Assembly (NCBI RefSeq): GCF_027595985.1
Contig: NC_073313.1
Span: forward strand, 115,769,552 to 115,833,551
Direction of reading: 5' to 3'
DNA: 64,000 nucleotides
Origin: Sorex araneus
Lineage: Eukaryota; Chordata; Mammalia; Eulipotyphla; Soricidae
The position numbers were made by a program, and so were the translations under genes. Positions 1 to 64,000 of the stretch are shown in pieces (position 1 is the first letter of the stretch; every line of letters starts with the position of its first letter). The notes below the pieces were generated by a model that worked only from the letters and a program-made list of their open reading frames with translations, was not told where the DNA came from and ran no database searches.

Positions 1-649
1 CATCTTTCTTTTTGAGGTAATATAACTCTAAGAATACTGTGTCCTGAATGTCCTTCATCCTCAGATAAAGACATTTGAATTTATTATTTGTTGAAACACT
101 CTGATACATCAAACTGAACTTTATCCCAATAATGAAAAGATGTAATTAGTGGGATAGTATTTTCGTTTTCCAGCTGGGATAGCTTTCGATAGTCTGGATA
201 GATGTAAAACTTCTTTGAAATGTGTTCTTTTTGAGTAAAATCCCCCCAAAGCCTTTTAGGACCCTTCATTTATACAGATAGAAAATAATCCCTCAAAATA
301 GATGACCCATTTTTCTCAGGCAATGTTCATAAGCAAATACCTAAGACTTGACTAAAGTTAAGTGGGGAAAGTTTTGTTTAATTCTGCACAGGAGAACAGA
401 GCAGACATTAGCTTAAATATTCACAAAGAAATGTCAGCTCATAGATCAGGTGCACATTGGGAATTATATGGAAGTAAAATCTGCATATATCATGGGGAGC
501 AATGCACAATTCTCCTTAGAAAATTCTCAATAATATTTGTTTCATAACAAAATTACATTCTTTTTCTTTGAAAATGAAGAACGGTGGTTGTTCTGAGTTC
601 AACTTTAGTTCTCATATAACTTGTAGGTGATTGAAGCTTCTTTTTTCCT
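1..649. other. Unassigned AT-rich DNA
   Basis: I recognise no repeat, RNA gene or coding region here. The short open frames have no protein-like composition. This is probably single-copy intergenic DNA or very old repeat. It ends at the left target-site duplication of the next element. Confidence 0.55.
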
Positions 650-1258
650 TAGTTAAAAGTTACTATAGCACTGTAGCACTGTCTTCCCGTTGTTCATGGA
701 TTTTCTTGAGCGGGCACCAGTAATGTCTCCATTGTAAGACTTGTTACTATTTTTGGCATATTGAATACACCATGGGGAGCTGGCCTGGCTCTGCCGTGCG
801 GGCGGGATACTCTCTGTAGCTTGCTGGGCTCTCCAAGAGGGATGGAGGAATTGAACCCGGGTCGGCCACATGCAAGGCAAACACCATACCCGCTGCGCTA
901 ACAAAAACTATTGGGTGCCGCCAGCAGGTCAACCTGTACCTGCGGGACGAGTGCATCAGCAGCCTGATGGTGCCTTCAGACTTCCTGATATCCCAAAATT
1001 ATTGCTGTGCCTTTTTAATTTCTTGGTAAACTTGGGGCCAAGTTTACCAAGAAATTAAATGGCCAAAAGTTAGGGATGTGGGAGCCACAGCCACAAGCCA
1101 CATCTGGCTCAACTATACAAGTCCAGTTATTAGCCTTATTTCAGAGACCCATAAATCTTGAAAGAGATCAAAAGCCGCAGTTAGGGCAGGTGGCACAGTG
1201 TGATGCAGGTGAGTGGGTGCACCCTGCACCCAACTCTATGCCAATAGTTAAAAGTTAC
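650..1258 (-). mobile_element. RTE-tailed tRNA SINE carrying a ~340 bp 5' extension
   Basis: A perfect 14-bp direct repeat (tagttaaaagttac, 650-663 and 1245-1258) brackets the whole block, so 664-1244 went in as one piece. On the minus strand the 3' part (about 905-664) is a standard RTE-tailed SINE: truncated tRNA-like head with B-box, RTE-leader segment ending in ccaaaaatagtaacaa, then the RTE-like tail with gtgctacagtgctat repeats. The A-box end of the head is missing. Joined upstream of it (906-1244) is sequence absent from the other SINE copies here, including a perfect palindrome. This is either a chimeric insertion or a 5' read-through transcript. The SINE call is strong; the source of the extension is unknown. 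Confidence 0.8.
1014..1059. repeat. Perfect palindrome, 22-bp arms, 2-bp spacer
   Basis: Positions 1014-1035 and 1038-1059 are exact reverse complements, separated only by gg at 1036-1037. The arms could form a long hairpin in single-stranded DNA or RNA. It sits in the 5' extension of the SINE at 664-1244. A match this long and exact between arms is not expected by chance and suggests fold-back copying. Confidence 0.95.
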
Positions 1259-2088
1259 AATGGAAATTATAGAGCATACTTAGCAGATAAAACTTCTTTC
1301 TGTTACACAAGTGCCTGATTTGTACATGCAAGCAAGTTTGGAATAATAATTTTTACTCAAGGCATTATATTTGAGATAGCAATTATCACTTTTACTTAAA
1401 AAATTGTATTTCAGACAAAAAGACAAACAGCACGTATCATTAAACACAGTTTATTGGAACAGCTCGTTAGTAATTCTGCTTCATTGCCATTGCATCTCTC
1501 TCTTTAACTTTCTTTGCACAGCAACATCTGCTGACAGCTTTCATCTTTAGGTTTTGTCTTAGCATAGTGCCTGAGGAGTTGGTCAAGACATGAAGAAAAT
1601 TAAAGCTTCCTACAAGGGTTTGGAGTGAGGAGAATGCAGTAGGGAGTTTTGTCTTATCTTTATGATTTGGGTGATCAAGGGCTTCTCTTGGCTATATGCT
1701 TGAAAGTTGCTTCTGGCCATGCTCAGGGTTCTATGAAGTGCCAGGGATCAAACCTGAGACTCCTGAATGCAAAGCAGGAAAGAATTTATTTTTGATTAGA
1801 CCTTGAAATTATCCCATCTCACAATCACACATTTAGTGGCTTATAATCACTGTTCTGCTTCTTTGTTTCTTCTAGTTTCCAAAGTTCCCATCACTAAGTT
1901 TCCATCACTGTCACAAGATACAACTTTGCATATAATGGTCCATGAGATCTTGGTCCAATCACTCAGTGCAGTAATATTTTAATATATATGCGATAATAAT
2001 TTTATATAATAGCTTCTATAATTCCTGTACCATATAATCCACATACTTAGAGTGTACAATTGAATGGTTTTCAGTATATTTACTGAGT
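1259..2088. other. Mostly unassigned; weak SOR-like SINE remnant near 1700-1795
   Basis: On the minus strand at about 1795-1700 there is a weak resemblance to the SOR body (ctggccatgctcagg, gtgccagggatcaaacc on the plus strand), suggesting a decayed SINE. The rest shows no feature I can name. Confidence 0.35.
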
Positions 2089-3098
2089 AACAAACATTTG
2101 CTTTGTGGCCTCACACTTCCGGGAGCTTGGTTTTATAGTCTCTGGGTGTTGGCCATTGGTGGGATTACAAGGCGCTGGGGGCAGTTTGTGAGTGCGGCTG
2201 CCAGGCTACTATAAAATGGGGTATCTGGATGGAGAAGGCTTAGTCCCAATCTGAGCAGGCCTAGAGATCACAGCCCCGGGTCCCTCACACCTGGGTTCCT
2301 CTGCTGGTCCCTTCATTGGTGAGGCTCATTCGAGCATGTGGAGAGTGGCCTTGAGCATGGCTGTGGCTGGGTTCTGGAGGTCTTCAACTGTCAAGGCTCT
2401 GCTTAGGGAAGGGAGGGAAAGGCAACCCGTCCCCTTTGAGGGGTCCCGGTGAAGACAGCCAGGTGCAGAGGGCAAGAGACGCTGTGTCACTCTTTTCTGG
2501 GAACTTGGTCTTAAAGTCTCTGGATTTTGGCCGTTGGTGGGATTACACTGTGCTGGGGCAAGTTTGTGATTGTGTCTGCCAGGATACTGGAAAATGGGGG
2601 GTCTGGATGGAGAAGGCTCAGTCCCAATCTGAGCAGGCTCGAAGATTTCAGTCCTGGATCCCACACACCTGGGTTGCTCTGCTGGTCCCTTCATGCGTGA
2701 GGCTCGCCCGGACATCTAATAGTCTTGTTCTCCTTCTTGGAGAACCTGACAAGCTACCAAGAGTCTATTGCCCGCACAGGAGAGCCTTGCAAGCTCTCCA
2801 TGGTGTATTCATATCCCCAATACAGTAAAAGATATATACATATCTCTTGGAGAGCCTGGCAAGCTACCCAGAGTATCCCGTCCACACGACAGAGCCTGGC
2901 AAGCTACCCGTGACGTATTCGATATGCCAAAAACAGTAACAATCGGTCTCATTCCCTTGATCCTGAAAGAGCCTCCAATTGTTGGGAAAGATGAGTAAGG
3001 AGAGGCTGATAAAATCTCGGGGCTGAGTGTAATAGAGATGTTACTGGTGCCCACTCGAGTAAATTGACGAACAATGGGATGACAGTGAACAAACACTT
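2089..3098 (+). mobile_element. Composite RTE-dependent element, copy A (rearranged head)
   Basis: Target-site duplications aacaaacattt (2089-2099) and aacaaacactt (3088-3098) enclose 2100-3087. The 3' part (about 2715-3087) reads as RTE leader (cttggagagcc, gcaagctaccc, gatatgccaaaaacagtaac, ctgaaagagcctcc, aaaatctcggggctg) followed by the RTE 3' end. Inside it the leader motif is partly duplicated (2740-2830 and 2845-2940). The head (2110-2710) holds two partial units of the family-specific module, both in the opposite orientation to copies B, C and D. It encodes no credible protein. The family is recognised from the four copies in this window. Confidence 0.8.
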
Positions 3099-3555
3099 AA
3101 TTTCAACCTTAACTCCCTCTTCTGCCCAGAGTAAATAAAGGTTGATATTGCACTTTCTTCACAGAATAAAGTGAGATTATACCCATAAATGAACACTGGA
3201 TGATTAGAATAACTCTACAAATATTAGTTGGTATTGTCATTATTACTAGGATGCTGGATGTTACTGTAGTCTTGAAGAAGCCTATGAATAAATTGATGGA
3301 AACTTTAATGAAAATGGTCCCATACAAAAGTACAGTAATTTATCATTTTAACATCTGTTACACACTCTTATTTGAGATATTAGTAGTGATGATCTTAGAG
3401 TACCATATAGTCAATCAACCCCATTTCCCAGAAAAAAAAAAAGGAAAGGTCTCATTTGATTTCAATCTCAGAGATTCTTCTGTAAATTAAAAAGAAAAAA
3501 AGATTTTCCTTATTTGACTAATAATCATTGGCCAATATAGCCAATAGTATTTATT
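3099..3555. other. Unassigned
   Basis: No repeat or gene is recognised. A short A-run near 3430-3445 is the only notable feature. Confidence 0.5.
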
Positions 3556-3722
3556 TATTTATTTATCTGGCAACACCCAAATGTGCTTAGGGCTTACTCC
3601 TGTCTTTGTGTTAATAAATTATTCCTGATGGTCCACCAGGGACTTTATGAAATCTAAAGGTTCTAACAGATAAGTTTCATACAAGGTAAGTGCCCAACCT
3701 GCTGTACTAACTCTCTGGCTCC
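3555..3722 (-). mobile_element. Old SOR-type SINE
   Basis: Reading the minus strand, a diverged tRNA-like head (gagccagagagttagtacagcagg) runs into the SOR body and ends in an AAATA-rich tail. It has many substitutions and one internal deletion. The type is identified by comparison with the well-preserved copies at 35056 and 42741. Confidence 0.65.
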
Positions 3723-4054
3723 CCAAATACTTTTTTAGTCCCCAGATTGGTTTGACTTAAGTACTTTAAATAAATAAACTAATTTCTTCAAATTCCTATT
3801 GTTCTAGGGAATCTGGTGGAGGAAATTTTAACAACAATGAATTTTTAAGTTTAAAATTGAATTTTAACTATAAAAATAATTTTTCTGAAAATAAAAATTG
3901 TGTGGTGGCAGGGATAAAATCCAAGTTTGTTGCTAGTGCCCTTCCCACTGTACTGTCTCTCTGGTCCCATGGCAATATTAACAGGATCATCTGAGAGGCT
4001 TATATTTCCAGCGGAGTGATAATTTTGTACAAAATTCATTTAATTTCCCCTTCC

Positions 4055-4206
4055 TTGATTTTGATTTTAAGTGTTCTCAGGGCTTACTACTGCTTCTGCT
4101 CAGAGATTACTCCTAGAAGTATTTAGGGGATCAAATACAGTGCCAGGGAAAAAACTGGAGTTGGTCACATGCCAGGCAGCTTACTTACTGTACTATTCCC
4201 TCCAGC
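4055..4206 (-). mobile_element. Old SOR-type SINE
   Basis: The plus strand shows the reverse of the SOR pattern: ctcagggcttactactg, gctcagagattactcct, then gtcacatgccaggcagc and a decayed A-box ending in ctccagcc. It lies immediately left of composite copy B. Confidence 0.6.
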
Positions 4207-4216
4207 CATCCCCTCC

Positions 4217-4901
4217 CTCATTGGTATTCTGTATCGCTGTCATCCCGTTGTTCATCGATTTGCTCGAGCAGGCGCCAGTAATGTCTCCATTCGTCCTAGC
4301 CCTGAGATTTTAGCAGCATCTCTTTACTCATCCTTCCCAACAATGTTGCATTGGAGGCTCGTTCAAGGTCAGGGGAATGAGACTCATCATTGTTACTGTT
4401 TTTTGCATATCGAATATGTCACGGGGAGCTTGCCAGGCTCTGGCTGTGTGGGCAGGATACTCTGGGTAGCTTGCCAGTTTCTCCAAGAGGGAGAATTAGA
4501 CAATAAGAGGCTATGCAGCCATGAATTTGGCCGTGCGCTTCCAGGAGCTTTGTTTTATAGTCTCTGGATCTTGGCCATTGAGGAGATTCCATGAGTGACT
4601 GTCAAACTACTGGAAAATGGGGGACCTGGGTGGAGGAGGCCCTGTCCTGATCAGAGCAGTCTTGGAGATCTCAGCCCCAGGTCCCACATGCCTAGGTTCC
4701 TCTGCTGGTTCCTTCATGGGTGAGGCTCATCTGAGCATATGGAGAGTGGCCTTGAGCATGGTTGTGGCTGGGTTCCGGAGGTCTTCAGCTGCTGGGGCTC
4801 TGCTCGGGAAAAGGAAGGAAACTCAACCCACCACCCTCCGAGGGGCCCGGGTGAAGATAGCCAAGCGCATGGGCAGGAGACTCTGCCCTCTCATTGGTAT
4901 T
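4217..4901 (-). mobile_element. Composite RTE-dependent element, copy B (best-bounded copy)
   Basis: A perfect 12-bp duplication ctcattggtatt (4217-4228 and 4890-4901) encloses 4229-4889, about 661 bp. In minus-strand order it has a family-specific head of about 350 bp (4889-4535, starting cagagtctcctgcccatgcg), a short linker, an RTE-leader segment (about 4510-4290) and an RTE 3' tail (about 4290-4229) ending in cagcgatacag. Copies C and D share this arrangement. The head's origin is unknown and it has no conserved intact frame. A-box/B-box motifs are not evident, so the source promoter may not be of tRNA type. Confidence 0.85.
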
Positions 4902-4944
4902 GTTGTCATAATATCCAGGAATATCACACTATTTATTTTATTTG

Positions 4945-5098
4945 CTTTGGTTTTGTTTACTGTTTGGGGGCCACACCCAGCTCTGCACTCAGGAATTACT
5001 CCCAGCAGTGTTTTAGGGACCATATGAATTCAAGGATTTAACTTGGATCAGTTGTGTGCAGCACAAGTGTTCTACCCACTGTACTAACACTCTGGCCT
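4945..5098 (-). mobile_element. Old SOR-type SINE
   Basis: The plus strand reads gggggccacacccagctctgcactcaggaattactcc and ends with tgtactaacactctggcc, the reverse complement of SOR body and head. It is followed directly by the minisatellite-bearing repeat at 5100. Confidence 0.7.
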
Positions 5099-5099
5099 C

Positions 5100-5625
5100 T
5101 CACATGCTTTTTTGTAATGCTTGCACATTTAGCTGTGGTGCTTGGTGGCAGCTGTACATTAGGTTGTGGTGCTTACATATTTATCCCCAGTGCTTGCCTG
5201 GGGGTGTGAAAAGGGTGATTGTGTCAAACTCTGTTAGTTACAGACCTCACATACCTGCTTGACAGGGGTCGCACTCTTTAATTGTGATACTCGTGTGCAT
5301 TTTTTTTGTGTTATACACTGGGATTCACTGTGGTAATTTCACACATATTTATCAGGGGTTGTGCTCCTGGCTGCAAAGCTCATACATTTTTCTAGGTGTG
5401 GTGCTGACTAAGATTGCATGCTTTATTTGTAGTGATTTTACACCCTTGCTGTGGTACAGCCAGAAATTTTTTGTGGTGCCAGGGATCACAAACTGCAAAG
5501 CTTTCGGCATAAATGCCAGATCTACCAGGATTACCCTCAATGCAGGTGCGTAACACCAGGACTAAATGTTCAGTTTAATGATTGCAAGGTAGGTGCATTA
5601 GCCACTATCTCCCAGAAGCTCCCAG
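5100..5625 (-). repeat. tRNA-headed repeat with internal degenerate minisatellite (family Y)
   Basis: The plus strand contains a series of diverged 35-50 bp units built on gtgcttgcacat/tgtggtgct (for example 5118, 5135, 5167, 5190, 5288, 5330, 5395, 5430). It closes with gtgccagggatcacaaactgc and a decayed head (cattagccactatctccc). The same plan recurs at about 22505-22855 and 33030-33290. I read it as an old SINE relative whose middle expanded into tandem repeats. The family name is mine. Confidence 0.55.
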
Positions 5626-7537
5626 CAATTTCATTTTTTTCATGTTAATCACTGTACTCTTTGATGAATGTTGTAAAACATAAGAAGGATGCTTATAAAA
5701 TATTCTATTAACCATTACTGCCATTAAGGCGTGTCTGTATTTAACCCATGAGGCATAATGATGATTTTTTTAACCTAACAGCAAATGCTTAATCACTTGT
5801 ATCACTTGTCATCCCGTTGATCTTCCATTGGCTTGAGCAGGCGCCAGTAACATCTCCATTTGTCCATGTAGAGTGCTAGGGTAGCCCAATGATATCTGCT
5901 CACTCCAGAAACAGGAAGAGCCTCAAAACGTTCATTCAGCGTTTTGATGAAGAAGTCTGACTATCTCGTTGGTAGGTGGCCACGCGGTCTTTTGACATCC
6001 TGTGGAATCCAGTCGGTAACAGCTCTAGCCCAGTGGTCATCTCTGAATCTCATTATGTGTCTGGCTCATCTGATTTTTGATGCTTTGGCAAACGAGACAG
6101 GGTCCCTGATTTTTGACCATTGATGGAGGTCAGAACTCCAGATTCCTTCTTTCACTTGAGTGAAACGTGATACAACAAGCATAGCTCTTTTGATTCCTCT
6201 TTGGGATAACCGAGTAGCGTTTTCATCCTGTTTTCATAGGGCCCAGGTCTCTGAGGCATATGTTAGTGCAGGAAGAATGGTGGAGTCGAAAAGATGTGCC
6301 CAGAGCCGGAGGTTCTATGTCCTCCTAACCATTTCTTCGATGCTCTTGAAGGCATACCACGCTGCTATCTTCTGCACAGTTCTGGCGCCAAGTAGTTCCT
6401 CATATTGAGTTCTCAACCCACGAACACACAGCTGCTGCATTCAGAGATGTTCATTCCATTGAGAGCAAATGGAACATCAGGAACTAGTTCATTTTTCATG
6501 AACATTGTTTTGGTGAGATTCAGCTGCAGTCCGACCTTTCCACACTCGCGGTCAAAGTCGGCCAGCATTTGTGTTGCTTTGCTAATGTTTGGTGTTTTGA
6601 GAACGTGATGTAATCAGCAAAGTGGAGGTGGTGTAGTTGCTGACCATCTATCTCCGCTCCCATTCCTTCCCATTCCAGTCATTGCATGACATTCTCCAGG
6701 GTGGCACTGAAGAGTTTCGTGGAAATGGTATCACCCTGCCAAACCCTCTCTTTATATCAATGATCACTTCCTTGTAGAACGGTGAGATCCTGGTGATGAA
6801 TCCATAATACAGCTCACAGAGGATCCTGATGTACTGTTTGAACACCCTGTTTGGCTAGGGCTTTGATAACCGCTTTAGTCTCAACAGAATAGAAGGCCTT
6901 CTTTAAATCAATGAACGTTAGATGGAGTCACATCTTGAACTCTTTTGGATCTTCAATGGGCTTGGTCACTGTGTGAATATGGTTGATCGTGCTGAATCCT
7001 TTTTGGAACCCGGCTTGCTCGCATGGTTGTCCTTTGTCTAGTGTTCTGCCTATTCTATTCAGGATAACTCGAGTGAACAATTTGTAGACAACGAACAACA
7101 GGAAGATTGGGCGATAGTTGCCAATGTTGTGGGTGTCTCCCTTCTTGTACAACAGAATGGTCCTGCTGGTTTTCCATTGGTATGGAACCTTGGATACAGA
7201 CAGGTAGCATGTGAAGAGCTGAGTCTGTATTGATGAGTACTGGTGGCAGATTCTTCAGATGTTCCATTCTGACCTTGTGCTGTATGGCGTGTCAGATTTC
7301 GGAAGGGAGGATGTTGGGAAGGACATATCCATCCTGTGGAATTTGATATGTAGGCAGGTGAACGTTAACTGTCAAAGAGATCCAAGTAGAAGCCATGAAT
7401 AATCCCCTCCATTGCCCTTCTGGAAGATGTGATAGATCCATCAGGATGTTGGAGGGCAGTCATCTTGGTCTTATAGTTGGCAAAGGAGAGGCGAGCCTTG
7501 CGAATACTTTTCCTGATTTCTACAGCATCAGCTAATA

Positions 7538-8164
7538 CTACCCAGCCAGTGCCACGCTCCAGGCCGCTTTCTGGACACTTGGGCCAGACCTCACACATTA
7601 TTGAAGCCCCACAGAACCAGGTAAAGCAGAACCTTGTGACCTTGGACTCCAGGCTCAGTGAGACCTGAAAACCAGATCTGCCTCCTCCAATCTCCGGTGC
7701 CCCGCCCCAGCGACCAAACCCAGATGACCCACCCTACGGGAGCCAGATAAAACCTCACCAGCAGACCTCCACTACTTCCACTACCCAGCCGCTGCCATGC
7801 TCCAGGTGGCTGTGCGACATAGCATAAGACACTTAATACCCATTTTCCATTATTTTTGCACCATATTTGATGGGCTTCAAATATGGTGTGAACTATGGGA
7901 ACACCTGTAAAGGCAGTTGGAGGCCGCCCTAAAAGCCTCCATTCCTCTCAGAGAGCCCAGTAATCTACCAAGAGTACCCCACCCGCACGGCAGAGCCTGG
8001 CAAGCTACTGGTGGCATATTCGATATGCCAAAAACAGTAACAACAATGGGCCTCATTTGCCTGACACCGAAAGAGCCCCCAATACGGCAGCATTAAGAAG
8101 GATGAGCAAGGAGAGGCTGATACAATCTCAGGGATGAACTAGACTGACAAAACGAAGAAAGATG
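7538..8164 (+). mobile_element. Inverted RTE 5' leader within copy 1
   Basis: The part 7930-8164 matches the 5' end of RTE copy 3 (reverse of 59430-59575): gccaaaaacagtaacaacaatgg, ctgacaccgaaagagccccc, cagcattaagaaggatgagc, caaaacgaag. Upstream, 7538-7930 is GC-rich and is probably the rest of the leader. It contains a repeated motif (7536-7565 and 7790-7819, 254 bp apart). The orientation opposite to the ORF part fits twin priming, in which the inner junction marks the 5' limit of the copied RNA. Confidence 0.65.
7859..7888. repeat. 12-bp-arm hairpin in the RTE leader region
   Basis: caccatatttga (7859-7870) and tcaaatatggtg (7877-7888) are exact reverse complements around a 6-base loop. 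It lies in the part of the leader with no second copy in the window, so conservation cannot be judged here. Confidence 0.85.
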
Positions 8165-8224
8165 AACAGAAAATGTTCAATACAGGAAAAATTCAATGTA
8201 GCAATGTGAGAGTGGCCAGAAACT

Positions 8225-8690
8225 TTTTTAATTTTAAGACTGGTTTTGTCCTTGCATTTGTTTTCTACCACAACCTTAGTGACTCAAAACAATACAAATT
8301 CATTATTTTGCAGTTTTCTTGGCGAGAATTCCAGTGTGCGTCTCACTGGACTAAAATCAACATCTCACCCTGACTGTTCCATCTAAAGGCGCTACAAGGT
8401 TTCTGTACATCATCCACATTATTTGGCCCATTGTTCTCTTTCTCCATCTCCAAAGCCAGTAATTTTTCATTATTCTGACCCTGCTTCAATCATCATGCCT
8501 TTATGTAAACAAAGCTGGGGAAGTTTTCGTTATTAAGGATGTATGTGATTGGAATGGTCCCACTTGAATAATCTAGGGTAATCGCCTCATCTGAAGGCCT
8601 TTAAACTTAATCACTACCACAAAGTCCTTTTGCTGCATAAGAGCCTTTGTATTCGCAAGTTTTGGACATTAGGATATGGACACTTTAAAA
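8225..8690 (-). mobile_element. MaLR (MLT1-like) LTR remnant
   Basis: The plus strand reads accacaaccttagtgactc, cagttttcttggcgagaatt, tgaataatctagggtaatcg, aacttaatcactaccacaaa and ttggacattaggatatggac, in the order I know from reverse-oriented MLT1-class LTRs of all eutherians. A second copy with the same order is at 23560-24045. Identification is from memory of the consensus. The sequence is heavily diverged. Confidence 0.55.
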
Positions 8691-8691
8691 A

Positions 8692-9240
8692 ACATTTTAA
8701 TTGAATCACCGTGAGACATACAGTTTCAAAGTTGTTGTTCATGGTTGAGTTTTAGTCAAGCAATGTTTCAACACCCGTCCACTCACCAGTGACATTTCCC
8801 ACCAACATTGTCCCCAATTTTCTTCCCCTTACCCCTCCTGCCCCCCTACAATCCCTAAAGCCTGACTCTATGCTCTATGGCACACAGTTCTCTCTCTCTC
8901 TTTCTCTTTCTCTCTCTCTCTCTCTCTCAAGTTCCTTTCAGGCACTGTGGTTTGAAATACTGTTACTGAAAGGATATCAGGTATATTAATTTACCTTCTT
9001 TCAGCACTCAGTTTTTATCCAGAGTGATCATTTCCAACTCTTACTGTCATAGTGGTCCCTTCTCTTATCCTAACTGCACTCCCCCTTCCCTTTTGTGACA
9101 GGCTTCCTACCATGGACCAGTAATCCTGGTCCCTATTTCTATTGTCTTTGGGTATTATTCTACATACTATGTTATTTAAAAGTATATCCTGAAAAATGAG
9201 TGCAATCATTCTGTTTTTTTTCTCTTCCCTCTTACTGAAG
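8692..9240 (-). mobile_element. L1 3' end (3' UTR and ORF2 terminus), 5'-truncated
   Basis: On the plus strand it opens with tttaattgaatcaccgtgag, the reverse of the L1 3' terminus shared with 11415, 13800, 54600 and 62700. It contains a (TC)n run (8889-8929), the 3' UTR, and ends in the reverse of the ORF2 C-terminal region (atgagtgcaatcattctg). It was inserted beside the MaLR remnant. Confidence 0.75.
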
Positions 9241-9720
9241 GACGTAAATATTTTTTGAAGGACTACTATTCAGTCTAACAGAGTTCTGCACACTATCTAT
9301 TTTATGATCATCTTTTCTTCAAAAGTAAAATCCTTGTAAAGTCTTTATATTGTTTATTGTGAATTATGAATCAGGAATTATGTATCTGGCTTATTAGTAC
9401 ATATTGGGAGTTGCATAGTTTTCCTACTTCATTATAATTAATACCGACTAGTTCTGATTAACTTAGAGTAGGGTTGTGAATGTCTTATGAGAGGCTATAG
9501 TCAATCATTTATTTATTCATGTAACAAAGAAATATTTAAATAAATAACAAGCATCCATTATGTGCCAGACACTGTACTTAACATATGCATATTGAAATAA
9601 ATAAGACACATTGTGCTTTCACAGTCTAGTGGAGAACTGGAACAATTTGGATTAAGATAGTAGGATGCAGTAATTCCATTTAAGAGTATAGTCACCAAGC
9701 TTCTTTTAATTTCAAATGTT
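9240..9720. other. Unassigned AT-rich DNA
   Basis: No repeat or coding similarity is recognised. Confidence 0.5.
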
Positions 9721-9993
9721 GATAATGTGAACTGGAGAGATAGCACAGTGGGTAGGGTGTTTGTCTTGCATGCGGCCAACCCGGGTTTGATTCCTCCATC
9801 CCTCTCAGAGAGCCAGGCAAGCTACCAAGAGTATCCCACCCACAAGGCAGAGCCTAGCAAGCTACCCGTGGCGTATTCGATATGCCAAAAACAGTAACAA
9901 GTCTCACAATGGAGATGTTACTGTTGCCCACTTGAGCAAATCTATGAACAGTGAGACAACAGTGCTACAGTGCAGTGCTACAGATAATGTGAA
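9721..9993 (+). mobile_element. RTE-tailed tRNA SINE
   Basis: Perfect duplication gataatgtgaa (9721-9731, 9983-9993). The unit has a tRNA-like head with A-box tagcacagtggg and B-box ggtttgattcc (about 9732-9800), an RTE-leader segment (ccctctcagagagcc to gatatgccaaaaacagtaacaa, about 9800-9901), a junction gtctcaca, and the RTE 3' tail (atggagatgttactg onward) ending in repeated cagtgctacagtg. It has no poly(A). It is one of the clearest examples of the three-part structure. Confidence 0.92.
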
Positions 9994-11084
9994 ATAGGAA
10001 AGCACCAGAACAAAAAGCATCTTGGCAGATAAAGTCTTTCAATCAGGACTTAACCTGGAAGATCTTCTTTTCCCTCATGGCATTCAGGGAAGTTATAAAC
10101 TTCATCTCATTGCAGCTCCAAAAGCTATTATATTGCGGAAGTCATTAGCTGAGACTACTGTTACTCTGTGGTCATGGTACTCCCTGCATTTCAATACTGA
10201 CTATAATGAATAGTAGTAAGTAGAAAAGGAAAGAGCTAGAGCAGTAGACACACAGTTGATTTTCTATACTCAAGACATTGTTTTGAATGTTAAGGGTTGA
10301 TTTGAGTAAGAACAGATACAAAGGTTAGTATCAGCTATTAATATTCATTTATATATAGACTGATACTGTAAGACAAGTATGAGGTGAACATGACCAATGC
10401 GTTTGCATTTCCACATGGCAACAGCCTGTGTTAGATGAGTAATTGCTGCCCTACTTAGCATGACATGTATCCTTCAATTCTCCAGGTTCTACCACTCTGT
10501 TTCTTTAGATCTGCCCCACTTACTTGCATTAACTTTCTGAACTTTGCAGGTCACCAGTGCTTTAAAAATGTATACTATTATAATATTTATAATTTACTAT
10601 TTATGATTAAACAACATGTATAATCTAATTGAAACTGCTTAATATCCAGTACACAGTTATTACACCATGTGAATGCAGTTTTCTGTTTATAATGTTTCAT
10701 TTAGGACTTATGCAGATATAATAAGTGATAGATGCACTGGGTTTACTTAATCTGTATTGTTAAGTGCTCTTTCGTTGCCCAGATGAAGCAGATCTAGCAT
10801 GGTAGTAACTAGCAGCATTTGTGCCTAAGTCACATCCTGTCTGGGTGATCATCTCTTACAAAAAGTGCTTGCTTCTTGTAAAGTCACAATTACCTACCCT
10901 CTCTCAGCCTAAGAAGAACTAGATGAGGGGTTTTTAAATAAATAGACAGATAAAAGGAATGATTTAAATAGATAAAAGGAGTAAATAGACAAAACAAATA
11001 GATCAAAGAAAAATACAATAAGGAATAAATAATTAGAGGCTGTTTTGTTCCAATTAAGGTCTTTTTTTCCAACTCCAGGAGACT
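9994..11084. other. Unassigned AT-rich DNA
   Basis: No gene or repeat is recognised. Tetranucleotide-like AAATAGA/TAAATA sequence occurs at 10930-11030. Confidence 0.5.
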
Positions 11085-11400
11085 ATTTTTTAATTTTTTT
11101 TTATTTTATTGAATCACCATGATATAGTTGCAAGCTTTCATGTTTGGGTTACATTCTCACAATGATCAAACACCCATCCCTCCACCAGTACACATTCCCC
11201 ACCACTGATATCCCGGATATACCCCCCTCTCCCACCCTCCCCCTGCCTCAATGACAGACAATATTCCCCGTATTCTCTCTCTACTTTTGGGCATTATGGC
11301 TTGCAACACAGACACTGAGAAGTCACCATGTTTGTTTGATTATCTACTTTTGGCATGCATCTCCCATCCTAACTGGTTCCTCCAGCCATCATTTTCTTTC
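11085..11400 (-). mobile_element. L1 3' UTR fragment
   Basis: The plus strand starts with a T-rich tail and attgaatcaccatgatatag, then aatgatcaaacacccatccc, ccaccactgatatcccgg and tctctctacttttgggcatt, the reverse of the L1 3' UTR. It stops at ccatcattttcttt, where the next L1 begins. The same sequence continues uninterrupted in the neighbouring copy at about 11700. Confidence 0.85.
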
Positions 11401-13557
11401 TTTTTTCTTTTTTCTTTTTAATTTTATTGAATAACCGTGAGCTAGTCACAAGCTTTCATGTTTGGGTTACAATCTCACAATGATCAAACACCCTCCCTCC
11501 ACCAGTGCACATTCCCCACCACCAATATCCCGGGTATACCCCCCCTTTTCCACCCTCTCCCTGTCTCTATGGCAGACAATATTCCCTATAATCTCTCTCT
11601 ACTTTTGGGAATTATAGCTTGCAACACAGACACTGAGAGGTCATCATGTTTGTTCCATTACCTACTTTCGGCATACATCTCCCATCCCAACTGGTTCCTC
11701 CAGCCATCATTTTCTTAGTGATCCCTTCTCTATTCTATCTGCCTTCTCCCCTCCATTCGTGAAGCAGTCTTCCAGCTATGGAACAATCCTCCTGGCCCTT
11801 GTATCTACTGTCCTTGGGTGTCAGCCTCATGTGACATTATTCTATATGGCACAAATGAGTGCAGTCCTTCTATATCTGTCCCTCTCTTTCTTTTTTTTTT
11901 TTTGCTTTTTGGGTCACACCTGGCGATGCACAGGGCTTACTCCTGGCTCTGCACTCAGGAATTGCCCCTGGCCGTGCTCAGGGGACCATATGGGATGCTG
12001 GGATTTGAACCCGGGTCAGCCGCGTGCAAGGCAAATGCCCTACCCGCTGTGCTATCTCTCCAGCCCCTGTCCCTCTCTTTCTGACTCATTTCACTTAGCA
12101 TGATACTCTCCTCTCCATGTCTATCCATCTATAAGCAAATTTCATGACTTCATCTCTCCTAACAGCTGCATAGTATTCCATTATGTAGATGTACCAAAGT
12201 GTCTTTAACCAGTCATCTGTTCTAGGGCACTCAGGTTGTTTCCATTTTTTGGCTATTGTGAACAGTGCTGCAATGAATATATAGGTAGAGATGTCATTTC
12301 TACTGTGCTTTTTTGCATCCTCGGGATATATTCCCAGAAGTGGTATTGCAGGGTCATACAGAAGCTCAATTTCTAGTTTCTGAAGGTTTGTCCATATTGT
12401 TTTCCAGTTGGCATTCCCACCAACAGTGCAGGAGCGTCCCTTTTCCCCCACATCCATGGCAGCACTGGTTGATTTTGTTCTTTTGAATGTGTGCCAGTCT
12501 CTGTGGAGTGAGATGATATCTCATTGTTGTTTTGATTTGCATCTCCCTGATGACTAGCAATTTGGAGCATTTTTTTCATGTGCCTTTTGGCCATTTGTAT
12601 TTCTTTCTTGAGGAAACTTCTGTTCATTTCTTCTCCCCATTTTTTGATGGGGTTGGAGGTTTTTTTCTTATACAATTCTACTAGTGTCTTGAATATCCTT
12701 GATATTAATCGCTTATCAGATGGGTATTGGGTAAATACTCTTTCCCATTTTGTGGGTTCTTTCTGTATTTTGGTCACTGTTTCTTTTGAAGTGCAGAAGC
12801 TTCTTAGTTTGATGTAGTTCCATTTGTTTGTGTTTGCTTCCACTTGCTTGGTCAGTGCTGTTTCATCCTTAAAGATGCTTTTAGCTTCAACGTTATGGAG
12901 AGTTCTGCCTACATTTTCTTCTATGAACTTTATAGATTCATGTCTGTTATTGAGGTCTTTAATCCACTTTGATCTGACTTTTGTGCCTCGCATTAGACAG
13001 AGGTAAGAGTTCATTTTTTGTAGGTAGCTATCCAGTTTTCCCAGCACCTCTTGTTGAAGAGGATCTCCTTGTTCCACTTCACATTTCTTGCTCCTTTGTC
13101 AAATATTAAGTAACTATATATTTGGGGATCTATGACAGGATATTCAACTCTGTTCTATTGGTTTGCATGTCTGTTTATAGCCCAATACCATGCTGTTTTA
13201 ATTACTACTGCTTTGTAGTACAGTTTGAATTTGGGGAAGGTGACCACCCATCTTCTTTTTTTTCCAATGATTGCTTCAGCTATTTGTGGGGGTTTATTTT
13301 TTCATATGAATTTCGCTAGTTCCTTGTCTATTTCTTGAAAAATGTCATGAATATCCTGATAGGGACTCCATTAAGTTTGTATAGTGCTTTGGGCAGTATT
13401 GCCATTTTGATAATGTTAATTCTCCCTATCCATGAGCAGGGGATGTGTCTCCATTTCCTAGTGTCCTCTTTTATTTCTTGAAGTAATGTTTTGTAATTTT
13501 CCTTGTGTAGGTACTTCACATCTTTGGTTAAGCTGATTCCCTGGTACTTGATTTTCT
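11400..13557 (-). mobile_element. L1 LINE with 3' half of ORF2 (5'-inverted insertion)
   Basis: Minus strand, 5' to 3': an ORF2 segment (13557-12095, broken by frameshifts) reading [35 protein letters not shown], then the C-terminal domain ending near FIAALFTIAKKWKQPECP and YIMEYYAAVRRDEVM. The zinc-knuckle-like region reads NQCCHGCGGKGTLLHCWWEC. A 3' UTR and poly(A) follow to 11400. A SOR SINE interrupts it at 11892-12066. The reverse transcriptase domain is absent. At 13557 the sequence flips orientation. Confidence 0.9.
11876..12082 (-). mobile_element. SOR-type SINE, full length, in L1
   Basis: A perfect 16-bp duplication ctgtccctctctttct (11876-11891, 12067-12082) encloses 11892-12066. 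Minus strand: head with A-box tagcacagcggg and B-box, SOR body with cccatatggtcccctgagc, ending gtgtgacccaaaaagcaaaa plus poly(A). It is young, because head and body are well preserved. The L1 carrying it must be older. Confidence 0.95.
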
Positions 13558-13622
13558 TATATACAAATAATGAAAGAGAAGAAAGAGACATTAAAAAATA
13601 ATCACGTTCACAATAGTATCTA
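13558..13622 (+). mobile_element. Inverted 5' segment of the L1 at 11400-13557
   Basis: The plus strand reads [12 protein letters not shown], which in L1 ORF2 lies just upstream of the segment that begins on the minus strand at 13557. The abrupt orientation switch at 13557/13558 is the signature of twin-primed L1 insertion. The far end near 13622 (gagattatt) weakly resembles gagactatt at 11081-11089, a possible target duplication. Confidence 0.75.
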
Positions 13623-13635
13623 AGAGATTATTGTT

Positions 13636-13800
13636 GGGTCTGGAGAGATAGTGCAGAGGGAACAGCACCTGCCTTGACAAATGATAAACGCGGATTCAAT
13701 TCTCAGAACCCCATATGGTCTTCAGGGCACCGTCCCACAAGGTGTGATCCTTAAATGCAGAGCCTGGAGTAAGCGCTGAGTTCTATCATGGGTGACTCAA
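13636..13800 (+). mobile_element. Old SOR-type SINE
   Basis: It reads gggtctggagagatagtgcag, then a decayed B-box, cagaaccccatatggtcttcag, and tggagtaagcgctgag. It follows the inverted L1 end and runs into a GA/GGGA tract (13805-13870). Confidence 0.75.
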
Positions 13801-14065
13801 AAACTGAGAGAGAAAGAGAGGGAGGGAGGGAGGGAGGGAGAGATAGAGAAAAAGGGAGAGAGAGAGAGAGAAAGAAGAAAAATGCCTGCCATAGGGGCAG
13901 GCTGGGGGTGGCAGTGGTGGAATGGATACTGGGGACATTTGTGGAGATTAATGTACACTGGTAGATGGATGAGTGCTGGAACATTGTATGACTGAAACCC
14001 AATCATGAACAGCTTTGTAACTGTGTATCTCATGGTGATTTAATAATAAATAAATGATTTTAAAA
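13800..14065 (+). mobile_element. L1 3' terminus with GA microsatellite
   Basis: A (GA)n/(GGGA)n tract is followed by tgcctgccataggggcaggc (stem-loop), ggtggtggaatgg, gaacattgtatgactgaaac, gtatctcatggtgattt and an AT-rich tail. The same order occurs at 54480-54625, 61200-61385 and 62500-62720, so this is the last ~200 bp of an L1 3' UTR. Confidence 0.8.
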
Positions 14066-15218
14066 GAATACAACACACACTAGGGTCTGTGAGCTCAAAA
14101 AGTGTGTGTGGGGGTTTGTAACGAGTGTATTTGGTGGTCAAGAGCCTCCTCCCCAGCAGAGAGTCAAAGAGATAGGGAATCACAAATAGATGGTAAAAAT
14201 GGCCCATTTAATGCAGCTGTTAGCATATTTACAGAACATCTGATGGGGTTTGAGGTCTAGAACTGCATGTAGGTGTGATTGACCATTTACAGAGATAAAG
14301 CTTTTCAGCAGAGGCAATTATCTTGGGGAGATTAACTCAAGGAGAAGTTCTGTCTCCCAGGGAGATCTATAATCCTTGTCTCTTTCCCTTTAGTTGTACA
14401 TATTAAACAATTAAGTGTACTTCTTATTAATACTTGCAGTTATTTGGATAAACATAGTAAGAAATATAGATTCCAAAACATAGTTCTCTGGGTCCTGAAG
14501 GTAAACAATGATTTTACCGTAAATCCCTGGCTAACTCCTCAGGCCAGTCCACTTTGTCCTTCACCATGGAGGTCCTGTCTCTTAATTCATAATAGCTTGC
14601 ACTGACTATGATTTTATTTTTTCTAGACTGTCCCGTTTCGATGTTGGGGTAGCTTTGCTCATCACCCCAGGTCCATCTCAGTTCCATGGCAGGACTTCCC
14701 TTTGAGAGGCGGTAGAAACTATGGCAACCAAAGCCTGAGTCAAGTAATTACGATGGATGCCTAGGAGTAGATATATTTCAGTCAATCAACTTACAAATAT
14801 TAGAAGCACAGCATTAATGGTCTTTCTGTGTTTAAGCAAAGAACATTGCTCTACAGTAAAATATGAAAAGACAATAGGGGAAATAGAAAAGCAGGTAATT
14901 CACTACAAAAACAAAGTCCAGACTTATCAGAAAGCTTTGACTTAAAAGTAACCAAAGACTGACTTAAGGAATTGTGACAATGAGAGGTAAAATACAAAGA
15001 AAGGTTAAAGATAAGCTCAGAGGATAAGAGGTGTTCACAAGAACACTGTAAGCTTCTCTCAGGGTGGGGGGAGGAAAAGGGACAATTCACTAATGAAGCC
15101 TAAAATATTTAGGGTTAATATCCAACAAGAATCTGCATAGTGTGCACCCAAACCACTTATAGACTTAACTTTTGTGTTCCAGCATTATTTTCCCACTCAT
15201 TGCTGAACGGTCCTGCTC
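14066..15218. other. Unassigned; possible degenerate LTR-type repeat
   Basis: The stretch 14100-14220 has an LTR-like feel on the minus strand (attaaatgggcc followed by a GT-rich block), but I could not find matching ends or a duplication. The rest (14220-15218) shows no recognisable feature. Confidence 0.3.
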
Positions 15219-16975
15219 ATGAGACTTAATACCTCTCTTTACCACAAGAGAGAACTGAGAAACCTCATTATAAGGGACTGGAGAAAGAGGCTTCATTATC
15301 ATGGAGTTTATCATCATCGTCATAATCACTGTTTTCACTTCCTGGGCAACCTGGCCATCATTGGTCACCTTGTACAAGATGTCCCACTTATTTAACCTCA
15401 GGCATAATTTTGTCTTCACCCTGGCTTTATACAACTTCCTGTGCCCTTTATGACAAATGACAAAATTTAGAAGAAATGGATCTTACTGTGGTCTGATGCA
15501 ATTACATGCTCACTTCTACCTGTTTATCATTGCAGTCAGCAAGCTTGCCTCACCCATAGAGTCATTGCCATCATCCACTACTTTGCAGTATCTTGTAGCC
15601 ATGGTACACCCCACGACAATCACATGGCACTAGGTTTTGGTAATACTTGCCTACATTTGGCTGCACTCACTCATTAACTGTATGTACCCACTATTTGGTT
15701 TGTTGTATGTGTTTTTAATGAAATCTAGTGGATATAGTGCCATGCCAACCATGTCGACTCATGGTGACATGCAGTCACCCTGACATGCATGGCACTACAT
15801 GGCTTTCTGGCAAATCTAGTGTGCTGTGGTACCCTTCTTGGTCATACTGGTTTTCTATGGTTTCATATTCCATTTTTATCAGAGTTAAGTCATACAAGGT
15901 GCACTGTGACACCATGGTCTTCTTGGAGGACACCTGCTGGAATAGGAGGAAGATTGACATCTTCATCATCTTAAAACAGCAGGAGAAATGCATTCCAGGA
16001 CGTGGCCTATTCATACAACCATTGCAACCCTCTAATCACCAGTCTAATTGTCTTGGTGGTCAATAGTGGGTGTTTGTTGCTACATGGGGGCCTTACTTGG
16101 TAGTTATCATATCAAAGCTTTCTGGAGGAAGATCTTTGTCTCCTGGCCCTGGAGACTTGGGCTTTGGTTTTTGCTTTTATTTGTTTTTCTTTTGTTTGGG
16201 AGCCACACCCAAGAGTGCTCAGGGCATACTCCTGGATTTGTGCTCAGGGATCACTCCTGACAGACGCTGGGGATAATGTGGTGTATCAGGCTTTGAACCT
16301 TGTCCAGCCCTGTGCAAAGCAATCACCCTACTTGCTGTATTATCTGACTCCGAAGAATTAACCCTTGTGGGTATACATTATCAATGCTACTTGCCACTCC
16401 CTGTTCCACTGACCCCGGAAAAAGATGGTCTATAAGAAGTTGCTGGGTCTGTGCTTTGGGATCAGTACTACTAGGAGCCTTTTTCTCAATAGCAAAGGAG
16501 CTTCTGGCTCATCAGCATCTCAAAAGGATCTACAACAGCATCTACAACTGTCTGCGTCTGCCCCGCACCTTCATGGCAGAAGGAAATCCTGTTGGCAACA
16601 GCAGCAGCATGAGGGACACTGAATTCAGCTGCTCCTGACTCCAAAAGGATACGATGCTGCTGGCATACTAGCTTTCTGGTCTGATGACAACCCTTCCTCC
16701 TACTGTATTTTCCTTCCTGAGAGAAGAAGCTTCATTGGGAATGAAGTGGAACAAATTAAATCTGTCCAAAACCTGATCCTTCATGTGAAAACTGAAGTAC
16801 ACAGTCCTTGGACAATTCAGCAGCCAGCAAGGCCAGAACCACAAGTCTGAAGCCAAAATCAGCTTATTTAGGGAAGAGGCCTTGCCTGAAGTCCTATTGG
16901 CGTTGTAGCTTGTCCCTAAGGCAAGATTAGTGGATGTTGCAGCAGAATGACACTGAAGAGCTGTGACTGCACAGC
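15219..16975 (+). pseudogene. GPR161: GPR161 processed pseudogene
   Basis: GPR161 is a seven-transmembrane orphan receptor of the primary cilium that represses Hedgehog signalling through cAMP. From an ATG at 15219 the translation reads MRLNTSLYHKRELRNL, then receptor-like segments in order across frames: VTLYKMSHLFNL, FVFTLALYNFL, VILAYIWLHSLINC, MAFWQI, VPFLVILVFYGFIFHF, MGALLGSYHIKAFW, KKLLGLCFG, GDTEF-like SMRDTEFSCS, and a C-tail with EVEQIKSVQNLILHVKTEVH. All match the order of human GPR161 as I recall it. Many stops and frameshifts break it, and the DRY-like and CHPLIY-like regions are mutated. It runs through intron positions without interruption, so it is most likely a retrocopy. A SINE splits it at about 16163-16358. 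No poly(A) tail is obvious. Non-functional. Confidence 0.88.
16163..16358 (-). mobile_element. SOR-type SINE inside the GPR161 pseudogene
   Basis: The plus strand has a T-rich tail, gggagccacacccaagagtgctcagg, catactcctgga, ctcagggatcactcctgac, gctttgaaccttg and a decayed head. It separates the transmembrane 6-7 loop from the segment reading LWVYIINATCHSLF, so it postdates the retrocopy. Confidence 0.8.
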
Positions 16976-17204
16976 ATGAAGGAAAAGAAGATCTCAATTA
17001 TACAATACAAATGAGACACTGGAAAAGTGTTCCTTAAAGGGAAGTCCATGACCACCTGCCCTGAGTACATAAGGAAGGAACCGCCAGTTTGTAGCCAGCC
17101 TAAAATTCCCTGAAAACAATAATCTGTAGTTAGTGACTTCACTATGGTGAGGATATATATGGGCTTCTAGTAGGTTCTAATGATGCAACCAGAGGTGTCA
17201 TTTG

Positions 17205-17560
17205 CAGAAGATGTGGATCAGTAGTAAAGAACTTGCATTGCATGTAAGAGTCCCTGGTTTTACCCTGTAACATAAAAAAAATAAGCTGTATAAAGCACAA
17301 CAGAAAAACAGTGGATGATGTGTGGCTGTAATTTTATCAGAGCTGAAACACAGAGAGGATTGGAAGGAAAGCACTGTATGAGGGGCCAGAGTGATTGTTC
17401 AGTGGGTAAGGTGATTGCGTGGCACAGGGTCAACCTAAACTCAATCCCCAGCAACACATATGGTCTGAGATTCACCAGGAGTGATTCCTGAGCACAGAGC
17501 TAGGATAAAGTTCTGAGTACCATGGGCTGTGTCCAAACCTCTCCTCTCCCCCAAAAGGAA
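17205..17560 (+). mobile_element. Two decayed tRNA-headed SINEs
   Basis: About 17205-17270 keeps only a head (gatcagtagtaaagaacttgc, ccctggttttaccc). About 17380-17530 is an old SOR copy (gccagagtgattgttcagtg, caatccccagcaacacatatgg, ccaggagtgattcctgagc). Both are diverged and the ends are approximate. Confidence 0.55.
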
Positions 17561-18232
17561 ATAACTGTATAGGTTGTTTCTTTTTTGTCACCACCTCTGT
17601 ATATTTGAGTACAGTCACATAAGACTCCAAAACTTTAGGAAAACCCTTGCCAGTACATTTGAGGACTAAACATCTGAAAAAGAAAATCACCCTAGGCTAC
17701 TGCATGGTGATAAAGGGAATAGGTCTCCATCAGTTTTACACCCTCACCAGAGCAGTGCCAGGGAACAATGTGAGTTCCTGGAACTCAGTGCCCACACTTC
17801 TACTCTTAGGGAATTTCAGGTTGCAGGCCACCAGGCTAACACCATAAACTTGGGTACGGCGACTCACCAAATGTCTCCACTGAGTCTTTCTTTAATGCTT
17901 CAAAGAAAGGGAAAACATCTATAAAAGATAGAAGAAAGGTAAAAAGAAATTAACAGGTTGCTTTAGAATTCCCCACACCTTTAATATACATCCTTCCCCT
18001 TCCAGACAAAAGGAAATCATTGTGTCCCAAACATTCATGACTATGTTTTCCTTTGCCTGATGAAAGGTTTTTTTTACCAGGTATTTTAGGAATAAATAAG
18101 AGAAAGGGCCTGCAGGGGGTGGCGTGCCCAGGGAACTGTAGGAACACCGTCCTTTGACCAAGGTGCCCCCAGCACCAGGGCCAGGGGTATTGCCCCCGGC
18201 AAGTGTTAGGACTGCATCAAAAGTGGGACTCT
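17560..18232. other. Unassigned
   Basis: I see no repeat or coding region I can name. Confidence 0.45.
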
Positions 18233-18378
18233 AATTCTGCTCAGGCACCTGGGTTCAAATCCCAGCATCTTATATGGTCCCCTGAGAACCGCCAAGAGTA
18301 ATTCCTGAGTGCAGAGCCAGGAGTAACCCCTGTGCATCGCCAGGTGTGACCCAAAAAGCAAAAAAAAAAAAAAAAAAG
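18233..18378 (+). mobile_element. SOR-type SINE, head partly missing
   Basis: It preserves the B-box (gggttcaaatcccagcatc), tatggtcccctgagaaccgcc, agtgcagagccaggagtaacc, gtgcatcgccaggtgtgacc and a poly(A) of about 18 bases. The A-box side does not match the other copies, so the insertion is 5'-truncated. Confidence 0.85.
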
Positions 18379-18419
18379 ACTGTACTCATTTGGGAAAATG
18401 TAAAGTAACAAAATGGGAG

Positions 18420-18885
18420 ACTAACACCCAAGGATAGTAGAGATAAGGACCTGGAGGATTGCTCCATGGCTAGCCTCAAATACTGGGGGAAAAGGCAGCT
18501 CAGATACAGAAGGGCCCACCAAGTAAAGGATGCTTGGAGGACCCGCTCGGGATGGAGATGTGTGCTGAAAGTAGATTATGGACCAAACATGATGGCCACT
18601 TAATACATGCATTGCAGACCACAACACATCTCTCACAAAGGAAAGAGAGAATAAAAGGGAATTCACCTGCCAGAGAGCGAGGGGAGGGGCGCGGAGGGAT
18701 ACTGGGACCATTGCTGGTGGAGAATGGGCACTGGTGGAGGGATGGGTACTCGATCATTGTATGACTGAGACATAAGCATGAAAGTTTGTAAGTCTGTAAC
18801 TGTATCTCACGGTGCTTAAAAAATTAAAAAAGTAAAAAAAGTAAAAAATATTAAAAATAAATAAAGAAAAAAATTAATAAAAGTA
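18420..18885 (+). mobile_element. L1 3' UTR, 5'-truncated
   Basis: It starts within the L1 3' UTR (acacccaaggatagtagag) and runs through gtgctgaaagtagattatgg, gatggccact, ggtggagaatgggcactgg, cgatcattgtatgactgag and gtatctcacggtgctt to an A-rich tail ending about 18885. It is close to the reverse complement of 11085-11760. Confidence 0.85.
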
Positions 18886-20105
18886 TCACCTTGGTAAGGG
18901 GAATGTGGTTTGCTAAATAGTTCTGTCACTCTGTCATGACCCCGTTTCTCTGCTGAGATAAATTCAGGGAAGTGGAGAAGGCAGAAGGGTTAACACCCCC
19001 AAAAATGAACAGCTGCAGGACAGAGCTCTGGTGGGTGCGGGTGCTCCATAGTCATCGTGGTTAGGAGGCTGCTAGAGTGAGGAGTGCAGCTACAGGCAAG
19101 TGGCTGCAAGCCTCTGAGGTGCCAGCTGCTGCCAGCTGAAGCTGCCAGCTGGAGCCACTGCTAACTAGACTGCTGCCATAGGGGGGGGTGACACCTAGAG
19201 AAGCCAGCAGAGAGCTCAGAAATCCCTGAGGAGGTCGGTGTGGGGGGTGGAGGCCAGCGGAGGTTTCTCCTGCTCTTGTCTCATGAGAAGACAAAAGAGA
19301 ACAGCTGAGGGCAATTAAGTTATCCAGAGAAGCATGGAGTACCCCTAAGAAACTCCTGAGCCAAATTCACCGGGATGTGGCACTAAGACCCTGCAGAACT
19401 GTCGGAGAGGGAGAATAACCTTAAGACTGCTAAAGAACAAAAGGTACCAGATAAAAGAGATCCAAATAAAAAGATTCTAAGAAATCAGAAGGACAAAAGC
19501 CTCAGATAAACACAGAATACTGAAAGCAGCAAGATTAATGAAGGAAATTACATACAAAAGAGCATCCCTAAGATTTACCAAATTAAAAAAAAAAGATTTA
19601 CCAAATAAAAAGACCCTCCTAGCCTGAAGACAAATGGTGGGATATAGTTAAGAAATCTACCTCAATAAAACAAATGCCTGACCAAGAATACTTTACTCAG
19701 CTAGCATCTCATTTATATTTGAATTCATATACAAATAAATTGTATTGATATATAACCTCAAGGATAATGAACAGCTCAGAAACTTCATAGACTTGAAGTC
19801 ATCTTTATAAGAACTAAAGGGGCTACTTTAAGATGAGACAATTTTCACAAATACACCAAACAGAAAGATGGCACAAAGCTCCATGATAATAATGTCACTC
19901 AATGTCAACAACCTAAAAGCACCAATTAGGAGACAGAGAGGATGCATTAGCAAATTGAATACGATCTTCTGCTGACTAGAAGAAACACATTTGAACAGAC
20001 TCAAACTCAAAGGTTAGAATACCATATTTCAAGCCAACAACCCCAAATAAAAGGCCAGGGTGACCATACCAGTGTCAGAAAATACTGACTGGAAATCTTT
20101 ACAGT
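18886..20105 (+). mobile_element. L1 5' portion: leader, ORF1 remnant, start of ORF2
   Basis: A GC-richer block (about 19000-19270) is probably L1 leader. The reading ILKAARLMKEITYKRASL at 19520-19575 resembles the L1 ORF1 C-terminal domain. At about 19885-20105 the frame reads LNVNNLKAPIRRQRG, LEETHLNRLKLKG and IFQANNPK, the start of the ORF2 endonuclease. The piece stops before the endonuclease is complete. Heavily mutated. Confidence 0.7.
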
Positions 20106-20440
20106 AGACTTTTCCTCTTAAAATGAAATATGTTGTCTGCTCAGCTTCACAAACTTCCTTACCAGGTTGCCTTATTGTAATAGTAATTCCTAGGAGCACC
20201 GAGAACTGGGGCCAAATCTAGTTGAGCAGTTCTTAATCTTTCATTAAGTAGGAAGAAAATAGGAATTATATAGAATGTCAGCCGATATGCTGCCCAGTCT
20301 TTCTTGAGAAACAATACCTGAATGCACATAATGTTTAGACTTTGTTATTTATAGAAGTTTCAGGTTTATAACAAAATTTAGAGGGCATAAAGGGATTTCC
20401 CATATATCTCCTGTCCCATATGTGCATTATCAACATCACT
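20106..20440. other. Unassigned
   Basis: No recognisable feature. Confidence 0.45.
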
Positions 20441-21660
20441 CACCAGAATGGCACTTTTACAAGGGAGTGCACTACAGTGACGCATCATAAACTCCCAAAG
20501 TCCATAATTTTACCCCAAGGTTCTCACTTGGTATTATACATTTTATAAGATTGGATGAATACATAAAATCATGCAACCATATTATAATGTCATACAGAAT
20601 ATTCTTACTGTCCTAAAAAGTCTATTTTTTACCACCAATTCAACCCCTTGTCCATCCCTCAACAATCTCTGGTTGTTTTTAATAATTCCATAATTTTGAC
20701 TGTTGCAAAGTCACATATACTTGGAATCATAGAGTATGAATGAAGCCTTTACAAATAGACTTCTTTTACTCAGTCATTTGCATTTATGTTTCCTTCAGGT
20801 CTTTCTATGACCTGATAGACCATTTATTTGTAATAATAAATTCCATTCCACTGTCTTGATGTACTATAGTTTGTTCATCTATTTACATAATGTTTTGGCT
20901 GCTTATACGATTTATCCACTATGAGCTGGAGCAATATAGCACAGTGGATAGGGTGTTTGCCTTGCACGCGGCCGACCCGGGTTTGATTCCTCCATCCCTC
21001 TTGGAGAGCCCAGCAAGCTACCGAGAGTATTATATCCGCATGGCAGAGCCTGGCAAGCTACCCGTGGTGTATTCGATATGCCAAAAACAGTAACAATAAG
21101 TCTCACAATGGAGACGTTACTGGTGCCCAGTCGAGCAAATTGATGAACAATGGGACTACAGTGTGACAGTGCGAATAAACAATGTGTTGTTGCTTACAAG
21201 ATTTCTCCACTATGAAGAAAACTGCAATATAAATATGCAGGCTTGTGTAGACACATTTTTTCAAGGAGAACACAAACACAGTCTCCCACTACCACAAATT
21301 ATGTAGTCAAGTTTCCCACATTTGGGGAAATCACAGGAGTTAGCACATTTCTTGGGATGCAATGGATGAGCTTTGCCCTGGGAAAACTACCTTTATGATC
21401 ATAGCGTTCCTCTTGCAAGATAAGTACATATTTTTGATTGAGTGCATATCAGTGAGTTTTGTTCATATGAGTCAGTATGTTAGATTTGTAAAAAGCCATG
21501 AAACTATCTTTCAATGCAGCCTTACCATTTTTTCATTCCCACTAGTACGCAGAGGGCCTATTGCTCTACAATCTAATCAGCATTACTTTTTGTGTTACAG
21601 ATTTTAGCCATTCTAGTAGGTATGTAGTTGTATCCCATTATTGTTGGGGATTTTTTTCAT
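20440..21660 (-). mobile_element. Ancient eutherian L1 (L1M-type) 3' region
   Basis: The plus strand resembles the reverse of old mammalian L1 3' sequence: ggaatcatagagtatgaatg, tgacctgatagaccatttat, tccattccactgtcttgatg, tttgttcatctatttac, gcaggcttgtgtagacac, cattctagtaggtatg. Diverged, and split by a younger SINE at 20925-21184. Confidence 0.6.
20894..21215 (+). mobile_element. RTE-tailed tRNA SINE in ancient L1
   Basis: The element spans about 20925-21184, with head (tagcacagtggatagggtg, B-box gggtttgattcc), RTE-leader segment to gatatgccaaaaacagtaacaa, junction, and tail gagacgttactggtgcccag ending in a short repeat. Flanks share gatttatccactatga / gatttctccactatga, extending to about 30 imperfect bases. 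A long, variable duplication is common for RTE-type insertion. Confidence 0.9.
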
Positions 21661-21775
21661 AAGAGAATGTCATGTTCAATGGGCTAAGTGCATGCTTTTT
21701 GTGCAGAAGTCCCAGGTTCTATCCATGGCACCACATGGTCCCTCAAGTAGAGGGAGTGGTTCAAAAACAAAAATA
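21660..21775 (+). mobile_element. Decayed SINE head
   Basis: caatgggctaagtgcatgc, cccaggttctatccatggca and ccacatggtccctcaagtag resemble a tRNA head plus start of the SOR body. Ends uncertain. Confidence 0.45.
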
Positions 21776-22271
21776 TATTTCATATCGACAGTAATATCAC
21801 CTTGGCGCAAAATCTTCAGATACATTGGGAGTTACCAAATTCCACAGCCATCACTATCTCACGACCCCCACTACACATACACACACCACTTTAGAAGGGA
21901 TACTGAATCATGGAAGGAAATAGGACATACCATTGGTAAAGAGCTGCTCTGTAATAGTCCTTGTGTTCAAGATTTCACATTAAATTATTATAGTAAACAT
22001 ACCAGTAGAAGAATAGTGTTCCAATTTTATTGGTAAGGATCTTGGGACTCAAGTAACTGTTTCTACAGCTAATAGAATATCTGAGATATTATAATAGTAT
22101 ATTATGACAAAGTTTCTGCAGTATCTTATGTATTATTAGACTAGAGGAATATATTTTCACCTCTTTTTCTGTTTATTTTTCCATGTAGTTCATTTAAAAT
22201 GGAACTATTATATATAAAGGATACTTGTCCCACATAAGGTGCCAAACAGATGGTATTTTTATTCCTTCCCT
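21776..22271. other. Unassigned AT-rich DNA
   Basis: No recognisable feature. Confidence 0.45.
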
Positions 22272-22458
22272 CAACTGATATATGTATATATATATTGATT
22301 TTTAGGTCATATTCGATGATACACAGGGGTTACTCAGGAATTAGTCCTGGCGATGCTCAGGGGACCATATGAGATGCTGGGAATCAAATCTGGGTCGGTC
22401 CTGTGCAAGGCAAACTCCTTACCTGCTGTACTATCACTCTAGCCCCACAACTGATATG
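22272..22458 (-). mobile_element. SOR-type SINE
   Basis: The duplication caactgatat (22272-22281 and 22448-22457) flanks a minus-strand SOR element. The plus strand shows ggtcatattcgatgatacac, gctcaggggaccatatgag and a head ending actatcactctagcccc. A (TA)n tail lies at 22280-22296. Confidence 0.85.
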
Positions 22459-22504
22459 TTTAAAATCAATTACTGTTGAAAATAATCTCCCCTTTTCTTC
22501 CTAT

Positions 22505-22855
22505 TGTTGTGGCTGTGTTTTCTCTGGCGGGGATCACAAATGCTTGATTGTGATGCTTATACATACACATGACTGTGGTGCTCATTGGGGGGGGTGGTGG
22601 TGGGTCACACATGTGGATATGGTCCATCCACACCTAATCAGAATGCTCACCAAAGTCCTGTGTTTTAGTTTTGGTGCTCAGAAACACCTAACTATGCACC
22701 AGAGAGTGCACACTCTATTGTGGTGCCAGGATTCCTAGATAGCAGAACCACAAGGACAGTGCTTGGCACATGATACCAGCACCGGAATCTAATTTATAAC
22801 CTTATGCTTGCAAGGCAAACATTAACCACTGACTCAGTCTCTGGATCCAAAAGTA
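22505..22855 (-). repeat. Family Y repeat with internal minisatellite
   Basis: Repeated ttgtgatgctta / gtggtgctca units (22515, 22548, 22577, 22640, 22672) are followed by gtggtgccaggattc and a decayed tRNA-like head (cttgcaaggcaaac). It has the same plan as 5100-5625 and 33030-33290. Confidence 0.5.
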
Positions 22856-22944
22856 ACTATTTTTGGTCTATATTTTACCTATGTAAACTATATTGCTTAT
22901 ACTTTGGGTGATTTGACACATAGTCATCTTTACAATGTGTTTAT

Positions 22945-23020
22945 AAATATACATATATATACAAACACCTCTCACACACATACACATATATATTTGTGTT
23001 TATATATACATATATAATCT
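22945..23020. repeat. TA/CA-rich simple repeat
   Basis: Alternating tatatacatatatat and cacacatacacatatat stretches without other content. Confidence 0.8.
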
Positions 23021-23054
23021 ATAAGAATAGTGATAAAATCTAATTTCTTTGGTC

Positions 23055-23225
23055 TACGGGGTGGGGGGGTTGTCACATCCAGTCATGCTTAGGCCTTATT
23101 TCTTGTGTTGCACTCAGAGATCACTCCTGGCAAGCTCAGGGAACCATTTTGGGTGCTGGGGATTGAACCTGGGTCAGCCTTATGCAAGAAAATGCATTGC
23201 CTGCTGTACTTTCATTCTCATCTCT
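23055..23225 (-). mobile_element. Old SOR-type SINE
   Basis: The plus strand has gttgcactcagagatcactcc, gggaaccattttgggtgctgg, attgaacctgggtcagcc and gcctgctgtactttcattctc, the reverse of SOR body and head. Its tail end is a G-rich tract. Confidence 0.75.
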
Positions 23226-23559
23226 CCCTCAAATCTAAAATCTTTGGCTGTTTTTTATATTTCTTGTCTGAATACTAGGTGTGGGAACACAGAAATATTA
23301 GCAACACTTCAACTAGCTTTCTTTCTCAGAAATATTTTTCAGTGTCTGAAGTTTTCATTAAAAGACCACTGAGCTAAGAATCAGAAAACTTTCTAGGGAT
23401 AAAATAATGTTTCCACTATAATGGTGTTAGGATCTACAATGTTGACGGAATCACCTGTCAGAACACCCACAAATACAGCAATTACTGTCTTTTTCATTCA
23501 GTAAGTGAAAATGACCACTCTGTGTTTGACACTTTTTATCACTCAAAGTGGGAGCATTG
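23226..23559. other. Unassigned
   Basis: No recognisable feature. Confidence 0.4.
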
Positions 23560-24045
23560 TAGCCCCTATTGTCATTTTCTATTGCTGCAAGTTTGGTGAC
23601 TTCAGATAACATTAGCTTATTATTATACATATCCAGAGGTCAGAAGTATCCTAAAATTCAAGATGTTCACAGTGTTCCATTTGAAGTTTCTAGGGGAGAA
23701 TTTATTTTCTTGTCTTTCCCTTAGGCAACCTTTATTCTTTGATAATTCCCCTTCCTCTATTCCCCCTTCCTCTATCTCCTAAGATAGCAACATGGGATCA
23801 TCTCTCTCACTTGATCTCCACTACTTTCCTTATTACTTCTTTCTATATTATTGTATCCTTCTTTAAAAGAATGTGGTTGTATTGCACCACTTAGATTATT
23901 TGGCATAATCTCCACCGTCTAAAGGCCCATAGCCTCAAGCAAATCTACAAAGTCTCATTTACCATGTGAAGTAACATTCAGGAGTTCTGGAGATTAGGAT
24001 ATTAACAAACTATTCAACTTCAATTGACAATTTTATCAACAGATG
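23560..24045 (-). mobile_element. MaLR (MLT1-like) LTR remnant
   Basis: The plus strand reads tctattgctgcaagtttggt, atatccagaggtcagaag, ctaggggagaatttattttc, tggcataatctccaccg, aatctacaaagtctcattta, ggagattaggatatta, in the same order as the remnant at 8225-8690. Identified from memory of MLT1-class LTRs. Strongly diverged. Confidence 0.5.
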
Positions 24046-24544
24046 GGACACAGGAACCACCTAGAACTTCATGTAGGATAGAGGGAACCTTGTACATTGG
24101 TACAAGCTGAGCCTTTTGAATACATCTCAGAGCTTCATCTGTAGCAGAGTGCGTGGTCTTGGGTCTCAAACCTCCTGGCTAATAGTTGAAGGTCCTCTAA
24201 TTATTTAGATAACTTTGTTTTGTGTTTGTTTGAGTGGGACAAGTTATCCTCTTCTCTTGCAAGGAAATTCCAAACTGAAGTACTAAGGATTTTCCCAAGC
24301 TTTAAGTCTGAGTAATAAAGGATAGTGAGTTTGTAGTATAAATCAGTAGTCTCCTACTGACTCACTTAAATTGACAAGATTGTTTCAATTACTCACAACC
24401 AATTATGAATGAGAACCAGCTTCTCCGGCACACAAGTGACACTTCATTCATTCTGGCTTGTACCGTAAATGACTTGAGACCTAGTAGAAGTATCAAAGTT
24501 ATCTTTGTTTTTTATTTTGATAAACCCTTAAAGAAATGCAATAA
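24046..24544. other. Unassigned
   Basis: No recognisable feature. Confidence 0.4.
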
Positions 24545-24705
24545 TAGGGCAAGGAAGGTAGCTCAATGGGCTAGAGTTTGTGTTCCATACTCCTGGGTTT
24601 GATACTTGATACCCTATGTTCCCTGAGTACCTCTGGGAGAGACCCACAAGCACCATGTAGGGAGTAACCCTAATCATAGCCAAGTAAAATCCCAAAACAA
24701 ACCAA
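24545..24705 (+). mobile_element. Old SOR-type SINE
   Basis: aaggaaggtagctcaatggg, cctgggtttgatacttg, atgttccctgagtacctc and agggagtaaccctaatcat follow SOR order with many changes. Confidence 0.55.
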
Positions 24706-25140
24706 CAATACAATCAATACCTAAAACTATGTGCAGTTGTACCAAAGAGAATTCTATATCTTGTAATTAAATATGTTGATTTGACCAGGGTGTAGTAAAA
24801 GGCTGATTGCCAGTCCCCTAAGTCTCTGAAATTGTATTACACTAGGAGATGCTTAAAAGCTAAAGTGACTCAAGGGTAAAATCCTTAAAATCTATGCTAC
24901 AAGAATCACGTTTAGATCTATTACATGAGCCCTTAGTTTTTCTTGTTAAATATTATGGTAAAATAAAACATCCAAATCTGAAACTGCAGCATACCTGGTG
25001 ACCAGCTCCCTATGAGCACTGAAGCAAGATTCATGCATAATACTTATGAGATAAACACTTGCAAGTGACTCCCTAGATAGGATTTCACTAGAAAAGATCT
25101 TACCTTGAAATTTCCCAGAGGGCACATATCATCTACCTAA
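24706..25140. other. Unassigned
   Basis: No recognisable feature. Confidence 0.4.
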
Positions 25141-25405
25141 GTTAACATGGTCTGTAGTACTGTCTGTCTTCCCATTGTTCATCTATTTGCTCGAGCGGGC
25201 ACCAGTAACATCTCCATTGTGAGACTTGTGTTACTGTTTTTGGCATATCGAATACACCATGGGTAACTTGCCAGGCTCTGCCATGCAGGCGGGATACTCT
25301 AGGTAGCTTGCCAGGCTCTCCAAGAAGGAATCGAACCCGGGTTGGCCACGTGCAAGGCAAATGCCCTACCCGCTGTGCTATCTCTCCAGTCTTGTTAATA
25401 TGGTC
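25141..25405 (-). mobile_element. RTE-tailed tRNA SINE
   Basis: Flanks gttaacatggtc / gttaatatggtc (25141-25152, 25394-25405; 11 of 12). On the minus strand the tail region is open in the RTE frame and reads WRCYWCPLEQIDEQ, matching the C-terminus of the RTE ORF (copy 2 reads EWRYYWCPLKQIEDQRDD). This shows directly that the SINE tail descends from RTE coding sequence. Head and leader segment are well preserved. Confidence 0.92.
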
Positions 25406-26086
25406 AATGCATATAATTGGGAAAAATAGTGCAAAATCAGATAACCAGAATAGGATTAATATTTTTAATAGTACCTCAAAGCATCCAAATGACGGAATGA
25501 GAAAATTATTTCCTTGCAAAAAATTAATAAACTATGTTAAGACCATATAAGAATTAAAGAAAAAGTAATAACTTTTTAAAAGAATTAAAGAAAACTGTGG
25601 TTAGCTTAATATAAAAAATAATAGAAACTTTAATAGATTCTATTAGAACCGCTTCTTTTAGAACCACTATAACCACTGTTTTTCAAAACAGTCAACATTT
25701 TACTCTCTCCTTCTAAATTGCTTAACCCAAAACTAAAGGACTCTGACTCCAGAATCACTGTGAAACCTTCAGATTAAATAATGCACATAAGAGTATAGAA
25801 ATGGCCATGCTGTTTCCTAAGTTGATCAATGGACAAAATCATAACTTATGGGTTAAGGAGTGTCAGATCCATTTTCCTATCTTGAGGTTTTTACCAAGGA
25901 ATTAAAAATGACCATTAAAGTCTATTTAACTAGATTTTCAGAACGTTAACAATTAATTTGCATGTTTCTAAAACTAAAACTAAAGAATGGAAAGAAAATA
26001 AAATGATGAGTAAATTTGATAAAAGGCATCAGGTGCTGAAGGGCGAAGGGTGAACAATAAACAGAAATTTGTAGAATTAAGGTAAG
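25406..26086. other. Unassigned AT-rich DNA
   Basis: No recognisable feature. Confidence 0.45.
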
Positions 26087-26666
26087 GTCTGAGGACCATC
26101 ACTGTATCACTGAATTACTGTCATCCCGTTGCTTATCGATTTGGTCAAGTGGGCACCAGTAATGTCTCCATTTGTCCCTGTCGCGTTCAGGGTCAGGGGA
26201 ATGAAGCCCATTATTGCTACTGTTTTTGGCATATAGAATACGCCAAGGGTAGCTTGCTAGGTTCTGCCATGCGAGATTCTACATTGCCTTCTTCCGGGAG
26301 CTTTGTTTTATAGTCTCTGGATCTTGGCCATTGATGAGATTACATGGTGCCAGGGGGAGTTTGTGGGTGTGACTGCCAAGCTACTGGAAAACGAGGTCCT
26401 TGGTGGAGGAGCCTCAGTACCAATTTGAGTAGGCTTGGAGATCTCAGCCACGGGTCCTGCATACCCGAGTTCCTCTGTCAGTTCCTTCATTGGTGAGGCT
26501 TGTTCGAGCATGTAGAAAGTGGTCTTGAGCATGGCTGTGGCTGAATTCTGGAGGTTTTTGACTGCCGGGGCTCTGCTTGGGATGGGGAGGGAAACTCAAC
26601 TCGGGTCCCTCCAAGGTTCCCCAGTGAAGAAAGCCTGGCACGGGGGCAGGAGATTCTGAGAACCAA
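26087..26666 (-). mobile_element. Composite RTE-dependent element, copy C
   Basis: Imperfect flanks tctgaggacca / tctgagaacca bound about 26099-26652. It has the same order as copy B: RTE tail (26120-26180, with tgtcatcccgttgcttatcg), RTE-leader segment (26185-26275, shortened), and the family head in reverse (26290-26652, gggagctttgttttatagtc to gcaggagattctg). The leader is internally deleted compared with B and D. Confidence 0.8.
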
Positions 26667-26669
26667 CAT

Positions 26670-27284
26670 GGCAGTATTTCCAAAGGTTACTAATGAAAAT
26701 GAAAATCTGATAAACCAAGATCATATTTTATTATTTCTGGAAGGTATAGAAAATGATTTTATGATTTGAGTTTAACAGTGGAATTCATTTCTGCTGTATA
26801 AACACTGAAGCACCAAGAAAAAAAAGACTAATGGAAAAGAAAAGATCTTTAGACCAGAATGAACGAGAATATAATGATAATCGGTAATAGTTGTGTGTTG
26901 GAGATTCTGAGGATTCTACTTTCAATAGGGAAACTACCATAGTTGGTATTGAAAACAAGTGATTCACAATTTTATCCAATTAAGAGTCTCTGTCTTTTAG
27001 TAACATAATGGTGCAAAAGATAGGATAATCAACTCACTAGAATATGTCTGTTCCTATTAATGTTTGAATATAAGAAATTGAAGGTGAATATCATTTACTT
27101 TTCACTTTAGTAAAAACATACATTTTACTGTACATTTAATTGGTAGAGAAATGTATTAGAAAGATATGAAGACTACATCTCATTTACATCAAAGGGAGAA
27201 ATGTATTTCAATCTAACAGAAACTCCCTCAGACCAAAATATTATCCCTATGATGAAAAATTTAACACAAATACTCAAGACAATT
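26670..27284. other. Unassigned AT-rich DNA
   Basis: No recognisable feature. Confidence 0.45.
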
Positions 27285-27492
27285 ATAAAATTCTTTATTT
27301 ATTTATTTATTTTTGCTTTTTGGGTCACACGCGGTGATGCACAGGGGTTACTCTGGCTCTCACTCAGGAATTACTCCTGGCAGTTCTCGGGGGACCATAT
27401 GGGATGCTGGGAATCAAACCTGGGTTGGCCGTGTGCAAGGAAAATGCCCTACCAGCTGTGCTATCACTCCAGCCCCCGGTGATAAAATTCTT
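27285..27492 (-). mobile_element. SOR-type SINE, full length
   Basis: Perfect 11-bp duplication ataaaattctt (27285-27295, 27482-27492). Minus strand: head with gctggagtgatagcacagc, B-box ggtttgattccc, body, and gtgtgacccaaaaagcaaaa followed by an AAAT-rich tail. Confidence 0.93.
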
Positions 27493-29849
27493 AAACAAAC
27501 TCTATAGGAACTCACAGTTTCCACATTCATAGTTACAGAAGAAATCTATTCAGTGGAAGCTATTAAAATTTCCTTTGACTTAAACAGACTATTACCAACA
27601 TTTGACAATATCCTTTAAGGGAAGAATCCATAAGCCCTCTAATCCAGTTCTAAAGAAAGGGATTTATTATAACTTGTACAAAGCCCTGCGATACATTCAT
27701 CCTTCCTGTAAATTAACCAAAGAGAATGCATAGTGATTCATTTGTGATGAAGGCAGCAAATGCCATAGGAATTTGTGTTTCCTAATCCACATGGATTGCT
27801 CTATTCTATTCCAATAGATCAGTTGATCGCACCAATTTTTCCAGTCATTGAACTGAATTATTTTAACACACTCAGCCCACCTAGAAGGTCAATATTTGTT
27901 TTTTGTTTGTTAGGTTTTTGTTTTCATATCAGAAGGACATAAAGTCCTCCTTTACCTTAAATCTTAAAAGTTAACCCAAATAATCTTTAATATCCCCAAT
28001 CTTCAGCAGGGCACAGAATATCTTTTCCAGCATCTAGAGTTTAAAGGATGTAAAGTGTCCACAGAAAAACTACAATTTTTTAAACATTAGATAATTCCAG
28101 GAATCTTTATAGACCCAGAGTTAAAGGGATCCTAATTTTCCCAGCACTAAAACCCCAAGATTCTTCAAAACTAGTGGCTGTTGCATAAATAGGTATTTAG
28201 TCCAATCTTTATATGACTTCTTGAAGCAAGCATAACCAGAATCTCTAAATAGGACCAAAGAGCATATGAAAGCAATGGAAAAAATGTAACTGTCTATAAC
28301 AACCTACCAACACTGAGGAATTTCAATTATGATCTGCCCTTTTTCCTTTTCCTCCACAAACATGGAAACAGCTTTGGAGTTTCTAACCCAATAACTTGGA
28401 GATCATCACAGACCTCTAGGTTATTATAATTAGCAAATGATTTAGTGGAAAGAGGACAATACTCTTAGGACACTATCAGTAGCTGCATTATTATGCCAGG
28501 TCTCAAAGGAACTAGTAATGGGTAATATTTTGTCTAGGCTACTCACTCAATTGAAACCCTATTAAATTAACACCATACCATAATTATTACATTACTCCAC
28601 TGGCTTCTTATGAAGTTGTCTTATTATCTCCAAACATTACTTCACTCAGATGCAACAGGCTGGAACCCCACAAATGAAACAGACCCAATAGAATTTAATT
28701 ATGATTGTAGAAAAGTAATTGATTCACTCTTGCCCCTAAGAATGACTTGCACAAAAGCCCTATAACTATTATTTACTTTGTAGTATTTGCAATAGTTCTT
28801 AATTTCAAGGACCTGTGGTGCAAAAGCAAGCTAGATACACTGTGATCACGTTGGTGTCTGTTCTTTAAAGTACATCTTAACCAGAAGCCCCATTAAGCAG
28901 AATGTATAGGTGACTAGGGCCTGGTATTTACTAAAAGGAAAACGGCAAACATGTTCATTGGTGATAGAGATGAGTTGGAGGTGGTACATGATTTTGGAAT
29001 GCTCTGAGAAAGACAGCGATTTCTGAACTCTGCCAGAGAGCCCATTAAAAAATTGAAAGCAGGTGTCTGCCTTGTTCGAGACCATCTTGCTTCCTACAGA
29101 ATTGACACTAGTAAGGACACAAGGTGACTCTAAAGTGCACACCTTAGAAGCAAAAAGAAATAGGTAGCTGACCTAACAGCAATGCAAGTAATGATTATGC
29201 AATCTTTAACATGTTTTCTTTCATACTAATTTGTCTGAGACTTTGTTTCTTTTTCAGAAAATCATTAACTACCAAACTGAGTGCATTTGGGAATACTTTA
29301 CCACATTGCAATTCAGGATATGCGTGCTGTGCTCTGGCTTGGCTAATTACTATTAGAGGGGTTGGGGCTTTCCCAGCTGTTCTCAGAAGTGGGGTGTAGG
29401 GAATTGCTGGAGCATTCCCAGAAATACTGGCTGGCCTCTGTGAGCCTGAGAGTCCATGGCTCCACCAGGCCAGGCAGTAAGACTCATACCCAGAAATGCT
29501 AAATGCCACAAGGCCACATTCAGCAAAGCTGAGGAGGCGGAAGAGGCAGATAATGTAGTGCTGGGTAATGAACTTGAGGCTTTGCACATCCACTCACCAC
29601 CTCTTCAAGCTATCTCTCTGGCTTCACTTACTGAGAGTACTACTACTGGTAATATGTAAACTTACTTATATAGGAAAAGAGGAGGGAGAGGGAAGCATGA
29701 TTCTGAACTAGAATTCTTTAGGTGAAAGTGATAGTCCAGAATGGTGATGTCTTCTAACTGGCTAGCCTCATTACACCTCTCATTGATGGAGCTGTTGCTA
29801 GCAAGTAATGCATTGGTCGAGATGTTGATAACTTCCTTGTTTGAAAATG
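27493..29849. other. Large unassigned stretch
   Basis: About 2.4 kb has no repeat I can name. Two open frames (28846-29142 and 29195-29593, minus) have no recognisable protein and I do not call them genes. The stretch 29300-29600 is GC-richer and could be an old retrocopy, but nothing supports a specific identity. Confidence 0.4.
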
Positions 29850-29995
29850 TAAGGCCAGAGAGATAGTCCAGCAGGAAAGACACTTGCTTTGCACATGTGG
29901 ACCCAGATTTGAATCCCAGCGCCCCATATGATCCCCCAAGCACTACCAAGAGTGATCCCAGAGCACTGCCAGGTGTGGCCAACTTCCCCACTTCC
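29850..29995 (+). mobile_element. Old SOR-type SINE
   Basis: gccagagagatagtccagca, gatttgaatcccagcgccc, atgatcccccaagcactacc and gcactgccaggtgtggcc give the SOR order. It lies just left of RTE copy 2. Confidence 0.7.
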
Positions 29996-30004
29996 TTCCT
30001 CTTG

Positions 30005-31625
30005 GGGTCACTTGTCACGTGTCATCCCTTTGATCTTCTATTTGCTTGAGTGGGCACCAGTAATATCTCCATTCGTCCCTGTCGCGTGCTAGTGTAGCCC
30101 AATGATATCTGCTTGCTACAGAAACACGAAGAGCCTCAAACTGTTTATTCAAGGTTTTAGCGAACAAGTCTGACCATATCGTTGGTGGGCGGCCAAGCAG
30201 TCTTTTGACATTCGGTAGAGTCCAGTCGGTAACAGCTCTAGTCCAGAGGTCATCTCTGAATCGCATTATATGTCCGGCCCATCTGATTTTTGACGTCTTG
30301 GCAAAGGAGACAGCGTCCGTGATTCTTGACTGTCAACGGAGGTAGGAACTCCAGATTACTTCTCTCACTTGAGTCAAACGTGATACTCCAAGCATAGCTC
30401 TTTTGATTCCTCTTTGGGAGATCCAAATAGGGTTCTAATCCTGTTTTCTTTTCGTATGGCCCAGGTCTCTGAGGCATATGTTAATGCAGGAAGAACAGTG
30501 AAGTCAAAAAGATGTGCCTGGAGCCAGAGGTTCTTTGTCCTCTTAACCACTTCTTTGATGCTCTTGAAGGCATTCCACACTGCTCTCTTCCTCCTGCGCA
30601 GTTCTGGCACCAAGTCATTCCTCATGTTGAGTTCTCAACCCAGGTATACATAGCTGCTGAATTTGGAGATGTTCATTCCATTGAGAGCAAATGGAACATC
30701 AGGAACTAGTTTGTTTTTCATGAACATCGTTTTGGTGAGATTCAGCTGCAGTCCGACCTTTCCACACTCTTGGTCAAAGTTGGCCAGCGTTTGTGCCACT
30801 TGGCTAATGTTTGGTGTTATGAGAACAATGTCATCAGCAAAGCGGAGGTGGTGTAGCTGCCGACCATCTACCTTCACTCCCATTCCTTCCCATTCCAGTC
30901 TTTGCATGACGTTGTCGAGGGTGGCACTGAAGAGTTTCGGGGAAATGGCATCACCCTGCTGAACCCCTCTCTTTACGTCGATGATGACTTCCTTGTAGAA
31001 TGGTGAGATCCTGGTGGTGAGTCCGTAGTACAGCTCACAGAGGATCTTGATGTACTGAGTTTGAACACCCTGTTTGGCTAGGGCTTTGATAACCGCTTTA
31101 GTCTCAACAGAATGGAAGGCCTTCTTTAAATCAATGAAAGTTAGACAGAGTGTCATCTTGAACTCTCGTGAAGCTTCAATGGGCTTGGTCACTGTGTGGA
31201 TATGGTCGATCATGCTCGATCCTTTTCAGAACCCAGCTTGCTCGCATGGTTGTCCTTTGTCTAGTGTTCTGCCTATTCTATTCAGGATGACTCGAGTGAA
31301 CAACTTGTAGATGACGGACAGCAGGCAGATTGGGCGATAGTTGCCAATGTCATGGGTGTCTCTCTTCTTGTACAACAGAATGGTCCTGCTGGTTTTCCAT
31401 TGGGACGGAACCTTGCATTCATACAGGTAGCATGTGAAGAGCCGAGTCAGTGTATTGACAAGTACTGATGGCAGATTCTTCAGATGTTCGGGTCTGACCT
31501 TGTCTGGATCAGGTGTTATATGAGTCTTTACTGATGAAATGACGTGTCGGATTTCAGAAGGGCAGACATTGGGAATGACATACCTCTTGGGGTATGGTAT
31601 GCAACATAGACAAGTGAATTCAATG
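30005..31625 (-). mobile_element. RTE-clade LINE, copy 2 (reverse transcriptase half, best preserved)
   Basis: Minus strand, 5' to 3': truncated in the linker near 31620, then the reverse transcriptase. An uninterrupted 192-codon frame (31213-30635) contains LCLTFIDLKKAFHSVET, GVQQGDAISPKLFSATL, HHLRFADDIVLITPN and GLQLNLTKTMFMKN. The catalytic FADD box is at 30830-30841 and intact. The rest to 30015 is frameshifted but reads TYASETWA, then the C-terminus EWRYYWCPLKQIEDQRDD, ending in gtgacacgtgacaag-type repeats without poly(A). The residues are those of RTE-1-type elements known best from nematodes. Dead, because both the endonuclease and part of the ORF are missing. Confidence 0.92.
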
Positions 31626-31724
31626 GTTAGTTGGCCCTAATATGTGAGAGCTCCCTCTACAGGCCATTTGGATTTCAAATTAGATGCCCTGATTTTAGTC
31701 GAGGTTTTCGTTTTTGTTTTCGTT

Positions 31725-32385
<661 letters not shown>

Positions 32386-32562
32386 TGTTTTTTGGGCCAC
32401 ACCCTGCGATGCTCAATGGTTACTCCTGGTCTACACTCATAATCACTCCTGAGCATGCTCAGGGGACCATATGGGATGTCAGGTATTGAACCTGGGTCAG
32501 TCACAGTCACATGTCAGTCACATGGCAAGGGTTTTACATGTGTACTATCTGTCCAATCCCTG
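32386..32562 (-). mobile_element. SOR-type SINE next to TTTC array
   Basis: The plus strand reads tttttgggccacaccctgcgatgc, gctcaggggaccatatggg, attgaacctgggtcag and a disturbed head with a small duplication (cagtcacagtcacatgtcagtcacatgg near 32497-32525). Confidence 0.8.
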
Positions 32563-32864
32563 CAGTTTTCTTTTTAATTTTCACAAAGTGAATAAATCTT
32601 TTTTATAAAGTGAATAAATCTCTTCAAGGTGACATATCCAAGGAGATGTCGAGCTTGCAGAACATATCCAGGACTAATGTAAAGAGGAATGTCCACAAAA
32701 AGGATTTCTCTTAAGATCCTTGTGTCCAGGAAAGATCTTGGATAAAAAGAGACAAAACTTTCATAATATATAGAAACAAGTGTGTCATACAATGATAGCT
32801 CCAGATGGCTAGTCATTTCTTTCCTTTTGTGTAAAACATTCACACATATGAACTCATTTAGTTT

Positions 32865-33010
32865 ATGTTTGTTTGCTTGTTTGTTTATGGCCATACCAAG
32901 CAGTGCTCTGCAATCACTCATGGAAAGCCTGGGGGACCAGATAGGGTGCCAGAGATCAAATCTGGGTTGGCTGTGTGCAAGGCAAGCTCCTGCTACTCTG
33001 GCCCCACATT
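32865..33010 (-). mobile_element. Old SOR-type SINE
   Basis: The plus strand reads ggccataccaagcagtgctc, tggaaagcctgggggaccag, agatcaaatctgggttggc, gtgcaaggcaagctcc, the reverse of SOR body and head. Confidence 0.65.
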
Positions 33011-33029
33011 CAAAAATTAATGTATTTTT

Positions 33030-33290
33030 AATGTCCTGGGGAGGGGGTGGTCTCATACACTTGGCTGTGATATTTGAAAAACTTGGTTGTAGTGCTTGCA
33101 CACATGCCCTTTAGGACCCAACTCCTTAGCTGTGATGCCCCCACATGCTGGGTTATTTTTACTCCTCAAATTGCATACTTCATTGTGATACTGGGTGTGC
33201 CAGAAAGCAGCTAGAATGACACTCTGCACATGGTGCTAGGGATAGAATTTCAGTTGCTCTTTGCCACTGAGCAACCTCAGGCCCTATATA
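33030..33290 (-). repeat. Family Y repeat with internal minisatellite
   Basis: Repeated ttggctgtgatattt / ttggttgtagtgcttgcac / ttagctgtgatgcccccac units (33060-33160), then gtgccagaaagcagc, gtgctagggatagaatt and a decayed head. Third copy of the plan seen at 5100 and 22505. Confidence 0.5.
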
Positions 33291-33480
33291 TAAACTTCCT
33301 TTTTAAAGCCATCTTTTGAGCTCTGACTGGTCACTTACTTTTAGGAATGTGAGGGAGAAGTTAGTGAAATGTAGAAATAAAGAAAGACGGAAGGAAGGAG
33401 AGAAGCAAGCAAGCAAACAAGCAAGCAAAGCATCTGGAGAACTCAACATTTAGGGTCTCATAGCCTTTACCCTAATTGTT

Positions 33481-33890
33481 GCCAATACATAACAAAAAAG
33501 GCAACAGCAAGCCTGGTGCATAAAAAGACATTGGGCACTCAAAGAAAACAAAAGAGCTTTAGAAGAAATGGGAGCCAGACTCTGTGGCATTGTAGCCAGA
33601 GCCAAGTTTGCTGTTGATGTGGAAAGATATTCAAATGGAAAATGCCTCTTAGAACAATTAAAAGGAATGTTATTTCAAGAAGGCAAGGGATGAGAAGGAG
33701 CTTGGAAAACTAATGAGGCTGTAATTAACTGGATAGTTCAGACCCAACAAGTTATGATCAATATTGCCAGAACTTGACTGTGGAAATAAGCCTATATTTT
33801 AACCCAATAGGGCTTGTAGACTGTATTAATCAGATGAAAGTTGAAATAGTCATGAAACAATTGCCTGCTATTTTTACTACTGAGACATAA
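33481..33890 (+). pseudogene. Possible processed pseudogene, unidentified
   Basis: One frame from about 33496 reads protein-like sequence, including KRHWALKENKRALEEMGARL, AKFAVDVERYSNGKCLLEQL and EGAWKTNEAVINWIVQTQQV, with a stop at 33691. After an apparent frameshift near 33775 it continues as VEISLYFNPIGLVDCINQMK to a stop at 33888. I do not recognise the parent. The helical, charged composition and near-continuous reading suggest a retrocopy, but chance cannot be excluded. Confidence 0.35.
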
Positions 33891-34168
33891 ATAAATAGAT
33901 AAATAGCTTTATAGTATTCTTCTAATTCCAGAAGCCTCTGGTAATTTTTTTTAAATGGCAAATGTGACCTATACAGTTGTGCTTTGGCAGTTTTCCTCCA
34001 AAGCTGACAAATAAGTTATTAATCATAGTTTACTAATCATAAGATCAGTTCACTATAGTTCAATTTGCTAGCTTGGGGATCATATGTGATGAAATATGTA
34101 TTCCTCATATGGTAGTTGATCAACCATATTTAAAAACATATTAAATGAGAATTTTTTTTTAATTATGA

Positions 34169-34996
34169 TACACCTAAGGGTGGGCTGGAGCCATAGTGTT
34201 AGGGCGCGGATTGAGATCTCCCTATAACGACAAAGAGACTCCAGAGACTGCAAACAGCAAGCAGGGTTTATTGTAAGACTGTCTAGCCAGGGTCCAGCCG
34301 CCTACACGGACATGCAGGTCCAGCAGGTTGGGCAAAAGACCCCGAGCTTCTCCAAAGGAGATCTTATATAGGCCTTCCCCGGCCGTTACAGCAGAGCCCG
34401 CGCATTTCATAGCCAATAAATTTGTAATATTGCAAACTTTCTTAACCAATCCATTTAAAAGGACATCACTCCTTAGCCTATGGTTTTAGAGATCAGTATT
34501 CGCACCAATATTCAGGAATGTCCCGGTTCTGGGGGCAGTCCTGGGTCTTGTGATACGGGTCATGTGATATGGGTCTGGTTATCTGGTCTGACCACCACCC
34601 TTCTTGCGAACCGGGGTGCCTGTATCTGAATTCCTTGCTCAGGGGCAGAAAATCAAGTTATTCTAGAATGCGGGCTCCAGTAGAAAGAGTCTTAAGAAAG
34701 CTAAATAGATTCCTGTGGTCTGTCCTGGGCCAGATCCTCACAATAGCACAGCAGGTAAGGCATTTGCCTTGTACGTGGCTGATCTGGGTTCGATTCCTTC
34801 GCCCCTCTCAGAGAGTCTGGCAAGGTATTGAGAGTATCTCACCCACAGGGCAGAGCCTGGCAAGCTACCTGTGGCATATTCAATATGCAAAAAAAAAAAA
34901 TAAACCAACCAGTAACAAGTCTCACAATGTAGATGTTACTGGTGCCCACTGGAGCAAATTGATGAACAATGGGACAACAATGCTACACCTAAGGGT
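34169..34996 (+). mobile_element. RTE-tailed tRNA SINE split by a solo LTR
   Basis: A perfect 13-bp duplication tacacctaagggt (34169-34181, 34984-34996) encloses the element. Its first 15 bases (34182-34196) and the remainder (34747 onward, after the 4-bp host repeat) are separated by an LTR placed exactly within the A-box. The leader segment (to atatgcaaaaaaaaaaataaa, mutated) and RTE tail (atgttactggtgcccactgg) are present. Confidence 0.93.
34197..34742 (-). mobile_element. Solo LTR of an endogenous retrovirus (546 bp, 4-bp TSD)
   Basis: The unit begins TG and ends CA on both strands and is flanked by atag (34193-34196, 34743-34746). On the minus strand a TATA-like tatataag lies around 34371-34378, upstream of an AATAAA signal in cttacaataaaccc (about 34268-34281), giving U3-R-U5 order on that strand. 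No internal retroviral sequence is present, so the provirus recombined to a single LTR. A 4-bp duplication is typical of gammaretrovirus-like (class I) elements. Confidence 0.88.
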
Positions 34997-35042
34997 TATA
35001 TTCCCAATAGACAAAGTAGGAAGTTACATAATCCATCTAGTT

Positions 35043-35245
35043 AAAAAATAAGATAGGGGCTGGAGCGATAGCACAGCGGGTAGGGCGTTTGCCTTGCACG
35101 CGGCCAACCCGGGTTCTAATCCCAGCATCCCATATGGTCCCCTGAGCATCGCCAGGGGTAATTCCTGAGTGAAGAGCCAGGAGTAACCCCTGTGCATCGC
35201 CGGGTGTGACCCAAAAACCAAAAAAAAATTAAAAAAAATAAGATA
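35043..35245 (+). mobile_element. SOR-type SINE, full length (reference copy)
   Basis: Perfect 13-bp duplication aaaaaataagata (35043-35055, 35233-35245). The element at 35056-35232 has A-box tagcacagcgggtagggcg, B-box gggttctaatcc, cccatatggtcccctgagc, two related units catcgccaggggtaattcc and catcgccgggtgtgaccc, and an A-rich tail. It is among the least diverged copies here, so probably recent. Mobilisation by L1 is inferred from the tail. Confidence 0.95.
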
Positions 35246-35421
35246 AAATTTATCCTCTATTTTTGGATGGATTAGTTACCTTCTACTACAGGACAATAAT
35301 TGTGTTTTTATGATTTGATTGTCATTACATCTTTCTTAGTTTGTAAACGTGATATCAAAGACAACATACCCAGTGGTTTAGGTTCTGTGACATCCGTGCA
35401 CCACTGGGCATGACTCCCTGC

Positions 35422-35422
35422 C

Positions 35423-35455
<33 letters not shown>

Positions 35456-35467
35456 ACACACACACAC
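35422..35467. repeat. (CA)n microsatellite
   Basis: About 22 CA units with one interruption (cacatacac). Confidence 0.95.
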
Positions 35468-35744
35468 TGCTAAATATGAGACACAGGATGATATGAATAG
35501 AAGATGTGAATGTTTTCAGAGCAACAGGAACATGAAAATATATCCACTGCTATTAATGATCAAGAAAATGCAAATTTAAAAACTATGATAATGTTTCAAT
35601 CTAAGTTGCATAGCTATTAGCAAATGACCATAAATAAGAAGTGTTGGCAAGTATGTGGAAGAAAGGGAATCCTCAAACACTGTTGATGAGAATGTGAATT
35701 CAAACACTCAGTATAGCCAGTCCTTAAAAGTTAAAAAAAAGTGC

Positions 35745-35912
35745 TTACTAAGGTAAAGAGATAATAAGTACTGCCCGTAGAGTGCTTGCATTTTACAAGA
35801 TTGACCCTGGTTCAATCCCCAGCACAACATATAGTCTCCTGAGCACCACCAAGTGTGATACCTGAACACCGAATTAAGAGTAAGCCCTGAGCATGGCTAA
35901 AACTAAATAAAA
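35745..35912 (+). mobile_element. Old SOR-type SINE
   Basis: ctggttcaatccccagcac, catatagtctcctgagcacc, aagagtaagccctgagcatgg and an A-rich end follow SOR order. Diverged. Confidence 0.65.
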
Positions 35913-35918
35913 GAAATT

Positions 35919-36622
35919 AAATTTAGGGTCCAGAGACTATAAAACCAAGCTCCCAGAGCCAGCGACACAGAGTCTCTTGCCCCCATGCCTGGCTGTCGTC
36001 ACCGGGGCCCCTTGGATTGGGTGGGTTTAGTTTCCCTCCCTGCCCCGAGCAGAGCCCCAGCAGTCAAAGACCTCCGGAACCCAGCCACAGCCATGCTCAA
36101 GGCCTCTCTCCACAGGTTCAGATGAGCCTCATGGATGAAGGAGCCAGCGGAGGAACCCAGGTATGCGGGACCCGGGCTGAGATCTCCATGACTGCTCGGA
36201 TCGGGACTGGGCCTCTTCCACCAAGATCCCCCTTTTTCCAGTAGCTTGAGGGTCATACCCAGAAACTGCCTCCAATGCCGTGTAATCCCATCAACAGCCA
36301 ACATCCAGAGACTACAAAACAAAGCTCCCAGAAGTGTGTGGCTGATTAGAGGCTGCACGACATCTTATAGCTTAGTTATCCTTCTTGGAGAACCTGGCAA
36401 GCTACCGAGAGTTTCCTGCCTGCACGGGAGAGCCTGGCAAGATCCCAGTGGCATATTCATATACCAAAACCAGTAACAATGATGGGTCTCATTCCCATAA
36501 CCCTGAAAGAGCCTCCAATGTGGCACCATTCGGAAGGATGAGTAAAGAGAGGCTTCTAAAATCTCAGGGCTAGGACGAATAGAGAAATTACTGAGACTGC
36601 TCGAGAAAACTGATGATCAACG

Positions 36623-36671
<49 letters not shown>

Positions 36672-36687
36672 ATTTAGGGTCCAGAGA
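35919..36687 (+). mobile_element. Composite RTE-dependent element, copy D with (ATG)n tail
   Basis: A perfect 18-bp duplication aaatttagggtccagaga (35919-35936, 36670-36687) encloses about 733 bp. Order: family head (35937-36300), linker (36302-36380, ccagagactacaaaacaaag), RTE leader (36385-36565: cttggagaacc, ggcaagctaccgagag, accaaaaccagtaacaatg, ctgaaagagcctcc), RTE tail (36575-36620) and a (GATG)/(ATG)n tail to 36669. The tandem-repeat tail, not poly(A), is what an RTE-type machinery leaves. This is the clearest copy for tail structure. Confidence 0.9.
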
Positions 36688-36961
36688 GACAGTATAAGTG
36701 AAGGGTACTTGCCTTATCCAGCTGACCTAAGAACCTCCATGGATCGCTGTCAAGCACAGAGCCAGGAAAAGATACTAGATCATATGAGAATATGAGAGTA
36801 TGAGAAAATCATATTGAGTGAAGTCAGTCAGAATGATAGGGATAGGTTTACAATAATTTACAGTAATAATAATTTACAATAATTTCTTTTTATATTTAAA
36901 TTATATTTTAAAAATAAAAAATATTCTTTTTAAGTTTAAAGATACACAGCAAAAATCCAAT

Positions 36962-37320
36962 AGCAGGACTGGAGAGAAGGTACTTCAGGTAAGGTGCTTG
37001 CATTGCATGTGGCCAACCTGATTTATATACCCCCGTACCACATATGCACCCAACCATCACTAGGAATGATTCCTGAGCGCAGAGCCAGGAGTAAGGCCTG
37101 ATCACTGCCCGCTGTGGCCCAAAACTAAAACAAAACAAAACAAAATAAGATCCAAGGTCAACATAAGGAGAGAATTTATTCATACAATATAGTGGGGTGA
37201 GGTGTTGGGGTCCTTGGGAGAGAGAAGGGGTGCACTAATGATGGTGCAATGCTGGAATTGTGTGCATGAGAAACCATTATTAATAGCATTAACCACAGGA
37301 TCTCAATTAAAAACATTTTA
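36962..37320 (+). mobile_element. Old SOR-type SINE followed by L1-like 3' remnant
   Basis: 36962-37145 is a decayed SOR (aggactggagagaagg, cgcagagccaggagtaagg, ctgtggcccaaaactaaaac). 37190-37320 resembles a diverged L1 3' end (tgctggaattgtgtgcatgag, ggatctcaattaaaaac). Confidence 0.55.
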
Positions 37321-37584
37321 AAAATCCCTAGCTTTTAGAACTATACAAAAGGATCAAACAACAGTTAGCAAACTTCACCATGGCAAGCCAGAAAGAGGCG
37401 CCCAAAGTGGGAGAGTCCCCTCCAGGTGGATTTCCTTCCCATGTGTGGCAAATGGGTCCAATCACTCTCCTCACATAGCTTGGCAACTGCCAGTGAGCTC
37501 AAGAGTCAGCCCAATGCTGGCACAGAGCAGGCCAGCCTACTCACAGCACAGAGGCTTCAGTCTGCACAAGAACAATTTTATCCT

Positions 37585-37725
37585 TTTTTGTAGTTGAGTA
37601 GTATTCCACTATATATTTATGCCACAATTTCTTTATCTACTCATCTGTTTGGGAGCACTTAAGTTGTTTCCAGATCTTGTATAATATGAATAGTACTGCA
37701 TTAATAGTAGAGAACAAATGTCTTT
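37585..37725 (-). mobile_element. L1 ORF2 C-terminal remnant
   Basis: The plus strand reads gagtagtattccactatat, tttatctactcatctgtttg and ttaagttgtttccagat, the reverse of the L1 ORF2 end (IVEYYSTT-like, WKQLKCSQTDE-like). Short and diverged. Confidence 0.6.
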
Positions 37726-37734
37726 AATTTTTTT

Positions 37735-38290
37735 TATTAAGACACTATGATTTACAAAGTTTTTCATAATAGAATTGTTTCAGGTATACAACATTGCAAC
37801 ACCAATGATACCACCAGTGTCCCCAGGGGCCCTGTCATTCTCCAGTCTGTCCCCTTTGCAGATATGTAACAAATTTATTTCACATTGATTGCTCCAACAA
37901 AATGTAAAGAAATGGTAAATGGACTTATCAGAAGATAAATCAACAAAAGTCAACTTGTAATGATTAATTGCTATATGATTTTAACCTATGTAAATAAGGA
38001 AATTCAAGTCATTTAGTACAATATAGTGTACTGCCTATTTTCATTTACATAACTAAGTTTTCAACTCTGTCATCTAAAGCAATTGCATTCAATCTTATTT
38101 TGTACTTGAACCTTATTGTGGTAATCATCATATTTTTCCTGTCATAAACAAGATTATTTTTGCCCCCATGACAGGCATATAACAAAGTAATGTCATATTC
38201 CTTGGTCCCAAAAAACTTAAAAGAATGGCAAATAGAAATATTAGTATATAAAAGTCAATTTGTTATGATTAATTGCTATATGTTTTTAAA
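37735..38290 (-). repeat. Old L1-like 3' UTR with a ~305-bp direct repeat
   Basis: 37735-37800 resembles an L1 3' terminus in reverse (tttattaagacactatgatt). The stretch near 37855-37985 recurs, diverged, at 38165-38280: aaaagtcaacttgtaatgat / aaaagtcaatttgttatgat, and gattaattgctatatg in both. This is either an internal tandem duplication or two adjacent truncated insertions. Confidence 0.5.
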
Positions 38291-38895
38291 CTTTTTTTTT
38301 ATTGAATCACCATGAAAAAAGTTACAAAGCTTTCAGGTTCGAGTCGCAGCCATACAATGATCAAACACCCATCCCTTCACCAGTGCATATGTTCCACCAC
38401 CAAGAACCCCAGTATACTTCCCATCCCATCCCCCACCTGTGTGGCTGATGATTTTCACTTTTACTCTCTCTTTACTTTGATTATATTCAATATTTCAACA
38501 GAAAACTCACCATTATTATTTGGAATTTCCCCCCAACAATCAGACCTGCCAAAAAGGCATAATTTGATAATTTGTTTCCCATTGCTGAGAATGAAGAGCA
38601 TATGAGGTCGCGCTGCCGCTGTTGCGGCCAAGTGGTTTTGGATTTCTGGTATTTTAGTAATTAAGTTCAGAGAAGTTTCTGCCAGAAGTTGCGTCACTGT
38701 AAGCGCGTACCTCCAGTTAGTGGGCTCTATAAGATGGCGGTCGCCCAGCCGCCGCTACTGCTGCCAAAAGGAAAGGCCGAGAGAGAAAAACCTTCCCCCT
38801 CCCGTGGTGGCATGGTACCATAGCTCAGTTCACAGTCTAGAGGCATTTCTGCAAGAAGTCGCTGGGTGCCAAAAGTAGTTCTGTTTTTAAACTTT
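38281..38895 (-). mobile_element. Short L1-related element with GC-rich 5' end and YY1-like site
   Basis: A perfect 14-bp duplication tgtttttaaacttt (38281-38294, 38882-38895) encloses about 587 bp. On the minus strand a CpG-containing 5' part (38881-38600) is followed by sequence shared with the 3' UTR of the L1 at 45324-45850 (reverse of gatgattttcacttttact, aatttgataatttgtttccc) and an A-tail. Frames (MTQLLAETSLNLITK...) are short. A second, longer copy is at 55956-56624. It looks like an independent non-autonomous unit using an L1 3' end. Confidence 0.75.
38731..38740 (-). promoter_or_regulatory. YY1-type motif CCGCCATCTT
   Basis: The minus strand reads ccgccatctt, an exact match to the YY1 core CCGCCATNTT. 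YY1 sites near the 5' end position transcription start in human L1. Here it lies about 140 bp inside the short element. The copy at 55956 has a mutated version (ccgccgtatt). Function is inference. Confidence 0.5.
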
Positions 38896-39858
38896 CTTAG
38901 TCTAGTAGAGAACAAACATATACAACATTAGTAGTACCATATTCAATACCACATAATGGGAAGTTTCCCCTGCCCTTTAAAGAAGATCTTTTAATGCTTC
39001 TTGCAAAACTGGTTTCAAGGCTATGAATTTCTTCAGCTGTTGCCTATCCATGAAGCTCTGTATAGTTCCTTCAAGTTTGAATGATAATTTAGCTATACAG
39101 AGTATTATTGGTGAGGTGTTCAGTTCATTGATTTTTTGAACTATATCTTTATAACTATAAAGAACATAAAGAACTATATTCTTTATTCTTCTGGGTTGAA
39201 GAGTCTCATTTGATAGATCTGCCATATACCTATGCTTTCCTTCATATATAAGTTTTTTTTTGATCTTCCTGTTTTCAATATTTTGTCTCTAGATTTTGTT
39301 ATTTTGATTATAATGTATCTTGGAGTTTTCCTAATTCGGTCTTTTTTCACTGGAACCTTTCGGGCCTCTTGGGTCTCAGTGGCTGTAATCCTAAACTATG
39401 GGAAGTTGTTATCAATTATTTTTTAAACTATTGTTTTTTAATATTTGCCTTCCACTTCTTCAGGGACTCCAATTATTCTTATTTCATTTCTCTTGAACTC
39501 ATCACACAGTTCTCTAGCATGCTGTTCATTTCTTTTCAGATTTTTTTTTACTTTCTGTTGTTTCCTACTGGTTACCACCTTATTTTGGAACTCCTCAATT
39601 TTCTGTTCAGCTTCTGTTATTCTGATGTTTAGAGATTCTACTGACTTTCTTATATTACCTACCATGTTCTTCATTTCTGAATGTAATAGCATTCATTTTT
39701 TTCATTTAGACGCTCAGACTTTCTTGTGCTTTGCTGACTATCTGTGCTATTGTTTCTTTGAATTCGTTGAACATCGTCATCATAGTGTCATTAAAGACAC
39801 TGTCTGAGGACTTACTGGTGTTGTTTGTCTTGGGTGACTTTGTTTTCTCTCATTGAGA

Positions 39859-40063
39859 TTGGTGGTTTTCTTTCTTTTTTTTTTTTTGCTTTTTGGGTCA
39901 CACCCAGCGATGCTCAGGGGTTACTCCTGGCTCTGCACTAAGGAATTACCTCTGGTGTTGCTCAGGGGACCATATGGGATGCTGGAGTTGAACCTGGTTT
40001 GCCGAATGGAAGGCAAACGCCCTGCCCGCTGTGCTATTGCTCCAGCCCTGAGCTTGGTGGTTT
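39859..40063 (-). mobile_element. SOR-type SINE, full length
   Basis: Perfect 10-bp duplication ttggtggttt (39859-39868, 40054-40063). Poly(T), ctttttgggtcacacccagcg, gctcaggggaccatatggg and a head ending tgctattgctccagccc are all preserved. Inserted between leader and ORF1 of the HAL1-like element. Confidence 0.93.
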
Positions 40064-40325
40064 CGACATGATTTTTCCCCACAGATTTTCTAGTGTTCTA
40101 GCTGTGCTGAAGATGAGTTCTTGTGGTTAACCCCCTGGGAATGTGTTGAAGAATTAGCTAGAAATTGTTCTATTGTCTTCTCTGGCTGTCCTCACAGAAT
40201 GACAGAAAAAAATAACTGTGAGCAGCATCCAATTTGTTGAGTAGATATATGATGGGGCTGCATAAGCAACTGCATGCTTTAGAAACTGTGCTGTAAGCCC
40301 TTAATATGATGCAGGACAAGTGTAG

Positions 40326-40435
40326 AGGCTACTGGACTCTGCTGGGGGTGTGGAGACTGCCGACCTACTGCTTGCTGCTCAGGCTACTGGACTCTGCTGG
40401 GGGTGTGGAGACTGCCGACCTACTGCTTGCTGCTC
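40326..40435. repeat. Perfect 55-bp tandem duplication
   Basis: 40326-40380 and 40381-40435 are identical. The unit contains actggactctgctggggg and ctactgcttgctgctc. It lies in the leader of the HAL1-like element. Zero divergence means recent duplication, monomer homogenisation or an assembly artefact. Confidence 0.95.
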
Positions 40436-40499
40436 CACCATAGAGGTGGAGGCTCACACGGGAAGCAGAGGTTCCAATGGGAGAAGACCCTCCTTCCCT

Positions 40500-41065
40500 G
40501 GTGGGTCCCAGAATCCTCTACAAATGTCTTTTATAAACAGAGTTTTTGGGCCCATGGAGTTGATGCTGAGACTTAGAATTATTGTGTTATATGGAAGGTT
40601 AATTCTCAGATTTTTGATAAGACTCCATACTGTTCTCCAAAGAGGTTGAAGCAGTGTTCCCATCAATGAATGAGTACTTCTTTTTCCCCACATCCATGCC
40701 AACACTGATTGTTCTCATACTTTTTAATGAGTTCCAGTCTCAGTGGTGTGAGGCGATACTTCAATGTTTCGATTTGCATTTTCCTGATAAGTGATTGAGA
40801 GCATTTATTTTCTATAGGCCATTTGTGTGTCTTCTTTATGGAATTGTCTGTTCATCTCTTCTCTTCATTTTTGATGGGGTTGTTTGATTTTTTATTGCTA
40901 AATTTTATAAGTGCTTTACATATTTGGGGCATTAATTCTTTGTCAGGTCAGTGGTTGACAAATAATATTTCCTCCCATCCTTTAGAGAGTCTTCTTATTC
41001 TAATCATAGTTTCTTTTGTGATACAGAAACTTCTTAATTTGATATAGCCCCACTGTTATTGCTTT
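40500..41065 (-). mobile_element. L1 ORF2 C-terminal fragment
   Basis: The minus strand reads MLAWMWGKRSTHSLMG, PLWRTVWSLIKNLRI and, upstream, reversed matches to the DKELMPQIC-like region (41065-40700). It lies 5' of the HAL1-like element on the same strand and ends at a T-run (41078-41098 on plus). Confidence 0.75.
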
Positions 41066-42725
41066 GTTTGTTTCTGTTTTTTGTTTTTTTTTTTTTTAGC
41101 CAATGGCATTGTGTCATTGAAGATTCCTCTAAATTCAAACAAATGGTTCTACCTCTGTTTTCCTCTATAAAATATTTGGCTTAAAATTATAGTAGTTTAT
41201 ATTTTGTTTGGAAGTCTCAGGTAGAACTGTATTGAAGGCAGGGATAAGGATTTATTCATCTTCATATGCCCTAGATTCTAGGGTTTAGAACAATAAGTAG
41301 AGAATACATAAAATGGTCTATACTGTTTTATTTTGAATGAAGGATACTGAAAACTCCCCAGACTGGATTGGCAGTAATACTAACTGGAGTAATCTGTAAT
41401 CTATGCAAGTATTCTAAATCTTTAGCTCTACTTCCTGGTTTTCTTGGCTTCAAGTAGGGGTAGTTAATTGCTGTGTATATATAGTAGGAGCTTAAATAAT
41501 GTGAGAAAATGATTAATTCCTCAGTAGTTTTTGCAAGTTTTTACCAAAAAATGACTTTTATAGGAGCAGTTAAAATGTTCTACTTAGTGATTCAAACTGT
41601 GATGTCAATTAATATTTTTGTGCTAAAATATTAGGTTTTGTTTTAAGCTCAGAATCAACATACATTTGTTCTTAAACAAGAGCTGATTCAAAATGTATAG
41701 TCCATCTGAATGTTAGTTTTTTTTATTTGGCAGTAATAGGTAGACTTTTATATTCCTGACATGATTGTTATAATTTCTTTCCCTTCCTCACTTATTATAA
41801 AAAACATAAGGAAAAAAACCACTCTTTACTTTTTAAAATAACCCGCACTGAACTTTATATGACCATCTATCTATTAATTCTCAGCACTCAATTAGTACTG
41901 ACTTACTAATAGACAGTGAGTGAAACCAAGAGAAATAATGATGATAAAATTATTTGGTGAAAGATGTTGGTAGTATGTAGTCTGATTCTTTTGAAGAGAG
42001 AAAGCAAAGGGTGAAGACAATATTAGAGATTTGATTCTTTAGTCTGGTTTTCCATGTTGTAGATTAACTGGCAATTTCATTTACATTCATTATATTATGT
42101 CAAATAAAAAAGTGTTTCCTACAGTCCTCTGCTTTTATTAATGATAGTTAACTAAAATCATCTCCATTCTCTTGCACTGATTTCTTCTATAGACTACAGA
42201 AATCCTTCATGTTTGTTCTTGCTTTTGCCCACAGCTATGGATATCTTAAACTTGTACAACTCTAGGAAAGAAATTTAGCTAATTTAATGCGGTGAGTTCT
42301 AAATGACAAATCATATTATCCCCCAATGGCAGTTATTTTACATACTTGAGTACATTATTTTTGATGTATCCGCTTTCTTTGCCACTCAGCAGAATGCATA
42401 ATCCCCATCACACAAATAAAAATTTGATAGCTCAAATCCAAATTCTATTTTATCATTGGACATGTCTAACACTGAGTATATGGATATAAGAGAAAAGCCA
42501 CTAGGGTCATATCATTCTTATATATACAAAATATACTTACAATAACTATATAGAAGAGCATCATATAAAGCCAACTTGACCACAGCATTGTCTATTTAAT
42601 AAGCTAGAAGAATTATCCTTAGTATAAAAAAAGCATACATACAAGTACTCAAAATGATTTATTGTGATCAGGCCCTAGAGCATCATTTTAACCATCCATA
42701 TATTATGAATGAGTTATAATGGCAC
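41066..42725. other. Unassigned AT-rich DNA
   Basis: About 1.6 kb has no repeat, RNA gene or coding similarity I can support. Confidence 0.5.
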
Positions 42726-42922
42726 AAAAAATCCTGCTGAGGGGCTGGAGCGATAGCACAGCGGGTAGGGTGTTTGCCTTGCACGTGGCCAACCCAGGTT
42801 CCATTCTCAGCATCCCATATGGTCCCCTGTGCACCGTCAGGAGTGATTCCTGAGTTCAGAGCCAAGAGTAACCCCTGAGCATCGCTGGGTGTGACCCAAA
42901 AAGCAAAAAAAAATCCTGCTGA
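42726..42922 (+). mobile_element. SOR-type SINE, full length
   Basis: Perfect 15-bp duplication aaaaaatcctgctga (42726-42740, 42908-42922). Head (tagcacagcgggtagggtg), B-box region (caggttccattctc), body and gtgtgacccaaaaagc plus poly(A) are all intact. Confidence 0.95.
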
Positions 42923-43085
42923 TTCCTTCTCAAGAAAAATTTTTTAGCAATATTATTAAGCTAAGTGAAAATAGTACATTTAAAACTGAACAGAGTTTTC
43001 ATTAATTGATTTTTTGTAAGTGAAATTTCTGGATTATGCCAAATGTGTAGGTTTAAAACTCTCCCCACCCTTCCTTCTCTCTCTT

Positions 43086-43147
<62 letters not shown>

Positions 43148-44840
43148 CTTAAGACATATGTATATCTTGTCTGAGACTAATCACCTGATTTTCAATTGTA
43201 TTCACACATAAACACAGAGCTTGAGAGAAAATATGAGCTATTTTTATAACTTATATAGGATAACCACCATATTTCTGATTGTACTTTTAATATAGCAACT
43301 AAAACATAAATTATGAAAAACTAGAATTTGTAGGTCAACTGTGTACTAATGCTTGTTTTATAGGTGACAGGTGGTTGGAATAAACTTTGAAGAATATTTA
43401 AAAGAGCATCCTATTCTTTGCTCCACTTCTTATCCGTCAGCAGTTTTAATGATAAATTAAAAGCACAACGTATCCCATATGGCTAAAGCAGGTTAGAATT
43501 CACCTGAGAATAATAGAATATGTCTCTCATTCTTTTTTTTTGTTATTTAGGAATTGGAACTAATATTGAGAAAAATTAACAGTCTAGATGTGTCTAGAAT
43601 TTCTTGAACAATCAAATACCTTATTTTATTATCAAATAAAATTAATTTGTCCTTTCTCTCAACAAGAACTGAAGCTACTGAGTTGCCTTCTGGTTTTGGT
43701 TCCTTTAGGGGGCACATACCAGACTTACTGAGAAATAATCACATTGGTCCAGAATAAAAGAATTTGTCATTACTGCCTTTCCTAATGAAAATTATTATGA
43801 ACCTAGGATAGACTTCCTAGAAAACCTAATTATGCATTAACACTTTAGCAGAAAATTTATTTAAATAATAGTGTTCATTTTTCAAGCATCAGGAAATAAA
43901 CTGCTTTAGAAAGTGACTAAGTGCCTCAAAAAAATTGATCATCATAAAAGTAATTTGTTGTCAATTCTTAATCCTAAATTGTATTCATATCCCATGGTGC
44001 AAAAACATGGTATGCAATAAAATATATAGAACCATTCTTTCAACTCAGTCATGATTCAAAGTTGAGTTCTATTTTCTCAATCTTGGCCCAGTAGTCACTT
44101 ACTAGCTATAAAAGCTTAGGTAATTTGAGCTGTGCTTCAATTTCACTATCAATAAAGTGAGAATAATAACTGCTCTACATAGCTAACAGGTTTATTATTA
44201 GTATTCAAATAAAATAAGTTATGTAAGAGCACTCTATAATTATGATGAAATTCTTCATTATAGGTGAGTTTTATATTCTTGGCTAGAAGGCCTACCTTAT
44301 GGAGGAGAAGAGAAAGTAGGTTTGTTTCTTCCATTCTTCAAATCCTTATTCCAGTCCACATCTGTTCATGCAAAGGGAACAGAATGAGAATTCATGGCAA
44401 AATCTGATTCTCATAGTTAACTAAGCAATAAATACTTATTCTGCACAATCTGAGATAGATCTATGGAAAGAAAGGATGAAAATAAGACAGAGTCTCTGTT
44501 CTTTACCTTTGCTCTTGGCCAAAAGAACACACATTAATTAGTGTGGTATGAGGACTCCTCCCCAATATTCTTTAAGTGGAGCCAAATAGTTAATGCTATG
44601 TTAACTATTATATCAAGATACTAGTTGCTTTTTTAACTCGATCTCTCACAAGAGGCCAGTTTTGCAGTATCCACTTATGATCTACAGCAGACTATATACA
44701 GAAGCATGTACAGGAATCTATCCATGAACTATTAAGCGAGGTAGCAAAGATATTTTTAAATATATATTTAAAGTATTATGTTTATTATGATTATTCTCAA
44801 TAGCTTTCTTTATGGTTACTCTCCATAAAAATTGAAACTT
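42923..44840. other. Unassigned AT-rich DNA with a (TC)n(CA)n tract
   Basis: 43075-43147 is a compound (TC)n(CA)n microsatellite. Nothing else in this 1.9 kb is recognisable as gene or repeat. Confidence 0.5.
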
Positions 44841-45310
44841 TTATGACATTACTTGGAATTGTCTGGGACAGCAGTAGCAATAGCTTCAATGGAGGTGAGT
44901 GCCCCCAGGCCAAGCACACCTGTAGCCTGTAGTGGAGTCCATCTGCCTCATCAACTACAGCCCAGAATGGCATGGACAGCCACCCCAGGGGTAGTGAGTG
45001 ATTGCAGGCCTAATGTACCATGCAATAACTGTAGATAGAGTCTGTGCACCCTCTCTTACCAGATTACAACAACTACTATCCAAGATAGCAACAGCAATCC
45101 TAGGGGTGGATGCCCTAGGTCATGGATTTTCCCCTTGCGGAGTTACAGAGCCCTGTCCCTGAACTGATACCTGCCCAGGACACCAAGAATTCTGGAGGAG
45201 CAATACAAATGAGTCTCACTGATGAACTAAGACAGGAGGAGTACTTAGCAGTCAGAGTTACACAATATATGACCAGAAGCAATAAAAGAACAGAAAGATC
45301 CTCAACTGCA
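44841..45310. other. Unassigned GC-richer block
   Basis: More GC-rich than its surroundings, with no match to families seen elsewhere in the window. It is cut off by the L1 insertion at 45311. It could be the leader of an older L1, but I cannot support that. Confidence 0.3.
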
Positions 45311-47226
45311 TAAGACCATTTTATTTTATTTTATTTTATTTATTTTTTATTTTATTTTATTTTATTATTTTTTTAAAATTTTTTATTGAGTCACCATGTG
45401 GAAAGTTACAAAGTTTTCAGGTTTAAATCTCAGTTATACAATGCTCGAATACCCATCCCTTCACCAGTGCTCATATTCCACCACCAAGAATCCCGGTATA
45501 GCTCCACCCCGCCCCCCCACACCCCTAACCCCCCCACGTCCCTAGCCCCCCCACCCTTAGCCGCCCCCCGCCTGTGTAACTAATAAATTTCACTTTACTT
45601 TCACTTTGATTGCATACAATATTTCAACAAAACTCACTATTATTGTTTGGAGAGTCTCTCCCCTAAAGTCAGACCTGCTGAAAAGGAAGCATTAGATAAT
45701 TTGTTTTCCATTGCTGAGGATGAAGAGGTATGAGGTCGAGTGACCACACTTAGCGGCCTCTCAGTTTTGGGTTTCTGTATTTTAGTATTTTAGTAACTAA
45801 GTCCAGAGAGATATCTGCCAGAAGTTGCATCGTTGCCAACTTGTACTTCTCAGTTACATTATATTCCACATATGAGTGCAATCCTTCTATGTCTGTCTCT
45901 TTCTTTCTGACTCATTTCACTCAACATGATACTTTCCATGTTGATCCATTTATATGCAAATTTCATGACTTCATGTTTTCTGACAGCTACTTAGTATTCC
46001 ATTGTGTAGATGTACCAGAGTTTCTTTAACCAGTCATCTGTTTTGGGGCACTCTGTTTTTTTCCAGATTTTGGCTATTGTAAACAGTGCTGCAATGAACA
46101 TAGAAATACAGATGCCATCTCTACTATACCGTTTTGCCTCTCCGGGATATATTCCCAGGAGTGGTATTGCTGGGTCAAATGGGAGCTCAATTTCTAATTT
46201 TTTGAGAATCGTCCATATTGTTTTCCAAAAGGGCTGAACCAGTCAGCATTCCCACCAGCAGTGAAGAAGAGTCCTTTTCTCCCTGCATGCACGCAAACAC
46301 CGGTTGCTTTTGTTTTTTGGGATGTGGGCCAGTCTCTGTGGTGTGAGATGATATCTCATGGTTGTTTTGATCTGCATTTCCCTGATGATTAGTGATGTGG
46401 AACATTTTCTCATGTGCCTCTGAGCCATTCGGATTTCTTCTTTAGGAAAGCTTCTGTTCATTTCATCACCCCATTTTTTGATCGGGTTGGCAGTTTTCTT
46501 CTTGTGGAGTTCAACCAGTGCATTGTATATCCTTGTTATCAACCCTTTATCGGATGGGTACTGCATAAATATCCTTTCCCATTCTGTAGATTATCTTTGT
46601 ACTTTGGTCACTGTTTCTCTTGAGGTGCAGAAGCTTCTTAGTTCCATTGTCTTACACAATGGAATACTATGTAGCTGTCAGAAAGAAAGAAAGAAAGTCC
46701 CATTCATTTATCTCTGTTTTCACTTGCTTGGCCAGTGGGGTGTCAGCTTTGAAGATACCTTTGGCTTCAATGTCGTGGAGGGTTTTGCCGACCTTGTCTT
46801 CAATGTACCTTAGGGATTCTGGTCTGATGTTGAGGCCCTTAATCCATTTTGATCTGACTTTTGTACATGGTGATAGGTGGAGGTCTAAGCCCATTTTTTT
46901 GCATGTAGCTGTCCAGTTTTGCCAGCACAATTTGTTAAACATGCTTTCCTTGCTCCACTTCGCCTTTTTTGCTCCCTTATCAAAGATTAGATGGTCATAT
47001 ATTTGGGGGGATGTGTCAGAGTATTCAACCCTGTTCCATTGGTCTGCCACTCTGCCTTTGTTCCAGTACAAAGCTGTTTTAATGACTACCACTTTGTAGT
47101 AGAGTTGGAAGTTGGGGAGGTTGATTCCTCCCATTTTCTTTTTCCCAAGAATTGCTTTAGCTATTCGTGGGGGCTTATTGTTCCATATGAATTTCAGGAG
47201 CGCTTGCTCCATTTAAGACCATTTTA
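45311..47226 (-). mobile_element. L1 LINE, 5'-truncated, complete insertion with TSD
   Basis: A perfect 13-bp duplication taagaccatttta (45311-45323, 47214-47226) encloses it. Minus strand from 47213: ORF2 downstream of the reverse transcriptase (MEQALLKFIWNNKPPRIAK, WNRVEYSDTSPQIYDHLIFD, LSPCTKVRSKWIKGLNIRPE), the C-terminal knuckle region, then a 3' UTR (45850-45376) shared with the short elements at 38281 and 55956, and an AAAAT-rich tail. A small inverted scrap interrupts ORF2 near 46650-46690. Confidence 0.93.
46648..46695 (+). repeat. Micro-inversion inside L1 ORF2
   Basis: acacaatggaatactatgta at 46653 onward, then gctgtcagaaa, is nearly the reverse complement of 45987-46017 in the same L1 (the EYY motif region), followed by (GAAA)n. 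The neighbouring sequence (agaagcttcttagttcc, then cccattcatttatctctg) is normal L1 ORF2. A ~31-bp piece of the element's own 3' part has been inserted in inverted orientation. Confidence 0.75.
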
Positions 47227-47329
47227 ATCTGCTATTTTAAGAAGACTTCAGAACAATCCAATTTATACTTAATCTTGAGAAAGACTTTTGAACAGGCAAT
47301 AAATAAACTTGAAGAGAATCTAATAAAAA

Positions 47330-47480
47330 AATTAAAGAGTGGTGCCTGAGAAGCAGAATGCCTATACACAGCAGACCTGGGTTCAATCCCCAGCACCCAT
47401 GTGGCCCCTGCGTATGCCAGAAGTAAACCCTGTACAGAGTCAGGGGAAAAGTCAAGGAAAAGCCCAGAACTGCCACGAGT
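47330..47480 (+). mobile_element. Old SOR-type SINE seeding a microsatellite
   Basis: tgggttcaatccccagcac, ccatgtggcccctgcgtatgcc, agtaaaccctgtacagagtc follow SOR order. Its decayed 3' end runs directly into the GAAA/GGAA array. Confidence 0.65.
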
Positions 47481-47494
47481 GACAGAACAAAAAG

Positions 47495-47518
47495 AGATAG
47501 AAAGAAAGGAGGAAAGAA

Positions 47519-47569
<51 letters not shown>

Positions 47570-47755
47570 GAAGGAAGGAAGGAAGGAAGGAAGGAAGGAA
47601 GGAAGGAAGGAAGGAAGGAAGGAAGGAAGGAAGGAAGGAAGGAAGGAAGGAAGGGGAAGGAAGGAAGGAAGGGGAAGGAAGGAAGGAAGGAAGGAAGGAA
47701 GGAAGGAAGGAAGGAAGGAAGGAAGGAAGGAAGGAAGGAAGGAAGGGAGAGACTA
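47495..47755. repeat. (GAAA)n(GGAA)n polypurine microsatellite
   Basis: gaaa units (47510-47568) change to ggaa units (47569-47745) with two ggggaa interruptions. It extends the 3' end of the preceding SINE. Open frames over it are compositional. Confidence 0.97.
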
Positions 47756-47814
47756 GTTCAAGTAGGAAAAGTAGAGTAAAATAATATAGTAACAAGTCTC
47801 AGCAGCAGAAGAAT

Positions 47815-48472
47815 AAAAGGAGGAAGACAAGGAAGAGGAGGAAGGAAGTGCACGATACAGTACACAGAGATCCACCAGTGAAAGAAGAGGCAATGGAAAA
47901 AAAAAGGATATACTCAAGAGGATAACGGAGGAGGAGGAGGAGGAGGAGAGAGAGAGGAGAGAGGAGGAGGAGGAGAAAGGAGGAGGAGAAGAGGAGAAGA
48001 AGGAGAAGAAGAAGAAGAAGAAGAAGAAGAAGAAGAAGAAGAAGAAGAAGAAGAAGAAGAAAAGAAAAGAAGAGAAGAAGAAGAAGAAGAAGAAGAAGAA
48101 GAAGGAAGAAGAAGGAGGAGAAGAGGAGAGGAGGAGGAGGAGGAGGAGGAGGAGGAGGAGGAGAGAGAAAGAAGAAGAAGAGAAAGAATGAAGAAGAAGA
48201 AAGAAGAAGAAGAAGAAGAAGAAGAAGAAGAAGAAGAAGAAGAAGAAGAAGAAGAAGAAGAAGAAGAAGAAGAGAGAGAGAGGAGGAGGAGGAGGAGGAG
48301 GAGGAGGAGGAGGAGAGGAGAAGGAGAAGGAGATAGGAGAAAGGAGAAGGAGAAGGAGAAGGAGAAGGAGAAGGAGAAGGAGAAGGAGAAGAGAAGAAGA
48401 AGAAGAGAAGAAGAAGAAGAAGAAGAAGAAGAAGAAGAAGAAGAAGAAGAGAGAAGAAGAAGAAGACTGTCA
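47815..48472. repeat. (GAA)n / (GGA)n polypurine tract, ~650 bp
   Basis: Blocks of gga, gaa, ggagaa and gagaga with very few pyrimidines (t at 47911 and 48189, for example). It ends exactly at the 3' end of the minus-strand RTE-tailed SINE at 48472. Together with 47495-47755 it gives nearly 1 kb of purine-strand bias, capable of triplex structure. Confidence 0.97.
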
Positions 48473-48718
48473 CCACTGTCATCCCATTGCTCATCGATTT
48501 GCTCAAGTGGGCACTAGTAATGTCTCCATTGTGAGACTTGTTGTTACTGTTTTTGGCATATTGAATACGCCATGGGTAGCTTGCCAGGCCTCTGCCGTGC
48601 GGGTGAGGTACTCTCGATAGCTTGCCGGACTCTCCGAGAGGGACGGAGGGATTGAACCCGGGCCAGCCACATGCACAGCAAACACCCTACCTGCTGTGCT
48701 ATCTCACTCCAGCCCCAT
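48472..48718 (-). mobile_element. RTE-tailed tRNA SINE
   Basis: The plus strand reads tgtcatcccattgctcatcg, gtaatgtctccattgtgag, tactgtttttggcatattg, cgccatgggtagcttgcc, gggattgaacccgggcc and ctgctgtgctatctcactcc. All three modules are present. Its tail side is joined to the GAA array, so no duplication is readable. Confidence 0.9.
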
Positions 48719-49969
48719 TTAAGATTGGAGATATTGTTGACAATGCTAGTAGAAAACAAACTCAGAATCATAGAAATTCCAGAAGAAGAGTAAAGAGGAA
48801 GAGGTAAAAATTTCCCCACTTAAAGAGGGAGATTGAATGACACTTCCAAGGTGAATTAAATTGAACTGAAACAATAAAAGTGGACATAATGTGATCAAAA
48901 TTTCAAAATCAAAGACAGGTAGACTTCTTAAAGCAGCAAGAAAGAAGCAAAACCTCATAACAAGGAAAACTATAAATTTACAACATATATCTATAGTGAA
49001 CTCTATAAGCAAGAAAAAAACAGAATGAAATAGATACAGAAAAAACTTTCATGACAAAAACATTTAATAAAATAGGAATAGAAGGGTAAGACTTAAGGAT
49101 AATAATGGCCTTTTACAACAAACCCACAGCCAGCATCATATTCAATAGTGGAAAAATGAAAATACTTCCCTCTACAAGGCAAGGATGTTGTTCCCTCTAC
49201 AACCCACTTACCCAGCTTCTATGCAATACAGCTTTGGAAGTCCTTGCCACAGCAATAATGCAAGAAAAGGAATGAAAGGGATCCAAATTTGAAAATAAGA
49301 AGCTAAACTATCATTATTTGCAAGTCACTTGATAATATACTTAATCCTAAATAAATCACAAACTCTTAGAAGCAATAAACCAATAAAGTCAGGCAACCAA
49401 ATTTACACACAAAAATCTGTTGTATTTCTGTATGCAAATAATGATCTAGAAATAGAGGAAATAAAAAGACAACCTTATTTAAAATAATGTCACAAAATAA
49501 TGCCACAAAATATCAGATCCCGGGAATCAACAAGTGATGCAAAAGAATTACACATCAAAAATTATGAATAACTTTGAAAGAAATTGAAGAGAACACCAGG
49601 AATTGAAAAATATAACCCATACTCATTGATTAGGATAATAATTATTCTTAAAATGACTACCCTATTCATTATACTGAGCCCAAGTAATGCCCATCAAAAT
49701 TCCAATCACATCCTTGAAGGAGCTAGAAAACACTTTACTAAAATTTGTGTGAATCAAAAATCCTCTCTAAAAGGCAAGCAATTATAAGGGGGGATAAAGT
49801 GTGTTGGGGTATTATACTTTTTGATTTTAAATTGTACTATAAAACTGTAATAGTCAAAACTGTGCGATACTGAACTAAAGATAGACTCTCAGACCAATGG
49901 CATAGAATAGAGGTCCCAAAATAAACTCTCATGCTTATGAAGATCTAATCTTTGGGAAAGCATGAACTG

Positions 49970-50452
49970 GACAGGTGTTGGTATCTCAGCAAGCAGCCTG
50001 AGACTTTGACCAAAACCCCTGCCCCCTGAAAGCAAGAGCCAGCCCTTGCTCCAGCACTCCACACATGTAGGCACTCTGGTTGAGGATGAAGGTTGTAACA
50101 GTTACCATCTGCCTGAGCTGATACACCTGGCCCTGAGATCGGGAGATGTAAATTATTAACTAACATCTGTACTGAGCCTGACAAGGTAAATGTGATACAC
50201 ATGGATTGCCCTCTGAAATGGATATTAAAAAAAAACCCTGTGTGAGAGCTAATAAATGGATTGCTGATTGACCACCAGCTTTCCCCACCCGCATGGTTCT
50301 TTCTCGGTGGTGGATGGAGTCCACGGTGTGTGGAGGGCCAAGGCAGAAGTTTCTCTTCTGCTCACTCCTTCTCCCATAGTGAGTAAGTCTTGCGACAAGG
50401 GGATCATACTCCAGTGTGCCGGGGTCGACAGGCCAGGACTCTAACATACAGG
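49970..50452 (+). mobile_element. Solo LTR (471 bp, 6-bp TSD) in old L1
   Basis: TG at 49976 and CA at 50446, with gacagg (49970-49975) and tacagg (50447-50452; one mismatch) as flanks. L1 sequence resumes seamlessly (ggcctcttcaatgaatgg). An AATAAA signal in gctaataaatgg (50251) gives plus orientation. It has no internal retroviral sequence. Six-base duplications are typical of betaretrovirus-like (class II) elements; the class is inferred from this only. Confidence 0.75.
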
Positions 50453-50681
50453 CCTCTTCAATGAATGGTGATGGGTAAAATGGATAGATGTGTGCAAACT
50501 CATGAATCTGTAATTTTATCTCACACTGTTTTCATAACTTATTTCTAACTGGATTAGAAGATCGAATCTATAAATGATAATTGAAAACAACCAAAATCCT
50601 GCAACATATGAAATTCAATGGTGGATTCAATTATTTAACTTCAGAAAGAAAGTCAAAAAATGAAAAAATAAACAGGGGCCA

Positions 50682-50848
50682 TCACTGTATCACTGTCATC
50701 CCGTTGTTCATCGATTTACTCGAACAGGTGCCAGTAATGTCTTCATTTGTCCCAGCCCTGAGATTTTAGCAGCCTCTTCTTACTCCTCTTTCCCAACAAT
50801 TGGAGGCTTCTTTCAGGGCCAGGAGAATGAGACCTGTTATTGTTAAAC
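50682..50848 (-). mobile_element. Composite RTE-dependent element, 5'-truncated copy
   Basis: Only the RTE-derived 3' part remains: the plus strand has catcactgtatcactgtcatc, gttcatcgatttactcg, ccagtaatgtcttcatt, cagccctgagattttagcag, ctcctctttcccaacaattgg, aatgagacctgttattgtt. The head and SINE-like leader start are absent. Confidence 0.85.
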
Positions 50849-50849
50849 A

Positions 50850-51015
50850 GAGGCCATAGCAATAGTAAAATATTTGTAAGTTATTTGTCTTGCACAGTGC
50901 TGACCCAGGTTAGATCCCTAGGACCCCATATGGGTCCCCAAGCCTCTCAGGAGTGATCCCTGAGCTCAGAGCCATGAGTAAAGATCGGAGCACTGTCATG
51001 TATGCCCCCCAAATA
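50850..51015 (+). mobile_element. Old SOR-type SINE
   Basis: caggttagatccctaggacc, ccatatgggtccccaagc, aggagtgatccctgagctc, gagccatgagtaaag give SOR order with divergence. Confidence 0.7.
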
Positions 51016-51349
51016 ATAACAACATAGATGCAAGAAAAAATAAAAAATGGAACCATATCAAATTAAAGTTTTTTAATGATAAAAGAAACTAGGTTTCATT
51101 TAAAAAAGACACCCTACTGAATGGGAGAAAATATTTGCACACAATACCAGATAAAGGGCTGATATCCAAGATATATAATGCACTCACAGAATTCAACATT
51201 GAAAACACTAATAAGCTTCATACAAAGAAGATATATATATTCCCAGTAGGCATTTGAAAAGGTGTTCATTGTCAATTACTATCAGGGAAATTTAAATAAA
51301 AGCAACAATGCTATATCTATATCTACATATCTATATCTATATATAGAGA

Positions 51350-54300
51350 GAGCCCTAAAACTTTGAACCAAAAATGAAAGAGGGGATATCACAACAGACA
51401 CCACAGAATTTCGAAGAACCATCAGAGATTACTTTGGTTATCTTTCTGCCATGATAGGAGAGAACCTAGAAGAAATGGCTAAATTCTTACACTCCTATAA
51501 CCTCCCAAGGCCGAACCAAGATTACTTATAATATCTGAACAAACTTATCACTTTCGAGGAAATTGCAATATTAATCAAGTCTTCCCAAACACAAATGGCC
51601 CAGACAGATTTCCTAGCAGACTCTTTCAAATCCTTAAAGAGAACCTATTGCCAATCCTTTTCAGGCTCTTCCAGGAAACTGAAGAAATAGAAACATTCCC
51701 AAACAGTATCTATGAAGCAAACATTACCTTGATCCCAAAAGTAGACAGAGACACTACAAAAAAGAGAATTATGGGCCTATATCCTTTATGAGTACATATA
51801 CAAATATCCTCAACAAAATACTAGCAAATAGAACACAACAATTCAACAAAAATATCATACACTCTAAGTAGGACTCATGCAGGGTAGGTGAGTATGGGTT
51901 TAACATACACAAATCAATCAACATAATATACCATATCAATAGAAGAAAAAAATCATAATCATATAAATAGATTCAGAGAAAGAATTTGACAACATCCAGC
52001 ATCCACTTTAATAAAATCTCTGAACAAAAATGGGAGTTGAAGGAACTTTCCAAAATATAGTCAAAACCATGTACCACAAGTCCACAGCAAATATTATACT
52101 CAATATGGAAAAACTAAAAATCCTTTCCTCTAATCTCAGACATTAGACAAGATTGCCCACTTGCACAACTTCTATTGAATATAGTACTGGAAGTACTTAC
52201 CATATCAGTTCAAGAAAAAGGTAACAAGGACATCCAGATAGGAAAGGGAGTAGTCACGCTCTCCAATTTTCAGATGACATGATACTATATTTAGAAAATC
52301 AAAATACTCTACAAAAAAACCTTCTAGAGACAATAGATTTGCATAGTAATGTGAGTCTACAAAATTAATATGCAAAAGTCCATAGCTTTCCTATGCACAA
52401 ATAATGAAAGAGAAGAAAGATATATTTTTTTTTTAAATCCAAATCACAAGGTTGCTTCAGAAAAATCAACTATCTTGGAATCACCTTAAGAAAAGAGCTA
52501 AAAGACCTATACAAAAATGACTACAAAACACTATTTCAAGAAATAAAATGGGGCACAACAAAATGGAAACACATCTTATCATGGATTAAAATTTTTAATT
52601 AAATTGATATGAAAATACTCTTCAAAGTATTGTTCAAATTCCTATCAGTCCTATATAGATACTCATGCTATTATTCAAATGAATAGATCAAACACCACTG
52701 AAATTTAGATGGAACAATAATCCCCCATCCTGAATAACTAAAGCCGTCCCTGGGAGAAGGTGGGAGGCATCACTTACCCCTTTCAAACGGTACTACAAGT
52801 GATAATAATTAAAACAGCATGATATTGGAGTAAACAGAAGCCCTCAGATCAATGGATTAGACTTCAATATCCTGTGACAGACCCTAAGAAAAATAGATAA
52901 GTTAATAAAAAAGCAAGAAATAGACGGGACTGGGGAGGGGGGGTGGGATGTTGGGTTTACTGGTGGTGGAGAATGGGCACTGGTGAAGGGATGGGTTATC
53001 GAACTTTGTATAGGGGAAACATGAGCACAAAGATGTATGGATCTATAACTGTACCCTCATGATGACTCTCTAATTAAAAATAAACTAATAAAAAAAAGCA
53101 AGAAATATGAAATGGAGCAAGAAAAGCCTCTTCAACAAGTGGTGCTCGGAAAACTGGGCAGCTACATGAAAAAATATTAACTCAGACCTCTTTCTAAAGC
53201 CATGCACAAAATTCAAATCAAAATAGATTAAACACCTTAATATCAGACCTGAATCCATAAAATAGATAGAGGAAAACCTTGGCAGAACTTCCTCTGAAAT
53301 TGAAGCTAAAGGCATCTCCAAAGATGAAACACCACTGACCAAGCAAGTGGAAGCAAAGATAAACAAATGTGACTATATTAAACTATTTCTTCTTCAAAGG
53401 AAGAAATGATTAGGATACAAAGACAACCCATGGAGTGGGAAAAATTAGTTACCCAACACCCATCTGACAAGGAGCTAATATCCAAACTATACAAGGCACT
53501 GATAGAACTTTAATATAAAAAACCATTCAACTCCATAAAAAAATGGGGAAAAGAAATGAACAGAAACTTTCTCAAAGAAGAAAAACAAATGGCCAAAAGG
53601 CACAAGAACATAATGCTCTACATAACTAATCATCTGGTAGATGCAAATCAAAACAACAATGAGATATCAGCTCATGCCACAGCTACTGGCACACATCAAA
53701 ACGAACAAGAACAACCAGTGCTGGAGTGGGTGTGGGGAGGAAGGGACTCTCATTCATTGTTGGTAGAAATGCTGACTGTCCAGTCTTTGTAGGAAACAAT
53801 ATGGACATACCTTAAAAACTAGAAGTTGAGCTTCCATACAACCAGCAATACTGCTCCCTGAAATATACCCGAGGCACCCAAAAACACAATGCTGAAAAGT
53901 CATCTGCACTTCTGTGCTATTTGAAACACAAATAGAAACAACAAATTGAAACAACAGTCAGAATCTAGAAACCACCCAAGTGCCCGAGAACAGATGACAG
54001 AATAAAGAAGCTATGGTGTACAATGAAATACACTGTGGCTGTTAGGAAAAATGAAGTCATAAAGCTTGCTTCTAAATGTATGCATATGGAGAGTATAATA
54101 TTGAGTGAAATGAGTCAGAAGGATAGGGACATAGAATGATTGCAGTAATTTTTGAGATATAAAAAACATAACACGAGAATAAAAAGAAAATACAATAGAA
54201 ATGAGAGCCAGGTGTTCTAGCCCATGGTAGAAAGCTTCCCAGAAGTGGGGAGGTGGGAGTGCAGTTAGGAGAGAGAAAGGAACACCATGACAATTACGGT

Positions 54301-54625
54301 TGGAAATGATCACTCTGTACAAAAATTATAGTGCTGAAAGGAGGTAAGTAAAGTACCTTTCAATAACAGTATTGCAAACCAGTGTCTTAAATGAAAAAGA
54401 GGGAGGGGAAGGGAAAGAGACAGAGAGAGGGATGGAAGGAAAGGGAAGAGAGAATAAAAGTGTTTGCCAGAGAGACAGACTGGGGTGGAGAGTGGGAGGA
54501 AAAATAGGGACACTAGTGGTGGAGAACCTACAGTGATGAAGGGATGGGCTATGGAACATTGTGTGACTGAAACTCAATTATGAACAACTTTGTAACTGTA
54601 TCTCACAGTGATTCAATTAAAAAAA
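51350..54625 (+). mobile_element. L1 LINE with most of ORF2 and 3' UTR
   Basis: Plus strand, from the region before reverse transcriptase: EANITLIPKVDRDTTKK (51715-51765), the catalytic box reading FSDDMILYLEN at 52267 (FADD in active L1), CAQIMKEKK, the thumb region, NMKWSKKSLFNKW (53105 onward), the C-terminal region QNEQEQPVLEWVWGGRDSHS (53700-53760) and EYTVAVRKN-like codons near 54030. The 3' UTR (54140-54625) carries a GA-rich tract and gtatctcacagtgattc before the A-tail. Multiple stops and frameshifts. A 169-bp L1 3'-end insertion sits at 52923-53091. Confidence 0.9.
52907..53107 (+). mobile_element. Nested L1 3'-end insertion (169 bp) with 16-bp TSD
   Basis: A perfect 16-bp duplication aaaaaagcaagaaata (52907-52922, 53092-53107) encloses 52923-53091. 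It is only the last part of an L1 3' UTR: ggtggtggagaatgggcac, gaagggatgggttatcg, gtaccctcatgatgactc and an A-rich end. ORF2 of the host L1 resumes in frame context after it. Confidence 0.93.
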
Positions 54626-55235
54626 ATGAAAAAAATGGATTTCATATCTGAATATTTTCTTCAGAGAGGACTGTACCTCTTTGATTGGTCTTCATCATGT
54701 CAAATGATATGTTTTAAACCTAAATAGTTATTAAAGGCATCACAATCTAAATAAATAAATAAATAACTTGACTACTATGTTTTATAATAATTCAACTTAG
54801 CCAATGTTTTTAGGATCCCATGTTTCATACTAGACATTCTCATGGGCATTGTAAGGTGAAAAATAAATAGAAACCATCTTGCACTAATGGAAATGACTTC
54901 CTAATGGGATAAAAGTCTATGAGAACACCAAAACGATGCTTCCTCAGACCAATTTTTACTCCGTTATGCTGATAAGTATTCTATTTGTCACATACAGTGG
55001 TTATTTTACCTAGAACCTTACCTAACTTAAGGTTATTAGAAAATAATCATTTTTTCATCTCATCTTTTTTATTGACTACCAAATTTAACTTGAGACTAAT
55101 ATTATGTCTTTCAAAATATTCTACATTTTGGGCGATATAGCAAATGGTGAGAATAAATTATTAATTACTCAAAGTATATTTGATTGTAAATCTGAATTGG
55201 TATTCTGGTGTAATGAGAATCTTCATCTTGTTACT
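54626..55235. other. Unassigned AT-rich DNA
   Basis: Contains a short (AAAT)n at 54750-54765. Nothing else is recognised. Confidence 0.5.
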
Positions 55236-55764
55236 TGTCACTTGTCATCCCCTTGATCCTCGATTTGCTCGAGCAGGTGCCAGTAACATCTTCATTCGTC
55301 CCTGTCGTGTGCTAGTGTAGCCCAATTGTATCTGTTTACTACAGGAACACAAACAGCCTCAAATTGTGCGTTCAGGGTTTTGACCAAGAAGACTGACCAT
55401 ATCTCAAATGGGCAGCCACGAGGTCTTTTGACATCTCGTGGAATCCAGTTGGTAAGAGCTCTAGTCCAGCAGTCGTCACTAAATCACATTAAGTGTCCAG
55501 CCCATCTGGTTTTTGGCAAAGGAGACAGCGTCCCTGATTCTTGATCATCGACGGAGGTCGAACTCCAGATTCCTTCTCTCACTTGAATGGAACATGATAC
55601 TCCAAGCATAGCTCTTTTAATTCCTTTTTAGGATACCCGAATAGCGTTCTCATCCAGTTTGCATAGGGCCTAGGTCTCTGAGACATATATTAGTGCAGGA
55701 AGAACAGTGGAGTCGAAAAGATGTGCCCGGAGCCAGAGGTTCTTTGTCCTCTTACCCACTTCTT

Positions 55765-55955
55765 CGACACTCTTTATTTTTTTGCTTTTTGGGTCTCACC
55801 CAGCAATGCTCAGGGGTTACTCCTGGCTTTGCACTCAGGAATTGCTCCTAGCAGTGCTTGGGGAACCATATGGGATGCCGGGGATCGAACCCGGGTCGGC
55901 CACGTGTAAGGCAAACGCCCTACCCGCTGTGCTATCACTACGGCCCGACACTCTT
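55765..55955 (-). mobile_element. SOR-type SINE inside RTE copy 3
   Basis: cgacactctt at 55765-55774 and 55946-55955 flanks a full minus-strand SOR: ttttttgctttttgggtctcacc, ggggaaccatatgggatgcc, ggatcgaacccgggtcggcc, tgctatcactacggcc. A third copy of the same ten bases at 56629-56638 ends the next insertion. Confidence 0.92.
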
Positions 55956-56638
55956 TTTTTTCTTAATTGAATCACCATGTGGAAAATTACAATGCTTTCA
56001 GGCTTAAGTCTCAGTTATACAATGCTGAAACAACCATCCCTTCACCAGTGCCCATATTCCACCACCAAAAAAAAAAAAAAGTATACCTCCCATCCCTCCC
56101 ACCCTCATCCCTTCCCTGCCCCCGCCTGGGTAACTGATAAATTTCACTTTAATTTCTCTTTACTTTGGTTACATACAACATTTCAACAAAAATCTCACTA
56201 TTATTGTTAGGAGTTCCCCATTAGAGTCAGACCTTTGGTGAAGAGATATGAGGTCACGCGGCCGCAATTGAGGTCGTGTGGCCACAATTGCAGCCCTGCA
56301 GTTTTGGATTTCTGTATTTTAGCAACTAAGTCCAGGGAAATTTCTTCCAGAAATTGTATCATTGCAAGCTTGTATCTCTCATTACTGGTCCTCATAATAC
56401 GGCGGTCGCCACGCCCTTCCCCTCACACAGCAAGGAAAAGGCAAGAGAGAGAAAAACCTTTCCCCTCCTGAGCAGGCATGGGGCCGCGGCTTAGTTCTCA
56501 GTCTGGAGACATTCTGCAAGGAGCTGCCGGTATCAAAAGTAGTTTAGCTGGCCTCTGGAATCATGCTCCTGCAGCTGCAGTGGGGCCACACACATGCGGC
56601 CCCCGGGATCACATCTCGCCGGCCTCTTCGACACTCTT
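55956..56638 (-). mobile_element. Short L1-related element, longer copy, inside RTE copy 3
   Basis: The element spans about 55956-56624, with target repeats tcttcgacactctt (55761-55774, interrupted side, and 56625-56638). The minus-strand 5' end is GC-rich (ggccggcgagatgtgatccc), about 105 bp longer than the copy at 38281, then gcgaccgccgtattatgagg (mutated YY1-like site), a short frame (MRTSNERYKLAMIQFLEEI), the shared L1-type 3' UTR and an A-rich tail. It confirms that the unit moves on its own. Confidence 0.85.
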
Positions 56639-56773
56639 GAAGGCATTCCATGCTGTTCTCTTCCTCCTGTGCAGTTCTGGCGCCAAGTCATTCCTCATGT
56701 TGAATTCTTGACTCAGGTACACACAGTTGCTGGGTTTGGAGATGCTCATTCCACTGAGAGCAAATGGAATGTC

Positions 56774-57286
56774 AGGGACTGCAAAAAACTAAGGCTCGCC
56801 GAGGGGTGTGTGCAATCTCGGGCTCTCTGGGCGACTGTCTCACCACCCGCATTTGGTGCTCTGGAACCGCTGTGTATGGGCTGGATCGGGATGGCCATTG
56901 GCCAAGGACAGGCAAAGGAATAACGAGGACCAAGCTGGTTGTTGATTAGTTACCGTTTATTCAATCTTCCATCTTTCTCATCTCCCGCACTCCCAGCTCT
57001 GTCCTCTCTCTGGATCTACTGCCGCCTCTCTCCCATCTCTGTCCTCCCTTTCTCCTCTCTTGCCCTTGCCCCTAGGTTACACACTGCCAGGTCCTGTGTC
57101 CATACAAAAAGGACATTGCTCTGAATAATCTATGCAAAGGACTCAAGGAGAAGAGAAAAACAATATTTACAAGTCAACAGAACACTAAGAAAAAAGCTAC
57201 AAATAAACAAAGAGGAGTGGGAGCACTGTAACAGGAGTAACCAAATAAACCTAAACTACCTGAGGCTATGTAATCCTACAAGGGAC
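56774..57286 (-). mobile_element. Solo LTR (501 bp, 6-bp TSD) inside RTE copy 3
   Basis: Perfect agggac flanks (56774-56779, 57281-57286). The unit runs 56780-57280 from TG to CA. On the minus strand AATAAA occurs in gattgaataaacggtaac (about 56948-56965), with U5-like sequence after it ending in ttagttttttgca. RTE reading resumes at ctagttcgtttttcatgaac. No internal retroviral sequence remains. The 6-bp duplication suggests a class II (betaretrovirus-like) source. It differs clearly from the LTR at 34197. Confidence 0.9.
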
Positions 57287-59575
57287 TAGTTCGTTTTTCA
57301 TGAACATTATTTGGGTGAGATTCAGCTGCAGCCTGACCTTTTCATACTCACGGTCAAAGTCAGCCAGCATCTGTGCCGCTTGGCTAATGTTTGGTGTTAT
57401 TACAACAATGTCATTAGTGAAGAAGAGGTGGTGTAGCTGCCGACCATCTACTTTCACTCCCATTCCTTCCCATTCCAGTCATTGCATGATGTTCTCGAGA
57501 GTTTCAGTGAAATGGTATCACCCTGCCGAACCCCTCTCTTTATATCAATTATTACTTCCTTGTAGAATGGTGAGAACCTGGTGGTGAATCTGTAATACAG
57601 CTTGAGGAGGATCTTGATGTACTGAGTTTGAATTCCCTGTTTGTGTAGGGCTTCTATTACCACTTCAGTCTCAACAGAATCGAAGGCCTTCTTTAAGTCG
57701 ATGAACGTTAGACAGAGCGTCATCTTGAACTCTCATGAAACTTCAGTGACCTTGGTCACTATGTAGATATGATCAACTGTGCTTAATCCTTTGAGAACCC
57801 AGCTTGCTTGCATGGTTGTCCTTTGTCTAGTGTTCTGCCTATTCTATTCAGGATGACTCAAATGAACAACTGGTAGATAACGAACAACAGGTAGATTGGG
57901 CGATAGTTGCTGATGTCGTGGATGTCTCCCTTCTTGTACAACAGAATGGTCCTGCTGATTTTCCATTGGGATGGAATAATCTTGCATTCGGACAGGTAGT
58001 GTGTGAAGTGTCAAGCCAGTGTATTGACGAGTATTGGCGGCAGATTCTTCAGGTGTTCGGGTCTGACCTTGTCTAGACAGGTGCTGTATGCGTCATTACT
58101 GACCAAATGGCGTGTCGGATTTTGGAAGGAAGGATGTTGGGAACGACATATCTATCCTGCGAAATTTGGTATGTGGGCAGGTGTACGTGGCTGTCAAAGA
58201 GATCCTAGTAGAAGTCATGACTAATCCTCTTGGTTGCCCTTCTGGAAGATGTGATAGATCCATCAGGACATTGGACAGCAGTTATCTTGGTCTTGTATTT
58301 GGCAAAGGACAGGCGAGCATTGCGAATACTTTCCCTAGCTTCTGCCGCATCAGTCAAGACTACTGCTCTTCTCTCTTTGAGGTCTTCCTTTATCGCTTTC
58401 TCCACAGCTTTGTGAGCTCGGAACTTAGCTTGTGATTGCCTGAGGCTCGCTCCAGACCACGAGGCAAATGAGCTTGAGAGTTTCTGAAGACAAGTGTCTT
58501 TTTCTGGCTTTCTCTCTCTTGGCATTCCTCGCACAATCCTGGATGTGATGAACCAGTCGATCATATTCCTCGTCGATGTTGTCAAGGACAGCATCTTCTC
58601 ACATTGCTGCAATAGTGCCAAAGAGCTCCCAGTTGGTGGTCATTCTGGGAGTTCTCTTCTTAAACTTAAACTTTGCAGTCCTTTGTCCTCACTCTGTGAA
58701 GTAGAATTTTGCATGAAGGAGATGTGTTCCAATCCCGTTTGGGATTTTGGGACAACAGCGACATTGGTCAGGCAAAATCATTAATTGAATATGATGTGGT
58801 CAACTTCATTGTGGAACTCTCTACCAGGAGTCTCCCCTGTCCAACGTTTAGATTCGGCCTTCTGGAACTGTGAATTACCATGGATGGTCTTAGTCAACAT
58901 GATGAACTCAGACAGTCTCTCACCCTGTTCGTTCCATTCTAGGCCATATGTCCCAATCTGGAGTTCTTTGGGTCATTTTCTCGGTCCTATCTTGGCATTC
59001 AAGTCACTTACAATGATCTTGTAGAAGGTGTTGTCTTTATAGAACTTCTCCAGCTCCATGTAGAATTTCTCAATTTCTTCTTCATCATAGTTGGATGTTG
59101 GTGCTTAGATGATGAAGATAGAAACTGAGCCACATCAATTCAAGCATAATCATCAGATTCGGGTTGTTAGGCACTCAAATGAATCAATGCTCATGGCCAA
59201 GTTCGTGTTGACAAGGACACCGACACCACCGACGCCTCTATTGTCACATGTTCCGAGGAAGAGTTCTTCTCCAGTGTTGAAAATGGCATGATGTGATTGG
59301 TGCCTTCTGGTCTAGGTCAGACCAATGATGTCATACTTTATCTTCTGCACTTGCACCATCATGTCTTTGATGGATGCTTCCAACACCAGCACACTTGTGT
59401 TGAAACTGCAGATAATCATTTTAGTCCCTCTTCGTTTTGGCAGTCTAGTTTGTCCCTGAGATTTTATCAGTGTCTCCATGCTCATCCTTCTTAATGCTGC
59501 CATATTGGGGGCTCTTTCAGTGTCAGGCCCATTGTTGTTACTGTTTTTGGTATCTCAAATACACCATGGGTAGCT

Positions 59576-60290
59576 TGAAAAACACATAATTTATGCTAAA
59601 AATTAATTAATTTATTAATATTGGAAATGATGCAAACATTTGAAAAAGTTTCAGTGTTAGTCCTAACTGTGGTAAATATCAAAGACTTTAAACCACATTA
59701 ACAAAGTCTTTCAGTGACCTCAATTACTTCTAATTCTGAGGTTTCTTGAGGCTAAAATATTTGAGTATTAACTTCACTAACTGATACAAACTAAATACCT
59801 TCTGAAGTTCAGTCCTTAAGGTACTGTTACTGATATTGTGGTCATGTCTTGATATACTCACTGAAGAGACAGTAATATATAGAGAATTCTTAGTAATTTT
59901 TTAAATGGGAGGTATCTGTTCCTGGTAGAGCTGGACTGGCACAGCCAGGATGCCCAGGAGCCAGCAGAGTCACACCCATGGGTGCTCCTGGTGAGGAGCA
60001 GTGCCAGAGATTGAACTCAGGGCCTTCCAGATGTCAGGTAAGTGGAACTGCCAGTAAAACTATGTCTTTTAATAAGATGGAGATCAAGTATACTCCTAAT
60101 GAATCATGTGCCTGTTAGCAATTTGAAGAACTGTGGGCTAAATTGTATAGAAAATGTGTCTTAGAAGAAGAGTGGCTTTGCAGAAAACAGGTAAAAGTTT
60201 CTGTCTACAAAGACAAACTTCTCACTCTAGCTAATAACCTCTCACACTGGCCTCTAATCCTATTTCGACTTTAGAATCACAAGGATGATT
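59576..60290. other. Unassigned; SINE remnant near 59920-60050
   Basis: gtcacacccatgggtgctcc, cagtgccagagattgaactcagg resemble a reversed, decayed SOR piece. The rest is unrecognised. Confidence 0.4.
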
Positions 60291-60450
60291 TTGGAGAACA
60301 GAGCTATAGTACAGAGGACAGGGTGTTTGCATTGCTTGTGGTCATCCTTTGTTTGATCTCTGGCACCCAATATGCTTGCCAGGAGTGATCCCTGAGCACA
60401 GAGCCAGGAGCAAACCCTGAGCACAGCTGGGTGCAGCTGAAAAAGAAAAC
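60291..60450 (+). mobile_element. Old SOR-type SINE
   Basis: gagctatagtacagaggacagg, ttgtttgatctctggcaccc, ccaggagtgatccctgagc, ccaggagcaaaccctgagc and an A-rich end follow the SOR plan. Confidence 0.75.
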
Positions 60451-61039
60451 CCACGTAAACAAACAAATAGAATCATATGGGGGATGTTATAAAATCTGCA
60501 AATTATCAATTAAAATAAGTACTTTTTGTGGAGAAATATTTGATAATATCCATAGAATTTAAAAAATTCTTATACAATTCAGTTGAAAAGCCATTTTTGT
60601 AAGAATTTACACTATCTAGAAATTTGCATCATTATAGTAGCAAAAAATGAACTATGATTGGTCAAAAACAAGACATGCACTTTAGCCCCTATACGATCTC
60701 TCTGGTCTCTTTCCCCTATTTTTTTGCTCTACAAAGTTAGTATGATTAGTTTATTACTCTGTAATAAAATGACACATATGCACATATTTTATGAAATGTA
60801 CATGAGTTGTTTTCATTAGAAACACAAGATACAGATAACAGAATGTTCACCTATGTGGTGACAATGATTTCTTCAAGATTGGGAAATAGAAGGGAGGAAC
60901 GAAGAAGATTGTTTCTTCTTGTACACCATATTTGTTTGTATGTCCTGAATTTAGAATCATATTTAGGCACTGACTACTATAAGAAAATACCCAGCATGTA
61001 AACTTTATGCTTTAGTAAGTTGAACATGGACTCAGAAAT
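60451..61039. other. Unassigned
   Basis: No recognisable feature. Confidence 0.45.
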
Positions 61040-61388
61040 GTATGTGTAGACTTAGTGATCCCTTCTCTTTCCAAGCTACCAATGATGGTTGAAGGAATCG
61101 CTCAAGATGGGAGATATGTGCTGAAAGTAGATAAAGGACCAAACATGATGGCCTCTCATTATCTGCATTGTAAATCATAATGGCCAAAAGTAGATAGAGA
61201 GTAATAAGGAAATTGTCTGCTATAGATGCAGGGATTGCAGTGCGGTGGGGGTGATGGGAGGGATGCTGGGGACATTGGTGGTGGAAAATGTACACTGGTA
61301 AAGGGATGGGTGTTCGATCATTGTATGACTGAAACTCAATCATTAAAGTGTTGTGACTGTATCTCACGATAATTCCACTTAAAAATTT
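61040..61388 (+). mobile_element. L1 3' UTR, 5'-truncated
   Basis: gtgatcccttctctttcc, gtgctgaaagtagataaagg, ggtggtggaaaatgtacactgg, cgatcattgtatgactgaaac, gtatctcacgataattc in L1 3' UTR order. Its A-tail merges with the T/A run of the adjacent SINE. Confidence 0.85.
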
Positions 61389-61560
61389 TTTTTTGCTTTT
61401 TTGAGCTACACCCAGAGATGCTCAGGGGTTACTCCTGGCTTTGCACTCAGGAATTACTCCTGGCGGTGCTTGGGGGACCATACGGGATGCCAGGGATCGA
61501 ATCAGGGTCGGCTGCGTGCAAGGCAAATGTCCTACCCGCTGTGCTATTGCTCCGGCACCC
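61384..61560 (-). mobile_element. SOR-type SINE, full length
   Basis: The plus strand reads ttttttttgcttttttgagc, gctcaggggttactcctgg, ttgggggaccatacgggatg, atcgaatcagggtcggc, tgctattgctccggc. Inserted at the L1 tail. Confidence 0.92.
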
Positions 61561-62270
61561 GCATTTTAAAATTATTTTAAAGATTTGCATTTAAAAAAAA
61601 AGAAAGAAATGTATGTATACTTAATCTGGCAGGGGAGATACCAGGATCACGAAGGTGTTTTTCCCAGGGCAAGGCTTGTCCACTGCATGCCACATGGGCT
61701 GACTCCTGCAATTTAACTCAAACGTGGGAAGCTTGACTGCATAATTTGCTGTAGTGGGGGACTGCGTTCATGCCCTTCCCTGTTCCCTGGAAAAACATGT
61801 CTATTTGGGGTAAAATACGAGCTCCTAGGTGATTGTGAGGAGCTGTGTTTGGTAAGCACTAACCAAATTAACAGACACTCAGAATTTTTGTCCTCCTGCT
61901 GAAATTATTGTGGAAAATAAAAGAGTATGTGCAGGTTCTTCTTTTTTGCCTCTGCTGATGGGAACACCCATCTCTGCAATAAAGTAAGGATGGTAAACCT
62001 AACCTGATTTGAAAACAGGGACTGCTAAAGGGTTGAAAGTCATCATCAAATGTTCTGTATTTAAAATTGTGATTTGGTGCCAAGTATTTTACTCAGTAGT
62101 AAAATACTAGCTTTATGTGTATGAGGCCCTATGTTTGATCCATAATATAACAAAATAATACTAATATAGTACTAATTTTGAATGGGAATGGGGTAGGATG
62201 TGAGCCAGAAATAAAGCACTTGACTTGCAATTGTGAGGCTCTCAGTTAAATTTCAGTATAGAAAAAATTA
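61561..62270. other. Mostly unassigned; weak SINE heads near 62070 and 62190
   Basis: gccaagtattttactcagtag and aaagcacttgacttgcaattg may be decayed tRNA-like heads. Otherwise nothing is recognised. Confidence 0.35.
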
Positions 62271-62345
62271 TAATTTTATATATATGTATATTATGATATA
62301 TAGCATATATACTATATCCATATATGTATATATATTATATTATGA
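62271..62345. repeat. TA-rich simple repeat
   Basis: Imperfect (TA)n/(TATATG)n tract. Confidence 0.85.
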
Positions 62346-62349
62346 AACT

Positions 62350-62495
62350 AATATCCAAGGTAAGGGTAAACAGATGCCAGGAGGATGGTCAATGGTTGGA
62401 AGCTTACCACAAGAGTGAGGGGGTTGGGAATGGCACAGGTATACAGATATATCTGATAACCTTCATTATCTGTATTGCAAACCAAAGGCCCAAAA

Positions 62496-62545
<50 letters not shown>

Positions 62546-62725
62546 GTAAATTGCCTGCCATAGTGGCAGGCAATGGGAGGTGGGGTGGGAGGGAAACTGG
62601 GAACATTGGTGGAAGGAAAACTACACTGGTGATGCGTGTTGGAACATTATATTGCTGGAATCCAATCATAAACAACTTTTTAAATGTGTATATCATAATG
62701 ATTCAATTAAAAAAATAAATGAATG
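62350..62725 (+). mobile_element. L1 3' UTR with (GA)n and stem-loop
   Basis: tggttggaagcttaccacaag, a (GA)n run at 62500-62545, gcctgccatagtggcaggc (62553-62571, exact 8-bp stem with 3-base loop), gaaaactacactggtgatgc, tatcataatgattcaattaaa and A-tail. Same order as 13800-14065. Confidence 0.85.
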
Positions 62726-64000
62726 AGAAAAAAAGATCAAAAAATGCAATCCTTTAATTTGTACAACTTTAACCACAATGGATTTTGGCACGTATATTCA
62801 GGTGAAGAAATACTATTTAGTAGAAGCTGATTTCTAATAAAATCTGATGTCATTATGTTTAGAGATTAAAAGATCCAGGAACAATGAGGTTTGGGGGATT
62901 TTCCACCTATGAATCATCCATGTACAATACAGTTTTAAAGATTTTCATCCATATTAGCTCTTATATTTTTCATTCTAATTTTTAGGAAGAAAGATACCAA
63001 TGCTGTAGTTTTATTCAGACAAAGTATAATTGCACAGGGAATTGACTTAGTGTATGTACTTAGTGTATGTGTTTTTGTCTATATAGATTTGCATATGTCA
63101 AAAAAATTTAGCTTCCAAGTTAGAAGTACAAAACAACATGTTAAACTTTATTTTTTGTAAGAGCTGTTCTTGATCAGGAACCCCAGTCATGAAGGTGTTA
63201 CACTAGTTTTCGGTGATCAAAGCAGGAGTCTAGGTGTAAAACTTTCTTATTTTAACAAAGCTTTCCCATTGTTTCTTATTCACTAAACTGAGCTACAATC
63301 ATTATGCTATAATTTCTTATCATTTTTAGGTACTTTGCACTTTTCTCTCAGTTTATCTGGCTCTATTTAATCTTTAAATCTTTGATATTGATGTTACTCA
63401 TACAAGAGGAATGCAAATGGGAATAATCAGGTTGTTAACAAAGGATTTGGAGTGCCTAAGAGGATAAAGAGTCCCCACAAACCCACACAGAGACACACAC
63501 ATGAGTTATTGAGATTCAGTTATAGGCCATTATGGCAAGTCAAAAATCTTTCATTTATGATAACTCATTACACTTCTGATAACTAGAGTGATAACAGGAT
63601 GCAGACTGGAAGGGAAAGATTATGAAATTTTGTAAGGGGAAAATGAAGTTTTCTCTAATATAAGCTTTTAAATAAATAAATAAATACAGGTTTTGGAACT
63701 AGAAAAGAGACTATCTTACTTCCATGGTAAAATAGAAATATCAGTTAAAAGTTTTTCTAGGTATTTGAATTTCTCATTCAGAACACAAAGCTGACACTTT
63801 CCCAACTTTTTATTTAGGTGTGTCAGGAAGACCTTGGGCCCCTCCTACTGGTGCCATCTTGGTATTGTGCCCTGTTTGAATTCCCTATCCACCTGTGTGT
63901 ACCCACTAGAGCTAGCACCTAGAGTAGGTTCTTCTCCCTTATCCTCACAATACCCACTAAGAACTGCTATGTCACATATGAGCTGCATGATAGCTCTCCT
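62726..64000. other. Unassigned AT-rich DNA
   Basis: No repeat, RNA gene or coding similarity is recognised, apart from a short (AAAT)n at 63670-63685. Confidence 0.5.

Follow-up and report, generated by a model that had tools for sequence, protein, structure and literature searches.

A shrew SINE composed of the promoter end of an older SINE and two pieces of an RTE retrotransposon

How does a short retroelement come to carry two separate pieces of a LINE behind the promoter end of another SINE, and which LINE moves it? The question is raised by a repeat at positions 9721-9993 of a 64,000-nucleotide stretch of the Sorex araneus genome (the window). An earlier note on this DNA read the repeat as a tRNA head followed by an RTE 5' leader and an RTE 3' coding end, and this plan is borne out by BLAST and by alignments. 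The abundant shrew SINE to which the repeat belongs is a three-piece hybrid, made of an older SINE's promoter end and two separate RTE pieces. Its parts at this locus are the following:

9721-9993, forward strand: hybrid SINE from target-site duplication (TSD) to TSD, the body (9732-9982) lying between identical 11-bp duplications
9721-9731, forward strand: 5' TSD GATAATGTGAA, the same 11-mer standing at either end of the hybrid SINE
9732-9794, forward strand: Sor-type (tRNA-Ala-like) pol III head, 63 nt, of the kind found at the start of the poly(A) SINE Sor
9795-9900, forward strand: inner segment of the RTE 5' UTR, RTE1 type, 106 nt (BLAST, RTE alignment, diagnostic bases)
9901-9907, forward strand: inner joint GTCTCAC, 7 nt, between both RTE pieces
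9908-9960, forward strand: RTE 3' coding end, 53 nt, C-terminal WRxYWxPxEQI... region, GATGAACAA type
9961-9982, forward strand: tandem terminal repeat (AGTGCTAC)n, 8-nt unit, without poly(A)
9983-9993, forward strand: 3' TSD GATAATGTGAA, the same 11-mer as at the 5' end

The head appears from its sequence to be of pol III type (Sor/tRNA-Ala type), and 9732-9794 includes A- and B-box-like sequences. Behind it the element carries a fragment from the 5' region of its presumed partner RTE and an RTE 3' terminal fragment, whose repeat AGTGCTAC resembles AAGTGATAC of RTE1 and AGTGATAC of a Bov-A-like element in the same genome. When 9721-9993 is used as a BLAST query, its bases 77-180 match RTE 5' leaders (2839-2951, 4492-4390, 7936-8043, 36378-36479, 59577-59535 and others), and bases 188-252 match RTE 3' ends (3031-3087, 4291-4229, 5860-5798, and also 26172-26108, 30073-30020, 50747-50683 and 55296-55243). 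The same search against the window finds six near-complete copies of the hybrid SINE, five of them besides the one at 9721-9993:

668-900, reverse strand: hybrid SINE copy, head 12 nt short
20922-21172, forward strand: hybrid SINE copy
25152-25390, reverse strand: hybrid SINE copy
34743-34987, forward strand: hybrid SINE copy
48466-48715, reverse strand: hybrid SINE copy (BLAST match 48466-48712)

All six copies listed in the earlier note exist, with one coordinate in error: 34182 has no BLAST match, and the copy lies about 560 bases further on, at 34743-34987. The tail of the copy at 25152-25390 translates as had been claimed (TGG AGA TGT TAC TGG TGC CCG CTC GAG CAA ATA GAT GAA CAA, read as WRCYWCPLEQIDEQ). 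A single plan runs through 33 aligned copies (28 loci, including the window copy as L001, and the five other window copies), the inner joint being mostly CAGTAACAAGTCTC or CAGTAACAACAAGTCTC.

The genome-wide count of copies that had been proposed was made on exact joint sequences. The 35-base inner joint, in one of its two variants, occurs 22,986 times in the 2.406-Gb genome and the 30-base head joint 11,994 times, with 0 occurrences of either reversed control, so that chance cannot account for these joints. Fourteen copies with at least 200 bp matched lie in a non-random sample of 259 kb (the window together with 195 kb flanking 65 loci), or about one per 18.5 kb; extrapolation gives about 130,000 copies per genome, or about 100,000 from the 8 copies in the flanks alone. 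An RTE segment follows 14 of the 71 full heads in this sample. The Sor head stands on 41 of 42 bodies that span the hybrid SINE joint, the remaining one (L080) being cut before the head.

To which element did the shared segments originally belong? The window holds several pieces of the RTE itself:

55240-59577, reverse strand: long RTE copy that starts within the 5' leader and reaches the 3' end, with broken frames and interrupted by other repeats
5798-6221, reverse strand: RTE 3' end (BLAST)
30017-30430, reverse strand: RTE 3' end, with a reverse transcriptase (RT) stretch just upstream that matches RVT_1
7867-8112, forward strand: RTE1-type 5' UTR fragment

The RT stretch near 30.6-31.0 kb matches Pfam RVT_1 with E 2.5e-14, and a second, nuclease-side RTE piece has no Pfam match. 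By host, RT domain (RVT_1) and abundance, the partner RTE is presumably RTE1_Sar. Further RTE loci were obtained by a search with the first 1.9 kb of the long copy, in which 40 of 13,244 first-look candidates were scored and 43 matches listed; these gave 30 loci, of which 29 were used, L009 being the window itself. A second RTE subfamily is recognizable by GCCAACAAC in the leader (L014, L017, L020, L028, L032, L038 and others) and forms an 11-locus group with support 1.000 in a FastTree tree; by divergence, one half of its core looks younger than the hybrid SINE. Rfam searches of four RTE loci, up to E 1, returned only two weak microRNA matches, in L010 upstream of the RTE; these lie far below the gathering score, and the idea that the RTE 5' end harbours a ribozyme or another known RNA family was dropped.

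The direction of transfer could in principle be the opposite of the one assumed so far, as the earlier note had itself considered: an RTE might have captured a SINE, the shared segments being originally the SINE's and picked up by the LINE, and about 106 nt are indeed common to both on the RTE 5' side. In the 5'-end alignment, however, the shared segment continues upstream into longer, other RTE leader in 19 of 22 RTE loci, while the other three (L012, L027, L030) and the window copy end at or within it, and a tRNA head precedes it in none of the 22 loci nor in the window copy. It follows that the RTE was the source of the shared sequence and the SINE its recipient. Both shared segments stand about 3 kb apart in the RTE loci, without a head. 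The 3' piece, moreover, corresponds to the C-terminal coding part of the RTE ORF. In 7 of 10 copies (the other three gave no reading) the last codon of this ORF is for K and the stop lies at or within the terminal repeat, which implies that the RTE has hardly any 3' UTR and that the 3' piece of the SINE is coding sequence. Capture is thus refuted for the copies read (22 RTE loci, none headed), and as a general account it is scarcely credible.

If the body comes from an RTE, where does the head come from? The window is rich in a poly(A) SINE with GATTCCCAGCATCCCATATG in its sequence, which is the forward primer listed for a Soricidae-specific SINE assay in Table 1 of PMC8608897. We call it Sor because the primers in that table match its sequence; a shrew SINE of this name is referred to as a T- SINE in passages of PMC8466645 and PMC11240701. 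The first 66 nt or so are common to Sor and the hybrid SINE, the rest of the body and the tail being different: in the 33-copy alignment the Sor body and poly(A) tail are absent from the hybrid SINE and the head alone is shared. Two Sor heads in the window coincide with tRNA calls:

35060-35131, forward strand: head of a Sor copy (ARAGORN tRNA-Ala(tgc) call at 35061-35133)
11992-12063, reverse strand: head of a Sor copy (ARAGORN tRNA-Ala(tgc) call at 11990-12062)

Since they coincide with SINE heads, these two calls are hardly tRNA genes. Divergence ranges from 0 to 0.485 among 81 Sor matches and from 0.006 to 0.097 among 14 hybrid SINE copies; the wider spread of Sor, with far more diverged copies, suggests that it gave its head to the hybrid SINE and not the other way. 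The head is thus of tRNA type, as the earlier note had it, but it was probably taken from the existing SINE Sor and not recruited afresh from a tRNA gene.

The insertion sites bear on which LINE does the moving. TSDs were sought in both families by an identical procedure, with swapped flanks as controls, in sets that are non-random, most SINE copies being those nearest the query. Fourteen of 36 complete hybrid SINE copies have TSDs of 9-16 bp (control 0) and the other 22 none at the settings used; for Sor the figure is 33 of 53 copies, with 11-21 bp (controls 2). None of the 14 hybrid SINE duplications starts with AAA, against 16 of 33 for Sor (Fisher p 1.6e-3), and at least four A among the first five bases are found in 1 of 14 for the hybrid SINE and in 25 of 33 for Sor (Fisher p 1.6e-5). 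Sor has the L1 signature and the hybrid SINE is without it, its retroposed copies with a TSD standing at sites that are not of L1 type (1 of 14 A-rich). At locus L083 a hybrid SINE splits a Sor copy, with 14 bp of Sor duplicated, a clean case of retroposition into known sequence and the sole one among the seven split candidates listed, the other six being without a complete insert. RTE copies have TSDs in 1 of 20 cases at the stricter threshold (a doubtful one, within leader repeats) and in 3 of 20 at a looser one, too few for comparison.

Could L1 nevertheless still move the hybrid SINE, with the RTE pieces as mere passengers? One argument for this is the source of the head, since copies of Sor end in poly(A) and their TSDs begin A-rich. 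The hybrid SINE, however, has no poly(A), its tail being an RTE-like 8-nt repeat, and the disparity in A-rich TSDs just given also speaks against continued dependence on L1, which we consider very improbable. Its lack of both a poly(A) tail and A-rich L1-type insertion sites points instead to a change of partner, so that the hybrid SINE probably switched from L1 to RTE. Sor differs from it in body, tail and TSDs, and so probably in its partner LINE.

The hybrid SINE is not the sole short derivative of the RTE in the window. The earlier note had drawn a parallel with BovB and BovA, and it extends further, for this genome also has a Bov-A-like element without a head, which joins an RTE 5' segment to a similar RTE 3' end through an internal deletion:

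4229-4520, reverse strand: Bov-A-like element, the part that served as query for this family, RTE 5' segment plus RTE 3' end
2731-3087, forward strand: Bov-A-like element, two tandem 5' segments and then one 3' end
26108-26271, reverse strand: Bov-A-like element, shorter, with a different joint
36378-36548, forward strand: Bov-A-like element, 5' segment

Exact matches to its 34-base joint number 7,834 genome-wide (control 0). Among 30 copies, 7 have TSDs above the stricter threshold (control 0), in part within simple repeats. A 12-bp TSD of the window copy places its start about 370 nt upstream of the part that served as query and gives it a length of about 660 nt; the further 5' end of the element has only stretches of about 25-48 nt in common with the RTE1 leader. 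The copy at 2731-3087 looks like a partial dimer, with two RTE 5' segments before one 3' end, an arrangement like that of Bov-A2.

Which RTE gave which piece? A site-by-site comparison of 33 SINE copies, 30 Bov-A-like loci (one of them the window's), 21 RTE 5' ends and 20 RTE 3' ends gives a divided answer. The 5' piece of the SINE has the RTE1 base at site 84 (G, where Bov-A-like copies have A) and at site 136 (A, where they have C), and it contains AACAACAA, the RTE1 form, where Bov-A-like copies have AACAATGATGG; position 109 is likewise RTE1-like, at a CpG site only 0.62 uniform in RTE1. The 3' piece has the Bov-A-like base at 220 (T, RTE1 having A) and at 223 (A, RTE1 having T), the two types of RTE 3' end contrasted here being GAAGATCAA and GATGAACAA. 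At sites 200 and 240 the SINE is unlike both. Judged by these bases, the SINE either mixes two RTE types or had a parent of a rare RTE type. With its two RTE pieces of differing type, no parental RTE is present among the loci read, though L030 comes near.

The possibility of a rare parent, a single RTE subfamily with an RTE1-type 5' UTR and a GATGAACAA-type 3' end that would make the SINE no mixture at all, turns on this one locus. L030 does combine RTE1 leader bases with a GATGAACAA 3' end. It is only 1 of 23 RTE 3' ends read (20 loci and 3 window copies), however. It also retains a terminal repeat of the AAGTGATAC kind and has undergone deletion and divergence; a single parent deserves serious consideration, but we lean somewhat against it. 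This 5'-truncated copy also starts at the TCCATCCC point, where the RTE piece of the SINE starts, which may be either chance or a trace of the parent.

Another route to a mixed element would be stepwise, as Bov-tA from Bov-A: a headless short RTE derivative first, its head acquired later. The greater age of the Bov-A-like copies (0.100 vs 0.064, p 0.023) and the diagnostic 3'-end bases (220 T, 223 A) that they share with the SINE would fit such an order. Against it speak the RTE1 bases of the SINE 5' piece at 84, 136 and in AACAACAA, and the different inner joints of the two elements; among the 42 bodies the sole headless form of the SINE joint is one cut copy. We regard a stepwise origin as unlikely.

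The ages just mentioned are K2P distances from a leave-one-out consensus, with CG/TG/CA sites masked and flank excluded. They amount to 0.064 for the hybrid SINE (n=14), 0.100 for the Bov-A-like element (n=14), 0.055 for the RTE1-A 3' end (n=19, made up of 16 from the best-matching loci and 3 window copies at 0.071, 0.076 and 0.086) and 0.054 for RTE1-B (n=11). The Bov-A-like element is older than both the SINE and RTE1-A (for the latter p 5e-5), and no difference in age was found between the SINE and RTE1 (p 0.52, 0.26). The two halves of the 1.9-kb core give 0.050 and 0.056 for RTE1-A and 0.031 and 0.047 for RTE1-B, the first half of RTE1-B being below the SINE divergence (p 0.003). The K2P values thus place the activity of the SINE together with that of RTE1, after an older wave of RTE-derived elements. 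The estimate that was to establish the SINE as younger than its RTE does not support that order: the divergences overlap, as is expected for a working pair. If the RTE reached shrews solely by horizontal transfer, as a reading of PMC6542046 would have it, the SINE was assembled after the transfer. At assumed, not measured, rates of 2-5e-9 per site per year, 0.064 corresponds to about 13-32 My; PMC11544316 gives the origin of shrews as 30 My ago.

What could be the mechanism of mobilization? Starting from the observed structure, its two joints, the scale of its copy number, its TSDs and the lack of an L1-type signature, we consider it highly probable that a tRNA-headed SINE is mobilized by an RTE-clade LINE. 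RNA polymerase III would transcribe the hybrid SINE from the Sor head, and the SINE RNA would end in a copy of the RTE 3' end with the terminal repeat. Because this RNA ends like the RTE's own, the RTE protein could use it in trans through the shared 3' end, its reverse transcriptase priming on the RNA where the target has been nicked (target-primed reverse transcription); such target sites would not be A-rich. Such a scheme draws on the anatomy, the tail, the TSDs and the known biology of RTE-clade SINEs. The RTE 5' UTR piece was probably kept since RTE-clade proteins would need it in cis. As for the birth of the element, an RTE RNA with an internal deletion was probably being reverse-transcribed when the template was switched to a Sor RNA. 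A switch is suggested by the head joint GATTCC|TCCATCCC, where Sor (GATTCCCAGC) and the RTE (AAGCCTCCATCC) have only CC in common; at this short match Sor's poly(A) body would have been swapped for RTE ends, and its head moved from L1 to RTE.

The 5' piece is kept in both short RTE-derived families seen, the sequences upstream of it being different, and a core of about 106 nt is common to RTE1, the hybrid SINE and the Bov-A-like element, the last of these having a mostly different sequence at its further 5' end. We tentatively hypothesize, while thinking it a little less probable than its denial, that this core acts in cis as an RNA signal, needed by RTE proteins along with the 3' end. A horizontally acquired RTE would then have exposed the requirement through two non-autonomous shrew families that keep both pieces, one of them using the head of an L1-dependent SINE. 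The fold of the SINE body pairs CAGUAAC...GUUACUG and GUCUC...GAGAC across the joint, and the whole body has z -1.95, with 6 of 200 shuffles at least as stable; folds of separate pieces have z -1.37, -1.81, 0.20 and -0.76. An RNA contact between the two RTE pieces was dropped, being not significant against dinucleotide shuffles: duplexes as good or better arose in 44 of 300 shuffles for the SINE, 74 of 300 for the Bov-A-like element and 26 to 98 of 100 for 12 RTE copies. Neither local 5'-3' complementarity (37, 118 and 54 of 400 shuffles) nor four stricter complementarity scorings (38 to 299 of 400) reached significance. The fold of the 5' UTR core segment is likewise not significant against shuffles. 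By eye, the core consensus (e.g. at 9795-9900) contains a tandem pair of hairpin-like repeats, whose loops (AGAGCCYGGCAAGCTA) are nearly identical and whose stems differ (CTCGG/CCGAG, CACGG/CCGTG).

The plan of a SINE with bipartite RTE sequence is already known from Bov-tA, AfroSINE, Ped-1/2 and the AviRTE SINEs. The last of these (ManaSINE1, GymnSINE and others) are described as having a bipartite tail from the AviRTE 5' and 3' UTR (Suh et al. 2016, PMC4844689), and thus resemble the shrew element in joining a promoter head to an RTE 5' UTR piece and an RTE 3' end. AviRTE is reported there as horizontally shared with parasitic nematodes, with lineage-specific SINE emergences and heads in birds (PMC4844689). 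As far as that account goes, the AviRTE SINEs differ in RTE family and host, in their heads (tRNA-Glu, 5S rRNA, 28S rRNA or GC-rich, the shrew's being an existing SINE) and in the 3' piece, which is 3' UTR in them and coding sequence in the shrew. The pairing of a headless RTE-end element and a tRNA-headed SINE beside one RTE recalls Bov-A2 and Bov-tA with BovB in ruminants, as summarized in PMC3747384. On that summary, in a comparison of plan, Bov-tA has a tRNA-Glu head and BovB ends, whereas the shrew SINE has a Sor/tRNA-Ala-type head and RTE pieces of two types. Ped-2 of the springhare, listed with BovB as its partner (PMC3747384), has the head of an existing SINE (ID), as Sor's is used here. 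Ped-1 and Ped-2 are unlike the shrew SINE in host, head and LINE. Their bipartite detail is reportedly given by Gogolevsky 2008. A 28-base Bov-A pattern had no match in viral contigs, and a distant phage search with the hybrid SINE gave no match.

RTE1_Sar, an abundant shrew RTE LINE and the presumed partner, can be set beside the RTE of the window by description. It is reported to occur in S. araneus and in nine species of nematodes, with which it is shared horizontally, and searches of reads from hedgehog, solenodon and star-nosed mole gave no significant hits (Dunemann & Wasmuth 2019, PMC6542046); the words SINE and non-autonomous are absent from the main text of that paper. The entries consulted in the SINE/LINE table of Ohshima 2013 include many RTE pairs, of which none belongs to a shrew, and Sorex is not mentioned in the main text (PMC3747384). 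No published description of this SINE/RTE pair was found; Repbase, Dfam, SINEBase and subscription papers were outside the search, and one may exist there. What appears to be new is a shrew pair of known plan, its special interest lying in the probable switch of partner from L1 to a reportedly horizontally acquired RTE. If the RTE came from nematodes as published, the pair would be a mammalian counterpart of AviRTE, in which a foreign LINE gave rise to a large native SINE family. Since the donor Sor, with its L1 signature, and the switched derivative coexist in one genome, the change of partner can be read from the insertion sites. The hybrid SINE marks RTE sequences that may suffice for mobilization, and its perhaps 100,000 insertions offer a set for shrew phylogenetics; their presence or absence across soricids would bracket the time of the transfer and that of the SINE's origin.

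The window also contains two full-length matches to U1 snRNA, at 21263-21427 (reverse strand) and 61617-61782 (forward strand), scoring 98.3 and 91.1 bits, which are probably retropseudogenes.
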